A stretch of DNA of 64,000 bases from the NCBI RefSeq assembly GCF_947501425.1, contig NZ_CANMVN010000004.1, positions 124,001 through 188,000 of the forward strand, read 5' to 3'. Of the stretch, positions 1 through 64,000 are shown piece by piece (position 1 is the stretch's first letter; each line of letters starts with the position of its first letter). The notes under the pieces are model-generated. The model was not told the DNA's origin. It saw nothing but the letters and a program-made list of their open reading frames with translations, and ran no database searches. This stretch comes from an uncultured Psychroserpens sp. GTDB lineage: Bacteria > Bacteroidota > Bacteroidia > Flavobacteriales > Flavobacteriaceae. A program made the position numbers and the translations under genes.

Positions 1-588
1 ATTCCCAACCAGCTTATCCCCTTTTAAACCAGACGATACTGGAGTTTCTCCATTTCCGAAGCGCTTCCAGGCCAACATACTTTTGCAGATATGAATCCCT
101 CTATCGTTGATAATCTGAGTTTTGTAAACTTTCTTACCTGAAGCTTTCAAAATTTCAGCAACACTGTATCCTAAGATCACATTTCTGATATGACCCAAAT
201 GCAATGGCTTATTGGTGTTAGGAGAAGAATACTCAACCATAACCGCTTTGCCTTTTGAATTTGGAGTTTCAAAACCGTAAGTATCATCCGTTTTAATTGA
301 ATTGAAAAACGTCATGTAATACGCATCACTGATCTCAAGATTTAAAAAGCCTTTAACCACATTGAATGCCTTTACCTCATCCACATGCTCAACTAAATAC
401 TGACCAATTTGTTCACCAATCTGAACAGGATTCCCTTTCACAACCCTTAACATCGGAAATACTACAACAGTAATATCTCCAGCAAACTCTTTGCGAGTCG
501 CTTGAAATTCTACTGATTCTAATTCCGCATTAAAAACAGATTTTACGGCCTGTTTTACCTGGTGTGCTAATGTGTCCTGAAGATTCAT
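1..588 (-). CDS. argS: arginyl-tRNA synthetase, N-terminal 196 residues (cut by window edge)
   Basis: Class I aminoacyl-tRNA synthetase that charges tRNA-Arg in the cytoplasm. Reading the minus strand from the ATG at 586-588 gives an open frame to base 1. It begins MNLQDTLAHQVKQAV, the N-terminal additional domain that contacts the tRNA. Further on it contains EYSSPNTNKPLHLGHIRNV, the ArgRS version of the HIGH nucleotide-binding motif (HLGH). The C-terminal two thirds lie outside the window. A TAnnTTTG-type -7 element (TATCTTTG on the minus strand, 612-619) lies about 25 bp upstream of the start. The gene is divergent from the sensor kinase at 1135. Identification is firm; only the extent beyond the edge is unknown. 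Confidence 0.96.
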   Translation of the reverse strand, partial: MNLQDTLAHQVKQAVKSVFNAELESVEFQATRKEFAGDITVVVFPMLRVVKGNPVQIGEQIGQYLVEHVDEVKAFNVVKGFLNLEISDAYYMTFFNSIKTDDTYGFETPNSKGKAVMVEYSSPNTNKPLHLGHIRNVILGYSVAEILKASGKKVYKTQIINDRGIHICKSMLAWKRFGNGETPVSSGLKGDKLVGN

Positions 589-1134
589 TTTGGTTTTTAT
601 TTTTAAGTCAGCAAAGATATGTTTTTTATTATTTTTTTTGATAGATGATATGCTTTAATTGATTATAATACATCCTTTTGAAAACATATACCATGCAAAG
701 AAAAATTAGAAAATTCACTTAATGATAATCGTAAGTTTTCTTTACATGAAATTATCGGAATTTTATTAAATACGCATATAAACCAATAAACAACTGATTA
801 TCAGTAATTTATTTCTTACAATAACACAACATGCATTTCATCGATAAAAGTGCCGTTTTTCTATGATTTTTGCCGTTAATCTATTCGTCGATGTTTTTAT
901 GAATTTCAATGTTCACTTTAACTAATTTATAGGCATTAAAACCCAAAAATTAGGCTTTAATATCCTTTTTATTGATTTTTGATACTGCTATTAATCAAAG
1001 TCCCAAACGTTGATGAAACTTAATAATCAATCTTTATTGAGATTGACATTATTATTACAGCACTCTAACTATCCAACCCTAATGGAAGTTTCGTGTGAAA
1101 ATAATTTTGCAATTATTAATACTCTAACTAAACT
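589..1134. other. 546-bp divergent intergenic region, argS / sensor kinase
   Basis: Very AT-rich, with no credible open frame on either strand. It holds a -7 element for argS (612-619, minus strand) and one for the histidine kinase (TAATTTTG, 1102-1109, about 26 bp before the ATG at 1135). An imperfect direct repeat, TGCCGTTTTTCTAT at 851-864 and TGCCGTTAATCTAT at 871-884, has a 20-bp period. This is the arrangement expected for a dimeric regulator binding one face of the helix. No other structure was recognised. Confidence 0.6.
1102..1109 (+). promoter_or_regulatory. -7 promoter element (TAATTTTG) for the sensor kinase
   Basis: Matches the Bacteroidota housekeeping -7 consensus TAnnTTTG and lies 26 bp before the ATG at 1135. 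No convincing TTG -33 element is present at the usual distance, so this may be an activated promoter. Confidence 0.4.
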
Positions 1135-3189
1135 ATGAAGCAGTTAATAACATTAGCTGTTTTATGTTCTTCGTTCTTCTGTTTATCACAAACAAATGAG
1201 ATCGACAGTTTGACTGTGCATTTATCTTTTCAAAGCCAAGACTCATCAAAAGTAGACACCTCTTTACGTTTAGTAAAAGCGCTTTATGAAGCTAAGAGCT
1301 ACAAGAAAGCACTCATCTACATTGAAAATACTGAGCGTTTATCACAACTTCTTAATCATGCAAAAGGTATAGCTGACGTCAATTATTACAAAGCTTTAAT
1401 TTATGCTCAAAAAGACGATTATTACAATGCTATTGATGGTTACAACAGATCACGCAGGTATTACAGTCAGTTAGGTGACACTCTAGGAATTGCAAAAGTA
1501 AACAACAGTATTGGTTTAATAGAGATCAAAAGAGGAAATTACAGCGTTGGTTTAGAAAACTCACTGTCTGCTATACAAACGTTTGAATCCAGAAATTTAA
1601 AAGACGAATTAAGTTCTGCTTACAATAATTTGGCAGAAGCTTACTATAACACCAATCAAGTTGATAAATCATTAGAGTTTAATATCAAAGCCTTAAATGT
1701 AAGAGAACAATTAAGAGATAGTATTGGTATTAAAACATCCACAAGAAATATAGCCTTACTATATTCTGAAAGAAAAGAACATAGAAAAGCAATAGAATAC
1801 TACGAAAAGGTTTTAAAACTTCTTAATCCAAGTACTGATCAAAAACTTAAAGGTGAAATTTTACCTCGTATTGGCGCTGAATATCTTAGATTCAAAGATT
1901 ACGACAAAGCTGCAGAATATTTAGTAGAAGGCTTAAAATTCAATAGAAAGAACAACAATGACGATGGAGTGCTCAGAGCACTAAATGCTATAGCCGATTT
2001 AAACATTCAGCAAGAAAAAGTGCGACTGGCTGAAATTCAAGTTAACGAAGCTTATGAGATCGCAACTAGAATCAATAACAAGCCAGAATTATTAAAGAAC
2101 TACAAACTTCATAAAGAGATTGATTCTATCAATGGTAAGTTTCAAAATGCGTTCTTCTGGCAAGGAAAATATTTCAACTTAAAAAGTGAACTTGATAAAG
2201 AGAATCAACCAATTGTACCAGTAATCACAAAACCAATTGAAGTAGAGCCTTTAGATGCTAATGAAGATTTCAATGCTATAGCCATCAAACAAAAAGAAGC
2301 TGAAAACGAAATTATGTTTAAGAAGCTTAAGGCTATTTCCTATGTGCTTGGTGCTGCATTTTTGATAGTATCTACTATTCTTTTACTGATCTACCTTAAA
2401 CGAAAAAACACCCTTAAGTTCAATAGAGAGCTTCAGGAAAAAAATAAGCAAATAGAAAAACAAAACGAAGAATTTGCTCTACAAACCAAACATCTTGAAG
2501 AAGTCAATAGTGTAAAAGACAGATTATTTTCCATTGTATCTCATGATCTTAAAGATTCTATATCATCAATTAAAGGCTTTATTGATCTTCTCAAAGAGGA
2601 TGGGATATCTCGTGAAGAATTCTACGATTTGGTTCCGGAACTAAGCGAAAATGCAGACAGTGCCTCACAGCTTCTTTATAACTTATTGAACTGGTCTAAA
2701 TCACAAATGCAAAATTTAGAGCCAAAACCTGAATTATTCAATATTCAGGATGTTTTCAAGAACAAAATCAGTTTGGTTGAACAAAAAGTTGAGCAGAAAC
2801 GCATTGTATTAATTGATGAGTCACACAGAGATTTCGTTTATGCTGACAAGAGTATGATTGAAATTGTAATCCAAAACTTGATTACAAATGCTGTTAAATT
2901 CACACGCGTTGGAGATGTCATTACGGTATCAAATAGTGACCTCAATGGAAATAGTCTAATTTGTGTAGAAGACACAGGTGTTGGTATTTCAAAAGAGAAT
3001 ATTGATAAGCTTTTCAAGAATGGAACATTTACAACACGTGGTACCAGTAATGAGAAAGGAACTGGTTTAGGGTTGACTATTTGTAAAGAATTAGTAGAGC
3101 TTAACAACGGAAGAATTTGGGTAGAAAGTACGCCAAATGTTGGGACTAAATTCTACGTAGAGCTTCCAAAAATTAAACCAGCTGAATAA
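1135..3189 (+). CDS. TPR-domain sensor histidine kinase (orphan)
   Basis: Inner-membrane two-component sensor of 684 aa. Residues 1-19 look like a signal peptide. Residues 40-345 are tetratricopeptide repeats, presumably periplasmic. Residues 401-421 form one membrane helix, followed by a coiled coil to about 460. The dimerisation/phosphoacceptor helix has H470 in SHDLKDSI; the ATPase domain shows an N-box (NLITNAVKF), G1 (DTGVGI) and G2 (GTGLGL). No receiver domain or adjacent response regulator is present, so it is an orphan kinase in this window. The usual proline after the H-box is missing (HDLKDSI rather than HDLRxPL), which is seen in other Bacteroidota TPR kinases. The ligand is unknown. 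Confidence 0.9.
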   Translation: MKQLITLAVLCSSFFCLSQTNEIDSLTVHLSFQSQDSSKVDTSLRLVKALYEAKSYKKALIYIENTERLSQLLNHAKGIADVNYYKALIYAQKDDYYNAIDGYNRSRRYYSQLGDTLGIAKVNNSIGLIEIKRGNYSVGLENSLSAIQTFESRNLKDELSSAYNNLAEAYYNTNQVDKSLEFNIKALNVREQLRDSIGIKTSTRNIALLYSERKEHRKAIEYYEKVLKLLNPSTDQKLKGEILPRIGAEYLRFKDYDKAAEYLVEGLKFNRKNNNDDGVLRALNAIADLNIQQEKVRLAEIQVNEAYEIATRINNKPELLKNYKLHKEIDSINGKFQNAFFWQGKYFNLKSELDKENQPIVPVITKPIEVEPLDANEDFNAIAIKQKEAENEIMFKKLKAISYVLGAAFLIVSTILLLIYLKRKNTLKFNRELQEKNKQIEKQNEEFALQTKHLEEVNSVKDRLFSIVSHDLKDSISSIKGFIDLLKEDGISREEFYDLVPELSENADSASQLLYNLLNWSKSQMQNLEPKPELFNIQDVFKNKISLVEQKVEQKRIVLIDESHRDFVYADKSMIEIVIQNLITNAVKFTRVGDVITVSNSDLNGNSLICVEDTGVGISKENIDKLFKNGTFTTRGTSNEKGTGLGLTICKELVELNNGRIWVESTPNVGTKFYVELPKIKPAE

Positions 3190-3224
3190 TTAATTTTTGG
3201 TATCTTCCCAAAAACAATTCAGCC

Positions 3225-3857
3225 ATGACTCGATATTTCCTAGTATTCCTTTTAGCCATTATATGCTATTCCTGTAAAAATGATCCATCAAAAACTAATG
3301 AGGATTCTAAACCCAATCATCTTCCTGAATTGTTTGCTATGATGCAAGGTTCATTTAATTCAGAAGTACAGGCTCAGGTAGATACTACTTATTTAAACAT
3401 CTCGCTTCATATGTACCCGATTTGGAAAGACAAAGGAAACTTTCTTTATGTAGAACAAGCCCTTAACACGAAACAAGATAAGCCTTACAGACAACGTATT
3501 TACGAGGTCACACAATTAAATGACAGCATATATAGTTCTGCCATTTACACCATTGAAAACGATTCGTTATGGATTGGAAAATGGAAAACACCTGAAGCAT
3601 TTGATAGTCTTACGATGGATATGGTTTCTAAAAAAGAAGGCTGTGACGTCTTATTACAACGAATTGAACCCAACTTTTATAAAGGAGAAACAGGAGAAAA
3701 GACATGCGAAAGCACACTTTACGGAGCCTCTTATGCTACTAGCGAAGTTGAAATCATGGAAGATAAAATCATTTCTTGGGACAGAGGCTTTGACAACAAC
3801 GATAAACATATTTTGGGTGCTGAAAAAGGCGGTTATATTTTTGATAAATTAGACTAG
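3225..3857 (+). CDS. CpeT/CpcT-like lipoprotein
   Basis: A 210-aa protein with a lipoprotein signal (hydrophobic segment ending in CYSC, lipid on Cys17 or thereabouts). The body resembles the CpeT/CpcT chromophore lyase family: LPELFAMMQGSFNSEVQAQ at the start, then HMYPIWKDKGNFLYVEQAL, then KEGCDVLLQR and YGASYATSEV near the end. In cyanobacteria these proteins attach bilins to phycobiliproteins. In Bacteroidota, which lack phycobilisomes, the family is found as lipoproteins of unknown role, and the lipobox here indicates an envelope location. It lies 35 bp after the sensor kinase on the same strand and may be co-transcribed. Its stop codon shares the palindrome CTAG with the convergent ctlX stop. 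Confidence 0.75.
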   Translation: MTRYFLVFLLAIICYSCKNDPSKTNEDSKPNHLPELFAMMQGSFNSEVQAQVDTTYLNISLHMYPIWKDKGNFLYVEQALNTKQDKPYRQRIYEVTQLNDSIYSSAIYTIENDSLWIGKWKTPEAFDSLTMDMVSKKEGCDVLLQRIEPNFYKGETGEKTCESTLYGASYATSEVEIMEDKIISWDRGFDNNDKHILGAEKGGYIFDKLD

Positions 3858-4786
3858 ACCCTAGGCAAAAACACCTCAGCCATCATACAACGAGCACTGC
3901 CACCACCACAGGTTTCAATAGTTTCCAGAGAACTGGATAGAATAGGACAAAATCGTTCGATATCTGCAATTTGTTTTGGCGATAAACTATCATGAGCTGC
4001 TTGACTCATAACTAAATAGCGTTGCCCATTGTGTCCTTGAACCTGAAGCATATTGCCTGCAAATTGATGCATTTGATCCTCTGAGATCTCAATAATGGTT
4101 TTACCATCGGCTTTTAGGTTTTTGATAACGTTCTTACGTTCTTTTTTATCGTCAATGGTATCTAAACATATGACCGAAAACTGCTCAGCAAGGCACATCA
4201 TAACATTGGTATGGTAAATAGGTAAACGTTTGCCATCAACAGTCTGATTTGCAGTAAAAATAACTGGTGTGTATTCAAAGTCTTCGCAAAACTCGATAAA
4301 TAAGTCCTCATCAGCTCTGGCTGATAACGCACAATACGCTTTTGCATTAATTCTATCTAATAGTAAACTACCTGTACCTTCTAAAAAGACGCCTTCGTCT
4401 TCAGCACTTGTGTAATCAATAATATTTTCAATTCTAAAACCTTCTTTCTCTAGACGTATAAATACTTCGTCCCGACGTTCTTTTCTTCTGTTTTCTGCAA
4501 ACATTGGGTACAAACCAATATCGCCATTTTCGTGAAAGCTCACCCAATTATTAGGAAAAATTGAATCTGGAGTGTCCATTAATTTATCATCCTGTTCTAC
4601 AATTACATTAACACCTACAGCTCTCAACTTATCAACAAAAGCGTCAAACTCATTTTGAGCTTTTACATTGATTTCAGCATTTTTTATAGCCAAATCTTCC
4701 TGAAAATAGTTATTGACAGCGGTTTGTTCATTCATCCTGAAATTGACAGGACGAATCATTAAGATGGTATTAGTGGTTTGCGACAT
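3854..4786 (-). CDS. ctlX: CtlX-type citrulline/arginine hydrolase (amidinotransferase fold)
   Basis: A 310-aa pentein-fold (arginine deiminase/amidinotransferase superfamily) enzyme, cytoplasmic. The family is annotated as citrulline-utilisation hydrolase CtlX; family members act on the guanidino or ureido group of arginine-like substrates. Visible features are the substrate-binding Asp in MDTPDSIFPNNWVSFH, the FLEGTGSLLLD loop carrying the Glu, the catalytic His region YHTNVMMCL and the nucleophile Cys300 in GGGSARCMMAEV. It overlaps the end of the CpeT-like gene by four bases (CTAG). A second pentein enzyme, dimethylargininase-like, lies at 34290. The exact substrate cannot be told from sequence. 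Confidence 0.85.
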   Translation of the reverse strand: MSQTTNTILMIRPVNFRMNEQTAVNNYFQEDLAIKNAEINVKAQNEFDAFVDKLRAVGVNVIVEQDDKLMDTPDSIFPNNWVSFHENGDIGLYPMFAENRRKERRDEVFIRLEKEGFRIENIIDYTSAEDEGVFLEGTGSLLLDRINAKAYCALSARADEDLFIEFCEDFEYTPVIFTANQTVDGKRLPIYHTNVMMCLAEQFSVICLDTIDDKKERKNVIKNLKADGKTIIEISEDQMHQFAGNMLQVQGHNGQRYLVMSQAAHDSLSPKQIADIERFCPILSSSLETIETCGGGSARCMMAEVFLPRV

Positions 4787-4834
4787 TTCTGAAATTTAAA
4801 GTGCAACAAAATTAAATAAATTTAATGTAGAATT

Positions 4835-5224
4835 CTATATCGCACTTTTATTATTTTGGTTGGATAGTAGCCATTCTAAAGCTGCTTCTCTTTCCCTGAA
4901 TATTTTGATATTCCAATTATTGTGTTTGTTGATATTCATAACTATTTGGGTAGCCATTTCTGCACTAACACTGTAAACAACTACAGCTCTAAATGCAATG
5001 GTATCTTTAAGAGTTCCCATGGCTCTTTGTGCATCAAACGTATATGAGTATGCATGTTCTTTATTTATCAAAAGGGAAAAAGGAGATTCTAAATGAGAAG
5101 TTAATACTGCGCGGTAAGCATTAACCATAGATTCATCAATAACAACACCGTCATCAATGATAACTTCGGCAATATTAGACTCCAGTATCTTTATTTTTCC
5201 GAAGGGTAGGACAAAAACTTTCAT
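4835..5224 (-). CDS. conserved flavobacterial protein of unknown function
   Basis: A 129-aa soluble protein without signal peptide or membrane segment. It has an alternating strand/helix pattern (GKIKILESNIAEVIIDDGV, then SPFSLLINKEHAYSYTFDAQR) of a kind common in Flavobacteriaceae. The fold may be STAS/SpoIIAA-like, because a short beta strand, helix and beta strand precede an AVVVYS strand. No catalytic motif is visible. It lies 48 bp upstream of ctlX on the same strand, so the two could be co-transcribed. Function not recognised. Confidence 0.6.
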   Translation of the reverse strand: MKVFVLPFGKIKILESNIAEVIIDDGVVIDESMVNAYRAVLTSHLESPFSLLINKEHAYSYTFDAQRAMGTLKDTIAFRAVVVYSVSAEMATQIVMNINKHNNWNIKIFREREAALEWLLSNQNNKSAI

Positions 5225-5260
5225 TAGCTATTAATTTAGAGGGATAATCCAAATTTAGAT

Positions 5261-5268
5261 TAACTTTG
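5261..5268 (+). promoter_or_regulatory. -7 promoter element TAACTTTG for the M14 peptidase gene
   Basis: Exact match to TAnnTTTG, 74 bp upstream of the ATG at 5343, implying a 5' leader of about 65 nt. No clear -33 TTG was assigned. Confidence 0.4.
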
Positions 5269-5342
5269 AATTGTTTTTAATTCTAATTGATAAAGAAATA
5301 AACAACGATATTAACAATTGACCTATCCTTAAAAATTTCAAT

Positions 5343-7076
5343 ATGAAAAAACTCATACTACTGTTTCTAATTGTAATGTCTTGCTCTTCTGAAAAGACAA
5401 ATCAAAATGCTGATTTCATAACTGTTTTTGAAACCTCAAAAGGCACACAAACTCCAACTTATGATGAAGTCATTGACTTTTATAAAAACTTAGCTAAAAC
5501 CTATGATGCCATCACAATAGAAACAATTGGTGAAACCGACTCCGGAAAACCATTACACGTGGTTACATTGAATCCTGATAACAACTTTGATTTTGAAAAG
5601 ATCAGAGAAAATAAGCGTATCCTTATGATCAATAACGGGATACATCCTGGAGAATCTGATGGTATAGATGCTACAATGCTTTTGTTTCGTGATTTGGTAC
5701 AAGGAACAATTGAGATGCCAAAAAGCACAGTATTGGTAACCATTCCTGTTTATAATGTTGGCGGAAGTTTAAATCGGAATTCTTCAACACGAACTAATCA
5801 AAACGGACCAGAAGCTTACGGTTTTAGAGGAAATGCGCGTAACTATGACCTTAACAGAGATTTTATTAAAACTGATACTAAAAATGCTAAAGCTTTTTCT
5901 GTTATTTTTAATCAGGTTCGTCCTGATGTATTCATAGATAATCATGTGAGTAATGGTGCCGATTATCAATACACACTTACGCATCTATTCACTCAGCATA
6001 ACAAGTTAGGTGGTGCACTTGGAGAATTTTTACACACTGAAATGATGCCACAATTAGAACAAAAGCTCGGAGAAAAAGATTGGGATATCACGCCATATGT
6101 CAATGTATTTAACAGAACACCTGAACAAGGCTTTAGTCAGTTTATGGATTCACCGCGTTACTCAACAGGCTATACAACACTATGGAACACTCTTGGAATG
6201 ATGGTAGAAACACACATGCTTAAACCTTACAAACAACGTGTCGAAGGCACCTACGAACTTATGAAGAGTATGATAGAAATTACTGAGGGTGAGGGTGAAC
6301 GAATTTCAGAATTACGACAGAATGCATTAGCTGAACTAAAATCAAAAAAAACATATCCGCTACAATGGACCATAGATACTACACAATCAACAATATTGCA
6401 ATTTAAAGGCTATGAAGGACAAATGATTGAAAGTGATTTGACAGGAGCGCAACGATTAAAATATGATAGAACTCAACCGTTTACTAAAGAGGTTACATAT
6501 AAAAATTACATGACACCAACTTTAGAAGTTGACATTCCAAAATCATATGTTATTCCGCAAGGCTGGTGGAACGTCATTAATCCTCTCACTTTAAATGATA
6601 TTGTAATTCAAAAACTAGAAAAAGACACAACGATAACTGTTACTTCATATAAAATCAAAAATTATGAAACGAGAACACGAGCCTATGAAGGGCATTATCC
6701 ACATTATAATGTTGAGATAGAATCTTCTACAGAAAAAGTCAAGTTTCGCGAAGGTGACCTCCTTATCAACACCAATCAACGTGGTTGCAGGTATTTACTC
6801 GAAACATTAGAACCTCAAGCACCTGACTCTTTTTTCAGTTGGAATTTTTTCGATACCATCTTACAACAAAAAGAAGGCTTCTCTCCTTATGTATGGGAAG
6901 ATAAAGCAAAACTGCTACTGACTCAAAACCCGAAATTGCAAATCGATTTTAATCTTAAAAAGTCATTCGATGAAGATTTTGCCAATAATTGGTATGCACA
7001 ATTGGATTGGATCCATAAGCAAAGTATACATTATGAAAAAGCACATTTACAATATCCTGTTTATCGTATAGAATAG
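5343..7076 (+). CDS. M14-family zinc carboxypeptidase lipoprotein
   Basis: A 577-aa lipoprotein; the signal ends in VMSC with Cys14 as the lipidation site. Residues 40-310 form an M14 metallocarboxypeptidase domain. The zinc ligands are visible as H101 and E104 (GIHPGESDG) and H201 (FIDNHVSNG). A candidate catalytic Glu is E289 in MMVETHM, and the substrate-binding Arg/Asn are around YDLNRDFIK (168-176). Residues 320-577 are an accessory region typical of the large Bacteroidota members. The expected role is trimming of C-terminal residues from exogenous or cell-wall peptides at the outer membrane. It converges on the repeat protein at 7143, sharing a terminator. Confidence 0.85.
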   Translation: MKKLILLFLIVMSCSSEKTNQNADFITVFETSKGTQTPTYDEVIDFYKNLAKTYDAITIETIGETDSGKPLHVVTLNPDNNFDFEKIRENKRILMINNGIHPGESDGIDATMLLFRDLVQGTIEMPKSTVLVTIPVYNVGGSLNRNSSTRTNQNGPEAYGFRGNARNYDLNRDFIKTDTKNAKAFSVIFNQVRPDVFIDNHVSNGADYQYTLTHLFTQHNKLGGALGEFLHTEMMPQLEQKLGEKDWDITPYVNVFNRTPEQGFSQFMDSPRYSTGYTTLWNTLGMMVETHMLKPYKQRVEGTYELMKSMIEITEGEGERISELRQNALAELKSKKTYPLQWTIDTTQSTILQFKGYEGQMIESDLTGAQRLKYDRTQPFTKEVTYKNYMTPTLEVDIPKSYVIPQGWWNVINPLTLNDIVIQKLEKDTTITVTSYKIKNYETRTRAYEGHYPHYNVEIESSTEKVKFREGDLLINTNQRGCRYLLETLEPQAPDSFFSWNFFDTILQQKEGFSPYVWEDKAKLLLTQNPKLQIDFNLKKSFDEDFANNWYAQLDWIHKQSIHYEKAHLQYPVYRIE

Positions 7077-7091
7077 AAATTCATACAAATA

Positions 7092-7119
7092 AAAAGGCAC
7101 TATTTTCATAGTGCCTTTT
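7092..7119. terminator. bidirectional hairpin terminator
   Basis: Perfect 11-bp stem AAAAGGCACTA / TAGTGCCTTTT with a 6-base loop, between the convergent M14 peptidase (stop 7076) and repeat protein (stop 7143). T-runs follow the stem on both strands, so it should stop transcription from either side. Confidence 0.85.
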
Positions 7120-7142
7120 ACAAATATTAAGTTATAATCATC

Positions 7143-10100
7143 TTACTTTCTCACTTGTACCGCTTTGGTAAAGTTTCTGTATTTAGATTCAAATTTCACG
7201 AAATATGTTCCGTCTTTTAAACGGCTCATATCAATAGACAAATTATCATTTTGAATTGCGGTTGTTTCTCCTGACAACATCACTCTTCCACTAACATCTA
7301 CAACAGTATAGTTAATCGTTTCCTCAGGAACTATTTCAGTATCAATGCGAACTATACTAGATGTCGGATTTGGATATAAAGCAATATCCAGCTTCTCATT
7401 TCTGAAAGACGCTTCAAATGCCTCATAGCTACTATAGTTGCCTACATAATCTTCAATTAATGCTGTTGGATCACCAATTCTGTTGTTATTAAAGAAATGA
7501 CATATCCAGCTTGGAATAACCAAATTTAAAGCACCATGAACATCTAGTGAAGCACAAATGTTATTTTGCTCAATTAAATGTAGCACATTAAATCCTGTTG
7601 TTGATCCAAAATCTACTATTGATAAATCAAGAGAGTCTGGATTGTAGACTAAACTATGAATGCGATAGAATCCAGGATGATCTACTGTAAATTCTGGAGT
7701 TGGCGATGCATCTAAAATAGTTAATGAAAATGCACTCGTCAAGACAAAAATTTGTTGGTATCCATCTGGAATTACAGGAACGCTTGCTATTTCTGCGGAA
7801 ATTGTAGCCTGACCACCAGAGAGGCAGCTAATTGGATGACTTGAGGTCATCGTACCTGCATCTGCAGTACATTTCTCTTCATCTACTTTGAATGATGCAC
7901 CTGCTACATCCAGTGATGCACAGATCTCTCCGCCTCCTGCAATTAGTAATCCGAAGACATCAAATCCTGTGGTTACGCCTGGTTGTACGATCGATAAATC
8001 TAAAGTATCTGGATTGAATACCAAGCTATGGATTGTATAATCTCCAGCTTCAGTAACTTCGAACGATGGCTCGCCACCTGCTCCAAGTATTATAAGTCCT
8101 TCACCTTGTGTGAGTACAAATGCCTGAACATAACCCTCTGGAATTACTGCATTCCCATCTACTGTCGCTGTGATGGTTGCTGATCCGTTGGATAATTCTA
8201 CATTGGCCATATCTGTACTCATTGTGCCTGCATCTGCAGTACATTGCTCTTCATCTACTTTGAATGATGCGCCTGCTACATCCAGTGATGCACAGATCTC
8301 TCCGCCTCCTGCAATTAGTAATCCGAAGACATCAAATCCTGTGGTTACGCCTGGCTGTACGATCGATAAATCTAAAGTATCTGGATTGAATACCAAGCTA
8401 TGGATTGTATAATCTCCAGCTTCAGTAACTTCGAACGATGGCTCGCCACCTGCTCCAAGTATTATAAGTCCTTCACCTTGTGTGAGTACAAATGCCTGAA
8501 CATAACCCTCTGGAATTACTGCATTCCCATCTACTGTCGCTGTGATGGTTGCTGATCCGTTGGATAATTCTACATTGGCCATATCTGTACTCATCGTACC
8601 TGCATCTGCAGTACACTGCTCTTCATCAACTTTGAATGATGCGCCTGCTACATCTAGTGATGCACAAATCTCTCCACCTCCAGCGATTAATAATCCGAAG
8701 ACATCAAATCCTGTGGTGACTCCTGGTTGTACAATACCTAAATCTAAAGTGTCTGGATTAAATACTAAACTGTGAATCGTGTAATCTCCTGCTTCTGTTA
8801 CTTCGAACGATGGCTCTCCACCTGCTCCAAGTATTATAAGTCCTTCACCTTGTGTGAGTACAAATGCCTGAACATAACCCTCTGGAATTACTGCATTCCC
8901 ATCTGCTGTCGCTGTGATGGTTGCTGATCCGTTGGATAATTCTACATTGGCCATATCTGTAGTCATCGTACCTGCATCTGCAGTACACTGCTCTTCGTCA
9001 ACTTTGAATGATGCGCCTGCTACATCCAGTGATGCGCAAATCTCTCCACCTCCAGCGATTAATAATCCAAAGACATCAAATCCTGTGGTTACGCCTGGTT
9101 GTACGATCGATAAATCTAAAGTATCTGGATTGAATACCAAGCTATGGATTGTATAATCTCCAGCTTCAGTAACTTCGAACGATGGCTCTCCACCTGCTCC
9201 AAGTATCACTAAGTCTTCACCCTGTGTTAATACAAACGCCTGAACATAACCCTCTGGAATTACTGCATTCCCATCTGCTGTCGCTGTGATGGTTGCTGAT
9301 CCGTTGGATAATTCTACATTAGCCATATCTGTACTCATCGTACCTGCATCTGCAGTACATTGCTCTTCATCTATTTTGAATGATGCACCTGCTACATCTA
9401 GTGATGCACAAATCTCTCCACCTCCAGCGATTAATAATCCGAAGATATCAAATCCTGTAGTGACTCCTGGTTGTACAATACCTAAATCTAAAGTATCTGG
9501 ATTGAATACCAAGCTGTGAATCGTGTAATCTCCTGCTTCTGTCACTTCGAACGATGGCTCTCCTCCTGCTCCAAGTATTACAAGTCCTTCGCCTTGTGTG
9601 AGTACAAATGCCTGAACATAACCCTCTGGAATTACTGCATTCCCATCTACTGTCGCTGTGATGGTTGCTGATCCGTTGGATAATTCTACATTGGCCATAT
9701 CTGTAGTCATCGTACCTGCGTCTGCAGTACAAGTTTCAGGATAAACCTTAAAAGATGTGCCTGCCACATCTAGTGATGCACATATTTTACCGCCACCCTC
9801 GATCAATAATCCGAAGACATTAAATCCTGTAGTCACACCAAATTGAACAATACTCAAATCTAAAGTATCAGGATTAAAAACTAAACTGTGAATGGTATAT
9901 TCGTCAGATTCTGTAACCTCAAAAGATGGTTCAGGCCCAGCATCAATAATTACTAGTCCGTCACCTTGCATTAATACATAAATATTGGCATAGCCATCAG
10001 GGACTTCTGCATTTCCATCTGCAGTTGCTGTAATAATAGCAACTCCATTAGATATGTCAGCAGTTGGCATGTCTGTACTCATGGTACCAGCTTTTGCTTC

Positions 10101-10256
10101 ACAATCAAATGAAGTTAATGTTGAGGCGTAGGATTCCTCATCATTGTGCAATACACTTGTTGATACATTGGTGGCCATCATTACTGATGTCATTAATGTA
10201 AAAACGAATAAAAATGTCAATTGAAAGGGGCTTTTGAGAAGTAATTTGTCTTTCAT
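7143..10256 (-). CDS. secreted repeat protein with T9SS C-terminal sorting domain
   Basis: A 1037-aa exported protein. Residues 8-30 form an N-terminal hydrophobic signal. Seven repeats of 124 residues follow, starting at Cys52, 176, 300, 424, 548, 672 and 796. Each opens with C-x-A-x-AGTM, has GYVQAFVLTQGEGL and YTIHSLVFNPDTLDL in the middle, and ends ICASLDVAGASFKV. Repeats 2-6 are nearly identical and repeats 1 and 7 diverge. Residues 955-1037 are a type IX secretion sorting domain (ALYPNPTSSIVRID, DVSGRVM, LKDGTYFVKF). The paired cysteines per repeat could form disulfides. The protein is probably displayed on or released from the cell surface; the ligand is unknown. It looks monocistronic. 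Confidence 0.85.
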   Translation of the reverse strand: MKDKLLLKSPFQLTFLFVFTLMTSVMMATNVSTSVLHNDEESYASTLTSFDCEAKAGTMSTDMPTADISNGVAIITATADGNAEVPDGYANIYVLMQGDGLVIIDAGPEPSFEVTESDEYTIHSLVFNPDTLDLSIVQFGVTTGFNVFGLLIEGGGKICASLDVAGTSFKVYPETCTADAGTMTTDMANVELSNGSATITATVDGNAVIPEGYVQAFVLTQGEGLVILGAGGEPSFEVTEAGDYTIHSLVFNPDTLDLGIVQPGVTTGFDIFGLLIAGGGEICASLDVAGASFKIDEEQCTADAGTMSTDMANVELSNGSATITATADGNAVIPEGYVQAFVLTQGEDLVILGAGGEPSFEVTEAGDYTIHSLVFNPDTLDLSIVQPGVTTGFDVFGLLIAGGGEICASLDVAGASFKVDEEQCTADAGTMTTDMANVELSNGSATITATADGNAVIPEGYVQAFVLTQGEGLIILGAGGEPSFEVTEAGDYTIHSLVFNPDTLDLGIVQPGVTTGFDVFGLLIAGGGEICASLDVAGASFKVDEEQCTADAGTMSTDMANVELSNGSATITATVDGNAVIPEGYVQAFVLTQGEGLIILGAGGEPSFEVTEAGDYTIHSLVFNPDTLDLSIVQPGVTTGFDVFGLLIAGGGEICASLDVAGASFKVDEEQCTADAGTMSTDMANVELSNGSATITATVDGNAVIPEGYVQAFVLTQGEGLIILGAGGEPSFEVTEAGDYTIHSLVFNPDTLDLSIVQPGVTTGFDVFGLLIAGGGEICASLDVAGASFKVDEEKCTADAGTMTSSHPISCLSGGQATISAEIASVPVIPDGYQQIFVLTSAFSLTILDASPTPEFTVDHPGFYRIHSLVYNPDSLDLSIVDFGSTTGFNVLHLIEQNNICASLDVHGALNLVIPSWICHFFNNNRIGDPTALIEDYVGNYSSYEAFEASFRNEKLDIALYPNPTSSIVRIDTEIVPEETINYTVVDVSGRVMLSGETTAIQNDNLSIDMSRLKDGTYFVKFESKYRNFTKAVQVRK
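7510..10103 (-). repeat. seven tandem 372-bp coding repeats
   Basis: The repeat units start (minus strand) at 10103, 9731, 9359, 8987, 8615, 8243 and 7871, exactly 372 bp apart for the full-length copies. The central copies differ by only a few bases; for example 7861-8230 and 8233-8602 are almost the same sequence. This implies recent duplication or ongoing gene conversion and the potential for copy-number change by slippage or recombination. Divergent end copies with conserved middle copies are the usual signature of unequal crossing over. Confidence 0.95.
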
Positions 10257-10376
10257 TTGTACTTTATTTTGTTTAATGTTTGTTGTATAAAATTAAACAA
10301 AGTAGAAATAAATATTTACTCACTATTAAGAATTTTAGCTAAAGTTTAACAATTGAATCAATTCAAAATGAGTTGC

Positions 10377-10961
10377 TTATCGCACTAAAGCTCTAATGTT
10401 TGCGTAGCTATTTCTGAGTGCTTCAAGGCTCTGTGTAGTATTGAGCCATTCTACATTAGTGATTCCTTCTTTTTCCTGAGGATATAATTTTCCGTTGAAA
10501 GTTGTTTTCATTTCAAACCAATAGGTCACTTTTATTTTGTGCTTCCCATTTCGTTTGAATATATGATATGTAGTATTAAGTGGTTTTGTAATTTTTAATC
10601 CAGTAACTCCAGTTTCCTCCTCTACCTCTCTTATTGCTGTAGCTTCGATAGTTTCTTTACCTTCTATTTTACCTTTGGGTAAATCCCATTTATTATTTCG
10701 GTAGATAAAAAGGATTTCATTCTTATCATTATACACTTTTCCACCACCTGCAATGACATTGGGCAATAATTTCAAAAATTTGCTTAATAATTTATCTTCT
10801 TTTTTTGCAATGAGTCTAACCTCTTTTAAGGGTGTGGAGCGGAGTTCTCTTATTACCTTACCAATGTTCACCTTTGATAGGAGGTAATTTTTGAAGCCAT
10901 CTTCTTTTTCCACAACAGTGGTCAAAATTATAGGCTTGTCATTTACAAAAACTTGATACAT
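10377..10961 (-). CDS. NUDIX hydrolase
   Basis: A 194-aa cytoplasmic protein. The Nudix box GX5EX7REUXEEXGU is complete at residues 97-119 (G97, E103, R111-E112, E115-E116, G118), which binds the metal and hydrolyses nucleoside-diphosphate-linked substrates. Residues 1-65 are an extra N-terminal region of about 65 residues not belonging to the core fold. It is divergent from pyrE, a neighbour it has in many flavobacteria. The substrate cannot be predicted; a house-cleaning or nucleotide-sugar role is possible. Confidence 0.88.
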   Translation of the reverse strand: MYQVFVNDKPIILTTVVEKEDGFKNYLLSKVNIGKVIRELRSTPLKEVRLIAKKEDKLLSKFLKLLPNVIAGGGKVYNDKNEILFIYRNNKWDLPKGKIEGKETIEATAIREVEEETGVTGLKITKPLNTTYHIFKRNGKHKIKVTYWFEMKTTFNGKLYPQEKEGITNVEWLNTTQSLEALRNSYANIRALVR

Positions 10962-11074
10962 GAAGTCTAACTGTAGGTTATTTAGATAGTAAAAATATCA
11001 TTTTTATCAAGATCATCTACATTTTTAAAATATTTTTTATTCAAATTTTTGAATTTTAGTTTTGTTAAAATCCG

Positions 11075-11082
11075 TAGTTTTG
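11075..11082 (+). promoter_or_regulatory. -7 element TAGTTTTG immediately before pyrE
   Basis: Exact TAnnTTTG match ending 4 bp before the pyrE ATG at 11087. With initiation 5-8 bp downstream of the element, the transcript would start at or next to the start codon, giving a leaderless or nearly leaderless mRNA. A TTG at 11049-11051 gives a 23-bp spacer, at the upper end of the range. Confidence 0.4.
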
Positions 11083-11086
11083 CAAC

Positions 11087-11731
11087 ATGATTTTTGATAA
11101 AGAAACCGCTAAACAAACTGCAGAAGTTTTATTGCAGATTAATGCTATAAAACTACAACCGAACGAACCCTTTACTTGGGCCTCTGGTTGGAAATCTCCA
11201 ATTTATTGTGACAATAGAATTGTATTATCATTTCCGCCGATTAGAAATTACATTCGAGAAACTATGGCTAAACATATTGAAGCTCATTATGGCAAAGTTG
11301 ATGTCATTGCTGGTGTGGCCACTGGAGCTATTGGTATTGGGATATTGGTTGCTGAATACTTAGGACTTCCATTTATATATGTAAGACCTGAGGCTAAATC
11401 GCATGGACGACAAAATCAAATTGAAGGATTTGTTGAAGCTGGACAAAATGTAGTGGTTGTTGAAGATTTGATAAGCACCGGAAAAAGTAGCTTAAATGCT
11501 GTAAAGGCATTAGAAACAGCTAATGTAAATGTCAAAGGAATGGTGGCCATATTTTCATACGGATTTGATGTTGCAAAGAAAAACTTTGAAACTGCTAAAG
11601 TCAATTTACATACACTTAGCAATTATGAAAACCTTTTAGAACAAGCACTAGAAACAATGTATATCAATGCTAAAGAACAAGAAGTTCTGGCATTATGGAA
11701 TGACAATCCTAGTGAATGGAACGCTATTTGA
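11087..11731 (+). CDS. pyrE: orotate phosphoribosyltransferase
   Basis: A 214-aa cytoplasmic enzyme that joins orotate to PRPP to give OMP in pyrimidine synthesis. The PRPP-binding loop VVVVEDLISTGKS is at 122-134, the substrate region EPFTWASGWKSPIY at 27-40, and the catalytic loop lysine region RPEAKSHGRQNQIEG at 100-114. Length is normal for the family. It is followed 31 bp later by an SRPBCC gene on the same strand, and divergent from the NUDIX gene. A promoter-like element sits right against its start codon. Confidence 0.96.
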   Translation: MIFDKETAKQTAEVLLQINAIKLQPNEPFTWASGWKSPIYCDNRIVLSFPPIRNYIRETMAKHIEAHYGKVDVIAGVATGAIGIGILVAEYLGLPFIYVRPEAKSHGRQNQIEGFVEAGQNVVVVEDLISTGKSSLNAVKALETANVNVKGMVAIFSYGFDVAKKNFETAKVNLHTLSNYENLLEQALETMYINAKEQEVLALWNDNPSEWNAI

Positions 11732-11762
11732 TTATAGCTTGTAAATAAATAATACTTTAATA

Positions 11763-12158
11763 ATGAAATTAGAATCACCAAAAACAACAATAAATAAATC
11801 TGCACAGGAGACATTTGAATTTTTATCCGATGTTAAGAATTTTGAAAAGTTAATGCCAGAAAACATCAGTAAATTTGAAGTTTTAGAAGACGATAAGTTT
11901 TTATTTGCTCTTAAAGGCATGCCTGAAATTGTGCTAAAAAAGAAAGAAGCTATAGCTCCTAATAAAATTGTTTTGGGAGCAGCAGGAGGTAAATTGGACT
12001 TCTCACTTACCGGACTTATTTCTGAAATAGATTCTACAAAAAGTGAAGTAGAATTGGTCTTTGAGGGTGAATTCAATGCTATGATGGCCATGATGATTAA
12101 AGGACCAATCAGTAAATTTATTGAAACGTTAGCTGGCAATATGCCTGCACACGTTTAA
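11763..12158 (+). CDS. SRPBCC/START-like domain protein
   Basis: A 131-aa cytoplasmic protein spanning one SRPBCC (Bet v1/START-like) ligand-binding fold. The typical opening KTTINKSAQETFEFLSDVKN and the closing long helix ISKFIETLAGNMPAH are both present. It carries no catalytic motif; family members bind hydrophobic ligands or chaperone polyketide-like compounds. It follows pyrE by 31 bp and is probably co-transcribed, a pairing seen in other flavobacteria. Its end overlaps the convergent birA by 4 bases. The specific role is unknown. Confidence 0.8.
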   Translation: MKLESPKTTINKSAQETFEFLSDVKNFEKLMPENISKFEVLEDDKFLFALKGMPEIVLKKKEAIAPNKIVLGAAGGKLDFSLTGLISEIDSTKSEVELVFEGEFNAMMAMMIKGPISKFIETLAGNMPAHV

Positions 12159-12886
12159 TATAAAAGCTTAACTTCCTTCAAGTCAAATTCTTTAGTAATA
12201 TTATCTTCTAAAAGTATTTGAAGGTAACCAGAATTAGATACACCTTTTATATAACCTGAAAACCTTAAACCTTTGGCATCTTCAAATGTCGAAGGTTTAT
12301 TTTTTCTGAATAATTCAGATTCATATAACGTCTTCAAATCATGAAACTTGCTGTTTCGCAACATGTTCATGTATTGTTTCAAATAATTAATAATACTTTG
12401 TAATACTTCGTCAAGATCATAGGTTTTACCTGTAACCATATGCATGGATGTTGCGTTAGGCAAATTATCAAAAACAATCTGATTGATATTCAAACCAAAA
12501 CCAATGATAGTGCCCTGTATTTGATTATTTTTTATGACATTTTCAATCAAAATACCTGAAATCTTTTTTTGGTCTGCCAAAATGTCGTTAGGCCATTTTA
12601 TTTTAATATTTTTTATTTGGAAAGTTTTTACAGCATTAGAAATTGCCAATGACGTTGCCATACTAATAAAAAAACTGTTTTCAGTATCGAGAAAAGAAAC
12701 ATCAAGAAACACACTAGCCATAAGGTTTTTTGAAGGATGAGAACTCCAGGTTGTCCCCATTTGTCCGCGTCCGTTGGTTTGTGAATCAGCTACAACAACA
12801 GTATAATCAGTCAGTGCTTCAGTACTACTTAACTGTCTTAAAAAACTATTAGTAGAATCGATGGCACTAAGTTTGATTATACGCAT
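12155..12886 (-). CDS. birA: biotin--[acetyl-CoA-carboxylase] ligase
   Basis: A 243-aa cytoplasmic ligase that activates biotin with ATP and loads it onto the biotin carboxyl carrier protein. The biotinyl-AMP loop is GRGQMGTTW (from residue 39), a variant of GRGRxGRxW, and KWPNDI (97-102) is the second signature. There is no N-terminal helix-turn-helix, so it is a ligase only and not a biotin repressor. It is divergent from rsfS, with a 96-bp gap, and convergent with the SRPBCC gene. Confidence 0.92.
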   Translation of the reverse strand: MRIIKLSAIDSTNSFLRQLSSTEALTDYTVVVADSQTNGRGQMGTTWSSHPSKNLMASVFLDVSFLDTENSFFISMATSLAISNAVKTFQIKNIKIKWPNDILADQKKISGILIENVIKNNQIQGTIIGFGLNINQIVFDNLPNATSMHMVTGKTYDLDEVLQSIINYLKQYMNMLRNSKFHDLKTLYESELFRKNKPSTFEDAKGLRFSGYIKGVSNSGYLQILLEDNITKEFDLKEVKLLY

Positions 12887-12954
12887 TGTGATGTGTTAAA
12901 AAAAATTATAAATTTCTTATGATTAATAACTATTTATAAGAAGTAAAAAAATAA

Positions 12955-12962
12955 TAACTTTG
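12955..12962 (+). promoter_or_regulatory. -7 element TAACTTTG for rsfS(-ftsH)
   Basis: Exact TAnnTTTG match 20 bp before the rsfS ATG at 12983. It would serve rsfS and, because ftsH follows by 37 bp, probably ftsH too. Confidence 0.45.
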
Positions 12963-12982
12963 CACAAAATTAAATCAATTTA

Positions 12983-13354
12983 ATGGCGAAAAAAAATACG
13001 AATCCAGATCAACTCATATCAACAGTTATTGCTGGAATTGAAGATGTAAAAGGAAAAGAAATTACGATTTTAGATTTAAGAGAAATTGAAAACACTGTTT
13101 GCGACTACTTTGTTATTTGTGAAGGTACTTCTAACACACAAGTTAACGCCATTGTAAATTCTATACAAAAAAAGGTAAGCAAAGAACACAAAGATAATCC
13201 TTGGCATATTGAAGGAAGCGATAACGCTGAATGGGTTTTGATGGATTATGTAAATGTTGTTGTACACGTGTTTCAAAAACACATCAGAGAATATTATGAT
13301 ATTGAGAGTCTATGGGGAGATGCTAAGACGACAATCATAGAAACGAGTTACTAA
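12983..13354 (+). CDS. rsfS: ribosome silencing factor RsfS
   Basis: A 123-aa cytoplasmic RsfS/Iojap protein that binds L14 on the large subunit and blocks subunit joining when nutrients are short. Recognised by KEITILDLREIENTVCDYFVI, the conserved stretch CEGTSNTQVNAI, and the C-terminal HIEGSDNAEWVLMDY and VVHVFQKHIREYYDIESLW. Length is usual. It lies 37 bp upstream of ftsH in the same direction, the normal flavobacterial arrangement. Confidence 0.95.
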   Translation: MAKKNTNPDQLISTVIAGIEDVKGKEITILDLREIENTVCDYFVICEGTSNTQVNAIVNSIQKKVSKEHKDNPWHIEGSDNAEWVLMDYVNVVVHVFQKHIREYYDIESLWGDAKTTIIETSY

Positions 13355-13391
13355 AATATTAAATAAAAAACCACGCTGGTGGTAATTATAG

Positions 13392-15380
13392 ATGGCAAAA
13401 GAGAATAAAAATTTAAATAAAAAACCAAAGTTTAGTCCATATTGGATCTACGGATTTGTAATTGCAGCATTTTTAGCAATTCAAATGTTCTCAGGTGGTA
13501 TTGGTGGAGCTTCAGGAAAGAAAATCAATCCGTCAGAATTTTTCGATTACATGAAACAAGGTGATATAGCTGAAGTTCTGATTATAAATGAAAGAGAAGC
13601 GCGTGTATTCCTAACCAAAGAGGCGTTAGATAAAGAGGTTCACAAAGGCACAAAACCTAATAATATCATTCCTTCAGTTTCACCGCAACCGAATTATATA
13701 TTCGAATTTGGTGATCTGCAAATCTTTCAGGAAAAAATTGATAAAATCAATGAAGAGGATAACAATATTTTTGTTCCAACTGAATTTGATACAGAAGAAA
13801 ACATCTTTGGTAATATACTCTTCTCACTTTTACCTTTCATATTAATTATAGGAGTATGGATCTTTATCATGAGACGTATGTCTGGTGGTTCTGGTGGAGG
13901 TGCTGGCGGCCAAATTTTCAATATAGGAAAATCTAAAGCCAAGCTTTTTGATGAAAAAACCGATGTTAAAACTTCTTTTAAAGATGTTGCTGGACTGGAA
14001 GGTGCTAAAGAAGAAGTACAAGAGATTGTAGATTTTCTTAAAAATCCAGAAAAATATACTTCTCTAGGTGGTAAAATACCTAAAGGAGCTTTGTTAGTAG
14101 GACAGCCTGGTACAGGTAAGACCTTACTTGCTAAAGCTGTAGCTGGTGAAGCTAAAGTCCCATTCTTCTCGTTATCAGGATCTGATTTCGTAGAAATGTT
14201 TGTCGGTGTTGGAGCCTCTCGTGTAAGAGATCTATTTAAACAAGCCAAAGAAAAATCACCTGCTATCATATTCATTGATGAGATCGATGCTATTGGTAGA
14301 GCACGTGGAAAAAGTAATTTTTCAGGCTCTAATGATGAACGTGAAAACACTCTCAACCAATTATTAACTGAAATGGACGGTTTTGGCACTAACACAAATG
14401 TAATCGTGTTAGCTGCAACAAACAGAGCTGATGTATTAGATAAAGCTTTAATGCGTGCAGGACGATTTGACAGACAAATCTTTGTAGATCTTCCAGACGT
14501 TAGAGAACGAAAAGAGATTTTTGAAGTTCACTTAAGACCTATCAAACAATCTGAAAAATTAGATGTAGATTTCCTAGCAAAGCAAACACCTGGTTTCTCA
14601 GGTGCAGATATAGCTAATGTATGTAACGAAGCTGCTCTTATTGCTGCTCGTAACGGTAAAAAAGCTGTTGGAAAACAAGATTTCTTAGATGCAGTAGATA
14701 GAATTGTTGGTGGATTAGAGAAAAAGAATAAAATCATTACTAAAGAAGAGAAAAAAGCGGTTGCCTATCACGAAGCTGGACATGCTACTGTAAGCTGGAT
14801 GTTAGAACACGCTGCACCTTTGGTAAAAGTGACTATTGTTCCTAGAGGACAGTCTCTAGGTGCTGCATGGTATTTACCTGAGGAACGTCTAATTGTGAGA
14901 CCGGAACAAATGCTTGACGAAATGTGTGCTGCACTTGGAGGAAGAGCTGCCGAGAAAGTCATCTTCAATAAAATTTCAACTGGTGCATTAAGTGATCTTG
15001 AAAAAGTTACTAAACAAGCACGAGCTATGGTGACAATTTATGGTTTGAGTGATAAAGTTGGAAACTTGACGTATTATGACTCTTCTGGTCAATCAGAATA
15101 TGGATTTACTAAACCTTACAGTGAACAAACTGCCGAGCTGATTGATAAAGAAATTTCAGATATTATAGAGAAGCAATATCAACGTGCTGTTGACCTATTA
15201 GAAAAGAATAAAGATAAACTTACAGAACTTGCTGAAGTACTTCTGGATAAAGAAGTTATCTTCAAAGATAATCTGGAAAAAATATTTGGTGAACGACCTT
15301 TCAAAAAAGAAGAGGAAGAACCAGTTAAAAAAACAACTGAATCATCAACTTCAGAAACAGAAATTGAAGAAGAAGAATAA
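13392..15380 (+). CDS. ftsH: ATP-dependent zinc metalloprotease FtsH
   Basis: A 662-aa inner-membrane AAA+ protease degrading misassembled membrane proteins and short-lived regulators. Membrane helices lie at about 16-33 and 140-160. The AAA domain has Walker A GQPGTGKT (237-244) and Walker B IIFIDEIDAIG, with the second-region-of-homology arginines in MRAGRFDRQ. The zinc protease motif HEAGH is at 460-464. The C-terminus is an acidic, low-complexity tail. It is co-directional with rsfS and followed by a hairpin terminator, so the LUD gene probably has its own promoter. Confidence 0.98.
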   Translation: MAKENKNLNKKPKFSPYWIYGFVIAAFLAIQMFSGGIGGASGKKINPSEFFDYMKQGDIAEVLIINEREARVFLTKEALDKEVHKGTKPNNIIPSVSPQPNYIFEFGDLQIFQEKIDKINEEDNNIFVPTEFDTEENIFGNILFSLLPFILIIGVWIFIMRRMSGGSGGGAGGQIFNIGKSKAKLFDEKTDVKTSFKDVAGLEGAKEEVQEIVDFLKNPEKYTSLGGKIPKGALLVGQPGTGKTLLAKAVAGEAKVPFFSLSGSDFVEMFVGVGASRVRDLFKQAKEKSPAIIFIDEIDAIGRARGKSNFSGSNDERENTLNQLLTEMDGFGTNTNVIVLAATNRADVLDKALMRAGRFDRQIFVDLPDVRERKEIFEVHLRPIKQSEKLDVDFLAKQTPGFSGADIANVCNEAALIAARNGKKAVGKQDFLDAVDRIVGGLEKKNKIITKEEKKAVAYHEAGHATVSWMLEHAAPLVKVTIVPRGQSLGAAWYLPEERLIVRPEQMLDEMCAALGGRAAEKVIFNKISTGALSDLEKVTKQARAMVTIYGLSDKVGNLTYYDSSGQSEYGFTKPYSEQTAELIDKEISDIIEKQYQRAVDLLEKNKDKLTELAEVLLDKEVIFKDNLEKIFGERPFKKEEEEPVKKTTESSTSETEIEEEE

Positions 15381-15408
15381 GTATTCCCTTTATCGATTAT
15401 AATCATAT

Positions 15409-15448
15409 AAAAAACTTAAATTAATATCACATTAGTTTAAGTTTTTTT
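15409..15448 (+). terminator. hairpin terminator after ftsH
   Basis: Stem AAAAAACTTAAA (15409-15420) pairs with TTTAAGTTTTTT (15436-15447), with a 15-base loop and a T-run at the 3' side. It lies 28 bp after the ftsH stop. Confidence 0.7.
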
Positions 15449-15497
15449 ATATTTGAGAAATACATTAATACAATTAGGTTAATAGCTATCCCTATAC

Positions 15498-16103
15498 ATG
15501 AGTCTATTTCGTAAAATCTTCGGTTTAAAAAACACTCCTGAAGACAACATAAAAAGCGAAGAGAGAGGCAAATACATGCCTGAAATAAAGCTGCCAGTAG
15601 ACGAACAATTTACTATAAACTTCAAAGCTAATGGTGGAAAGTTTCTGTATTGTGAAAATATGCAAGAAATTCAGGATAGCCTAAATTCCATTTTAAAAGA
15701 AAACAATTGGGAAGACAGCAAGGTTTTATTATTTGATGATCGTTTAAATGAACTATTTAAAGATTTTAATTTTAATACCACAAGACGTATTTCTGAAAGC
15801 ACATTTTTCTTTTCTACCTGTGAATACCTAATTTCTGATGATGGTTCTTTACTAATCTCCTCCAATCAGATCGCTGAGAAAAAATTAAAAGAACTACCTG
15901 ATAATTTCATCATTTATGCTACTACTAGCCAGTTTGTTCAAAACATAGGAGAAGGTCTGCGTGGAATTAAAGGGAAAAACAGAGAGAAAATCCCAACTAA
16001 TATCACTACTATAAAGCATTTTAAAACAGTCGAAGATAAAGACTTTCTTACTTACGGAAGCAGCTCAAAAAACTTATATTTGTTGCTCCTAGAAGATTTA
16101 TAA
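15498..16103 (+). CDS. LUD-domain (LutC/YkgG-like) protein
   Basis: A 201-aa cytoplasmic protein with the LUD fold found in the LutB/LutC lactate-utilisation proteins. The diagnostic C-terminal region is visible (FIIYATTSQFVQNIGEGLRG with NLYLLLLEDL at the end). The iron-sulfur cysteines of LutA/LutB are absent and no lut operon is nearby. In flavobacteria this gene regularly precedes cdsA, as here, where the two abut (stop 16103, next start 16104). The role is therefore probably not lactate oxidation; not known. Confidence 0.75.
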   Translation: MSLFRKIFGLKNTPEDNIKSEERGKYMPEIKLPVDEQFTINFKANGGKFLYCENMQEIQDSLNSILKENNWEDSKVLLFDDRLNELFKDFNFNTTRRISESTFFFSTCEYLISDDGSLLISSNQIAEKKLKELPDNFIIYATTSQFVQNIGEGLRGIKGKNREKIPTNITTIKHFKTVEDKDFLTYGSSSKNLYLLLLEDL

Positions 16104-16925
16104 ATGAAAGAAATCGGTACAAGAGCACTCTCAGGACTATTATATGTGTCTCTTCTTATTGCTTCTCTATATTGGCAAAATGCACTTATCGCACTCTTTT
16201 TTGTGTTTGGATTGATATGCATGGCTGAGTTTAAAAAACTTATTCAACTAAAAAGTTTTTTCCCATATGTAGTGTTCACATTAATGTATCTAGGGTTTTC
16301 TTATTGGAAAATTATAGCAGACTCTGCTCGAGGCATTGATGAAGCTGCACAGATATTACTCGTCATTACCATCTTTGTACAGCTTATACTCATCAAAGAC
16401 CTCTTTTCAGAAAAAACCATCCCGCTATTTAGTTCAAAACGTTTTATCATAACTACCTTTTACTTATCTAGTGGCTTCGTTTTTTTGATTTGTATTGCCA
16501 ATTTTAATCAAACCTTTACACCACTGCTTTTGTTAGGATCATTTATACTGGTTTGGGTCAATGATACCTTTGCCTACTTGGTTGGTAAAAACTTTGGAAA
16601 GCAAAAATTGTTTCCAAGTATTTCTCCCAAAAAAACAGTTGAAGGTTTTTTAGGCGGACTCTTTTTCTCGTGTGTTGCTAGCTATTTTATTGCTAACTTT
16701 ACTGAAACATTAAGCTTTACAAACTGGTTGATTCTAAGTATTATTGTTAGTGTCTTCGGAACACTAGGTGATCTTATAGAATCTAAGTTTAAACGTCAGG
16801 CTAATGTTAAAGACAGTGGAGTTATCATGCCTGGCCATGGTGGTCTTTTTGATAGGTTAGATAGTATTATCTTTGCTGCACCTTTTATATTTTTATTTTT
16901 AAGACTTGTTACCTATGTTTCATAA
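16104..16925 (+). CDS. cdsA: phosphatidate cytidylyltransferase
   Basis: A 273-aa integral membrane enzyme that makes CDP-diacylglycerol from phosphatidate and CTP, the branch point of phospholipid synthesis. About seven hydrophobic segments are visible. The C-terminal signature S-x-F-K-R-x4-K-D-x-G-x2-M-P-G-H-G-G-x2-D-R-x-D is complete (VKDSGVIMPGHGGLFDRLD). It abuts the LUD gene and overlaps psd by 11 bp, so LUD-cdsA-psd-ACBP is one translationally coupled operon. Confidence 0.96.
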   Translation: MKEIGTRALSGLLYVSLLIASLYWQNALIALFFVFGLICMAEFKKLIQLKSFFPYVVFTLMYLGFSYWKIIADSARGIDEAAQILLVITIFVQLILIKDLFSEKTIPLFSSKRFIITTFYLSSGFVFLICIANFNQTFTPLLLLGSFILVWVNDTFAYLVGKNFGKQKLFPSISPKKTVEGFLGGLFFSCVASYFIANFTETLSFTNWLILSIIVSVFGTLGDLIESKFKRQANVKDSGVIMPGHGGLFDRLDSIIFAAPFIFLFLRLVTYVS

Positions 16926-17568
16926 AGAAGGTTATAAAATTATACTTATCACATTTGCTATCGTTACAGGATCTGTGCTCTTAATAGATCGCTTTGTTGA
17001 TATTCCATGGTTGCGATTGTTGCTTATGGTGACTATGTTGGTATTGTTGATCCTTATTCTACAGTTTTTCAGAAATCCTAAACGACATACAAAGCTCGAA
17101 GACCACACTGCTGTGTCTCCCGTTGATGGAAAAGTTGTTGTGATCGAAGAAGTATTTGAAAAAGAAGTCTTTAATGATAAACGCATTCAGGTGTCTGTAT
17201 TCATGTCGCCTATTAATGTACATGTCACACGTTATCCTATTAGCGGAAATGTAACTTATAGTAAGTATCATCCAGGAAAATACCTTGTAGCTTGGCATCC
17301 CAAAGCCAGCGAAGAAAACGAACGTACTACTGTAGTTGTTGAAAATAAAAACTTCGGAAAGATTCTATACAGACAAATTGCAGGAGCTCTGGCAAAGCGT
17401 ATTGTCAACTATGCGAAAGTGGACGACAATGCTATTCAAGGCGCTGATTCAGGATTTATAAAATTTGGATCACGAGTGGACTTATTTTTGCCCTTAGATG
17501 CTGATATCAAAGTAGAACTCAACCAAAAAGTAAGAGGTGGTGAAAGTATTATTGCCGAAAAACTATGA
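16915..17568 (+). CDS. psd: phosphatidylserine decarboxylase
   Basis: A 217-aa membrane-associated enzyme that decarboxylates phosphatidylserine to phosphatidylethanolamine. Two N-terminal membrane helices (about 9-45) precede the catalytic domain. The pyruvoyl group should arise by self-cleavage at Gly185-Ser186 in KFGSRVD, which matches the short type of Psd. The ATG at 16915 is preferred over an upstream in-frame TTG at 16906 because the protein then starts MFHKEGYKI, as usual in the family. It overlaps cdsA by 11 bp and the ACBP gene by 4 bp (ATGA). Confidence 0.93.
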   Translation: MFHKEGYKIILITFAIVTGSVLLIDRFVDIPWLRLLLMVTMLVLLILILQFFRNPKRHTKLEDHTAVSPVDGKVVVIEEVFEKEVFNDKRIQVSVFMSPINVHVTRYPISGNVTYSKYHPGKYLVAWHPKASEENERTTVVVENKNFGKILYRQIAGALAKRIVNYAKVDDNAIQGADSGFIKFGSRVDLFLPLDADIKVELNQKVRGGESIIAEKL

Positions 17569-17831
17569 CATCAGAAGAATTAGACATAGCATTTAATACA
17601 GCAGTAGAACGCATCAATGCGCATACTGAACCATTTCCTGCCGATTTCCTTCTTCGTCTCTACGCGTACTACAAAAAAGCCACTAACGATTACAGCAGAC
17701 CTAGCAGTAGCAAACCTATCATCAATGCTTTTAAAACCAACGCCTTGTTTCAGGTTCAGGATGTTTCCGAAGATGAAGCTAAACGGATTTACATAGAATT
17801 GGTTGACAATTATTTCCTTTACCGAAAATAA
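17565..17831 (+). CDS. acyl-CoA-binding protein
   Basis: An 88-aa small cytoplasmic four-helix acyl-CoA-binding protein. LLRLYAYYKKATNDY is the ligand-binding signature of the family. The C-terminal half is diverged from eukaryotic ACBPs, which continue with a GD-rich stretch and K/W residues not seen here. It starts inside the psd stop codon (ATGA), so it is translationally coupled to phospholipid genes. A role in buffering or delivering acyl-CoA for lipid synthesis is plausible. No other reading frame explains the segment. Confidence 0.85.
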   Translation: MTSEELDIAFNTAVERINAHTEPFPADFLLRLYAYYKKATNDYSRPSSSKPIINAFKTNALFQVQDVSEDEAKRIYIELVDNYFLYRK

Positions 17832-17860
17832 ATTCTAATTCACATCTAAAACTTCAACCT

Positions 17861-18754
17861 ATGAAAAAACTGGTCTTTTGTCTTCTCATTTCCGCAGTAT
17901 TTCAAACCATTTCAGCACAAACTGCTAATTCGTTCTATACAGACATCGTTTCAAAAACTTCGGAAGCAACAATTCTTAATCACTTGACCACTTTTGAAAA
18001 TTTTGGTGTTAAAACTGTAGGGTCTAAAGCACTTACCAATGCTGAAAATTGGATTACAGACTACTATAAATCTCTTGACTATACTGATATTGAACTTCAA
18101 GCCTTTACCTATCGCAAAGGCACAAGCAACAATATCATAGTCACTAAAAAAGGAACCAAATATCCTGACACCTATATCATTATCGATGCACATTACGACA
18201 CCATCAATGGTCCTGGCACAAACGACAATGGTACTGGAACCGTTCTCATTATGGAAATGGCACGACTATTAAAAGATATAGACACTGAATATTCGATAAA
18301 GTTCATTCATTTTTCAGGTGAAGAAGATGGTCTATTAGGTAGTAAGTATTATGTAAAAAACACTGTAATTCCTCAAGATTTAGACATCAAACTTGTTTTT
18401 AATATTGATGAAGTTGGAGGCGTAAATGGACTTACTAATGATACGATAGTTTGTGAACGAGATCTTGGAAAACCGAAATCTAATAATGAAGCCTCTAATG
18501 CGGTAACAATACAATTGGCCAGTTACATGGAACTCTATTCCAATTTAAAAACCGAAATCGCTAATGCCTATGCTTCAGATTATATGCCTTTTGAAGATCA
18601 GGGTTTTACTATTACCGGATTATTCGAAAAACATGAGTCGCCTGTTAACCATACAGCTAAAGATGATTTGACACATATGGATGTTACTTATGTATATGAA
18701 GTAACCAAAGGCGCTATAGGTGCCGCTTTAGAATTTGCTGTTGCTTCGGAATAA
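17861..18754 (+). CDS. secreted M28-family metallopeptidase
   Basis: A 297-aa protein with a signal peptide (1-19, ending SAQ). The M28 aminopeptidase zinc site is clear: H111 and D113 in DAHYDT, D122 in GPGTNDNGTGT, catalytic E154 and ligand E155 in FSGEEDG, D183 in FNIDEVGG, and a late His in PVNHTAKDD. It probably trims peptides in the periplasm or outside the cell. It follows the ACBP gene by 29 bp on the same strand and may be the end of that operon or separately transcribed. Confidence 0.88.
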   Translation: MKKLVFCLLISAVFQTISAQTANSFYTDIVSKTSEATILNHLTTFENFGVKTVGSKALTNAENWITDYYKSLDYTDIELQAFTYRKGTSNNIIVTKKGTKYPDTYIIIDAHYDTINGPGTNDNGTGTVLIMEMARLLKDIDTEYSIKFIHFSGEEDGLLGSKYYVKNTVIPQDLDIKLVFNIDEVGGVNGLTNDTIVCERDLGKPKSNNEASNAVTIQLASYMELYSNLKTEIANAYASDYMPFEDQGFTITGLFEKHESPVNHTAKDDLTHMDVTYVYEVTKGAIGAALEFAVASE

Positions 18755-18833
18755 ATAGTCACTCGTTTTTGATATTTCACTTTGTTCCTGTAAAAAGTTT
18801 TTGCATATTTATATTGTACAAAAACAGCTACAT

Positions 18834-19868
18834 ATGAAATATCTATTCCTTTTCCTTTGCATCTTATCATTCCATGTTAATTATAGTCAGGATCAGGATG
18901 AAATTATCAGTTTGGTTGATGAAGGTATTGTCTATCACGATGAAGGCGATTACGACAAAGCCATTAAAACCTACAAGAAAGCTTTAAAGATTGATCGAAA
19001 TTCGCCCTTGGTCAATTATGAGATTGCCTTGAGTTACTTTTATAAAAAAGATTATAAGAATGCCATAAAATATAGCGATGTGGTCATTGATAACGATGGT
19101 CCTTATGTTAAAGAATCATATATCACTAAAGGATCAAGTCTTGATAATCTTGGCAAAACCAAACAGTCAATAAAACTCTTTAAAAAAGCCATAAAAAAGT
19201 ACAAGGATGAAAACCTACTCTATTATAACCTTGCACTCAACTATTATAAATTAGACGATTTAGATAATGCCGAAACCTATCTCATTCAAGGCATTGAGCA
19301 AAAGAGTGATCATTCTAGTAGTCATTTAATGTTAGGCTATATCAATTTTGATAAAAACAAACGCGTACAAAGTTTATTGAACTTACACTACTTTCTCTTT
19401 TTAGAACCTACAAGCAATCGCTCACCACAGGCAGCCAGTATGATTCAAACCATGATGGCGCATAATGTGACTAAAGACAAAGAGAAACCCAATACCATCA
19501 ATATCAACTTGATGCTGCCTAATGATGATGACAAAGACAAGGATGAAGATTTTGGAGCTGCAGAATTGATGATTTCGCTACTTGAGGCATCTAAATCTCT
19601 TGAGAAAAATGAAGGCAAATCTGATGATGAACTCTTTATTGAAAACACCGATTCGTTCTTTGGTATGCTTGGTGAATTAAGAGATGATAAAAAGGAAGGC
19701 ATCTACTGGAATCTCTATATTCCATTCTATGATAACTTATCGCAAAGCGACCATATGCCTGCCTATTGCCATTACGTTATGCAATCTGCGAGTGAAAGTT
19801 CTCAAGAGTGGTTAGATAATAATACAGAAAGCTTTGAAGCTTTTGCACAATGGTTAAGAGGCTATTAA
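18834..19868 (+). CDS. secreted TPR-repeat protein
   Basis: A 344-aa protein with an N-terminal signal peptide (KYLFLFLCILSFHVNYSQ). Residues 20-200 hold about five tetratricopeptide repeats (for example YHDEGDYDKAIKTYKKALKI). The C-terminal 140 residues are not a recognised domain and contain an acidic stretch (NDDDKDKDEDFG) and a Trp-rich end. The ATG at 18834 is chosen because an upstream TTG at 18801 would place a non-hydrophobic stretch before the signal. It is 3 bp from the oxidoreductase gene, so the two are likely co-transcribed. Function unknown. Confidence 0.75.
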   Translation: MKYLFLFLCILSFHVNYSQDQDEIISLVDEGIVYHDEGDYDKAIKTYKKALKIDRNSPLVNYEIALSYFYKKDYKNAIKYSDVVIDNDGPYVKESYITKGSSLDNLGKTKQSIKLFKKAIKKYKDENLLYYNLALNYYKLDDLDNAETYLIQGIEQKSDHSSSHLMLGYINFDKNKRVQSLLNLHYFLFLEPTSNRSPQAASMIQTMMAHNVTKDKEKPNTININLMLPNDDDKDKDEDFGAAELMISLLEASKSLEKNEGKSDDELFIENTDSFFGMLGELRDDKKEGIYWNLYIPFYDNLSQSDHMPAYCHYVMQSASESSQEWLDNNTESFEAFAQWLRGY

Positions 19869-19871
19869 TTT

Positions 19872-20951
19872 ATGAAAAATACACCCGAAACAGCTTTAGA
19901 ATTTAATTGTGGTGCTACCATGAAAAATCGCTTTATGTTAGCGCCAATGACCAATACGCAAAGTCATGAGGATGGTACTCTTTCTGATGATGAATACAAT
20001 TGGTTGGTGATGCGAGCTAAAGGGCAATTCGGATTAACGATGACCTGCGCTTCTCATGTCCAATTTATTGGAAAAGGATTTCCCGGACAATTAGGCATTT
20101 ATGACGATCAACATATTGAAGGCCATACACGTCTGGCCGCTGCAATTAAAGCTCAGGGAAGTTTGGCGATTATCCAACTTCATCATGCAGGTATGCGTTC
20201 TCCGAAAGAGATTATAGGTACTAGTCCTGTTTGTCCTTCGGAAAGTGAAAAACACGGCGCTCGTGCCTTAACATTAGACGAAATATACCAATTGCGAGAT
20301 GACTTTATTACTGCAGCCATCAGAGCACAAAAATGTGGTTACGATGGCGTGGAAGTACATGGTGCTCATGGCTATATTCTAACTCAATTTCTGAGTTCAA
20401 AAATCAACAAACGTACCGATAAGTATGGTGGAAACCTGAACAACAGAGCACGTTTATTATTTGAAATTGTCAATGGCATACGCAAAGCTTGCGGATCACA
20501 ATTTGCTTTAGGTGTTCGATTATCACCTGAACGTTTTGGTATGCAGCTAGAAGAGATCAAAGCCATATGTGTTCGCTTAGTGGAAGAAGGTCAGATTGAC
20601 TTTTTAGACATTTCACTTTGGAATGTTTTTAAAGACCCAGAAGAGGAAGCACATCAAGAAAAAAGTCTGCTTCAGCACTTTGTAGAATTGGACTTCAAAA
20701 ATGTAAAATGGACTGTAGCTGGAAATATCAGAACAGGACACGACGTTGATAAGGTTTTAGAGGCTGGTGTTGATTTTGTATCCATTGGTCGCTCTGCAAT
20801 ATTACATCATGATTTTCCTGCGCAAGTGATTCATAACCCGAACTTCACTCCTACCGAATTACCCGTTTCCGAAGCATATCTTAAATCTGAAGGTTTAGGC
20901 GATGCCTTCATTACTTACATGAAACGTTGGGATGGTTTTGTAGCCAGCTAA
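19872..20951 (+). CDS. old yellow enzyme family NADH:flavin oxidoreductase
   Basis: A 359-aa FMN-dependent TIM-barrel oxidoreductase. Visible features are the N-terminal FMN contact NRFMLAPMTN (19-28), the catalytic pair region GVEVHGAHGYILTQFLS (159-175) and the RTDKYGGNLNNRARL motif (181-195). FMN phosphate binding is by AGNIRTGHDVDKVLEAGVDFVSIGR near residues 280-305. It reduces activated double bonds of an unknown substrate with NAD(P)H. Closely spaced behind the TPR protein. Confidence 0.88.
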   Translation: MKNTPETALEFNCGATMKNRFMLAPMTNTQSHEDGTLSDDEYNWLVMRAKGQFGLTMTCASHVQFIGKGFPGQLGIYDDQHIEGHTRLAAAIKAQGSLAIIQLHHAGMRSPKEIIGTSPVCPSESEKHGARALTLDEIYQLRDDFITAAIRAQKCGYDGVEVHGAHGYILTQFLSSKINKRTDKYGGNLNNRARLLFEIVNGIRKACGSQFALGVRLSPERFGMQLEEIKAICVRLVEEGQIDFLDISLWNVFKDPEEEAHQEKSLLQHFVELDFKNVKWTVAGNIRTGHDVDKVLEAGVDFVSIGRSAILHHDFPAQVIHNPNFTPTELPVSEAYLKSEGLGDAFITYMKRWDGFVAS

Positions 20952-21045
20952 ATAAAATCAGGTAGATTTACCTATTGCATCTCGTTGTATTAGTTAATAG
21001 TTTTAAAAACACAATTTTAATCTACACGGCTAATACAACCACACT

Positions 21046-22047
21046 ATGGATTTAAAACAAGAATTGCTTCGTATTACTGCAACCTATTTTGAGAATACTA
21101 TTGATTACGGACGCTTGACAACATCTTCAAAAGCTTATGGTGACTTGTTAAAGCGAATCATAGATACCGAACTCGACCATCGTGAGGCCAGAGAAGATAT
21201 TCACTTTAACAACGGGAAAGCCTTAGGACCACTTTGGGCAGCCATGTGTTTGGATGACATTATGCGTACTCGACAATTTGTAAGAGGCATTGAAAAAGCA
21301 TTTAAAGACAAGATAAAAACCAATACTAAGTTGCAGGTACTGTATGCAGGTACTGGACCTTTTGCTACACTCCTACTTCCAGTGTTGTTGAGATATCCGA
21401 ATGCCAATATTAGCTATACATTTTTAGAAATCAACCCAATAAGTCTGAAATTAGTAAAACATGTGGTGTCTACATTAGGATTGGACAACTATGATATTTC
21501 CTTTGTACAGGATGATGCCTCATGTTATCGATATGGAGCGCAACAACCAGACATCATCATTAGCGAAACCATGCAACGTGCTCTGGACAAAGAGCAGCAA
21601 GTGCCTATCTTCTATAACTTGATGCAACAAGCCAAACCTGAGGCTATTTTTATCCCAGAAAAGATCAAACTCTTTTTAGCAACTCAAACCAAAGGGATTC
21701 CCTCTTTAGATTTAGGAAATACGCATTATCACAAATTGGTACAGGTTTATGAAGTAAGTAAAGAATCTATGATTGATAGCGTTGATACTAATGCGTTACA
21801 TTTTCCAAAAGTCAATACAGTAATCAACAAAGACCAACTTAAAGAGCGCAGTCAGTTGTATGTACTCACCGATATACAAGTGTATGAGGACGAACATTTA
21901 CTGGTCAACCAAAGTGGATTAACAGTACCGAAACCAATTCCTCATCATTATGATGATTTTAATAGCGATCTGCACATTACCACGCAGTATTGCGTGGGTG
22001 CAGTCCCTGAATTGGAAGTTAGCATTCAAACAACACAATTGGCCTGA
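21046..22047 (+). CDS. putative class I SAM-dependent methyltransferase, unknown substrate
   Basis: A 333-aa cytoplasmic protein. Residues 95-180 carry a Rossmann-type SAM site: a glycine-rich motif I (LYAGTGP, AGTGP at 101-105), an acidic residue at the end of the second strand (FLEINP, E128), DDAS at about 156-159, and an SETMQ motif (174-178). The last resembles the double-E/SE(t/m)M motif of protein-arginine-type methyltransferases. The N-terminal 90 and C-terminal 150 residues are not recognised. It follows the oxidoreductase by 94 bp. A hypothetical annotation would be the fallback; the SAM site is inferred from pattern only. Confidence 0.55.
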   Translation: MDLKQELLRITATYFENTIDYGRLTTSSKAYGDLLKRIIDTELDHREAREDIHFNNGKALGPLWAAMCLDDIMRTRQFVRGIEKAFKDKIKTNTKLQVLYAGTGPFATLLLPVLLRYPNANISYTFLEINPISLKLVKHVVSTLGLDNYDISFVQDDASCYRYGAQQPDIIISETMQRALDKEQQVPIFYNLMQQAKPEAIFIPEKIKLFLATQTKGIPSLDLGNTHYHKLVQVYEVSKESMIDSVDTNALHFPKVNTVINKDQLKERSQLYVLTDIQVYEDEHLLVNQSGLTVPKPIPHHYDDFNSDLHITTQYCVGAVPELEVSIQTTQLA

Positions 22048-22048
22048 T

Positions 22049-22078
22049 CAAAATATACGTAGAACTACGTATATTTTG
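22049..22078. terminator. perfect 14-bp inverted repeat directly after the methyltransferase-like gene
   Basis: Arms CAAAATATACGTAG and CTACGTATATTTTG are separated by 2 bases and begin just after the stop codon. As RNA it is a long A/U stem with a UUUUG tail, so a terminator is possible. As DNA it is a long palindrome of the sort bound by a dimeric regulator. I cannot decide between these. Confidence 0.5.
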
Positions 22079-22170
22079 TATCACCAAAACTGCTATCTTC
22101 GTTTAGACGGGCTATAATCATCTGAAAACGATGCGTTTAAAAAGCTGTATTTGAATTAAAAGGGAGTATT

Positions 22171-22947
22171 ATGCAAAATCAATTCACACAAAAGGTTAAT
22201 GAAATGATTAACCTAGATTATTCTAAAGAAGATGATATTTGGCTAAAAAAGAGTAAGACTTTACGGAAACTGATAGGTGTTTTAGGCATGGCTTTACCAT
22301 TTCTGCTCATCATCATTACCTTTCTGTTTTTTGATCTCGGCAAGCCTATCGAATCTATAAGTCACTATTATTATACTCGAGCAGGAACCGTCTTCACTGT
22401 TATTTTGAGTGTGATTGCTATTTTTCTCATTGTTTACAGCGGAAAAGAGCCCATCGACTTTTATATTTCTACCATAGCAGGTATATGTGCTTTGTTTGTA
22501 GTATTCTTTCCCACAGGAAATTTAAGTGATGCCTGTTGTGACACTTTAAAACAATACTCAGTGACGTATATAAAGGGTAATGCAAGTGCAGGATTTAGGG
22601 AAACTTTTCATTTGGTTTCGGCAGGAATATTTATCGCCTTACTGGCTTATATGTCGATTAAGTTATTTACAAAATCAAATAAACCTAAATCAGAGCAAGG
22701 GCGTAAAAAACGCATTCGAAATACCATTTATAAAGTGTGTGGTGGATTGATTATTCTGTCATTGCTTGTGATTGTTTTAGGGATTGTGGACGTGATCCCA
22801 GAGGACACCTATAATAACAACCGACTTACCTTTTGGATGGAAACTTTAGCTGTTGAAAGCTTTGGATTTGCTTGGTTGATTAAGGGCGAAGCTATGTTTA
22901 AGGACGATCCTGATTATTTAGCGATGAGTGCAGCTCCTGAGGATTGA
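22171..22947 (+). CDS. multi-pass membrane protein of unknown function
   Basis: A 258-aa integral membrane protein with about six hydrophobic helices (roughly 35-53, 70-90, 95-112, 145-163, 185-207 and near 225-240). Between the first two it has SISHYYYT, a motif I associate with a widespread uncharacterised family of small membrane proteins (SIS-x-YY). A short cytosolic Lys-rich loop lies near 165-180. No catalytic residues or transporter signature are visible. It is isolated by the palindrome upstream and a 168-bp gap downstream. An upstream AAGGGAG may act as a ribosome-binding site. Confidence 0.65.
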   Translation: MQNQFTQKVNEMINLDYSKEDDIWLKKSKTLRKLIGVLGMALPFLLIIITFLFFDLGKPIESISHYYYTRAGTVFTVILSVIAIFLIVYSGKEPIDFYISTIAGICALFVVFFPTGNLSDACCDTLKQYSVTYIKGNASAGFRETFHLVSAGIFIALLAYMSIKLFTKSNKPKSEQGRKKRIRNTIYKVCGGLIILSLLVIVLGIVDVIPEDTYNNNRLTFWMETLAVESFGFAWLIKGEAMFKDDPDYLAMSAAPED

Positions 22948-23017
22948 ATAGTAAATTAATAATATGCCATTGAGTTGTAGTATCCAGTATAGAATAGGAT
23001 TATTATGTATTTTAGTG

Positions 23018-23039
23018 AGCATATAACTAGTTGTGCTTA
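23018..23039. repeat. cassette-boundary-like motif, left of the 23116 gene
   Basis: GCATATAACTAGTTGTGC (23019-23036) is a loose palindrome. Its right part GTTGTGCTTA (23030-23039) is the exact reverse complement of TAAGCACAAC at 23617-23626, which starts at the stop codon of the following gene. The gene is thus bounded by 10-bp inverted repeats. A 13-of-15 match to GCATATAACTAGTTG occurs at 32660-32674. Confidence 0.45.
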
Positions 23040-23115
23040 ATTTCAGAAAATGGAAAAATTACTACAAGCAAATTAATGAGTTGAATTTTTAATAATAGAA
23101 CTAAAGAAGATAATT

Positions 23116-23619
23116 ATGAAAGAAATACTTGAAGAATATGCTTTAATTGCTGAAATCATATCAGCCCTTGCTGTTATCATTTCATTGATTTTTGTTGGAT
23201 TACAAATAAGAAGTAATACAAAAGCAACACAAGCCTCAACTTTTCATGAGATTGCGGCACTAGACATTCATATACTTCTAAGTTTAGGTTCTTCAAAAGA
23301 AACATCAAGAATAATTTCAACTTTCCGAGCGAATCCAGATAACTTAACCGAAGAAGAACATAATCATGGTTTTCACTTATTTGCCGCGGAAATAAGACAC
23401 GTTGAGAATCTATTTTTACAGAACGAAAACAAAATGTTGAGCAAAAAAAATTGGGAATCTAGAAAATCCTTAGTTGATGGAATGATACTAACTCCTGGCT
23501 TTGGAGCACTATTAGAAAGTCCAAATAAACAATTTTTTGACGGCTCTTTTGTTCAATACGCAGAAAGTTTAAGAAAAATACACTTAAAAAAGGATGGCGA
23601 TATTGATAATAAAAACTAA
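23116..23619 (+). CDS. small membrane-anchored protein of unknown function
   Basis: A 167-aa protein with one N-terminal membrane helix (about 10-29, in IAEIISALAVIISLIFVGLQ) followed by a soluble helical region. The opening MKEILEEYALIAEIISALAV and QIRSNTKATQAST resemble a large group of uncharacterised proteins common in marine bacteria. No catalytic motif is seen. Flanked by 10-bp inverted repeats (23030-23039 and 23617-23626), it looks like a single-gene mobile cassette. Function unknown. Confidence 0.6.
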   Translation: MKEILEEYALIAEIISALAVIISLIFVGLQIRSNTKATQASTFHEIAALDIHILLSLGSSKETSRIISTFRANPDNLTEEEHNHGFHLFAAEIRHVENLFLQNENKMLSKKNWESRKSLVDGMILTPGFGALLESPNKQFFDGSFVQYAESLRKIHLKKDGDIDNKN

Positions 23620-23757
23620 GCACAACAACGTGTATAATTAATACTACTTCTCTACTCCAATTTAAATTACTAACTTTAAACTTACGATTTACTACATCAG
23701 AAAATCCTGCGGATTCTCAGCCGTACAAACCATACACAAACACGTTGATTAATAGTA
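23617..23757. repeat. attC-like / cassette-end element between the two small genes
   Basis: A folded region of about 140 bp. Outer arms CAACGTGT (23626-23633) and ACACGTTG (23740-23747) are exact inverted repeats. An inner hairpin AATCC-TGC-GGATT lies at 23703-23715. Its left end overlaps the stop codon of the upstream gene and its right end lies 15 bp before the next start, as in integron cassettes. From memory, similar sequences surround accessory genes in many flavobacteria, but I cannot verify this here. Confidence 0.5.
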
Positions 23758-23764
23758 GTGACAA

Positions 23765-24277
23765 ATGGAAAGAATTAGAAGGCAATTGACTTTGTTCATT
23801 AATGAACCGAATGGTAGTATTGAGAAAATTAGAGCCAAATTTAATCCAAGACAATACCATTTAATACCTGCACATGTTACGCTTTGTCGCGAAGACGAAA
23901 TTGAACCGATTGAGAAAACTATTCAAAGAATAAAGTCGATTTCATTAGAAAAAGCAATCCGAATTGAATTTGGAAAAGCCGAACGGTTTGCGGACGGAAA
24001 AGGTGTTTACATTTCATCTATTGGCAGCAACAACGAATTTAAAGCATTACGGAAATTAGTTCTGGGACAAACTGAACTAAAAAAAGAACAAGTTCCTCAT
24101 ATAACACTAATGCATCCAAGAAATGCGACTTGCACTAATGATATATTTGAGAGCATTGGAAATTATGACTTACCAACTGAATTGAGTTTTGGAAAAATTA
24201 GTCTGATTGAGCAAATAAATAGCGGAAAATGGAATATGTTAGAGGAGTTTGGAATTGTAAAACATAACGTTGCATAA
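23765..24277 (+). CDS. 2H phosphoesterase / 2'-5' RNA ligase family protein
   Basis: A 170-aa cytoplasmic protein. It has the two HxT/S motifs of the 2H superfamily, HVTL (H37) and HITL (H112), about 75 residues apart as expected, with strands between (YHLIPAHVTLC, VPHITLMHP). Members ligate RNA ends or hydrolyse cyclic phosphates of RNA or nucleotides. It sits between cassette-like inverted repeats (23626-23747 upstream and 24285-24338 downstream), consistent with horizontal acquisition. It starts 15 bp after the attC-like element with no clear promoter of its own. Confidence 0.82.
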   Translation: MERIRRQLTLFINEPNGSIEKIRAKFNPRQYHLIPAHVTLCREDEIEPIEKTIQRIKSISLEKAIRIEFGKAERFADGKGVYISSIGSNNEFKALRKLVLGQTELKKEQVPHITLMHPRNATCTNDIFESIGNYDLPTELSFGKISLIEQINSGKWNMLEEFGIVKHNVA

Positions 24278-24345
24278 CTAAATGTATAGCAAGTTAAAAA
24301 AAAGCTAATATTAAAACATTAGGCAACCATTTGCTATAGTTTTAC
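24266..24345. repeat. cassette-end-like inverted repeat after the 2H phosphoesterase gene
   Basis: TATAGCAA (24285-24292) and TTGCTATA (24331-24338) form an inverted repeat just after the stop at 24277, preceded by AACGTTGCATAAC which overlaps the stop codon. By position it is the counterpart of the element before the gene. It could also serve as a terminator. It is less regular than the upstream element. Confidence 0.35.
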
Positions 24346-24438
24346 GTCTTCATAAATAAAAGCACTATATATTTATTCTATGAATCATATCTGTTAAACA
24401 TAGATTATGAATCATTTAACTTCTGTTTATAACACATA

Positions 24439-25527
24439 ATGAATCAAACCATACTAGACTTTGTGATGATTGCAAGTGTTATTGTAGGGTATTTTGTTAG
24501 TATTTCACTAATTACAACAAAATTCTACAAGAATCGCGCAAATAACTATCTCTCATTATCTCTATTCTTGATTTCTAATTTGACCTTGATTGATTGGTTT
24601 AGTATTAATACCTCTAGCCTACTCGTTGAAATTCTTACACTTTTAAGATTAGATTTTCTATTTGCAGCTACATTATTTACCTATTTTTTAATTCATTTAA
24701 ACCACTCAATTTTAAAAAGTAAATGGTACAAATTGATATATCTGCCGTTCTTTGCCTCTGTTATTCTTGAACTCGCTTTGTTTGTATTTGACCTTTATGG
24801 CTCAATTTATGACTCCATTATCTTTTACATTAAAGATTTTACATCTATAGGCTTTAATATATTTTTAATTTTCTGGGGAAGAACATTAATCCAGAAGTCG
24901 ACCTCTATTTCTAAAAACAAAAAACATTGGCTACTACGATTAAACCTGTTTATTATAGGTCTCATTACCATTTGGATCATCAATAGAATCGAAATATATC
25001 TATTTAATTCCATATATACTGCATACATTCTATGGGTATCTATGTGTTTATTTTTATGGTGGATTTTATATTATGGTGTATTTAGATTGCAAGTGATCGA
25101 TCAAAAAGAGGAAATACATAATTATTTGGTTTCCAAAAAGACAGCTAGCGTTCCAGTAAAGAAGAAAATAAAAAGTGCTACTACGTCTAAAATAATTACT
25201 CAACTTTACAAGTTAATGGAGGATGAAGAATTGTATAAAGATCCGCTTTTAAGTAGATTAGATCTAGCAACTCGATTGGAGACCAGTGAAAGCTATTTAT
25301 CTCAAATTATCAATCAGGAAATCAATAAAAGTGTCATCCAATTTGTAAATGAATATCGCATTGAAGCAGCTAAACATCTTTTGCAAGATCCTTCATTTAA
25401 TAAATACTCAATTGAGGCCATAGGCATGGAAGCTGGTTTTAAATCAAAGAGTGCTTTCTATAATGTTTTTAAAATGAGCTTAGAAATGTCTCCAGGTGCT
25501 TTCAGAAAACACCAAAAATCGTCCTGA
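24439..25527 (+). CDS. membrane-anchored AraC-family transcriptional regulator
   Basis: A 362-aa protein. Residues 1-225 carry about six or seven hydrophobic helices (for example FVMIASVIVGYFVSISLI at the start and LWVSMCLFLWWILYYGVFRL near 215). The C-terminal third (about 255-360) is an AraC/XylS two-HTH domain (LSRLDLATRLETSESYLSQI and the KSKSAFYNVFKMSLEMSPGAF signature). It is expected to bind DNA from the inner membrane in response to an envelope signal. Its stop codon lies inside the first copy of a leader that recurs before 27414. It may therefore regulate 25631 and 27414. Confidence 0.85.
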   Translation: MNQTILDFVMIASVIVGYFVSISLITTKFYKNRANNYLSLSLFLISNLTLIDWFSINTSSLLVEILTLLRLDFLFAATLFTYFLIHLNHSILKSKWYKLIYLPFFASVILELALFVFDLYGSIYDSIIFYIKDFTSIGFNIFLIFWGRTLIQKSTSISKNKKHWLLRLNLFIIGLITIWIINRIEIYLFNSIYTAYILWVSMCLFLWWILYYGVFRLQVIDQKEEIHNYLVSKKTASVPVKKKIKSATTSKIITQLYKLMEDEELYKDPLLSRLDLATRLETSESYLSQIINQEINKSVIQFVNEYRIEAAKHLLQDPSFNKYSIEAIGMEAGFKSKSAFYNVFKMSLEMSPGAFRKHQKSS

Positions 25528-25644
25528 TTCGTCTGAATCTACTGTATTAGTACTTCTTCAGTAAAAAAATTACTCTTTTGTTTTTTTGACAACTATACTT
25601 TTGCCGGTATAAATCAAAAAACAAAAATCAATGAAAAAAGTATT
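25521..25644 (+). promoter_or_regulatory. shared leader/promoter copy A (before the hydrolase lipoprotein)
   Basis: Contains GTCCTGATTCGT (25521-25532, over the stop of the AraC gene), GTACTTCTTCA (25550-25560, exactly 29 bp later), a -7 element TACTTTTG (25596-25603), AAATCAAAAAACA and ATGAAAAAAGTATT. The same order and spacing recur at 27305-27427. The distance from the first motif to the ATG is 110 bp here and 109 bp there. Confidence 0.6.
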
Positions 25645-26533
25645 GACAAAAATGATGCGTATAAAATATGGCGCAACAACTCCAAAACTAATTTTAACCA
25701 CCTTATTATCGGTTATTATGTTATCCTGTTCAAATGATGACGATAAACCTCCTACTCCGACATTTAATGACATACCTCAAAATATTAAGGATCTAATCTA
25801 TTTCAGCGGAGACGAAAAGGCTTCCACTGTTCTCATTAATGCACAAGCCGGACCTTCTATCGTGTTAGATGAAGAATTAGTGGATAATCTTTCCGGATTT
25901 TTAAGTCCTAGAGGTATTTTAACTGTGAATGTGCATCAAGCGCAGACCTTAAATCCAGAAATACTGCTTAACAATGATATTACTCTGGATGACGCCGTTA
26001 ATTTTAACAATCAAAGTATAGAAACCCTATATGAGGTCGTCAATCATTTTAAAGACGAAGGCAGAACTGTTTATGTTTTAGGTCTTTCATTTGGTGCATT
26101 TATAACCCAAGAACTCATAGCTCAAAAAGGCATAGATGTAGCTGACAAGTATCTAATTATTACGGGACGTTTAGATATGAATGATGTTTTTTGGCAGGCT
26201 CTAGCTGAAGGCAGAACTGGAGACTTTGAAAATGGTGTTACACCAATATTAAACTCAGAACCAGAGGAAACTATATTCGGAAGAAATGAAGCTAAGTTGT
26301 TTGCTGGTTTGATAATGAACAGATATACCCAGCATTTTAGTTCTATAGAAAGCTTATCTAATATCACATACATTTATGGAGAAACAGATGAAGCCGTTGG
26401 TAGTCTTACAGCTGAAGAAATTTCATTTTTACAGTCTAAAAACGCGAACATACTTTCTGGGACTGGCGGTCATGATGAGCCTTTTGAGGGCTTCATCGAA
26501 CAAGGTTTTAGTGAAGCATTTGGAATAGAATAA
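25631..26533 (+). CDS. alpha/beta-hydrolase-like lipoprotein
   Basis: A 300-aa lipoprotein with signal ending in MLSC (Cys33), so membrane-anchored. The nucleophile elbow GLSFGA (151-156, Ser153) fits the G-x-S-x-G pattern, with a terminal His in GGHDEPF near residue 279. A beta-strand pattern before the elbow fits the alpha/beta hydrolase fold; an aspartate partner was not assigned. The substrate is unknown. It starts 103 bp after the AraC gene under a leader that it shares with the outer-membrane protein gene 27414. The region downstream ends in a hairpin terminator (26577-26655). Confidence 0.7.
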   Translation: MKKVLTKMMRIKYGATTPKLILTTLLSVIMLSCSNDDDKPPTPTFNDIPQNIKDLIYFSGDEKASTVLINAQAGPSIVLDEELVDNLSGFLSPRGILTVNVHQAQTLNPEILLNNDITLDDAVNFNNQSIETLYEVVNHFKDEGRTVYVLGLSFGAFITQELIAQKGIDVADKYLIITGRLDMNDVFWQALAEGRTGDFENGVTPILNSEPEETIFGRNEAKLFAGLIMNRYTQHFSSIESLSNITYIYGETDEAVGSLTAEEISFLQSKNANILSGTGGHDEPFEGFIEQGFSEAFGIE

Positions 26534-26576
26534 CGACTATTCATATTAATTTAAAAATAAATTACATAAACAAAAC

Positions 26577-26655
26577 AGCGATTTTATTGCTAAGATAAAG
26601 AGGAGTATTTGCATTAATCTTTATCGTTAGTGGATAAAATCGCTACTTTTTTATA
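26577..26655 (+). terminator. long imperfect hairpin terminator
   Basis: AGCGATTTTAT (26577-26587) pairs with ATAAAATCGCT (26634-26644), with further pairing of GATAAAGA against TCTTTATC inside, followed by CTTTTTTATA. It lies 44 bp after the lipoprotein stop. A related shorter hairpin with the same AGCGATTT start occurs at 31772-31805. Confidence 0.7.
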
Positions 26656-26686
26656 GAAAAGTATTTTCAAGCACTGTTTACAAAAA

Positions 26687-27277
26687 ATGAAATCGAGGTA
26701 TGTATTACTATTAGCTTTTTTTTTATTCAAAATACAATCCATTGTTGCTCAACATACATTCATGGAAATTGGTGTAGGGATTGGAAATGTAGTGGGTAAT
26801 AAAAACGCTCGTGGTAAAGGTGAATTACATTTTAATATTATAAAACCTTACAAGTTTGGTCAATTAGGATTAGACGTTTCTACTGGTGGAAATTTCATTC
26901 TAGGCACAACACCTATTGTAGATGAAAATATGGAAACATTATCTTCAAATGACTTCAAGTTTTCTGCTATTACAGTGCTATATAGATTACCTGTAAAAAC
27001 GTATGGTTTTGTTGAGCCAAGATTAGGATATTCGTCATTGTTTACATTTGTGCACACAGATGATAAAACCAAAATAAGTCAACCAAATGTTACTGTTGGA
27101 ATAGGTATTGGTGCACATCTTAATAATTTCACGCTATCATTAAGGTATCAACACCTTGGAGTTACTCCCAATTACATCGGAACGAAGAATACAATAATAG
27201 TCAAGTCAAATTCTGAATCTTTAGACCTGTTACTATTGAGGGTATCCTATCGTTTCAATCTCAAAAAATCATTTTAG
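26687..27277 (+). CDS. putative outer-membrane beta-barrel protein
   Basis: A 196-aa exported protein with a signal peptide (1-21, ending VAQ). The mature part alternates short amphipathic strands and turns (IGVGIGNVVGNKN, FGQLGLDVSTGGNFILGT, VTVGIGIGAHLNNFTLSLRY) and ends in a strand with VSYRFNLKKSF, the aromatic C-terminal residue typical of beta-barrels. No named family was recognised. It is preceded by a CACTGTTTA motif also found at 29137 and loosely at 31755. Confidence 0.6.
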   Translation: MKSRYVLLLAFFLFKIQSIVAQHTFMEIGVGIGNVVGNKNARGKGELHFNIIKPYKFGQLGLDVSTGGNFILGTTPIVDENMETLSSNDFKFSAITVLYRLPVKTYGFVEPRLGYSSLFTFVHTDDKTKISQPNVTVGIGIGAHLNNFTLSLRYQHLGVTPNYIGTKNTIIVKSNSESLDLLLLRVSYRFNLKKSF

Positions 27278-27304
27278 TTAGGTATATGATAGAACGAATC
27301 AAAC

Positions 27305-27427
27305 GTCCTGATTCGTGTAATTGTATTGTTTCAGTACGTCTTCAATCTCAATATTAACGTTTTGTTTTGATTTGAAATCTACGTTTGCACCCATAAATCA
27401 AAAAACATAATTTATGAAAAAAGTATT
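27305..27427 (+). promoter_or_regulatory. shared leader/promoter copy B (before the porin-like gene)
   Basis: Contains GTCCTGATTCGT (27305-27316), GTACGTCTTCA (27334-27344, 29 bp later), a TTTG at 27361-27364, a -7 element TACGTTTG (27380-27387), ATAAATCAAAAAACA and the same ATGAAAAAAGTATT coding start. Same order and spacing as at 25521. Between the blocks the bases differ, which points to selection on the motifs rather than a very recent copy. Confidence 0.6.
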
Positions 27428-27977
27428 ATTAGTAACTGCTATTGCAGTTATAGGATTATTAAATGTTAACGCACAAGAAATTAAGTTTGGTGCTAAAGCA
27501 GGTTTGAATTTTGCATTCATTACCGGAGACAACACAAAAAATTTTGATCCCAACACAGATTTTCATTTGGGAGTCATGGCAGAAATTAAGATTTCAGACA
27601 AATTCTCTTTCCAACCCGAATTAATATATTCTGGACAAGGAGCAGATACAAACATTGAATCAGAAGGGAGTATTGCTCTAAATTATTTAAATGTTCCATT
27701 AATCGGGAAGTACTATGTTACAAAAGGATTGAGTTTAGAAGCAGGTCCACAAATAGGTTATTTGCTTTCTACTAAAGGTGGAACTTTAGATTATAAAGAT
27801 CTTTTAAAACCTATAGATTTTGGTGTGAATTTTGGTGTCGGTTATAAACTTGATAACGGTCTCAATTTTAGCGCAAGGTATAATCTTGGACTATCTAATA
27901 TTAATGATGTAGACGGTTTTACAGATAAAAACAGAAACGGTGTAGTTCAGCTATCCATAGGCTATTTCTTTTTCTAA
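27414..27977 (+). CDS. porin-family outer-membrane beta-barrel protein
   Basis: A 187-aa exported protein; signal peptide ends NAQ (about residue 20). The mature part fits the outer-membrane beta-barrel family PF13568, with the recurring start IKFGAKAGLNFAFITGDN and strand pairs such as KFSFQPELIYSGQGA and VGYKLDNGLNFSARYNLGLSN. It ends VQLSIGYFFF, an aromatic barrel end. It is monocistronic, preceded by the shared leader and followed by a hairpin at 27994-28017. Substrate or role unknown. Confidence 0.82.
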   Translation: MKKVLLVTAIAVIGLLNVNAQEIKFGAKAGLNFAFITGDNTKNFDPNTDFHLGVMAEIKISDKFSFQPELIYSGQGADTNIESEGSIALNYLNVPLIGKYYVTKGLSLEAGPQIGYLLSTKGGTLDYKDLLKPIDFGVNFGVGYKLDNGLNFSARYNLGLSNINDVDGFTDKNRNGVVQLSIGYFFF

Positions 27978-27993
27978 AACTTAATATTCTAAA

Positions 27994-28017
27994 AGCCCAA
28001 GCCAATTAACTTGGGCT
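27994..28017 (+). terminator. hairpin, possible terminator or attenuator
   Basis: AGCCCAAG (27994-28001) pairs with CTTGGGCT (28010-28017) around CCAATTAA. It lies between the porin gene stop (27977) and the serine hydrolase start (28045). No T-run follows, so termination is weak or partial. Confidence 0.5.
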
Positions 28018-28044
28018 CTTACTCATTAATCAAAATATAAAATC

Positions 28045-29124
28045 ATGAAAAACATAAAAACAATCGTATTACTTCTAGCACTGTCATTATTATCAATGAA
28101 CTTTAGTTGTTCTAATAATGATGATGAAGTTAAAATTGATGATTTCTCTTCACTTGATACAGAACTTATAGCAAGGGACTTTACAGGTGTTGTTTTAGTC
28201 ACTCAAAATGACGATATCTTATTTAACAAAGCCTATGGAAGAAAAAATAGTCAAGCAAATGGGTTTAATGATATCAATACTGTTTTTGATATGGGCTCTA
28301 TTACAAAGCAATTTACTGCAGCAGGAATTTTAAAACTAGAGATGCAAAATGAGCTGTCAGTTGATGATAACTTATCAAATTACTTTGACAATGTTCCTAA
28401 TGATAAAGAGAATATAACCATTCATCAGTTGCTAACCCATTCTTCTGGTTTATTAAATGGAATAGGTGGAGATTATGAAACCATTACTGAGGAAGAGTTT
28501 TTAGACCAAGTTTTTGATAGCGAATTAATTGATCCTGTTGGGGAAAGATTTAATTATTCTAATGTAGGCTATAGCTTACTTGGTTTAATCATAGAAAAAG
28601 CCAGCGGCATGGATTATGAAACCTTTTTAAATGTAGAGATTTTTGAACCTTCAAACATGTACCATACTGGTTATGTAATTCCAGATTGGCAAGAAGATGA
28701 AGTGGCTAACGGTTATTTGAATGGTGTTGAAAATAATAAGCCAAATGAAGAGAATTGGAATGAAAATGGACCTTATCTCAACCTCAAAGGAAATGGAGGT
28801 ATTCTAACCCGAGCCAATGATATGTTACTCTGGAGTCAATCCATAATGAATAATACAGTACTAGATGAAGCAACTACCTCTAAATATCTTTTTCCACATT
28901 TTCAACCTACAAATATTTACGATAGCTATGGATATGGCTGGGGAATTGAAAATCATGACTCCGAGAATAAATTAGTATTACATGGAGGCACCACTGATTT
29001 GTTTGCATCTGATATGTGGTTCTACCCAAACAAAGGAATTACAATAATTGTACTCAGTAATGAACTTGACCCATTTGTATACACGATTGCAGGAGACATA
29101 TCAAACTTCTTACTCGTAGAGTAA
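28045..29124 (+). CDS. serine hydrolase of the class-C beta-lactamase family, lipoprotein
   Basis: A 359-aa lipoprotein (NFSC, Cys22). The penicillin-binding-protein fold has the SxxK motif SITK (S85, K88), the YxN motif YSN (171-173) and a terminal LHGGT motif near 316 in the position of KTG. Unlike typical AmpC, the last motif is HGG, as in many esterases/peptidases of this family, so penicillin hydrolysis should not be assumed. It is a close paralogue of 30360, from which it differs mainly by lacking the 80-residue N-terminal domain. It lies in an open row of three genes with the trypsin-like protease between. Confidence 0.85.
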   Translation: MKNIKTIVLLLALSLLSMNFSCSNNDDEVKIDDFSSLDTELIARDFTGVVLVTQNDDILFNKAYGRKNSQANGFNDINTVFDMGSITKQFTAAGILKLEMQNELSVDDNLSNYFDNVPNDKENITIHQLLTHSSGLLNGIGGDYETITEEEFLDQVFDSELIDPVGERFNYSNVGYSLLGLIIEKASGMDYETFLNVEIFEPSNMYHTGYVIPDWQEDEVANGYLNGVENNKPNEENWNENGPYLNLKGNGGILTRANDMLLWSQSIMNNTVLDEATTSKYLFPHFQPTNIYDSYGYGWGIENHDSENKLVLHGGTTDLFASDMWFYPNKGITIIVLSNELDPFVYTIAGDISNFLLVE

Positions 29125-29188
29125 AAGTATGACCTACAACACTGTTTATGTAGAATAATAAAATCAAATTCAAAAATTTAAATAAAAA

Positions 29189-30343
29189 ATGAAACAAATA
29201 AAATCAATCATATTACTTCTAACGTCGTCAATACTACTAGTAAGCTTTAATTACACAAATAGTAGCGAACACGATTCTATGATAACTAGACATGATAAAG
29301 AGGACGCTGAATTTATCGAACTAGCAAAGCGTTTTGAAAAATACATATGTCATCTAAACTTACCTGATTGTGAAGGCACAATAATAGCCGATGAATGGGC
29401 AATAACAGCAGCCCATTGTGCTGTAGGAATTGCAGAGAAATTTGAAGCGGGACTAAAACATTTCGTCATAATCAATGATACTGAAATAGAAGTTGACAAG
29501 GTGATTATGTATAAGGAATGGGAAAATACCGAAGAATATACTTCCATGGAACCATTAAATGATATCGCATTAGTACATCTTAAGACAAAACCTATTGGTG
29601 CACTACAAGCAAAATTATATATGAAAAACGATGAAGTAGATAAGCTTATCTATATGGTGGGTAGAGGAGATAAAGGTGACGGATTAATTGGAATAAATGG
29701 TAACGACGGCAAGCAAAGAGGTGCTACCAACAGAATAGAAAAAGCTACCGAAAGATGGTTAAGATGGACCTTTGATCATCCCGACACCAAAACAAAATAT
29801 CTTACCGAACATGAAGGTATTAGTGGCCCTGGCGATAGTGGTGGACCAGCTTTTATTGTTAAAGATGATATTGTATATCTAGCTGGTATTAGCTCGTGGC
29901 AAGATACAAAAGACGGTCCAGAAGGCTTGTACGGTGTCGTAGAGAATTACACCAGAGTATCACAATTTATTAAATGGATTAATGATGAAATGACTGGAAC
30001 TGGTAATACTAGAGAAGACATGTTAAGAGTTGAAGCAAAGCCTAATGCAATTGATGATAGACCTAAAGCTATAGATATTGATTTAAGGATTTTAGAACAA
30101 TACGTTGGTGAGTATGAGTTGCGAGGCACTACGATTAAGATATATACAGAAGAGAATGGTTCTAAGCTATATTTATTCTTGACAGACCAGCAACCGTATG
30201 AACTAGTTCCTACAGGAGAACATCAATTTACTTTTAAAATATCAAATGAATATAAAATAGAATTTAAGAATCCAGAAAATGGGGTGTTTAAGAAATTAAT
30301 AGCCACTCAACCTGATGGAATATATACAGCAGTAAGAAAATAA
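29189..30343 (+). CDS. trypsin-like serine protease with C-terminal DUF3471-like domain
   Basis: A 384-aa exported protein (hydrophobic N-terminus, residues 5-20). Residues 48-270 are an S1 chymotrypsin-fold protease: H76 in TAAHC, D125 in LNDIAL and S217 in GPGDSGGPA. Residues 303-384 form an extra domain (YVGEYELRG to IYTAVRK) resembling DUF3471, which normally follows beta-lactamase-fold serine hydrolases. The same domain occurs at the N-terminus of the next gene. Cys77 sits next to the active His as in trypsins. It was probably assembled by domain shuffling with its neighbour. The target is unknown; a role in processing extracellular protein is plausible. Confidence 0.85.
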   Translation: MKQIKSIILLLTSSILLVSFNYTNSSEHDSMITRHDKEDAEFIELAKRFEKYICHLNLPDCEGTIIADEWAITAAHCAVGIAEKFEAGLKHFVIINDTEIEVDKVIMYKEWENTEEYTSMEPLNDIALVHLKTKPIGALQAKLYMKNDEVDKLIYMVGRGDKGDGLIGINGNDGKQRGATNRIEKATERWLRWTFDHPDTKTKYLTEHEGISGPGDSGGPAFIVKDDIVYLAGISSWQDTKDGPEGLYGVVENYTRVSQFIKWINDEMTGTGNTREDMLRVEAKPNAIDDRPKAIDIDLRILEQYVGEYELRGTTIKIYTEENGSKLYLFLTDQQPYELVPTGEHQFTFKISNEYKIEFKNPENGVFKKLIATQPDGIYTAVRK

Positions 30344-30359
30344 ATACTAAAAATTTAAA

Positions 30360-31724
30360 ATGAAAACAACAAACACAATCTTAATACTTCTAATGATGTT
30401 ATTTTCATCTATGGTCTTTAGTTGCACAAATGGTAGTAAACAAAAAACGACTGATGTAACTGCTATCAATTCTTTAAAACCATATGTAGGACAATATGTG
30501 CTTGAAGCAGCAGGAATGATAATAGAGATATACACAAAAGAAAATAATACTAAACTATTTTTATTTGTAGATGGACAACCAGAATATGAATTAGTTGCAA
30601 CTGGAGAGCACAAATTCTCTTTTAAAATATCAGACGAGTATAACATAGAATTTAAAAATCTTGAAAATGGTGTTTTTAAAGAATTAGTCGCCACACAACC
30701 TGATGGAACTTATACAGCGGTTCGTAATGGAGAATTGAAAATTGATGATCTAACGACTATTGATAAAAAACTAACAGAAAGAGAATTTTCAGGAGTTATT
30801 CTAGTCGCTCAAAATGATAGTATTATATTTAATAAGGCCTATGGCAAAAAGAACAATCAACAAACAAATGACGTTAATACCGTTTTTGATATTTGTTCGA
30901 TTACAAAACAATTTACTGCAGCAGCAATACTAAAATTGTCCATGCAGAACAAGGTGTCTACAGATGATAAACTATCTAAATATTTTGAAAATGTTCCAAA
31001 AGATAAAAAAGATATTACCATTCATCAATTACTTACACATACTTCTGGTTTAACCGACGGGATAGGTGACGATTATGAAAGTATCACGGAAGAAAGGTTT
31101 CTTAAAAAAGTATTCCGTAGTAAACTGTTAAGTCCAGTTGGAGAAAATTTCAATTATTCTAATATGGGATATAGCTTACTTGGTTTAATCATTGAAAAAG
31201 TAAGCGGAATGGATTATGAGACCTACTTGAGTGAAGTCATTTTTAAACCTTCAAAAATGTTCCATACTGGCTATGTAATTCCAGACTGGGAACTTAACGA
31301 GGTTGCCAACGGTTATTTAGATGGAAAAGAAGCTAAAAAACCAAATGAAGAGAATTGGAGTGACAATGGACCGTATCTTAATCTTAAAGCAAATGGTGGT
31401 GTATTGACAAGAGCCAGCGACTTATTACTCTGGAGTCAATCTATAAGGGATAATACAGTACTTGATGAAGCAACAACAGCTACATATCTCTATCCCCATT
31501 TTCAATTCAATGGGATGTATACGCACTATGGATATGGCTGGGGAATTGAAAATAATGATTCAGAGAATAAGTTAGTAGTTCATGGTGGTGCTAGCAATCT
31601 GTTTGCTTCAGACTTCTGGATTTACCCCAATAAAGGAATTACAATAATTATACTCAGTAATACACAAGAGGAATATGTTTACTCAATTGCAAGAAAAATA
31701 TCAAAATTTTTACTAGCAAAATAA
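30360..31724 (+). CDS. serine hydrolase (class-C family) with N-terminal DUF3471-like domain, lipoprotein
   Basis: A 454-aa lipoprotein (VFSC, Cys22). Residues 41-122 are the DUF3471-like domain also found at the end of the preceding protease; over the last two thirds about 70% of positions agree by eye. Residues 130-454 are a serine hydrolase with SITK (S180, K183), YSN (266-268) and HGG (408-410), a paralogue of 28045. Domain order is reversed from the usual (hydrolase then DUF3471). It begins 16 bp after the protease stop, so the two are probably co-expressed. The substrate is unknown; penicillin-resistance is not implied. Confidence 0.85.
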   Translation: MKTTNTILILLMMLFSSMVFSCTNGSKQKTTDVTAINSLKPYVGQYVLEAAGMIIEIYTKENNTKLFLFVDGQPEYELVATGEHKFSFKISDEYNIEFKNLENGVFKELVATQPDGTYTAVRNGELKIDDLTTIDKKLTEREFSGVILVAQNDSIIFNKAYGKKNNQQTNDVNTVFDICSITKQFTAAAILKLSMQNKVSTDDKLSKYFENVPKDKKDITIHQLLTHTSGLTDGIGDDYESITEERFLKKVFRSKLLSPVGENFNYSNMGYSLLGLIIEKVSGMDYETYLSEVIFKPSKMFHTGYVIPDWELNEVANGYLDGKEAKKPNEENWSDNGPYLNLKANGGVLTRASDLLLWSQSIRDNTVLDEATTATYLYPHFQFNGMYTHYGYGWGIENNDSENKLVVHGGASNLFASDFWIYPNKGITIIILSNTQEEYVYSIARKISKFLLAK

Positions 31725-31771
31725 AAATACATCAATAGAAGAAAAAACTATTGTCAACAACGTTTACAAGT

Positions 31772-31805
31772 AATAGCGATTTGATTCTTGATTCAAGTCG
31801 CTATT
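31772..31805 (+). terminator. hairpin terminator after the serine hydrolase
   Basis: AATAGCGATTTGA (31772-31784) pairs with TTCAAGTCGCTATT (31792-31805) around a 7-base loop, 48 bp after the stop of 30360. Shares its AGCGATTT stem with the hairpin at 26577. Confidence 0.6.
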
Positions 31806-31931
31806 CTATTGTATTATGTAATAGAAGTCTGTAAAAACTAGATACGGTCCTGGAGTTGGAATTCAATTGAAAACGGATATACTCATACGTTTTATGCCTT
31901 AGGACTGTTTACGTCTACTCGCTTTTCATAA

Positions 31932-32134
31932 TGTAAATCTAGCACGTATACTGTAAACTCTGACGAGGCAGCTTTGAATTTTGGTTGTGACAGATTTACA
32001 ACAGGTATTGAAAATCCGACATCTACATTTATCGAACTATTAACTTTTGAATCAAATACAGCGATATTTAATCCAACATATTCAGTTGTATGTAAGGATA
32101 TCGTTGGAAAAATTAATAATTCGAATTACGTCTA
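31932..32134 (+). pseudogene. possible gene fragment (67 codons, no start)
   Basis: The frame reads VNSDEAALNFGCDRFTTG then STFIELLTFESNTAIF, a plausible protein-like composition, and ends at TAA. There is a stop just before it and no ATG, GTG or TTG in a usable place. It may be the C-terminal piece of a disrupted secreted protein, or chance. No family recognised. Confidence 0.25.
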
Positions 32135-32288
32135 ATTTCAGTTTTATTCGTTTTCTTTCACTAATTTAGTTCTAGCCAACGTAACTAACCCTAAAAAACA
32201 CCTTATAGAACGCCTATCAGACCTAAATGTGTAGACTACTTTAAATTACATTATACCATAAAAACATGTTCAACATTAAAGCCATATT

Positions 32289-32639
32289 ATGCTAACAGAT
32301 ATCAATCCCAAATTACCAATGCGTAACAAAACGATTACCAGAGATTATTATGTAAATCAGTTAGGATTTAAAGAACTTGGTGATTATAGACAGTATTTGA
32401 TGGTTCAAAAAGATAATATAGAAATTCATTTCTTTGAGTTTAAAGACCTTAATCCTAAAGAAAATTATGGGCAAGTCTATATAAGAACTAACGCCATTGA
32501 AAGCTTATATCAATCTTTATTAGACAGTGCAGTTAAGATTCATCCCAATGGAGCATTAGAAACCAAACCTTGGGGACAAAAAGAATTCGCACTGCTGGAT
32601 CCTGACTCAAACTTATTGACTTTCGGACAGTCTATTTAA
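32289..32639 (+). CDS. VOC-fold (glyoxalase/bleomycin-resistance type) protein
   Basis: A 116-aa cytoplasmic protein with the VOC arrangement: YYVNQLGFKELGDYRQYLM, HFFEFKD with metal-ligand positions, GQVYIRTNAIESLYQSLL, then GQKEFALLDPDSNLLTFGQ, the typical end of bleomycin-resistance-type proteins. Such proteins bind metals or sequester drugs. A resistance role should not be assumed from sequence alone. It stands alone with 150-190-bp gaps either side. Confidence 0.82.
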   Translation: MLTDINPKLPMRNKTITRDYYVNQLGFKELGDYRQYLMVQKDNIEIHFFEFKDLNPKENYGQVYIRTNAIESLYQSLLDSAVKIHPNGALETKPWGQKEFALLDPDSNLLTFGQSI

Positions 32640-32659
32640 ATAACAACAGTAATTACAGC

Positions 32660-32674
32660 GCATATAACCAATTG
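32660..32674. repeat. second copy of a 15-bp cassette-like motif
   Basis: GCATATAACCAATTG agrees at 13 of 15 positions with GCATATAACTAGTTG at 23019-23033. Both lie a short way downstream of small accessory genes. Possibly the boundary of another cassette-like unit. Confidence 0.3.
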
Positions 32675-32760
32675 CTCATTATTGTTTAGTAGGACTCGAG
32701 CATTGTATAGATGTAATGAATTGTAAGATCTTCGTTTGACTCAGGCTTATCTCATCAAAA

Positions 32761-32788
32761 AATACCTATGATCAGGTATTGTATACCT
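32761..32788 (+). promoter_or_regulatory. overlapping palindromes before the CSCC protein gene
   Basis: AATACCT (32761-32767) pairs with AGGTATT (32774-32780), and AGGTAT (32774-32779) also pairs with ATACCT (32783-32788). The middle half-site can therefore pair either way. It lies about 38 bp before the ATG at 32826. It may be an operator with three half-sites or a pair of mutually exclusive RNA hairpins. Confidence 0.4.
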
Positions 32789-32825
32789 TCATAACAACCA
32801 CGTACTTGACATAAATTTTAAGATT

Positions 32826-33167
32826 ATGAAAACTATGTTACGTATTGTCTGTATTATTTTATTTTTAAGTGTGAGTCATTCTGGTCTTGGGCAAACCAAA
32901 AAAATATGCTCTACACAAAACATACCAGAAGGATGGGTGATTACAGGAATTGAATATTGCTCCTGCTGTGGTGCAGCTCCTACTTACAAACGCTTTCGGT
33001 ACACAATTAAAAAAATTAGTACTATGAAAGTAGGATCTAAAGTTGCTATTTGTAGTAAAAAGAACATTCCAAATGGTTGGGTGATTGTAGGCAAAACCAA
33101 TTGCTCTTGCTGTGGTGCCAGACCTACCTATAGGAAAACGAGATGGACTATTGAGCGTATTGATTAA
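32826..33167 (+). CDS. small secreted protein with two CSCCGA-motif repeats
   Basis: A 113-aa exported protein; signal peptide residues 1-23 (ending LGQ). The mature part is two copies of a 39-residue unit (about 26-64 and 74-112), each with Cys, NIPxGWVIxG, xCSCCGAxPTY and RxTI. Conserved positions per repeat: an ICS Cys (28, 76) and three Cys in CSCC (45, 47, 48 and 93, 95, 96). No family was recognised. Clustered cysteines in an exported protein suggest disulfides or metal binding (Zn/Cu). The overlapping palindromes upstream may control it. Confidence 0.6.
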   Translation: MKTMLRIVCIILFLSVSHSGLGQTKKICSTQNIPEGWVITGIEYCSCCGAAPTYKRFRYTIKKISTMKVGSKVAICSKKNIPNGWVIVGKTNCSCCGARPTYRKTRWTIERID

Positions 33168-33480
33168 TTTAGCTCTATAACCCATTCTTAGTCAATATAA
33201 TCTTATGTATAATGACCTAGAGATAATAATCCAATATGAAATTATCTTGTCTTAATTCGGATAAAAAAGTCGCTCATCTTTCATTACAGACATTTTGTAG
33301 GGCTTTTCCGTAAAAATACTAAGGATAATCCCTAGCACATTCTCAAATAAAGTGTCTACATTTAAATAGTTACAAATCAATGTGAGCATTCTAGATAATT
33401 CTCATTGTGTTAATCCATTATGGAGATATCCGAAAATCCTAAAAAGAGAGTAGGAATTAAACTTAATTGCATATAAAATT
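33168..33480. other. 313-bp gap, no feature seen
   Basis: AT-rich, no open frame worth reporting, no hairpin terminator or consensus promoter I could identify. A plausible site for the promoter of the lipoprotein at 33481. Confidence 0.4.
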
Positions 33481-34227
33481 ATGAAAACACAAATGAAACT
33501 ATTTTTATCATGCCTAGTACTCATGTTCGTTGTACTTTATGCCTGTAATTCTGATAACGACACAGCACCAGACAACACTTTGAATATGGAGGCTGAAAGC
33601 TTTAATGATCCTAGTCAGCGTAAAAGTCAATTTAATGAAATAGATTACCATCCAGAATTACCATGTCCATTAAGTGGTCCATCATGTATTAGACCAGGAG
33701 GAACAACAACATTCACCATTTCATGTACAAGTAATCCAAGTGGAAACGTATATTGGTCGTATCAAAGCGGTGTCGGCATTACTCCAGCTACACCTTTAGG
33801 TCCTAACGGCCTTGGTACTTCAAGTCAAGCTTTCACCTTTAGTAGTAACTTTCAACAAGGCTGGATTCAAGCCGTTTGCGATGGCAGTTTTGGTTGTAAG
33901 GATAATATCATTGTGCTTCCATGTTCGTCTCCACCACCTCCTACCTGCTCCATCAGCGGGCCAAATTGTGGTGTTGAAGGAGACACCTTAACCTATACAT
34001 TTAATGGTGCTAGCAATGTGAACTGGGCTTCTGTAAGTCCGGGAATTACATTGGTAAGCTCTAATGGAAATACAGCTACCTTTACTCTAAATTCAAATTT
34101 TGGTCCACTCGGAGGTTCTATTACTGGAAGTGCTGCAGGTTGTGGAACTATTACTTTTGATATTGATAATTGCTGTGAATCGTCCAGAATAACTATGGGT
34201 AAAGACAGACTTATATATAAAAATTAG
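33481..34227 (+). CDS. Cys-rich lipoprotein of unknown function with two similar modules
   Basis: A 248-aa lipoprotein (signal ends LYAC, Cys22). After an acidic linker come two modules of about 75 residues (roughly 62-145 and 155-230), each with a CPLSGPSC/CSISGPNC opening, Trp in a strand (VYWSYQ, NVNWAS), PGIT and FTF/FTL-SNF motifs and a late Cys. The pattern resembles the Ig/PKD-like beta-sandwiches of Bacteroidota surface proteins. No T9SS domain is present. Role unknown; surface binding is plausible. A hairpin terminator follows. Confidence 0.6.
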   Translation: MKTQMKLFLSCLVLMFVVLYACNSDNDTAPDNTLNMEAESFNDPSQRKSQFNEIDYHPELPCPLSGPSCIRPGGTTTFTISCTSNPSGNVYWSYQSGVGITPATPLGPNGLGTSSQAFTFSSNFQQGWIQAVCDGSFGCKDNIIVLPCSSPPPPTCSISGPNCGVEGDTLTYTFNGASNVNWASVSPGITLVSSNGNTATFTLNSNFGPLGGSITGSAAGCGTITFDIDNCCESSRITMGKDRLIYKN

Positions 34228-34250
34228 AATTTAGTTTGATTAATTAATAT

Positions 34251-34291
34251 AGCAATATCCAAATAATTAAGATTTGGGTATTGCTTTTTTT
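34251..34291. terminator. hairpin terminator between convergent genes
   Basis: AGCAATATCCAAAT (34251-34264) pairs with ATTTGGGTATTGCT (34272-34285), one G-U pair, 7-base loop, followed by TTTTTTT. It ends the lipoprotein gene; the dimethylargininase-like gene converges from 34290. Confidence 0.8.
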
Positions 34292-35210
34292 AATCTCTAA
34301 TCAAAGGCATTGTAGAACAGCGTAACAAGCCTTCCTGTTTAGCAATTTCGGCATAAGGGACTTCCTCAACAGTAAAACCATTCTCACGAAGCCAAGCATT
34401 CAATCTTGTAAAATTGCGCTCAGAAATAACCACATCTTCAGAAATGGAAAAAATATTACTGTTCATATTGTACATCTCCTCTTTTGTAATCTCAAAAATA
34501 TTCTCTTTTCCGAAATAATCAACCAACCACTGATATTCGCTTTCTACAAGAAATCCGTTCTTATGTAAAATAGCTTTGTCTTTACCTACAGGCTGAAAGC
34601 AACAATCCAGATGTAAGGCATTTTCCTTAGCATTAGTATTAGATTTACGTAATTCAAACGACTTTACTGTTTTATGCGGAAATAACTCTTGAATGGCAAT
34701 TACAGCATCCATATTGGTACGAGCTGTGATATAATCTGGATAATCCTCTCCTGAATAGGTTCCTATGAAAATATAATCATTCCACGGCATGACATCTCCA
34801 CCTTCAACATGACATTCTTCTGGCAGAATGATTCGGTCTTTATCCTCTATTTGATTCCACAGATACCTGATGGCTTCAATTTCCTCATCACGATCTGGTA
34901 AAATATTAGCTCTAACTACTTTATCATCGATAACAAAGGCAATATCTCTGGCAAAGATCTGGTTACAGTCTTTGATTACCTCAGGCCTGTAAACCGTTAC
35001 ATCATATTTTTTAAGTACGTCTGCTACAGCTTCCATTTCTTTGATCATATCAGTTTCTTTCGGATAGGTTCCGGCTTTGATATGCTCAATAGATTTAGGA
35101 TCGTAAGCTTGTTCTACTGTAGGTGTTGGTCCGCAACTTTCAGCTATTCCTAAGACAACAGCTCGTAAACGCGAGGTTTCGTTTTGAATATTTAGTTTCA
35201 TAGGTTGCAA
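34290..35210 (-). CDS. dimethylargininase-like amidinohydrolase
   Basis: A 306-aa pentein-fold enzyme. Visible active-site elements are the FARDIAFV segment, HVEGGDVM (substrate Asp/His region), HLDCCFQP and the nucleophile Cys298 in LLRCSTM near the C-terminus. Family members hydrolyse dimethylarginine or arginine to citrulline plus an amine. A related but distinct enzyme, CtlX, lies at 3854. This gene precedes gltA on the same strand, 148 bp away with a REP-like element between. Confidence 0.8.
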   Translation of the reverse strand: MQPMKLNIQNETSRLRAVVLGIAESCGPTPTVEQAYDPKSIEHIKAGTYPKETDMIKEMEAVADVLKKYDVTVYRPEVIKDCNQIFARDIAFVIDDKVVRANILPDRDEEIEAIRYLWNQIEDKDRIILPEECHVEGGDVMPWNDYIFIGTYSGEDYPDYITARTNMDAVIAIQELFPHKTVKSFELRKSNTNAKENALHLDCCFQPVGKDKAILHKNGFLVESEYQWLVDYFGKENIFEITKEEMYNMNSNIFSISEDVVISERNFTRLNAWLRENGFTVEEVPYAEIAKQEGLLRCSTMPLIRD

Positions 35211-35242
35211 ATATAAAAAAGTGCTTGCAGTCTGAGCATAAC

Positions 35243-35311
35243 TGTCAGTTTGAGCGCAGTCGAAAACTCTATAGTTCTCAAAAAGACATTTCGACTCCGC
35301 TCAATGTGACA
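35243..35311. repeat. REP-like palindromic element 1
   Basis: Left arm TGTCAGTTTGAGCGCAGTCG (35243-35262) and right arm CGACTCCGCTCAATGTGACA (35292-35311) form an imperfect inverted repeat around AAAACTCTATAG. It lies between dimethylargininase-like and gltA genes. It belongs to the set also at 37664, 39078 and 54551. Confidence 0.75.
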
Positions 35312-35358
35312 TAGCATGTACTCAAATCACAGGCACTTTTAATAGTTTTTTAAATAGC

Positions 35359-36645
35359 CTATCTTTCGTTGATTGTCTTAAATGGTCTATGCGTTTCACC
35401 AATGTACAATTGACGTGGACGGCCAATTGGTTCTTTTCGCATACGCATTTCTTTCCATTGCGCAATCCAACCTGGTAAACGACCAAGAGCGAACATTACG
35501 GTAAACATTTCTACAGGAATTCCCATAGCTCTGTATATGATACCAGAATAGAAATCGACGTTTGGATATAATTTACGATCTACAAAGTACTGATCTTCTA
35601 AAGCTTCTTTTTCTAATCCTTTGGCAATATCGAGAATTGGATCTTCAACACCAAGATCACTTAGCACTTCATCTGCAGCAACTTTAATAATTTTAGCTCT
35701 TGGATCAAAGTTCTTGTAGACTCTATGACCAAATCCCATTAAACGGAACGGATCATTTTTGTCTTTAGCTTTCGCCATATATTTTTTGGTATCACCTCCA
35801 TCTTCTTTAATGGCCTCTAACATTTCCAGAACAGCTTGGTTTGCTCCTCCGTGGAGTGGTCCCCAAAGTGCAGAGATTCCAGCAGATAAGGACACAAACA
35901 ATCCAGCGTGTGAGGATCCTGTGATTCTCACTGTAGATGTCGAACAATTTTGCTCATGATCGGCATGTAAGATCAATAATTTATCTAAGGCATTAACTAG
36001 AATATCATTTTGTTCGTATTCTTTGTTTGGGCTCTTGAACATCATTTTTAAAACATTCTCTACATAGCCTAAATTATCATCACCATACTCTAGTGGTAAT
36101 CCGTGTTTTTTTCGCATTGTCCAAGCTACAAGTACAGGGAATTTTCCTAGTATCCTTACAATAGCATTGTACATTTGCTCTTCAGAATTTACATCAACCG
36201 AAGAAGGATTAAAAGCTGTCAATGCACTTGTCAATGATGACAATACACCCATTGGATGAGCCGACTTTGGAAATGCGTCAAGAATTTTCTTTACATCATC
36301 ATCTACAACAGAATGTGATTTGATATCAGAATGAAATTTTTCAAGTTCTTCTTTGTTTGGTAATTCACCAAAGATCAATAGATAAGCTACTTCCAGGAAA
36401 TCAGCCTTTTCAGCTAATTCTTCTATAGAATAGCCTCTATATCTTAAAATTCCTTTCTCTCCATCTAAAAAGGTAATAGCACTTTCACAACTTCCTGTAT
36501 TCTTGTATCCTGGATCCAAGGTAGTTACACCACCTGTTGCTCCTCTTAATGCTTTTATATCAATAGCAACTTCATTTTCTGAACCTACTACCAAAGGAAA
36601 TTCATACTTCTCACCATTGATTTCTAATGTAGCTTTATCTGACAT
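35359..36645 (-). CDS. gltA: citrate synthase
   Basis: A 428-aa cytoplasmic enzyme that condenses oxaloacetate with acetyl-CoA to start the TCA cycle. Recognised by the start TCESAITFLDGEKGILRYRGY-like segment, the catalytic His in SSHAGLFVSLSAGI and GPLHGGANQAV, and FGHRVYKNFDPRAKII. The C-terminal MRMRKEPIGRPRQLYIG is typical of the bacterial type-II enzyme. The gene is divergent from the DUF481 gene with a 218-bp gap. Confidence 0.97.
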   Translation of the reverse strand: MSDKATLEINGEKYEFPLVVGSENEVAIDIKALRGATGGVTTLDPGYKNTGSCESAITFLDGEKGILRYRGYSIEELAEKADFLEVAYLLIFGELPNKEELEKFHSDIKSHSVVDDDVKKILDAFPKSAHPMGVLSSLTSALTAFNPSSVDVNSEEQMYNAIVRILGKFPVLVAWTMRKKHGLPLEYGDDNLGYVENVLKMMFKSPNKEYEQNDILVNALDKLLILHADHEQNCSTSTVRITGSSHAGLFVSLSAGISALWGPLHGGANQAVLEMLEAIKEDGGDTKKYMAKAKDKNDPFRLMGFGHRVYKNFDPRAKIIKVAADEVLSDLGVEDPILDIAKGLEKEALEDQYFVDRKLYPNVDFYSGIIYRAMGIPVEMFTVMFALGRLPGWIAQWKEMRMRKEPIGRPRQLYIGETHRPFKTINER

Positions 36646-36863
36646 ATATATTGAATTTTTATATTGTTTTTAAGTCTCGTAAAATTACGAAATATCTAAG
36701 GATTTACGAAGTCTATTTATAATGCTTTTAACAATTATGAGATTGATAAAATTGATATCTCAAAATCCTTACAAATTGTGAATATCTTATCGGTTAATTC
36801 TTGAGATCATCCATCAAAATTTTAATCTTAAATATTATTTTTACTTCGGAAATTTTAACAGGC

Positions 36864-37616
36864 ATGAGATACGTCAAACTTCTTCTTATTTTGATAAGCT
36901 TTAAGAGCTTTGCTCAGGTGGTCAATATTGAGACCTTACGTAAATCGACCGACTCTGCGAAATGGTCTGGATCTGTTAGCTTGGATATATCGCTTATTAA
37001 AAATACTAATGATATTTTCAGAATAGCCAACAAAGCTCATGTTCAGTATAATGACAAGACGAATTTGTGGCTGTTTGTCAACGATCTTAATTTTCAAAAG
37101 GTTGAGGGCAATTCTCTGGTTAATCGAGGGACTCAGCATTTGAGATACAACCGTAAGGTCTCTGACCGGATCAAATGGGAAGCTTTCGGGCAAGCCCAAT
37201 ATGATGCCATTTCAGAAATTGATTTTAGAGGTTTGCTAGGTACTGGTCCGCGTTTTAAACTCAGCGAAAATGACAATTATAAATTTTACTTAGGCACTTT
37301 GGTCATGTACGAATATGAACGCGCTTCAGATGTGATTAGCGATCGCATTCAAAAGGATATCAGAGGAAGTGCGTATTTATCATTCAGCATGTATCCTACG
37401 GAAACGATAAGCATTATCAGCACTAGTTATTATCAGCCAAAGATTGATGCCTTTAGTGACTATCGTTTGTCGAGTAACACCTCACTCCTATTCGAAATTT
37501 TTAAAGATCTGGCCTTTAAGACTAACTTCAATTATTTCTATGACGCATTTCCGGTAAGTTCAAGTATTCCAAAGACGCAATTTGAATTGACTAACGGCTT
37601 GTTATATACGTTCTAG
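36864..37616 (+). CDS. DUF481-type outer-membrane beta-barrel protein
   Basis: A 250-aa exported protein; signal peptide at the N-terminus ends SFAQ. The barrel domain fits DUF481: alternating strands such as WSGSVSLDISLIKNTNDIF, DKTNLWLFVNDLNF, FKLSENDNYKFYLGTLVMYEYER, and a C-terminal FELTNGLLYTF with terminal Phe. The ATG at 36864 is used rather than the TTG at 36801, since MRYVKLLLILISF then begins the signal peptide. Divergent from gltA and convergent with eno. Substrate unknown. Confidence 0.75.
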   Translation: MRYVKLLLILISFKSFAQVVNIETLRKSTDSAKWSGSVSLDISLIKNTNDIFRIANKAHVQYNDKTNLWLFVNDLNFQKVEGNSLVNRGTQHLRYNRKVSDRIKWEAFGQAQYDAISEIDFRGLLGTGPRFKLSENDNYKFYLGTLVMYEYERASDVISDRIQKDIRGSAYLSFSMYPTETISIISTSYYQPKIDAFSDYRLSSNTSLLFEIFKDLAFKTNFNYFYDAFPVSSSIPKTQFELTNGLLYTF

Positions 37617-37663
37617 TAGCATTAAACAAACCAATGTAATTATACTACTAATAACCAAGACAC

Positions 37664-37685
37664 TTCGACTACGCTCAGTATGACA
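37664..37685. repeat. REP-like half element 2
   Basis: TTCGACTACGCTCAGTATGA (37664-37683) is one arm of the REP-like family. It sits between the DUF481 and eno genes just before the terminator. The opposite arm is missing or degraded. Confidence 0.65.
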
Positions 37686-37718
37686 AAAAACCTATCCGAA
37701 TGAACGAATAGGCTTTTT
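37686..37718. terminator. bidirectional hairpin terminator (DUF481 / eno)
   Basis: CCTATCCG (37691-37698) pairs with CGAATAGG (37705-37712), one mismatch, loop AATGAA. The A-run at 37685-37690 on one side and T-run at 37714-37718 on the other suit termination in both directions for convergent genes. Confidence 0.75.
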
Positions 37719-37741
37719 AAATCTAGTATTTTATAAAAGTC

Positions 37742-39061
<1,320 letters not shown>

Positions 39062-39077
39062 TTATTGAACTGTTTCC

Positions 39078-39152
39078 GTCAGTTCGAGCGCAGTCGAGAA
39101 CTTATTTTAAGTTCTTAATAACAAAGACCTTTCGACTGCGCTCAAGGTGACA
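39078..39152. repeat. REP-like palindromic element 3
   Basis: Left arm GTCAGTTCGAGCGCAGTCGA (39078-39097) and right arm TCGACTGCGCTCAAGGTGAC (39132-39151) form a long imperfect hairpin. Inside, AGAACTT and AAGTTCTT flank ATTTT. It lies upstream of eno, close to 40 bp from the gene start. Confidence 0.8.
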
Positions 39153-39250
39153 AAAGTTATTACTACAAATTTACGAAATTGTTGCCCCAAATAGAATCCT
39201 ATCATAGCAGAATTACATTATATCTCAACGATAATGTTTTCGTAAAAGAA

Positions 39251-39284
39251 AAAAAGCAATGAAATTTAAAAATCATTGCTTTTT
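39251..39284 (-). terminator. hairpin terminator after carA
   Basis: AAAAAGCAATGA (39251-39262) pairs with TCATTGCTTTTT (39273-39284), perfect 12-bp stem with a 10-base loop. It lies directly downstream (minus strand) of the carA stop at 39290. Confidence 0.75.
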
Positions 39285-39289
39285 CGTTA

Positions 39290-40393
39290 TTAGTTTTTTT
39301 GAATATTCTGAATAAACTCATCAAATAAGTATGTTGAATCGTTTGGTCCAGGACTAGCTTCAGGATGATATTGTACCGAGAAACAGTTTTTATTTTTCAT
39401 TTTAATTCCAGCTACTGTGTGATCATTCAAATGTACATGTGTGATCTCAATATCTGGATGTGCTTCGGTCTCTTCTCTGTTAATGGCAAATCCGTGGTTT
39501 TGAGAGGTAATCTCGCCTTTGGTAGTTATAAGGTTCTTAACAGGATGATTAATGCCTCTGTGTCCGTTATGCATTTTATATGTTGAAATTCCATTAGCTA
39601 AAGCAATCACCTGATGCCCTAAGCAAATTCCAAATAAAGGAAGATCTCTTTTAATGATCTCTTTTGCCACTTGCTGAGCTTCTACTAAAGGTTCTGGATC
39701 TCCTGGTCCGTTTGATAAGAAATAACCATCAGGTTTAAATGCTTCTAGATCTTCAAATTTTGAATTGTAAGGAAAGACTTTAATATAAGCGTCACGCTTA
39801 GCCAAATTACGAAGGATATTCTTCTTAATTCCAATATCTAAAGCTGCAATCTTATAGGTTGCGTTCTCATTACCATAATAGTAAGGTTCTTTTGTTGACA
39901 CTTGAGAGGCTAATTCTAAACCTTCCATGCTTGGTACTTCGGCTAATTGCTTCTTCAATCCTTCAACATTATCCACTTCAGTAGTGATAACAGCATTCAT
40001 GGCACCATGATCTCTAATATGACTTACCAGTGCTCGTGTATCTACATCTGAAATTGCCAACAGATTGTGATCTTCAAAGAATTCTTCTAGTGACTTATCG
40101 GCTGCAGGGCGTGAATAGTTAAAACTAAAGTTCTTGCAGATCAATCCAGAAATTTTTATGGAATCAGATTCAACTTCATCGGCCTTTGTTCCGTAGTTAC
40201 CAATATGAGCATTGGTAGCCACCATTAATTGTCCGTAATATGAAGGATCAGTAAAAATTTCCTGATAACCTGTAGTACCTGTGTTGAAGCAAACTTCACC
40301 AAAGGCTGTGCCTTCTTTACCTATTGATTTTCCGTGGAAAATTGTTCCATCAGCGAGTAAGATTAGGGCTTTTTTACGTTTTTGGTATCTCAT
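39290..40393 (-). CDS. carA: carbamoyl-phosphate synthase small subunit
   Basis: A 367-aa glutaminase subunit that supplies ammonia to CarB for carbamoyl phosphate, feeding pyrimidine and arginine synthesis. The N-terminal domain starts KKALILLADGTIFHGKSIG. The C-terminal class I glutamine amidotransferase domain has the nucleophile Cys in FGICLGHQVIAL and the His/Glu pair in VQYHPEASPG. carB is not in this window. It is separated from rplQ by a strong terminator, so it has its own promoter. Next to eno in many flavobacteria. Confidence 0.97.
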   Translation of the reverse strand: MRYQKRKKALILLADGTIFHGKSIGKEGTAFGEVCFNTGTTGYQEIFTDPSYYGQLMVATNAHIGNYGTKADEVESDSIKISGLICKNFSFNYSRPAADKSLEEFFEDHNLLAISDVDTRALVSHIRDHGAMNAVITTEVDNVEGLKKQLAEVPSMEGLELASQVSTKEPYYYGNENATYKIAALDIGIKKNILRNLAKRDAYIKVFPYNSKFEDLEAFKPDGYFLSNGPGDPEPLVEAQQVAKEIIKRDLPLFGICLGHQVIALANGISTYKMHNGHRGINHPVKNLITTKGEITSQNHGFAINREETEAHPDIEITHVHLNDHTVAGIKMKNKNCFSVQYHPEASPGPNDSTYLFDEFIQNIQKN

Positions 40394-40430
40394 CTTATTA
40401 AAAAAGTTTTACAAAATTGCATAAAAAAAA

Positions 40431-40453
40431 GGATAATCTGAAACAGATTATCC
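40431..40453 (-). terminator. terminator of the ribosomal super-operon
   Basis: GGATAATCTG (40431-40440) pairs perfectly with CAGATTATCC (40444-40453) across a 3-base loop. Read on the minus strand, the stem is followed by a run of T residues (complement of the A-run 40423-40430). It lies 27 bp after the rplQ stop. Confidence 0.9.
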
Positions 40454-40479
40454 TTTATATATTAAATGCTTATTAACAT

Positions 40480-40950
40480 TTATTCTTCTTCGTTAGTTGC
40501 TTTAGTATCAACTGGAGGAGTTGCTGGTTTAGATCCACCTCTTCTACTTCTTCTCGTCGTCTTCTTCTCTTTCTTACCAGCGTTGTAGATGTCATTGTAA
40601 TCTACCAACTCAATCATTGCCATATCAGCATTATCACCAAGTCTGTTTCCTAATTTGATGATTCTTGTATAACCACCTGGACGATCTGCAACTTTTACAG
40701 CTACTTCTCTAAACAGTTCAGTAACGGCATCTTTTTGTCTTAATCTAGACATTACGATACGTCTGTTATGGGTTGTATCTTCCTTTGATTTTGTAATCAT
40801 TGGCTCAACAAATTGTTTTAAAGCTTTCGCTTTAGCAACTGTTGTATTGATACGTTTGTGTTCTATTAATGAACAAGCCATATTAGCTAACATCGCTTTT
40901 CTGTGCGCTGTTTGTCTTCCTAAATGGTTAAATTTCTTTCCGTGTCTCAT
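40480..40950 (-). CDS. rplQ: 50S ribosomal protein L17
   Basis: A 156-aa large-subunit protein beside the exit tunnel. The conserved start [17 protein letters not shown] and [17 protein letters not shown] are clear. Residues 120-156 are a Lys/Arg-rich then Thr/Glu-rich tail ([17 protein letters not shown]) longer than the usual about 120-aa core; long tails are common in Bacteroidota. It is the last gene of the alpha operon, 65 bp after rpoA, and is followed by a strong terminator. Confidence 0.97.
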
Positions 40951-41015
40951 GACTTTCTATTTATCATCTTGCTTCCAAACTCATTTTCTGAGGAGCAAAA
41001 TATGATTATTATAAT

Positions 41016-42008
41016 TTAATCTTTATCTAATTTGTATTTTGCTAAGTCCATTCCGAAGTTAAGACCTTTAACATTTACAAGCTCTTCAAGCTCTGTTAAA
41101 GATTTCTTACCAAAATTACGGAACTTCATTAAGTCATTTTTATTGAATGATACTAAGTCTCCTAAAGTATCTACTTCTGCAGCTTTTAAACAGTTCAATG
41201 CACGTACAGACAGATCCATATCAACCAATTTGGTTTTTAATAGTTGTCTCATGTGAAGTGATTCTTCATCATAAGTCTCTGTTTGTGCAATTTCATCAGC
41301 TTCAAGAGTGATACGCTCATCAGAGAATAACATGAAGTGGTGAATTAATATTTTAGCTGCTTCAGTTAGAGCATCTTTTGGGTGAATTGATCCATCAGTG
41401 ATGATTTCAAAAACTAATTTTTCATAATCGGTTTTTTGTTCAACACGGAAATTCTCAATACTGTACTTTACATTCTTTATTGGTGTATATATTGAATCTG
41501 TAAAGATGGTTCCAATTGGCGCAGAAGCTTTTTTATTTTCTTCAGCAGGAACATAACCTCTACCTTTTTCAATAGTAATCTCCATATTGATGTTAACTTT
41601 AGGATCTAGGTTACAAATCACTAAGTCTTTGTTCAACACCTGGAAACCTGAGATAAACTTTTGGAAATCACCAGCTGTAATTTGATTTTGTCCAGAGATA
41701 GAAATTGACACAGATTCGTTATCAACTTCATCAATTTGACGCTTAAAGTTAACTTGCTTTAAGTTCAAAATCATTTCTGTAACATCTTCAACAACACCAG
41801 CAATTGTTGAGAATTCGTGGTCTACACCTTCAATTCTAACTGATGTGATTGCAAAACCTTCAAGAGAAGATAATAGCACTCGTCTTAGCGCATTACCAAC
41901 TGTTAATCCGTAACCTGGTTCTAAAGGTCTGAATTCAAATTTACCTTCGAACTCAGTAGAATCAATCATGATTACTTTATCGGGTTTCTGAAAATTTAAT
42001 ATTGCCAT
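41016..42008 (-). CDS. rpoA: RNA polymerase alpha subunit
   Basis: A 330-aa core polymerase subunit. Residues 1-230 are the assembly domain ([40 protein letters not shown]). A linker leads to the C-terminal domain (from about 255), with the helix-hairpin-helix region [20 protein letters not shown] that touches DNA and activators. It lies 93 bp after rpsD, probably in the same operon. Confidence 0.98.
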
Positions 42009-42101
42009 ATGTTCTTCGTTTTGATTGTTATTTAGTTGCGCGATCTATAAGTTTGAAGAAGACCAATAAATCCTTTGGCTAAATACCAATATGATTAATT
42101 A

Positions 42102-42707
42102 TTATTTAGAGTAAAGTTCAACGATGTATTGTTCGTTGATATTTTCTGGAATTTGGATTCTTTCAGGAACAGAAACGTAAGTTCCTTGTTTTGTATCATT
42201 ATTCCATGTGATCCACTCATAGACATTGCTAGAGTTAGCTAATGAATTTTGAATAGACTCTAATGATTTAGATTTTTCTCTAACAGCAACAACATCACCA
42301 GCTTTTAATTGGTAAGAAGGAATGTTAACGATTTGACCGTTAACTGTAATGTGTCTGTGAGATACTAATTGTCTTGCTCCACTACGAGATGGAGACAATC
42401 CCATTCTGTAGGCAACGTTATCTAAACGAGATTCACATAGCTGAAGTAAAACTTCACCTGTAATACCCTGAGCAGCAGTTGCTTTTTTAAACATGTTTCT
42501 GAATTGCTTTTCTAAGATACCATAAGTGTACTTAGCTTTTTGCTTTTCCATTAATTGGATTGCATATTCAGATTTTTTTCCACGACGCTTGTTTGCACCA
42601 TGTTGACCAGGAGGATAATTTCTTTTTTCAAAAGCTTTATCATCTCCGAAGATAGCTTCACCGAATTTTCGAGCTATTTTAGTTTTAGGACCAGTATATC
42701 TTGCCAT
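42102..42707 (-). CDS. rpsD: 30S ribosomal protein S4
   Basis: A 201-aa primary 16S rRNA-binding protein. The S4 RNA-binding domain is visible ([40 protein letters not shown]). In other bacteria S4 represses its own operon by binding mRNA. Upstream, a 215-bp gap holds three consecutive hairpins (see 42823-42923), a good place for such control here. Normal length. Confidence 0.98.
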
Positions 42708-42822
42708 TTTTAAAATTTGTTTTGAGAGTGTTTGTGAATTAAGGTCTTAATCTTATCCTTCGACAAACGTTGATCTCTCGTTGATACTTGTTTGTTATTT
42801 TTCAGTTTGCAAATTTATGCAA

Positions 42823-42923
42823 AATAAACTAATATCATACATAAATGTATTAATATTAGTTTATTCAATAGTATTTGAGATTACATGATTAAAACTCATG
42901 TAACATCTGAAGTAAATTCAGAT
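42823..42923 (-). promoter_or_regulatory. three stacked hairpins in the rpsK-rpsD spacer (possible S4 leader)
   Basis: Hairpin 1 (nearest rpsD): AATAAACTAATAT (42823-42835) with ATATTAGTTTATT (42853-42865), enclosing ATACAT/ATGTAT. Hairpin 2: TTACATGA (42881-42888) with TCATGTAA (42896-42903). Hairpin 3: ATCTGAA (42905-42911) with TTCAGAT (42917-42923), which touches the rpsK stop. The spacer is 215 bp, the longest in the operon. S4 autoregulation is well established elsewhere; its use of these structures is my inference. Confidence 0.55.
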
Positions 42924-43306
42924 TAAACTCTTCTTCTTTTTGGAGGTCTACATCCATTGTGTGGTAATGGAGTAACATCGATGATTTCAGTTACTTCTAT
43001 ACCTGCATTATGAATGGATCTGATAGCAGATTCTCTACCATTACCAGGACCTTTAACGTATACTTTTACTTTTTTGAGTCCAGCTTCTTTTGCAACTCCA
43101 GCAGCATCTTCTGCAGCTAATTGAGCAGCGTAAGGTGTGTTCTTCTTAGAACCTCTGAATCCCATTTTTCCAGCTGATGACCATGAAATAACGTCACCTT
43201 TCTTATTCGTTAAAGAGATGATAATGTTGTTAAAAGAGGCAGCTACGTGAGCTTCTCCAACAGCATCTACTATTACTTTACGTTTCTTTGTACTTGACTT
43301 TGCCAT
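42923..43306 (-). CDS. rpsK: 30S ribosomal protein S11
   Basis: A 127-aa platform protein of the small subunit. Typical segments: [40 protein letters not shown] and the C-terminal [15 protein letters not shown]. It follows rpsM by 98 bp in the alpha operon. Confidence 0.98.
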
Positions 43307-43404
43307 ATTTGTTTAGCTTTTAGTTTTAGTAATAGTCGCTAGAATCCTAAACCGTTAAATTTCAAACAGATTCTTTCCAACGTCTAAAGACTAAAGACTA
43401 TTTA

Positions 43405-43779
43405 TTATTTAGTTGCCTTCTTCTTGTTAGCAACAGTTTTTCTTCTACCTTTTCTAGTTCTAGAGTTGTTTTTTGTTCTCTGACCTCTTAATGGAAGTCC
43501 AGCTCTATGACGGATACCTCTGTAACATCCAATATCCATTAATCGCTTAATGTTTAATTGTGTTTCAGAACGTAATTCACCTTCAATAGTATAAGTTCCA
43601 ACAGCGTCACGGATTGCTCCAATTTGCTCATCTGTCCAATCTTGTACTTTGATGCTTTCGTCTACTTTAGCTGTTGCTAAAATTTCTTGTGCTCTACTTC
43701 TACCTACTCCGTAGATATAAGTTAAAGAGATAACTCCTCTTTTCTGTTTTGGTATGTCTACACCTGCAATTCTTGCCAT
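43405..43779 (-). CDS. rpsM: 30S ribosomal protein S13
   Basis: A 124-aa head protein of the small subunit contacting the P-site tRNA and L5. Recognised by [40 protein letters not shown] and the Lys-rich tail. It follows rpmJ by 2 bp. Confidence 0.98.
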
Positions 43780-43781
43780 AA

Positions 43782-43898
43782 TTACCCTTGTCTTTGTTTG
43801 AATCTAGGATTCTTTTTGTTAATGACGTAAAGTCTACCTTTTCTGCGGACCAATTTACAGTCTGCACTTCTCTTTTTAATTGATGCTCTTACCTTCAT
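43782..43898 (-). CDS. rpmJ: 50S ribosomal protein L36
   Basis: A 38-aa protein too short for length-filtered gene calls. The minus strand from the ATG at 43896-43898 reads [19 protein letters not shown], then [18 protein letters not shown] and TAA. Only Cys14 of the usual zinc ligands (C11, C14, C27, H33) remains; 11 is Ser, 27 Asn and 33 Phe, so this is the zinc-free type. It is placed between infA (4-bp gap) and rpsM (2-bp gap), its normal position. Confidence 0.97.
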
Positions 43899-43902
43899 CG
43901 TA

Positions 43903-44118
43903 TTAGTATCTATAAGTTATTCGAGCCTTCGTTAAATCGTAAGGACTCATTTCTAATTTTACTTTATCTCCAGGTAACAATTTAATGTAATGCATACGCA
44001 TTTTACCTGAAATGTGTGCTGTCACAATGTGACCGTTTTCTAGTTCAACTCGGAACATTGCATTTGATAATGCTTCTATAATTGATCCGTCTTGTTCTAT
44101 TGCTGCTTGTTTTGCCAT
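43903..44118 (-). CDS. infA: translation initiation factor IF-1
   Basis: A 71-aa S1-like OB-fold protein that binds the ribosomal A site during initiation. The start [20 protein letters not shown], and [20 protein letters not shown] plus [19 protein letters not shown], are typical. It follows secY by 86 bp and precedes rpmJ by 4 bp. Confidence 0.98.
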
Positions 44119-44204
44119 ATTATATATTTTAGTGTTTAGTCTTGGATTAGCAAATACCTTGCCTAATTTTTTTCCGTCGACTTCCCTCTAAATTAGTATT
44201 ACAT

Positions 44205-45557
44205 TTAAGCTACTGCTTTTCTGTTTTTACCTGTTTTCATCAAGCCGTCATAATGTTTGTTCAACAAATATGAATTGACTTGCTGCATTGTATCTATTGC
44301 AACTCCAACCATGATCAGTAGCGATGTGCCACCAAAGAATAATGCCCAACCACCTTGAACGTCCATTAGTTTCACAATGATTGCTGGGAACACAGCGATC
44401 AATGCTAAAAATATAGAGCCAGGCAATGTAATTTGAGACATTATTTTATCTAAATATTCAGATGTTTCTGTTCCTGGTCTAATACCTGGAATAAAACCAC
44501 CACTTCGTTTTAAATCATCAGCCATCTTGTTCGTAGGAACAGTAATAGCTGTATAGAAATACGTAAAGATGATAATTAACAGAGCGAACACAACGTTATA
44601 CCATAATCCGAATGGATCATTAAATTGTGTTTGCATCCATTGCCCAACTTCACTTGAAGATCCCATAGATTTTCCAATTAAACTCGGCACGAACATAATA
44701 GCTTGTGCAAAGATAATTGGCATAACTCCAGAGGCATTCAACTTCAATGGTAAGAACTGTCTAGATCCAAATACGTTTTTCTCGTATCCTCCAGATGCTG
44801 TTCTTCTAGCATATTGAACTGCAATTTTACGTACAGCCATTACTAACATTACAGAAGCTAATATGATAACAAACCAAACTACAAGTTCGATTAAGATCAT
44901 CATTAATCCTCCGTTTCCACCACCACTTAAACGTGAAGCAGCATTTTGAATGAATGATGCTGGTAAAGTTGCAATAATACCCACCATGATTAATAATGAG
45001 ATACCATTACCAATACCTTTATCTGTTATCTTTTCACCTAACCACATTGCGAATATACATCCAGTTACCAAGATGATCACTGAAGATATATAGAATGTTG
45101 GACCAGTTCCTAATAAGAATGCAGTTGAAGGAATACCGAACGCTGGTTGTAAACTTGCTAAATAACCAGGTGCCTGGAACAAACAAATAATAATAGTTAA
45201 CCAACGTGTGATTTGAGTAATCTTCTTTTGACCACTAGCTCCTTCCTTTTGTAATTTTTGAAGATAAGGAATCGCAATTCCCATCAACTGAACTACAATC
45301 GATGCTGAGATATACGGCATGATACCCAATGCAAATACAGATGCATTAGCAAAGGCTCCACCAGTAAACATATTAAGTAAACCGATAATACCATCTTCTG
45401 CACCAGATTGTAAATTACCTAATTGAGTTGCATCAATACCTGGTAAAACAACCTGAGCACCAAAACGGTAAACTAAAAGAAGACCAAGTGTAAGAATGAT
45501 TCTATCTTTTAACTCTGTTATTTTCCAAACATTCTTTAATGTATCTATAAATTTCAT
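44205..45557 (-). CDS. secY: protein translocase subunit SecY
   Basis: A 450-aa inner-membrane channel for protein export with about ten helices. Recognised by the plug region and first helix (LGLLLVYRFGAQVVLPGI), the TM2a ASVFALGIMPYISASIVVQL segment, the ISLLIMVGI loop and the Arg-containing cytosolic loop RPGTETSEYLDKIMSQITLP near 355-375. It follows rplO by 12 bp. Confidence 0.98.
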   Translation of the reverse strand: MKFIDTLKNVWKITELKDRIILTLGLLLVYRFGAQVVLPGIDATQLGNLQSGAEDGIIGLLNMFTGGAFANASVFALGIMPYISASIVVQLMGIAIPYLQKLQKEGASGQKKITQITRWLTIIICLFQAPGYLASLQPAFGIPSTAFLLGTGPTFYISSVIILVTGCIFAMWLGEKITDKGIGNGISLLIMVGIIATLPASFIQNAASRLSGGGNGGLMMILIELVVWFVIILASVMLVMAVRKIAVQYARRTASGGYEKNVFGSRQFLPLKLNASGVMPIIFAQAIMFVPSLIGKSMGSSSEVGQWMQTQFNDPFGLWYNVVFALLIIIFTYFYTAITVPTNKMADDLKRSGGFIPGIRPGTETSEYLDKIMSQITLPGSIFLALIAVFPAIIVKLMDVQGGWALFFGGTSLLIMVGVAIDTMQQVNSYLLNKHYDGLMKTGKNRKAVA

Positions 45558-45569
45558 ACTAAAGTGTTC

Positions 45570-46022
45570 TTATAAAGTTACAGCTTCTCCACCTGCAGCT
45601 TCAATTGCAGCTTTTGCTGAAGCAGTAAATTTATGAGCAGTTACTGTTAATTTTGATTTTAATTCACCACGACCAAGAATTTTCACTAATTCATTCTTTC
45701 CCGCCAAACCTAGATCAACTAGAGTTTGAAAATCAACTGCATCTTTTATTTTCTTGTTGTCTACTAACTCTTGTAAAGTATCTAAGTTTACACCTTGATA
45801 TTCTACTCGGTTAATATTCTTAAATCCAAATTTAGGAACTCGTCTTTGTAATGGCATTTGACCACCTTCGAAACCTAATTTTTTAGAGTAACCTGAACGA
45901 GATTTTGCTCCTTTGTGTCCACGTGTTGCAGTACCACCTTTTCCAGAACCTTGTCCTCGACCTACTCTTTTTCCTTGATTCTTTACAGAACCTTCTGCTG
46001 GTTTTAAATTACTTAAATTCAT
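45570..46022 (-). CDS. rplO: 50S ribosomal protein L15
   Basis: A 150-aa large-subunit protein. The start ATG at 46020-46022 (MNLSNLKPAEGSVKNQGKR) is preferred over an upstream in-frame start at 46052, because it is where the conserved family sequence begins. The Gly-rich KRVGRGQGSGKGGTATRGHK segment follows. It lies 16 bp after rpmD. Confidence 0.96.
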   Translation of the reverse strand: MNLSNLKPAEGSVKNQGKRVGRGQGSGKGGTATRGHKGAKSRSGYSKKLGFEGGQMPLQRRVPKFGFKNINRVEYQGVNLDTLQELVDNKKIKDAVDFQTLVDLGLAGKNELVKILGRGELKSKLTVTAHKFTASAKAAIEAAGGEAVTL

Positions 46023-46038
46023 TTTTAAGTTTATATTT

Positions 46039-46218
46039 TTAAGCTTCTTCAACAGAAACTAAATGTGAAACTTTATTTACCATTCCAAGAATACTTGGAG
46101 ACGCATCGTGTACTTTGGTTTGACCAATTTTGTTTAACCCAAGAGATTCTAAGATTCTCTTCTGATTTTGAGTACGATTTATTGCGCTTTTTACTTTTGT
46201 TACTTTAATCTTTGCCAT
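46039..46218 (-). CDS. rpmD: 50S ribosomal protein L30
   Basis: A 59-aa protein too short for length-filtered gene calls. The minus strand from the ATG at 46216-46218 reads MAKIKVTKVKSAINRTQNQK, then RILESLGLNKIGQTKVHDA and SPSILGMVNKVSHLVSVEEA, stop TAA at 46039-46041. The short ferredoxin-like fold is clear. Gaps of 11 bp (rpsE) and 16 bp (rplO) show it is part of the spc operon, the normal order. Confidence 0.97.
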   Translation of the reverse strand: MAKIKVTKVKSAINRTQNQKRILESLGLNKIGQTKVHDASPSILGMVNKVSHLVSVEEA

Positions 46219-46229
46219 CGTCCTATTGA

Positions 46230-46754
46230 TTAACCGTTAAACACTTTCTCAAGAGAGATTCCTCTATCCTTTGCAATTGTTCTTGCATCTCTTAATTGTA
46301 ATAAAGCATCAAATGTAGCTTTTACAACGTTATGAGGGTTAGAAGATCCTTGAGATTTTGATAATACATCATGTACACCAACTGCTTCCAAAACTGTTCT
46401 CACAGCTCCACCAGCAATTACACCTGTACCAGGAGCAGCAGGTATGATATTTACTCTTGCTCCACCATATTTACCTTTTTGTTCATGAGGTAAAGTTCCT
46501 TTGATAATAGGTATTCTAACTAAGTTTTTCTTAGCATCTTCAACTGCTTTTGCAATTGCAGTAGCTACATCTTTAGATTTTCCTAAACCGTGACCTACAA
46601 CTCCAGCTTCATCACCAACCACTACGATCGCTGAAAAACCAAAAGCTCTACCACCTTTTGTTACTTTAGTAACTCTTTGAACACCAACTAAACGATCTTT
46701 AAGATCAATTCCACTTGGTTTTACTAATTCTGCGTTTTTATATTTTTGATACAT
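46230..46754 (-). CDS. rpsE: 30S ribosomal protein S5
   Basis: A 174-aa protein of the decoding fidelity region. The double-stranded RNA-binding domain [20 protein letters not shown] and the C-terminal [19 protein letters not shown] and [16 protein letters not shown] motifs are present. Normal length; 6 bp after rplR. Confidence 0.98.
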
Positions 46755-46760
46755 AGTGTC

Positions 46761-47117
46761 TTAGAATTTAAGTCCGCCTTCTCTTGCGCCTTCTGCTAAT
46801 GATTTAACTCTTCCGTGATATTGGTATCCACCTCTATCAAAAGAGATTGTATTGATACCAGCTTTAGTTGCTTTTTCAGCAACAGCTTTACCAACTAGGG
46901 CAGCTATTTCTGTCTTAGTTCCTTTTGCAGAAGCTATATCTTTATCTCTTGAAGATGCTGCAGCTAATGTTTTACCAGTTACATCATCTACTACTTGAGC
47001 ATAGATTTCTTTATTACTTCTGTAAACAGCTAAACGAGGTCTTGCTTCTGTTCCAGAAACAACCTTACGTATTCTGCTTTTTATTCTTAGTCTTCTTTCG
47101 TTCTTTGTTAATGCCAT
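46761..47117 (-). CDS. rplR: 50S ribosomal protein L18
   Basis: A 118-aa 5S rRNA-binding protein. Recognised by [40 protein letters not shown] and the end [20 protein letters not shown]. 10 bp after rplF. Confidence 0.98.
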
Positions 47118-47127
47118 AACTAATTTT

Positions 47128-47670
47128 TTAAGCTGATTTACCTGCTTTTCTTCTTAATTCTTCACCAACAAACTTGATACCTTTTCCTTTGTAAGGTTCT
47201 GGCTTTCTAAATCCGCGAATCTTCGCAGCAACTTGTCCAACTAATTGTTTATCGTGAGATGTTAATTTAACTATTGGGTTTTTACCTTTTTCTGAAATGG
47301 TCTCAATTTTCACTTCTGGTGCAATATCCATTACAATGTTATGAGAAAAACCTAAAGCCAAATCTAATTTCTGACCTTGGTTATTTGCTCTGTAACCTAC
47401 ACCTACAAGTTCTAATTCTTTAGTCCATCCTTTTGATACACCTTCAATCATATTGTGCATCAAAGATCTGTATAAACCGTGTTTTGCTTTCGATTCTTTG
47501 TTATCTGCTGATCGTCTTACGAGGATGTTTCCATCTTCTACTTTGATTTCAACAGTATCAAATTTTTGTGTTAGTTCTCCTAATTTACCTTTTACAGTAA
47601 CAACGTTATCTTTAACGTCAACTGTAACGCCTTCTGGAATGGCTACTGGATTATTTCCTATTCTTGACAT
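47128..47670 (-). CDS. rplF: 50S ribosomal protein L6
   Basis: A 180-aa protein near the factor-binding stalk. The start [20 protein letters not shown] and the C-terminal repeat with [20 protein letters not shown] are typical. 17 bp after rpsH. Confidence 0.98.
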
Positions 47671-47687
47671 GTTCTTTCTGCTTTAAA

Positions 47688-48086
47688 TTAGTAAACGTAA
47701 CACAATAATTCACCACCTACATTTTCTCTTTGCGCTTGCTTACCTGTAATTACACCATGTGATGTAGAAACAATAGCAATACCTAATCCGTTAAGAATTC
47801 TTGGCATTTCATTAGCGCCAGCATACTTACGTAAACCTGGTGTACTGATTCGTTGTATTTTTTTGATTACCGATTCTTTAGTGTCTTTATTGTACTTCAA
47901 AGCAATCTTAATTGTTCCTTGTACAGTAGAATCGTCGAATTTATAACTTAAAATATATCCTTGATCGAATAAAATTTTAGTTATCTCCTTTTTTAAATTT
48001 GAAGCAGGAATCTCTACCACTCTGTGGTTTGCCTTCACTGCATTTCTGATTCTTGTTAAGTAATCAGCAATTGGATCTGTATTCAT
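47688..48086 (-). CDS. rpsH: 30S ribosomal protein S8
   Basis: A 132-aa 16S rRNA-binding protein. Start MNTDPIADYLTRIRNAVKAN and the signature ISTSHGVITGKQAQRENVGG-like end (VSTSHGVITGKQA, GGELLCYVY) are clear. It is separated from rpsN by 86 bp, a larger than usual spacer; in E. coli S8 represses the spc operon by binding near rplE, so control at this spacer is possible but unproven. Confidence 0.98.
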   Translation of the reverse strand: MNTDPIADYLTRIRNAVKANHRVVEIPASNLKKEITKILFDQGYILSYKFDDSTVQGTIKIALKYNKDTKESVIKKIQRISTPGLRKYAGANEMPRILNGLGIAIVSTSHGVITGKQAQRENVGGELLCYVY

Positions 48087-48172
48087 TTATATTAATTTGC
48101 GGTAACGGTTTTCGATAACTCTCGAACCTGAGACCAATTTATAATTCTTGTTTTTCGCTCTGCGATGGTAAT

Positions 48173-48442
48173 CTACCAAGATGCTTTCTTAACACCTGGA
48201 ATCAAACCTTGGTTTGCCATTTCACGGAATGTTACACGTGAAATACCGAAAGTTCTCATGTATCCCTTAGGTCTTCCTGTTAGTTTACATCTGTTGTGCA
48301 TTCTAATAGGAGAAGCATTTTTTGGTAACTTTTGTAGTGCTTCGTAGTCTCCAGCTTCTTTTAAAGCTTTACGTTTCTCAGCATATTTAGCTACTGTCTT
48401 TGCTCTTTTTACCTCACGGGCTTTCATTGATTCTTTAGCCAT
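48173..48442 (-). CDS. rpsN: 30S ribosomal protein S14 (long, zinc-free form)
   Basis: An 89-aa head protein of the small subunit. The C-terminal part [20 protein letters not shown] and [20 protein letters not shown] is diagnostic. The family's short form has a CxxC-CxxC zinc ribbon; here only one Cys is present and the protein is the long C-minus type, which works without zinc. 3 bp after rplE. Confidence 0.97.
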
Positions 48443-48445
48443 ATC

Positions 48446-48997
48446 TTAGTTCTTTTGAAATGGTAATCCCATTTCAGTTAATAACGATTTTGCTTCTTTA
48501 TCTGTTTCAGCAGATGTTACAAAAGTAATATCCATACCAGAGATTTTATTGATCTTATCAATGTTAATTTCTGGAAAGATGATTTGTTCAACAACACCTA
48601 AGTTATAGTTTCCTCTACCATCAAAACCTGTTGCTTTGATACCATTGAAATCTCTAACTCGTGGTAAAGCTGAAGTTACTAAACGATCTAAAAACTCATA
48701 CATGTGCTCTCCTCTCAATGTTACTCTAGCACCAATTGGCATACCTTTACGTAATTTAAAAGATGCAACATCCTTTTTAGATAGTGTAGCCACAGCTTTT
48801 TGACCTGATATCATTGTTAATTCATCAATTGCGTGATCAATTAATTTTTTATCGGCAACAGCAGCTCCAACACCTTTAGATATAACAATCTTTTTAAGTT
48901 TAGGAACTTGCATTACGTTTTTATATCCGAATTCTTCTGTAAGAGCAGAAACTACTTTGTCCTTGTACTCTTGTTTTAATCTTGGAATATAAGCCAT
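48446..48997 (-). CDS. rplE: 50S ribosomal protein L5
   Basis: A 183-aa 5S rRNA-binding protein. Recognised by [40 protein letters not shown] and the C-terminal [20 protein letters not shown]. It follows rplX by 2 bp. Confidence 0.98.
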
Positions 48998-48999
48998 AA

Positions 49000-49311
49000 C
49001 TATATTACTTCATTTGATTTTGTTGAAAATCTTACTTTCTTATCACCTTCCATTTTATAACCAACTCGTGTTGTTTCACCTTTCGATGTTAACAATGATA
49101 AGTTGGACATATGAATTGGTGCTTCTTTTTCTACAATTCCACCTTGAGGGTTTTGTGCACTTGGTTTAGTATGTTTCTTAACCATGTTCACACCTTCTAT
49201 GATGGCTTTGTTCTTATCCTTTAATACTTTAAGTACATTCCCTTCAGTACCTTTATGGTCTCCAGCAATAACTCTAACAGTATCTCCTGATTTAATTTTA
49301 AACTTTGTCAT
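49000..49311 (-). CDS. rplX: 50S ribosomal protein L24
   Basis: A 103-aa assembly-initiating large-subunit protein with a KOW motif ([20 protein letters not shown]). The ATG at 49309-49311 ([10 protein letters not shown]) is chosen by family homology. An alternative in-frame ATG four codons earlier (49321-49323) overlaps the rplN stop as TAATG and would add MTNK; translational coupling could favour it. Two bases before rplE. Confidence 0.95.
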
Positions 49312-49322
49312 TTTATTAGTCA

Positions 49323-49691
49323 TTAAAGCACTTCTGGTGCTAATGAAACAATTTTCATGAATTGTCTATCACGAAGTTCTCTAGCTACAGGTCCAAATAC
49401 ACGTGTTCCTCTCATTTCTCCTGTTGGATTTAAAAGTACACATGCGTTATCATCAAATCTGATGTAAGATCCATCTGGACGTCTAACTTCTTTTTTAGTA
49501 CGAACAACTACTGCTGTTGATACTGCTCCTTTTTTAATGTTTCCATTAGGAGTAGCATCTTTAACTGAGACAACAATTTTATCTCCAATAGACGCGTATC
49601 TTCTTTTTGTACCACCTAAAACACGGATAGTTAATACTTCCTTTGCTCCAGTGTTATCAGCTACTTTTAATCTTGATTCTTGTTGTACCAT
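49323..49691 (-). CDS. rplN: 50S ribosomal protein L14
   Basis: A 122-aa protein at the subunit interface and the docking point of RsfS (encoded at 12983). Typical start [20 protein letters not shown] and end [20 protein letters not shown]. It follows rpsQ by 2 bp. Confidence 0.98.
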
Positions 49692-49693
49692 AA

Positions 49694-49951
49694 TTACTTC
49701 GCTCTTTCAATTATTTCTACTAATCTCCAACATTTAGATTTACTTAAAGGTCTTGTTTCCATGATCTTTACAGTATCACCAATGTTACAGTCGTTTGTTT
49801 CGTCGTGAGCAACATATTTCTTTGTTTTCAAAACGAACTTTCCGTACATAGGATGTTTTACTTTTTTAACTTCAGCAACCACGATTGATTTCTGCATTTT
49901 GTTACTAGTAACAACTCCTATACGCTCTTTTCTTAAATTTCTTTTTTCCAT
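49694..49951 (-). CDS. rpsQ: 30S ribosomal protein S17
   Basis: An 85-aa 16S rRNA-binding OB-fold protein. Recognised by [40 protein letters not shown] and [20 protein letters not shown]. 18 bp after rpmC. Confidence 0.98.
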
Positions 49952-49969
49952 CTTTCAGCCAGAATACAA

Positions 49970-50161
49970 TTATTGTATTTCTCTTTTAGTTAATTCTGTT
50001 GCAATTCTTGCTACTGAACGTCTAACGTTACGTAACTGAATTGGATTATCTAATGGAGAGATTGCGTGAGCCATTTTAAGCTCAGCATAACTCTGTTTAG
50101 TTTCACTAAGTTTCTCTTGTAACTCAGCTACTGATAATTCTTTAATTTCTGATTGTTTCAT
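49970..50161 (-). CDS. rpmC: 50S ribosomal protein L29
   Basis: A 63-aa two-helix protein by the exit tunnel. Sequence MKQSEIKELSVAELQEKLSE and SPLDNPIQLRNVRRSVARIA is typical. A further ATG one codon upstream (50164) exists; the second Met is the usual family start. 13 bp after rplP. Confidence 0.96.
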   Translation of the reverse strand: MKQSEIKELSVAELQEKLSETKQSYAELKMAHAISPLDNPIQLRNVRRSVARIATELTKREIQ

Positions 50162-50174
50162 CATATCAAATAAA

Positions 50175-50594
50175 TTATGCTTCGTAATCTCTAGCGATTA
50201 AAAACTTAGTTTTAACTGGTAATTTTTGCGCAGCTAAACGTAAGGCTTCTTTAGCAACCTCAATTGGCACTCCACCAACTTCGAAGATAATTCTTCCTGG
50301 TTTTACTACAGCTACCCAGTATTCTACAGCACCTTTACCTTTACCCATACGTACCTCAAGAGGTTTCTTGGTAATAGGTTTGTCTGGAAAAACTTTAATC
50401 CATAATTGTCCTTCTCTCTTCATGTAACGAGTTGCAGCAATACGTGCAGCTTCGATTTGACGAGAGGTTAAGAAATTAGCATCTAAAGATTTTATACCAA
50501 ACATACCATTAGAAAGTGTGTATCCTCTTCCGGTATTTCCTTTCATACGTCCTTTTTGGACTTTACGAAATTTTGTTCTTTTCGGTTGTAACAT
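50175..50594 (-). CDS. rplP: 50S ribosomal protein L16
   Basis: A 139-aa protein of the tRNA-binding face, near the A site. Start [20 protein letters not shown] and the [20 protein letters not shown] and [20 protein letters not shown] segments are diagnostic. 18 bp after rpsC. Confidence 0.98.
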
Positions 50595-50612
50595 TTTATT
50601 GTTCTTTAAAAA

Positions 50613-51332
50613 TTACTTTCTACGACGAGATTTGTTGTTCCCACCGCGTCCTCCAGACTTGCCACCTTGTTTCTTAGACAAGCCAACTAATGGAGAAAGT
50701 TCTCTTTTTCCGTATACTTCACCTTTCATGATCCATACTTTCACACCTAATCTACCATAAGTAGTATGTGCTTCAACTAAAGCATAGTCAATATCAGCTC
50801 TAAAAGTAGACAATGGAATTCGTCCTTCTTTGTAGTGTTCTGAACGTGCCATTTCTGCACCATTTAAACGACCACTAATCTGGATTTTAATTCCTTCTGC
50901 ATTCATACGCATAGCAGCAGCAATAGCCATTTTGATTGCACGTCTGTAAGAAATACGATTTTCTATTTGACGAGCAATACTTGATCCTACTAAAAACGCA
51001 TCAAGTTCAGGTCTCTTAATTTCAAAGATGTTTAACTGAACTTCTTTTCCAGTAATTTTCTTAAGCTCTTCTTTTAACTTGTCTACCTCTTGACCACCTT
51101 TACCGATAATAATACCAGGTCTAGCAGTAGTGATAGTAACGGTTACAAGTTTAAGCGTACGCTCAATAATAACTCTAGATACACTAGCTTTAGATAAACG
51201 AGCATGGATATACTTTCTGATTTTATCGTCTTCAGCAAGTTTATCTCCATAATCATTTCCACCATACCAGTTAGATTCCCATCCTCTGATAATTCCTAAA
51301 CGATTTCCGATTGGATTTGTCTTTTGTCCCAT
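50613..51332 (-). CDS. rpsC: 30S ribosomal protein S3
   Basis: A 239-aa head protein at the mRNA entry tunnel with a KH domain ([20 protein letters not shown]). Conserved start [20 protein letters not shown] and the Lys/Arg/Gly-rich tail ([17 protein letters not shown]) are normal. 8 bp after rplV. Confidence 0.98.
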
Positions 51333-51340
51333 ATCTCTAT

Positions 51341-51748
51341 TTAAGCTTGTGTGTTATTTTTAGCTCCAATCACAACTGTTACGTGATTAGATCTTTTTCT
51401 AATTCTGTGTGCACGACCTTGAGGTGCTGGACGTAATCTTTTTAACATAGATCCACCATCAACTCTAATCTCTTGAACAAATAAATCTGCATCTTCGATG
51501 TCTGCATCTTCATTTTTAGCTTGCCAGTTAGCAATTGCCGACAGTAATAATTTCTCTAATCGACGAGAGGCTTCCTTTTGACTAAATCTTAAGATTTGTA
51601 ATGCTTTCTCAGCTTCTTTACCTCTTACCAAGTCTGCGACTAAACGCATTTTTCTTGGTGAGGTTGGGCAGTTATTCAACTTTGCAAATGCAACATTTTT
51701 TCTGCCTTCCTTAATAGCGTCTGCCATTTGTTTTTTACGACTTCCCAT
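51341..51748 (-). CDS. rplV: 50S ribosomal protein L22
   Basis: A 135-aa tunnel-lining protein. Start [20 protein letters not shown] followed by [20 protein letters not shown]. The loop region [20 protein letters not shown] reaches into the exit tunnel, where mutations in other species affect macrolide binding; no deletion seen. 6 bp after rpsS. Confidence 0.98.
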
Positions 51749-51754
51749 AGCTTA

Positions 51755-52033
51755 CTATTTTTTTCCTTTATTTTTTGCACCCGCGTGACCTCTAAAAGAT
51801 CGTGTTGGTGAAAATTCTCCTAACTTGTGACCTACCATGTTCTCAGTAACATATACTGGAACAAACTGACGACCATTGTGAACTGCAATTGTTTGTCCAA
51901 CAAAATCTGGAGAAATCATTGAGGCTCTTGACCATGTTTTGATTACTGTTTTTTTGTTAGCGGCTACATTTGCTTCTACTTTTCTAGCCAATTTATAGTG
52001 GATGTAAGGTCCTTTTTTTAATGAACGTGCCAT
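51755..52033 (-). CDS. rpsS: 30S ribosomal protein S19
   Basis: A 92-aa head protein. Start [20 protein letters not shown] and the signature [20 protein letters not shown] with RSFRGHAG are typical. 10 bp after rplB. Confidence 0.98.
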
Positions 52034-52043
52034 ATTATCTCAA

Positions 52044-52871
52044 TTATTTCTTTCTACGTTCTACAATATACTTATTACTCGCTTTCGTCTTAGAACGTGT
52101 TCTGTAACCTTTAGCTGGAATACCATTTCTTGATCTAGGGTGTCCTCCTGAAGATTTACCTTCACCACCTCCCATTGGGTGATCAACTGGGTTCATTACT
52201 ACTGGTCTTACTCTTGGTCTTCTACCTAACCATCTTGAACGTCCTGCTTTACCAGATACTGTTAATTGATGATCAGAGTTAGAAATAACTCCAATAGTTG
52301 CCATACATTCTGAAAGTATCATTCTTGTCTCACCTGAAGGTAATTTCACTGTTGCGAATTTACCATCTCTTGCCATTAACTGAGCAAATGCTCCAGCACT
52401 TCTTGCCATTACTGCTCCTTGTCCAGGACGTAATTCGATACAAGAAATAATTGTACCTAATGGGATTTGACTTAATGGCATAGCGTTTCCTATTTCAGGA
52501 GCTATACCTTCTCTTCCAGAGACTACATTTTGCCCAACTTGTAAACCATTTTGAGCAATGATGTAACGCTTTTCACCATCTTGATAATTCAATAATGCGA
52601 TAAACGCTGTTCTGTTTGGATCATACTCGATAGACTTAACTTCACCAGGAATACCAGTTTTGTTACGCTTGAAATCGATAATACGATACTTTCTCTTATG
52701 ACCTCCACCAATTTGGCGTATCGTCATTTTTCCTTGACTGTTTCTACCACCAGATCGTTTTTTCGGAACGAGTAAACTCTTCTCCGGCTTATCAGTAGTG
52801 ATGGCGTCAAATCCATTTACTACTCTAAAACGCTGAGCTGATGTGATTGGTTTTAATTTTCTTACTGACAT
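52044..52871 (-). CDS. rplB: 50S ribosomal protein L2
   Basis: A 275-aa protein near the peptidyl-transferase centre. Conserved segments: [20 protein letters not shown], the [20 protein letters not shown] motif, and the C-terminal [20 protein letters not shown] that carries the conserved His. 10 bp after rplW. Confidence 0.98.
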
Positions 52872-52881
52872 TGTTGTCTAA

Positions 52882-53172
52882 TTACATGTTAGTGTATAAA
52901 TCAATTACTTCACCTTCCGCCAGTTGTACAATTGCCTTTTTAACAGCATTTGTTTTACCATGTTGAATACCAGTTTTTGTGTAACGGGTACTACGATCTG
53001 GACGGACATTTATAGTACGAACTTTTTCAACAGAGACACCATAAGCAGCTTCAACCGCTTTTTTGATTTCTACCTTGTTCGCCTTAGTGTTCACTTGAAA
53101 CGTAAAGCAGTTATTCAACTCACTATTGGTTGTCGCTTTTTCAGTGATGATAGGTTTAATTAAGATACTCAT
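52882..53172 (-). CDS. rplW: 50S ribosomal protein L23
   Basis: A 96-aa exit-tunnel protein where trigger factor and SRP dock. Start MSILIKPIITEKATTNSELN and KVEIKKAVEAAYGVSVEKVR with the TINVRPDRSTRYTKTG loop are typical. 7 bp after rplD. Confidence 0.97.
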   Translation of the reverse strand: MSILIKPIITEKATTNSELNNCFTFQVNTKANKVEIKKAVEAAYGVSVEKVRTINVRPDRSTRYTKTGIQHGKTNAVKKAIVQLAEGEVIDLYTNM

Positions 53173-53179
53173 TGTCTTC

Positions 53180-53809
53180 TTATTTACTTAAATTCGATTC
53201 AATTCCTTCTAAAGAACTCTCTAAAAGAACTAATTTATTTGCATTTAAAATTTTATAAGTACTTAATTCTGAGTTAATTACAACTTCAGAGCCTTTAAAA
53301 TTTCGTGATGACAAATATACATTATTATTTGACGCACCCAACACAAACAAAGATTTTTTGTCTTGTATATCAAGTGCTTTCAATACAGCTGTAAAGTTTT
53401 TCGTCTTTGGCGCATCAAAATTGAAGTCTTCCAAAACAACGATATCTTTATCATTTGCTTTCATTGTTAACGCTGATTTACGTGCTAAACGCTTCAGGTT
53501 TTTATTCAGTTTAAAACTGTAATTTCTTGGTCTTGGTCCGAACATACGTCCACCACCTTTAAATACACCAGACTTGATAGAACCTGCACGTGCTGTACCT
53601 GTTCCTTTTTGTTTCTTGATCTTACGTGTACTTCCTGCAATCTCTGCTCTTTCTTTGGCCTTATGCGTTCCCTGACGTTGGTTTGCAAGATATTGCTTAA
53701 CGTCTAAGTAAACAGCATGGTTATTAGGCTCAATAGCAAACACATCTTTTGAAAGGTCTACCTTTCGTCCTGTGTCTTTTCCGTTTATATCTAAAACTGC
53801 TACTTTCAT
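53180..53809 (-). CDS. rplD: 50S ribosomal protein L4
   Basis: A 209-aa tunnel protein. The ATG at 53807-53809 ([20 protein letters not shown]) is chosen over an upstream in-frame start, because the family begins here and the ATG overlaps the rplC stop as TAATG. The long tunnel loop with [20 protein letters not shown] and [18 protein letters not shown] is visible. L4 controls the S10 operon in E. coli. Spacing of 1 base with rplC implies translational coupling. Confidence 0.96.
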
Positions 53810-54426
53810 TACTTCTGAATAATTACATAAGAGTTTTTGTGTCCTGGAACACATCCTTTAACTACAAGTAAGTTCTTTTCAGGAACAACTTTGTATACTC
53901 TTAAATTTTCAACATTCACTCTTTCGCCACCCATTCTTCCGGCCATTTTCATTCCTTTGAATACTCTCGCAGGATATGAAGCTGCACCAATAGAACCTGG
54001 AGCTCTTAAACGGTTGTGTTGACCATGCGTTGCTTGACCAACTCCACCAAATCCATGACGTTTTACAACACCTTGGAATCCTTTTCCTTTAGAAGTTCCA
54101 GCAATATCAACATACTCACCTTCTATAAAGTGCTCTACTGTTATTGCATCTCCTAATTTGTAATCTCCTTCAAATCCTTGAAATTCCGCGACTTTTGCTT
54201 TAACAGAAGTACCAGCTTTCTTGGCGTGACCAATTTCAGCTTTTGTAGCACTTTTCTCTGTCTTGTCATCGAAACCAAGTTGAAGGGCATTGTACCCGTC
54301 TACCTCTTCGGTTCTGACTTGGGTAACGATACATGGTCCAGCTTCGATTACTGTACAAGGAATGTTCTTCCCGTTTTCATCGAAAATGCTGGTCATACCG
54401 ATTTTTTTTCCAATTAACCCAGACAT
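53809..54426 (-). CDS. rplC: 50S ribosomal protein L3
   Basis: A 205-aa protein near the peptidyl-transferase centre. Start [20 protein letters not shown] and the signature [20 protein letters not shown] are diagnostic. The gap to rpsJ (156 bp) is large, with a hairpin (54461-54494) and a REP-like arm; its stop overlaps the rplD start. Confidence 0.98.
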
Positions 54427-54460
54427 AATTATTAATTTATTTATTATTACTATTTATTAA

Positions 54461-54494
54461 AATTCAAGGCCGAAAATACATTCGACCTTGAATT
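54461..54494 (-). promoter_or_regulatory. hairpin in the rpsJ-rplC spacer
   Basis: AATTCAAGG (54461-54469) and CCTTGAATT (54486-54494) pair, enclosing CGAA (54471-54474) and TTCG (54481-54484). It lies about 35 nt before the rplC start. It may be an RNA processing site, an S10-operon control element, or part of the inserted repeat DNA next to it. Confidence 0.4.
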
Positions 54495-54550
54495 GTATTT
54501 TTACCGTTTTTCCCGCGACCGCATCGGTGGGACATTTCATTGATGAGACC

Positions 54551-54573
54551 CTTCGACTGCGCTCAGGGTGACA
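54551..54573. repeat. REP-like half element 4 inside the S10 operon
   Basis: CTTCGACTGCGCTCAGGGTG (54551-54570) then ACA is one arm of the REP-like family, 10 bp from the rpsJ stop. An opposite arm is not complete. Placing a REP in the middle of an essential ribosomal operon is unusual. Confidence 0.7.
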
Positions 54574-54582
54574 TCTAGATCA

Positions 54583-54888
54583 TTACACTTTAATCTCTAC
54601 TTCAACTCCACTTGGTAATTCAAGTTTCATTAAGGCATCAATTGTTTTAGAAGACGACGAGTAGATATCCAATAATCTCTTGTAAGATGATAATTGAAAT
54701 TGCTCTCTAGACTTCTTGTTTACGTGTGGTGAACGTAACACAGTGAAAATCTTTTTGTGTGTTGGTAATGGAATTGGTCCAGTTACAACAGCACCTGTAC
54801 TTTTTACTGTTTTTACAATCTTATCAGCAGACTTGTCAACTAAATTGTGATCGTAAGACTTTAATTTTATTCTAATTTTCTGACTCAT
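54583..54888 (-). CDS. rpsJ: 30S ribosomal protein S10
   Basis: A 101-aa head protein, also the partner of NusB in antitermination. Sequence [40 protein letters not shown] and the end [11 protein letters not shown] are typical. 12 bp after fusA, the normal flavobacterial joining of the str and S10 clusters. Confidence 0.98.
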
Positions 54889-54900
54889 TTTCTTTTAGTT

Positions 54901-57027
54901 TTAAGCTTCTACGCCTTTTGCTGCTGCAATTACTTCCTCTGAAATATTCTTAGGAGTTTCAGCATAATGTGAAAATTCCATTGTTGATGTTGCACGACCT
55001 GATGATAATGTTCTCAATGTAGTTACATATCCAAACATTTCAGATAATGGCACAGTAGCTTTTACAGTTTTTGCACCAGCTCTGTCTCCCATATCACTCA
55101 CCTGACCACGACGACGGTTTAAGTCACCTACAATATCCCCCATGTTCTCTTCTGGAGTAATAACTTCAAGTTTCATAATTGGTTCCATGATTACAGCTTT
55201 GGCAGCTTTGGCAGCATTTTTGAATCCTAACTTAGCAGCTAATTCGAATGATAACTGATCTGAATCGACATCGTGGTAAGATCCGTCTGTTAATGTCACT
55301 TTCATTGCATCTACTTCGTAACCTGCTAACGGACCGTTAACCATTGCCATTTTAAATCCTTTTTCAACTGAAGGGACAAATTCCTTAGGAACGTTACCAC
55401 CTTTAATTTCAGAAACGAATTCTAATCCTACTTTACCTTCTTCAGCTGGCTCCAACGTAAATACAATATCAGCAAATTTACCACGTCCACCAGATTGCTT
55501 TTTATAAACTTCTCTGTGCTCTGCACGTTGTGTAATAGCTTCTTTGTACTCTACCTGAGGCTGTCCTTGGTTGACTTCAACCTTGAACTCTCGCTTTAAA
55601 CGGTCTACAATAATATCTAAGTGAAGCTCACCCATTCCAGAAATAATTGTCTGTCCTGAAGCCTCATCTGTTCTTGCTGTAAATGTAGGATCCTCTTCAG
55701 ACAACTTAGATAATGCCATACCTAATTTATCAACATCTGCTTTAGTCTTAGGCTCCACAGCAATACCAATTACTGGATCTGGGAAGTCCATAGATTCTAA
55801 AACAATAGGATGCTTTTCATCAGACATAGTATCACCAGTCTTGATATCTTTAAATCCTACAGCTGCACCAATATCTCCTGCTTCAATAAAATCGATAGCA
55901 TTTTGCTTATTAGAGTGCATTTGATAAATACGAGAGATACGTTCTTTCTTTCCTGAACGGTTGTTCAAGATATAAGAACCTGCATCTAAACGTCCAGAAT
56001 ATGCACGGAAGAATGCTAAACGTCCTACGAAAGGATCAGTAGCAATCTTAAATGCTAAAGCCGCGAAAGGCTCTTTTACATCTGGTCTACGAATTTCTTC
56101 TTGTTCTGTATCTGGATTAGTTCCAACAATACCTTCTTTATCTGTTGGAGAAGGTAAGTAACGACATACAGCATCTAATAAGAACTGTACACCTTTATTT
56201 TTGAATGCAGAACCACAAATCATTGGAATGATAGCCATATCCATTACAGCAGCTCTAAGTGCAGCGTGCACTTCTTCTTCTGTAATTGAATCTTCATCTT
56301 CCATGAATTTCTCTAAAAGATTCTCATCATAAGTCGCCACCTCTTCAATTAAAAGCGCACGATACTTACGAGCTTCTTCTTTCATTTCTTCTGGAATGTC
56401 GATAACATCAAAAGTTGCCCCTTGAGTTTCATCATGCCATACGATAGCTCTGTTTTTTACTAAGTCAATAATACCTTTGAAATCTGCTTCATCACCAATA
56501 TTTAATACAATTGGCACTGCATTTGACTTCAACATATCTTTTACTTGCTGACAAACACCTAAAAAGTTAGACCCCTGACGGTCCATTTTATTAACGAAAC
56601 CAATTCTTGGCACTTTATAGTTATCTGCAAGTCTCCAGTTAGTTTCAGATTGTGGCTCAACACCATCAACTGCACTAAATAAGAATACTAAACCATCTAA
56701 TACACGTAATGAACGGTTTACTTCAACCGTAAAATCAACGTGACCTGGAGTATCAATGATATTAAAGTGGTATCCTTTTGTCTCAGGAGTTTTTTCACCA
56801 TTTTCAATTGGGAAATTCCATGTACAAGTTGTAGCAGCAGAAGTAATTGTAATACCTCTTTCCTGCTCTTGCTCCATCCAATCCATTGTTGCAGCACCAT
56901 CATGTACTTCACCAATTTTGTGAGAAACACCTGTATAATAAAGAATACGTTCTGTAGTAGTAGTTTTTCCTGCATCAATGTGTGCAGCAATTCCTATGTT
57001 TCTTGTGTATTTTAAATCTCTTGCCAT
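54901..57027 (-). CDS. fusA: translation elongation factor G
   Basis: A 708-aa GTPase that drives translocation. G1 is [15 protein letters not shown], switch [23 protein letters not shown]4 [10 protein letters not shown]. Domains II-V follow with the tip-loop region of domain IV. Normal length, so it looks functional. 6 bp after rpsG. Confidence 0.98.
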
Positions 57028-57033
57028 CTTAAA

Positions 57034-57510
57034 TTAAAATCTAAAGTGTGAGAATGCCTTGTTTGCTTCTGCCATTTTGTGAGTATCTACTCTTTTCTTA
57101 ACAGCTGCACCTTCTTCCTTAGCTGCTGCTAAAATTTCAGCTGCTAATTTTTGAGGCATAGATTTTTCATTTCTTTTTCTTGCGTATCCGATCAACCACT
57201 TCATTGCAGTTGAAACTTTACGATCTGGACGAATTTGCATTGGAATTTGGAATGTCGCTCCACCAACTCTACGGCTACGTACTTCTACGTGAGGCATAAC
57301 GTTAGACAAAGCATCTTTCCAGATTTCTAAAGCTGTTTTTTCGTCATCTGTTTTCTTAGAATCTACAATATCAATTGCATCATAGAATACTTTAAAAGCG
57401 ATAGACTTCTTTCCATCCCACATCATCATATTAACGAAACGAGTTACTAACTGATCGTTAAATCTTGGGTCTGGTAAAAGCGGTCTCTTTTTTGCTGCTC
57501 TTTTTCTCAT
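57034..57510 (-). CDS. rpsG: 30S ribosomal protein S7
   Basis: A 158-aa head-nucleating protein. Recognised by [40 protein letters not shown] and the C-terminal [16 protein letters not shown]7 represses its operon in E. coli. 22 bp after rpsL. Confidence 0.98.
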
Positions 57511-57532
57511 GTCTTCTTCTTAAAGTTTTAAA

Positions 57533-57907
57533 TTACTTCTTAGGGCGTTTTGCACCATACTTAGATCTACGTTGTGTTCTACCTGCAACACCTGCTGTGT
57601 CTAAGGCACCACGAACGATGTGATATCTAACTCCTGGTAAATCTTTTACCCTTCCACCTCTAACTAATACTATCGAGTGCTCTTGTAAATTGTGTCCTTC
57701 TCCACCGATGTATGCATTAACCTCGTTTCCGTTTGTTAAACGAACCCTTGCTACCTTACGCATTGCTGAGTTTGGTTTCTTAGGTGTCGTCGTGTAAACA
57801 CGAGTACACACACCACGTCTTTGTGGACACGAATCTAGAGCAGCCGATTTACTCTTCTTAGTTATTTTGGCTCTTCCTTTTCGTACTAATTGTGAAATTG
57901 TTGGCAT
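57533..57907 (-). CDS. rpsL: 30S ribosomal protein S12
   Basis: A 124-aa decoding-centre protein. Start [20 protein letters not shown]; the Lys43/Lys44 region [20 protein letters not shown] and [20 protein letters not shown] are wild-type, so no streptomycin-resistance change is visible at the usual positions. First gene of the super-operon, with its promoter at 57952-57982. Confidence 0.98.
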
Positions 57908-57932
57908 ATATTACTATATAATTTTTATTAAA

Positions 57933-57948
57933 CCCTCTCCTTAGAGGG
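57933..57948 (-). promoter_or_regulatory. 5' leader hairpin of the ribosomal super-operon
   Basis: CCCTCT and AGAGGG form a perfect 6-bp stem with a 4-base loop. From the promoter position the transcript should start within a few bases of the stem, so the hairpin sits at the very 5' end of the mRNA. Confidence 0.5.
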
Positions 57949-57951
57949 CTG

Positions 57952-57982
57952 CAAAGGTAGAAATAAATATCAATTATTCAAA
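57952..57982 (-). promoter_or_regulatory. promoter of the rpsL...rplQ super-operon
   Basis: On the minus strand: TTTG (complement of 57979-57982), a 19-bp spacer, then TACCTTTG (complement of 57952-57959). This matches the Bacteroidota housekeeping consensus TTTG-N19-21-TAnnTTTG exactly, about 45 bp upstream of the rpsL start. Confidence 0.85.
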
Positions 57983-58055
57983 CCCATAACGATTAATTTC
58001 AAAAAGTTTCTTAATTTATTTTTCCTGTCGCATATTTTTAGTGATTAATTTCCGT

Positions 58056-58063
58056 TAGATTTG
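58056..58063 (+). promoter_or_regulatory. -7 element TAGATTTG for the Omp85-like gene
   Basis: Exact TAnnTTTG match, 16 bp before the ATG at 58080. No strong -33 element was identified. Confidence 0.45.
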
Positions 58064-58079
58064 AATAATATTTCTATTA

Positions 58080-59768
58080 ATGTTGAGAAAAATTAGTCCT
58101 TTATTATTACTCCTATTCATACTGTGGTCTTCGGAAGCGTTTACACAAAACTTGTATTTAAGTGCTGTTGGAATTTCAGAGAAGGAAACTAAGGTTATTG
58201 ATTCTTTGGGATATCAAAAATCTTTTCAGGACTTTAGCTCTCTAGACTCAGAAGTTAATATCCTTAAAAAGAAACTCATAAAAATTGGATACATTGAAAG
58301 TGAACTCTTAGATTTCAAAAAACAGAACGATACAACCTACTATGCCAATTTCAGTTTAAAAAATAAATATAGATCCATCATAATTGAACACAATGGATTG
58401 GTGGACATGTCTATTTTGAAATTAACTGATTTTCTGGATGACAATAACAAGCTTGTAATTCCTATAGAATTTGTAGAACCCACGTTACAATCTATCAATT
58501 CTGAAATTGCTAATCGTGGGAATCCTTTTAGCACACTCGTGGTTACAGATATTAAGAAAATTGACACTAATACTTTAACTGGAACTTTATCAGTTACAGC
58601 ATCAAAACCCAGAACAATAGATAAGCTCATTATAAAAGGATATGAAAAATTTCCTAAGTCGTTCATTAAAAGATATCTGAGGATTAAAACAGGGCAAACG
58701 TTCAGCTTAGAAAAAATCAAAGAGAAAACAAGAGATCTTAACGACTTGGTATTTGCTAATCAAATTAAAGATCCTGAGGTTTTATTTACTCAAGATTCCA
58801 CCATATTATATATGTACATAGAAAAAACTAAAAGCAATACATTTGATGGCTTTTTAGGTTTTGGCACAAACGAAGCCACCAATAAAATTGAATTTGATGG
58901 TTATCTGGATTTAAACCTTACCAATAATCTTAATTATGGTGAATCATTACAACTACTATATAAAAGCGATGAGAACGACCAGCAAACTTTCGATCTTAAA
59001 TTAAGTGCGCCATATATATTTAATTCTCCGGTAGGAATAGACCTAAACTTAAATATTTTCAAAAGAGACACCTCTTTTGTTACTGTTAGTCAGGCGGCTA
59101 AAATCAACTATCAAATCAATAGTAAACATTTAATATCTGCAGGAATAAACACGGTGACATCGACAGATTTATTAGAGATACCAACTGCAGCAATTACAGA
59201 CTACAAATCGAATCAATTTCTCATAAATTACACCTTCACCAACAGACAAAATTATGATTTCTTGTTTCCAATAAATTTTTTGCTTGATGTATCTACTGGT
59301 TTTGGAAACAGAACCTACAATGCCATTGATGAACGTCAATCAAACTTTTATATCAACACCTTCAAAATATTCAATTTGAATGACAGAAATAGTATCTATG
59401 GAAGGATTAGCTCTAACTATCTCATTTCTGACAGTTATCTAGAAAATGAACTTCCAAGATTTGGTGGGATTAATTCAATCAGAGGATTTGAAGAAAATAG
59501 TCTTATTGCAAATTTATACGGCGTACTAAATACTGAATATAGATACAAACTTAATAATTCTATCTATGTACACTCTGTTATAGATGCTGCCTATTTTGAA
59601 AATCAGATATCAAATCAAAAAGGAAAGCTTTTCGGATTTGGTTTTGGATTTGGGCTTCTTACTAAAGCTGGACTATTTCGCTTTAACTACACTAGCGGAA
59701 AAACTGAAAATCAAAAATTCAGATTATCAGATTCAAAAATTCATTTAAGTTTAACAACTCGCTTCTAA
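58080..59768 (+). CDS. Omp85/BamA-superfamily outer-membrane protein
   Basis: A 562-aa exported protein with signal peptide (1-22, ending AFTQ). Residues 23-260 contain POTRA-like units (for example PRTIDKLIIKGYEKFPKSFI with RYLRIKTGQTFSLEKIKEKT). Residues 262-562 form the 16-stranded-type barrel; the conserved L6-loop motif is FGGINSIRGFEENSL. The N-terminal domain is shorter than BamA (about 800 aa), so it is more TamA-like or a lineage-specific paralogue than the main assembly protein. It ends LTTRF, a barrel end. It is divergent from rpsL and 106 bp upstream of the SusC gene. Confidence 0.82.
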   Translation: MLRKISPLLLLLFILWSSEAFTQNLYLSAVGISEKETKVIDSLGYQKSFQDFSSLDSEVNILKKKLIKIGYIESELLDFKKQNDTTYYANFSLKNKYRSIIIEHNGLVDMSILKLTDFLDDNNKLVIPIEFVEPTLQSINSEIANRGNPFSTLVVTDIKKIDTNTLTGTLSVTASKPRTIDKLIIKGYEKFPKSFIKRYLRIKTGQTFSLEKIKEKTRDLNDLVFANQIKDPEVLFTQDSTILYMYIEKTKSNTFDGFLGFGTNEATNKIEFDGYLDLNLTNNLNYGESLQLLYKSDENDQQTFDLKLSAPYIFNSPVGIDLNLNIFKRDTSFVTVSQAAKINYQINSKHLISAGINTVTSTDLLEIPTAAITDYKSNQFLINYTFTNRQNYDFLFPINFLLDVSTGFGNRTYNAIDERQSNFYINTFKIFNLNDRNSIYGRISSNYLISDSYLENELPRFGGINSIRGFEENSLIANLYGVLNTEYRYKLNNSIYVHSVIDAAYFENQISNQKGKLFGFGFGFGLLTKAGLFRFNYTSGKTENQKFRLSDSKIHLSLTTRF

Positions 59769-59873
59769 AAGCAAATATTTTTCAATAAAGATAAATATTA
59801 ACTGACATATCCTTTGTTTTATAAAGTTTTTATTGTGAAATTTGAAATAGACCAATTTAAATCAATCAATAAT

Positions 59874-62800
59874 ATGAAATTAACGCTTAGTAAAACGCTA
59901 ACGCTACTTTTGCTGTTAGCTGTGCAACTCACTTTAGCACAAGAAAAAACCATTTCTGGGACCGTCTCAGATGTAACTGGCTTACCCATTCCAGGTGTTA
60001 ACATCTTAATTAAAGGGACAACCACCGGAACCCAATCTGACTTTGATGGGAATTATACCTTAAACACGAATATTGGTGATGTACTAGTATTCTCATATCT
60101 AGGTTTAAAAACTCAGGAAATTACTGTTGGTGAAGTCAATGTTATCGATGTCACTATGCTAGAAGACACTGAATCTTTAGATGAAGTTGTTGTAACTGCG
60201 GTAGGTATTAAAAGAAAACCTGACGAAATAACAACAGCCTATGAAAACTTAAAATCTGAAGAAATTGTAGCTGCAAATAATCCAGATGCTGTACAATCTC
60301 TTGCTGGTAAAGTTTCTGGTTTACAAATTAACACGACAAATACAGGTGTTAATCCATCTACGACCATTAGACTGAGAGGAACACGATCTTTATCGGGCTC
60401 TAACTCAGCGTTAGTCGTTATTGATAATGTGATTTCTTCAGCCACTATTCTTTCAGATCTGGATCCAGAGATCATAGAATCTATCAACATTATAAAAGGT
60501 CCAAATGGAGCTGCTCTTTATGGGTCTAGAGGTGGTAACGGAGTTATAATTGTTACCACAAAAAAAGGCGCAAGAAATACAGGAAAACTGAATATTAGCG
60601 TCTCTACCACTGTCACCCTAGAAGATATTGCTTTTTTACCTCAGTTACAAGACAGATATGGTAAGGGATATTGGGGTGAAATTGATGCTTTCGATCAAGG
60701 ATCTTGGGGACCAGAATACGATGGATCAATTCAACCTGTAGGCTTGCCTTATCCAACAGTATCTGATTTTAGATATGGTGTTTACGAATTCAGAAAAGAT
60801 AATATGAAAGACTTTTTTGATACAGGTATCGCTCTACAAAATACGATCACACTTTCTGGTGGAGACAGTGAAGGGTTTTACTCCTTAACTGCTAACAGAC
60901 GAACAACAGATGGTATTATTCCAAGAGATGAATACAAAAAGGATTTCCTTGCTTTGAGTGCAGGTAAGACCTTTGGAAAATTCTCCATCTCCGGAAATGT
61001 ACGTTTTACAACAGAAGACCAATCGGTCTCAAATGGTGTTTATGGTCAACTTGCGCAACTTCCTAGTGATGTTAACATCTTAGACTTTAGTTCTGGTAGT
61101 AATAGTGATCACTGGACTGCTTTTGGTGATAGCCCATATTGGGTAAGAGACAACCAACGTTCATTATCTGAAAATACCAGATCAGATCTGTCGGCAGAAT
61201 TATCCTATCAATTCAATGACAATATTAGTGCTGTATTACGAAGTAACGTGGTGACCAATAGTGGAAAAGGTTTTACATATGTTAATGATTATGTATCTGA
61301 ATTTACAATCACAGGTGATGGTCGGGATATTCAATCTTCACTTAGTGTCAATAGTAATAACTCTCGATTGTTATACACAGATTTGATTGCTAACTTCAAC
61401 TATGATCTTACTGAAGATATAGGGTTAAAATCTTTGATAGGTTTTAACGCCACCGAAAGTAAAGGTTTTTCTCAAACCACTTCGGGAGACATTTTAACAC
61501 TTCCAGGTTTGTATACTGTAGAGAATATTTCTAGTGGTATAAGCGTTACAGATTTTAGTTCCATAAGAAGACAACAAGCCATTTTTGCTAATATTGATCT
61601 TAGTTATAAAGACTATCTGTATTTAAATTTAACCGGACGACAAGAATGGGATTCCAGATTACAATCACCAGGTAGAGATATTGGAGATATTGGATTCTTC
61701 TACTACTCTGCAGGTGCATCCTTCATAGCTACTAAAGCTTTCCCTGAGATCAAATCAGATATTTTGCATAAATTGAAAGTATCAGGTGGTTATGTTAAAA
61801 CAGCTAATATTTCAGCACTGGGATCACATGACCTATTTGATACTGGATTTAGGCCAGCTGCATTTCCATATCCAGGTGGTGTAAATTCATTTATCATCCC
61901 ATCATCAACTTTTGATAATGCGATTGAACCAGAGTTCATTAGCACCTATGAAGCCAATATTAATTTAGAACTTTTAAAACGAGCTGGTATTCCTAGAATC
62001 ACTTTGGATGGTAGTTATTCATTTTATACAAATGATAATCAAATATTAAGTGCTTCAGTATCATCATCGACAAGTGTATTTAGCGCAGGAGTCAACGTTG
62101 GTGAAACACAAACCAATGCTTACGAATTAGATTTGGGGTTAACACCTATTAAGACAGACGATCTCAGATGGAACTTAAATTTTGGCTATGCATCTCAAAG
62201 AACCATTGCTACAAAAATTACAGACGACTCAGACATATTAGGTAGCGGATCACCAGGTATCTATGCTATTCAAGGACAAGAGTATCCTTTAATTAGAGGT
62301 AGTGCTTACGAACGTGATGATGAAGGTCGAGTGGTTTTAAATCCTGATGGGTCACCAAGAACGGCTTCTGGATTGAAAGTATTAGGACGAACAACACCTG
62401 ATTACATCCTAAATTTCGGAACAGATATCACATACAAAGGATTTAGACTAAGTGCTGTTGCCGATTTCAGGACGGGTCATGTATTCTATTCTAACATCTA
62501 TAATAACCTAACAGGACAAGGTCGTAGTTTTATTACTGCGGAAAACGGAAGAGGGTACTTCATATTCCCTAATTCAACTGTACAAGGATCTGGTGTTACA
62601 AATACCGATGTATTGACAGGACCGTCTTATGGAGGACCTTCAGCATATGCTCAGTATCAATCATTCATACAGAGTGGTGATTTTTCTGGTGTAGACGAAA
62701 ACTTTATTCTAGATGCAACAGCATTCAAACTAAGAGAGGTTGCTTTGAGTTACACACTACCACGTAAATACCTTGAAAAAACTTTTATTCAAGGTTTAGC

Positions 62801-62948
62801 TGTTGGTATTAGTGGTAGAAATCTACTTGTTGTTCTACCAAAAGAGAACAGACGATATAATGATCCTGAAATAGGATCTGGTATAGGTGGATACGGTCAA
62901 ACGCCTCCAACTAAATTCTATTCAATGAACGTAAAACTTAACTTTTAA
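59874..62948 (+). CDS. SusC/RagA family TonB-linked outer-membrane protein
   Basis: A 1024-aa TonB-dependent transporter. After the signal peptide (1-22), residues 25-100 form a carboxypeptidase-regulatory-like domain (ISGTVSDVTGLPIPGVNILI). A DEVVVTAVGIKRK TonB-box-like stretch comes next, then the plug (SLAGKVSGLQIN, GSRGGNGVIIVTTKKG) and a 22-strand barrel ending KFYSMNVKLNF. The ATG at 59874 is preferred to a TTG at 59814 because it starts the signal peptide. Six bases later begins the SusD gene, so they form the usual glycan or peptide uptake pair. Confidence 0.92.
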   Translation: MKLTLSKTLTLLLLLAVQLTLAQEKTISGTVSDVTGLPIPGVNILIKGTTTGTQSDFDGNYTLNTNIGDVLVFSYLGLKTQEITVGEVNVIDVTMLEDTESLDEVVVTAVGIKRKPDEITTAYENLKSEEIVAANNPDAVQSLAGKVSGLQINTTNTGVNPSTTIRLRGTRSLSGSNSALVVIDNVISSATILSDLDPEIIESINIIKGPNGAALYGSRGGNGVIIVTTKKGARNTGKLNISVSTTVTLEDIAFLPQLQDRYGKGYWGEIDAFDQGSWGPEYDGSIQPVGLPYPTVSDFRYGVYEFRKDNMKDFFDTGIALQNTITLSGGDSEGFYSLTANRRTTDGIIPRDEYKKDFLALSAGKTFGKFSISGNVRFTTEDQSVSNGVYGQLAQLPSDVNILDFSSGSNSDHWTAFGDSPYWVRDNQRSLSENTRSDLSAELSYQFNDNISAVLRSNVVTNSGKGFTYVNDYVSEFTITGDGRDIQSSLSVNSNNSRLLYTDLIANFNYDLTEDIGLKSLIGFNATESKGFSQTTSGDILTLPGLYTVENISSGISVTDFSSIRRQQAIFANIDLSYKDYLYLNLTGRQEWDSRLQSPGRDIGDIGFFYYSAGASFIATKAFPEIKSDILHKLKVSGGYVKTANISALGSHDLFDTGFRPAAFPYPGGVNSFIIPSSTFDNAIEPEFISTYEANINLELLKRAGIPRITLDGSYSFYTNDNQILSASVSSSTSVFSAGVNVGETQTNAYELDLGLTPIKTDDLRWNLNFGYASQRTIATKITDDSDILGSGSPGIYAIQGQEYPLIRGSAYERDDEGRVVLNPDGSPRTASGLKVLGRTTPDYILNFGTDITYKGFRLSAVADFRTGHVFYSNIYNNLTGQGRSFITAENGRGYFIFPNSTVQGSGVTNTDVLTGPSYGGPSAYAQYQSFIQSGDFSGVDENFILDATAFKLREVALSYTLPRKYLEKTFIQGLAVGISGRNLLVVLPKENRRYNDPEIGSGIGGYGQTPPTKFYSMNVKLNF

Positions 62949-62953
62949 GAAAA

Positions 62954-64000
62954 TGAAACATATATATAACATAAAATATACATTGTCATTAGCCCTTTTA
63001 TTTCTTACATTTTCTTGTAGTGATGTGCTAGTGAATGAAGATCCTAATGGTGTTGTGATTAATGAATTACCTCCAGAGGTAATACTTCCTGGAGCACTTA
63101 CAGTGCCTTCAAGTACTTTAATGACTACAATGAACGGACTTGGAAATACAATGGTAGCTACCTGGTCTGGTAATGCTCAACAGGTACAAGCACCATATTT
63201 TGAAGAATTCCAATACCAGTTAACTACAGATTTCTACAGCGGAATTTGGGATAACCTTATGGCCAGAACAGGAAACTTAACTCAAATCATTGAGAACGAG
63301 TATGGAGATAATTACGATTATTTCAAAGGTGCATCTAAAATTTACAGAGCATTTTATTTTCAATATTTGGTAGATCTTTATGGAGATATTCCATTTACAG
63401 ATATTCATCAACGTGGTGACCTCTTATTTCCTGAATATGATAATCAGGAAGATGTCTATGTTGCATTAATTAATGATATCAACGATGCCATTGCACAAAT
63501 TCAAAACACAGATACTAACACTGCAATTGGAATGGGAACAAACGATGTGATCATGGGTGGAAATATGGATATGTGGATTAAGTTTGGAAATACGGTCAAA
63601 CTGAGAATGTTACTACGTATCTATGATGCTGCACAATCTTCCTCAGACCTGCAATCTATTGTAAACAGTGAACTTGCCTCTCTAAATAATGCAGATTTTC
63701 TGGGTGCAGGAGAGAATGTAACTATTAATCCTGGATATTCAGATGAAGAGGATAGAATGAATCCTTTTGCAGAGGTTTTTGGTTATGATCCTGGACAATT
63801 TGGAAATGCATCTAATCAAACATTTTCAAACTTAAGAGCTGGACCAACGACATTTTTAGTAGAATTCTTGAACGGAACTACTAATGGTGTAACAGATGCC
63901 AGATTACAGCGATTATATGCGCCTAGAGGCGGACAAACAACTATTCAAGGTAATACACAAGGTGGTGGAGACCAACCCTCAAGAATTGGTCCTGGATTAT
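62954..64000 (+). CDS. SusD/RagB family nutrient-binding lipoprotein (cut by window edge)
   Basis: A partial 349-aa open frame starting at ATG 62954, 6 bp after the SusC stop. The signal ends TFSC (Cys22), a lipoprotein. The TPR-like SusD fold is indicated by YRAFYFQYLVDLYGDIPFTD, YPE-like blocks and AYNN-type repeats (NDINDAIAQIQNTDTNTAIG). It should form the lid over the SusC channel. Downstream genes that would name the substrate are outside the window. Confidence 0.92.

Follow-up and report, generated by a model that had tools for sequence, protein, structure and literature searches.

Candidate operator-promoter cassettes at the gene ends of membrane AraC-type regulators in Psychroserpens and related Flavobacteriaceae

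Within a 64,000-nucleotide stretch of DNA from an uncultured Psychroserpens sp. (hereafter the window), two genes for predicted envelope proteins are preceded by similar, complex leaders, the first of which begins inside the end of a gene for a membrane-bound AraC-type protein. This arrangement raises the question of whether the leaders are the regulator's own control sites and, if so, whether the code by which they are recognized can be read from the DNA. In a preliminary description, the two genes were taken for a small envelope regulon controlled by the adjacent AraC-type gene, with a directly readable binding motif. The features concerned, all on the forward strand, are as follows.

24439..25527, +: membrane AraC-type regulator, 362 aa, with N-terminal hydrophobic segments and a C-terminal DNA-binding domain (residues 276-357)
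25517..25560, +: predicted operator 1, 44 bp; left half-site TCGTCCTGA at 25519-25527, including the TGA stop codon of the regulator, and right half-site TTAGTACTT at 25547-25555 in reverse orientation
25596..25603, +: -7 promoter element TACTTTTG of the TAnnTTTG type
25611..25623, +: AAATCAAAAAACA, copy 1, in the presumed 5' leader
25631..26533, +: putative driven gene 1, an alpha/beta-hydrolase-like lipoprotein with a GLSFG motif (GxSxG) and the lipobox LSC
26687..27277, +: gene of the cluster that lacks a site, with same-place counterparts in L033 and L034
27301..27344, +: predicted operator 2, 44 bp, intergenic; half-sites ACGTCCTGA at 27303-27311 and TCAGTACGT at 27331-27339
27380..27387, +: -7 promoter element TACGTTTG
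27395..27407, +: AAATCAAAAAACA, copy 2, in the presumed 5' leader
27414..27977, +: putative driven gene 2, an outer-membrane beta-barrel (PF13568, 1.4e-25)

Every leader element that the preliminary description had listed is present at its place: the first motif, GTCCTGATTCGT, lies at 25521 and 27305, followed 29 bp later by GTACTTCTTCA (25550) or GTACGTCTTCA (27334), and the ATG-containing start ATGAAAAAAGTATT recurs at 25631 and 27414, 110 bp and 109 bp, respectively, from the first motif. The first copy does overlap the regulator's stop codon (TGA at 25525-25527). The bases between the elements had been said to differ, and they are indeed not identical, but the two 122-nt copies still agree at 71% of positions in register. 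A composite pattern of the leader matches twice in the window and never in 100 dinucleotide shuffles, and the 3.70-Mb genome of the organism holds the same two matches only, even with up to three mismatches allowed. The same two strong sites, with a next-best score of 17.4 bits, were returned from this genome by R1, a sequence-only model of the leader built from 30 leaders, excluding L047 (a near-twin of L048), L057, L060 and leaders found later. In 33 aligned leaders, T-rich sequence comes after the dyad, then TAnnTTTG and finally an A-rich leader, all at near-fixed distances; the -7 element keeps a near-constant distance from the operator, and AAATCAAAAAACA is retained in many of them. Genome-wide, AAATCAAAAAACA occurs twice, both times in these leaders, which by count alone is no excess, its reversed control pattern having three matches. 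Scans for sigma-70 promoters and terminators gave nothing above shuffles. No operator site precedes the regulator gene itself; a third occurrence of TACGTCTTCA lies upstream of it at 24343, but we rejected autoregulation through this copy since the partner half-site is absent. With at most one mismatch allowed, the window holds 19 10-mers like TACGTCTTCA; the shuffles average 12.2, and 5 of 100 reach 19.

The motif takes the form of an inverted repeat, AMGTMCTRA...TYAGKACKT, in which columns 3-11 of our alignment (A3) pair with columns 31-39. The motif first described is thus present, but the true element begins two to four bases further left and pairs with its own right part. Over these nine pairs, 76% of positions in 30 leaders are Watson-Crick complementary, compared with a median of 25% across 529 combinations of axis and arm and 53% for the best other axis, and none of 100 column permutations (29 leaders) reached the inverted score; these shuffle tests ignore relatedness. 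Three leaders (L068, L056 and L051) carry a perfect dyad in the 7-bp core. The two words 29 bp apart could also be read as a direct repeat, as in araI, the direct-repeat AraC-type operator, but 136 of 200 column permutations reach the direct score, and we rejected that reading. The arrangement is accordingly that of an inverted-repeat operator of the RhaS/RhaR kind, a likeness of working mode and not of kinship. The left half-site is not merely a stop codon with its context, because intergenic copies keep the same half-site.

The regulator itself matches HTH_18 (8.3e-18) and HTH_AraC (3.8e-8), both above the Pfam cutoffs, and hydropathy indicates about seven hydrophobic segments (8-26, 38-56, 61-79, 99-117, 127-145, 163-181 and 186-215). 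We detected no histidine kinase or receiver domain in it at Pfam E<=0.001, which sets it apart from hybrid two-component systems, and with HTH_18 and HTH_AraC as its only Pfam matches and about seven segments it is also not a ToxR/CadC-type protein, which would combine a winged helix with a single transmembrane helix. As for the genes downstream, 25631 has no Pfam match at 0.001 and only weak ones beyond it (LIDHydrolase, E=0.034; Abhydrolase_6, E=0.25), 26687..27277 has no Pfam match, and 27414 narrowly enters the TDE1717 family NF049866 (136.8 bits against a cutoff of 135).

If the leaders belong to this regulator, the two should be found together in other genomes. Among 97 genomes searched, the motif occurs in four and a close ortholog of the regulator in the same four, the organism's own included; the three other orthologs are 64-72% identical to it, and a reversed control pattern had no matches. 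Among 397 genomes of the family, leaders scoring above 28 bits with R1 and orthologs scoring above 400 bits are likewise confined to the same five. One of the orthologs, L042, is that of Psychroserpens algicola. R1 found 45 sites above 28 bits in 24 genomes (that of L049 left out), the next-best score being 20.6 bits; by coordinate matching, 31 of them adjoin a known regulator and 14 lie elsewhere, and 6 of these 31 regulators were discovered through their sites. New sites turned up in nine regions; in six of these another regulator lies immediately upstream, and the remaining three contain none. Six regulators found as proteins and outside the R1 training set also adjoin an R1 site (L047, L057, L060, one in G182 and two in G257). 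In L105 and L106, the site stands before a beta-barrel gene and the stretch examined contains no regulator; in L107, no gene is clearly recognizable within 400 bp of the site. G257 has a third site (C65). The proposal of a small envelope regulon is supported by these searches: although the motif pair occurs at no further place in its own genome, relatives have it only with a close ortholog.

A scan of public sequences gave 31 loci, comprising 25 full-length orthologs (L041-L062, L065, L066 and L068), three without an intact DNA-binding part and three matching in the DNA-binding domain alone (L069-L071, excluded). The orthologs come mostly from Aquimarina, and also from Tenacibaculum, Polaribacter, Dokdonia and Psychroserpens. 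A site follows the regulator in all 25 and, in 24, it lies over the stop codon, starting from the last codons; its offset is identical in 23, shifted by 7 in L065 and 260 bp further in L044. The stop codon is usually part of the half-site GTCC-TRA, and the stops of 28 regulators checked are TAA (16) or TGA (12), never TAG. L063, L064 and L067, the three orthologs in which the DNA-binding part is broken or absent, have no site. Divergence of the leaders in relatives that keep the regulator would have spoken against the proposal; such relatives keep the leader.

The genes that follow regulator-adjacent sites belong to about eight different families, mostly exported, so that the leader is conserved across genera in front of unrelated genes. 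We classified the gene after the site for 32 regulators, L049 included, as follows.

12 of 32: a family that no Pfam model matches, possibly of outer-membrane proteins (L057 is included, although an open frame of 70 aa was not detected there)
5 of 32: the hydrolase
5 of 32: a barrel of the 27414 type
3 of 32: clostripain-like C11 peptidase
3 of 32: S41 peptidase (two assigned by similarity of the start only)
2 of 32: serine hydrolases of the beta-lactamase fold
1 of 32: trypsin
1 of 32: a gene without family assignment

Where a locus has two sites (L043, L052, L054 and L065), the order of hydrolase and barrel may swap, and the site is kept before both. As read from these loci, the cassette remains attached to the regulator's 3' end, and it is the gene predicted to be under its control that changes.

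The operator also varies together with the regulator. Residue 337, within the second recognition helix, is Asn in L047, L048 and L053 and Lys in the other 29 rows of the comparison (28 distinct loci, L050 and L111 being one locus counted twice; the L061 sequence has one undetermined residue), and no other position distinguishes the three Asn regulators from the rest. In these three alone, the left half-site is CTCC in place of GTCC and the right one GGAA in place of G-NAC, while all 29 Lys rows keep the G of the left half; in the right half, the most diverged Lys regulator, L060, also departs from the matching base. The association gives a Fisher value of 2e-4, relatedness ignored. A tree from the membrane part alone requires two changes from Lys to Asn and rejects a single clade (AU p 0.011). 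The Asn codons are AAC, AAC and AAT. In its DNA-binding segment, L053 is nearly as similar to L102 (82.5%) as to L048 (82.8%); both observations make a single shared transfer unlikely. Genomes G101 and G105 each hold one regulator of each type, every one beside its matching operator. Residue 337 is thus likely to be a specificity residue, a case that rests on two origins. A motif alignment puts it at the first position of the helix that corresponds to helix 6 of MarA, where the Lys presumably stands at the position of Gln91.

We read the leader, whose site, symmetry, place, co-occurrence with the regulator and co-variation with residue 337 are seen in the sequences, as the predicted operator-promoter of the adjoining seven-helix membrane AraC-type regulator, with a probability of roughly 85%. 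In the mechanism that we propose, two-HTH domains at the inner face of the membrane would bind the inverted repeat AMGTMCTRA as a dimer, with half-sites 28 bp apart from centre to centre; the repeat extends from the stop codon of the regulator gene to a point 40 bp before the TAnnTTTG promoter. The membrane part would sense a signal, upon which the next gene would be switched on; the second operator copy would place the beta-barrel gene 27414 under the same regulator, and in relatives the cassette would be fused to the regulator and the driven gene swapped. Direct binding, dimer formation, activation instead of repression and an envelope signal are all features that we infer from sequence.

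It is on the sign of control that the strongest competing explanation differs, holding that the site is an operator at which the regulator represses, blocking the promoter until a signal frees it. We consider this unlikely, though by some distance the most credible of the competitors. Promoters that need an activator are expected to carry its site ahead of the -7 element and to be poor around -33; here 40 bp separate the end of the upstream site from the -7 element, and the -33 region looks poor. These two features are the grounds on which activation is suggested. That the leaders instead arose by recent duplication or belong to some general class of promoters, unrelated to this regulator, would suit the 71% likeness of the copies over 122 nt, ATGAAAAAAGTATT included, and the left-half variants that copies in one genome sometimes share. 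We judge it very improbable, since the leader is kept across genera before unrelated genes, the motif tracks residue 337, and the 392 of 397 family genomes without a close ortholog yielded only two weak R1 matches (26.8 and 24.9 bits), located within unrelated coding sequence or across its start. Least probable of all, and rejected, is that the element acts as RNA, either at the 3' end of the regulator's mRNA or as a structure in a 5' leader: the left half-site does overlap coding sequence and AAATCAAAAAACA falls in the presumed 5' leader, but the fold is neither stable nor covarying (consensus -0.82 kcal/mol with a covariation term of 0.01; single-sequence z -1.35), and the dyad precedes the promoter and varies in step with a residue of the recognition helix.

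The operator-promoter reading may extend to a wider set of regulators. Matches to L124 at E<=1e-20, some in the DNA-binding part alone, occur in 78 of 299 family genomes, and distant homologs (24-34% identity in one search and 28-33% in another), including the organism's own paralog L036, carry dyads of this kind close to their stop codons. GTNC-N25-RNAC occurs in 18 of 72 homologs, against a mean of 2.5 at other spacings, in 4 of 177 other gene ends (a different set from an earlier control, which still contained regulators), and in inner windows of the same genes in 1 of 72 and, in a later set, 0 of 39; GTNC-N14-RNAC is present in 12 of the 72 first-set homologs and in none of the 39 later ones. 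A test fixed beforehand (GTNC, N14 or N25, RNAC) found 7 of 39 in this hold-out, which was retrieved with two first-set members as queries, all seven with N25, against a shuffle mean of 1.9 and a maximum of 6 in 1000. GTCC-N8-28-GGAC, a pattern picked on the first set and run on the hold-out after its sequences had been inspected, occurs in 9 of 72 and 22 of 39 homologs, many of the hold-out dyads (N12) coming from one ortholog group, against shuffle means of 0.3 and 0.2 and none in inner windows of the same genes (0 of 72 and 0 of 39). The dyad score of single sequences is weak (p<=0.05 in 7 of 72 homologs). Among the 68 of 72 homologs whose helices could be parsed, a GTNC-type dyad accompanies Lys at the position of residue 337 in 33 of 62 and occurs in none of the 6 without it. 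Outside the family, the dyad is at chance level (1 of 18 homologs). The next gene is exported for 71 of 97 regulators, compared with 99 of 216 other genes of the loci, a modest excess under a crude hydropathy rule.

Several known systems share parts of this design. RhaS and RhaR are AraC-family soluble sugar sensors with inverted-repeat operators, and they resemble the regulator described here in the two-HTH AraC-type domain and in two inverted half-sites upstream of the promoter; in contrast, its N-terminus is a membrane domain and its predicted operator overlaps its own stop codon. ToxR, TcpP and CadC are membrane one-component regulators in which, as proposed here, one membrane protein also binds DNA, but they do so with a winged-helix domain and a single membrane pass, whereas this protein has an AraC-type domain and about seven segments. 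Saccharophagus degradans is a gammaproteobacterium. Membrane-bound AraC-type regulators, alike in joining an AraC-type domain to a membrane part, are described there, several near degradative enzyme genes, and were proposed to sense extracellular polymers; unlike in our case, two passages that treat them name no operator, stop-codon site or recognition residue (PMC2386152). MarA, Rob and RamA share the DNA-binding fold by sequence (RamA chain 7bef_G, E=0.0015); helix 6 of MarA (Gln91-Phe102) enters the major groove, and MarA is described as a monomer, as against the inverted-repeat site here (PMC11633057). ToxR and TcpP are named in PMC11323476. Bacteroides hybrid two-component systems, as described in PMC11253607, likewise unite sensor and regulator in one Bacteroidota membrane protein, from which our 362-aa regulator differs in having no detected kinase or receiver domain. 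Among the literature matches listed, mostly titles and openings of abstracts, none describes an operator for membrane-bound AraC-type regulators. Such regulators were thus already known, and what these loci appear to add is a predicted operator-promoter cassette at the gene's 3' end, an inverted-repeat code and exchangeable cargo.

We tentatively extend this, as a doubtful proposal, to a large class of membrane AraC regulators in Flavobacteriaceae that would carry the operator at their own gene end, in many cases across the stop codon, capture it in cis through the nascent chain and control swappable exported cargo, with residue 337 partly setting the half-site code. As the nascent chain inserts into the membrane, it would pull the gene end there, so that a regulator unable to diffuse in the cytoplasm could find its site, and the residue 337 code would keep paralogous pairs in one genome from cross-talk. 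Since the same sequences show the operator, its geometry, a probable specificity residue and the putative driven genes, target prediction for these regulators becomes testable, and the natural Lys/Asn pairs within single genomes would serve as built-in controls.

In the orthologs of the membrane AraC-type regulator at three loci from other genomes (L063, L064 and L067), the DNA-binding part has been lost while the membrane part is still largely open, and a search of these three loci for the inverted-repeat operator found none left. At a further locus, L110, one operator copy is a possible autoregulatory site:

L110 5429-5472, minus strand: weaker operator copy, divergent, upstream of a regulator

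In a group of more distant membrane AraC homologs (L204-L228), a highly conserved GTCCGAAATTATCGTTGGACATCC-like block lies immediately 3' of the stop codon, and the next gene often begins MIPxLILYLL.

The neighborhood of the hydrolase lipoprotein and beta-barrel genes, in the window and in three relatives (L033, L034 and L035), contains the following features:

Window 26577-26644: long computed hairpin followed by a T-run, between the hydrolase gene and gene 26687
L034 9129-9620, L033 2550-3026, L035 1630-2100: small exported protein, after the hydrolase
Window 28045-31724: two serine hydrolases of beta-lactamase fold and one trypsin-like protein, after the barrel gene

The hairpin, which is probably a terminator, folds at -29.7 kcal/mol including flank (z -6.1), and its L034 counterpart differs in sequence and also folds (z -5.4). 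The small exported protein had no significant Pfam match, and the window has no frame for it after the hydrolase gene.

Elsewhere in the window, at 8177-9676, TTGCTGATCCGT recurs five times at 372-bp intervals, a spacing that points to a tandem repeat array.

Genes resembling the 28045-31724 set also come after the barrel gene in L033 and L034, and partly so in L035; in three loci from other genomes (L050, L104 and L108), the operator lies directly before homologs of these genes.
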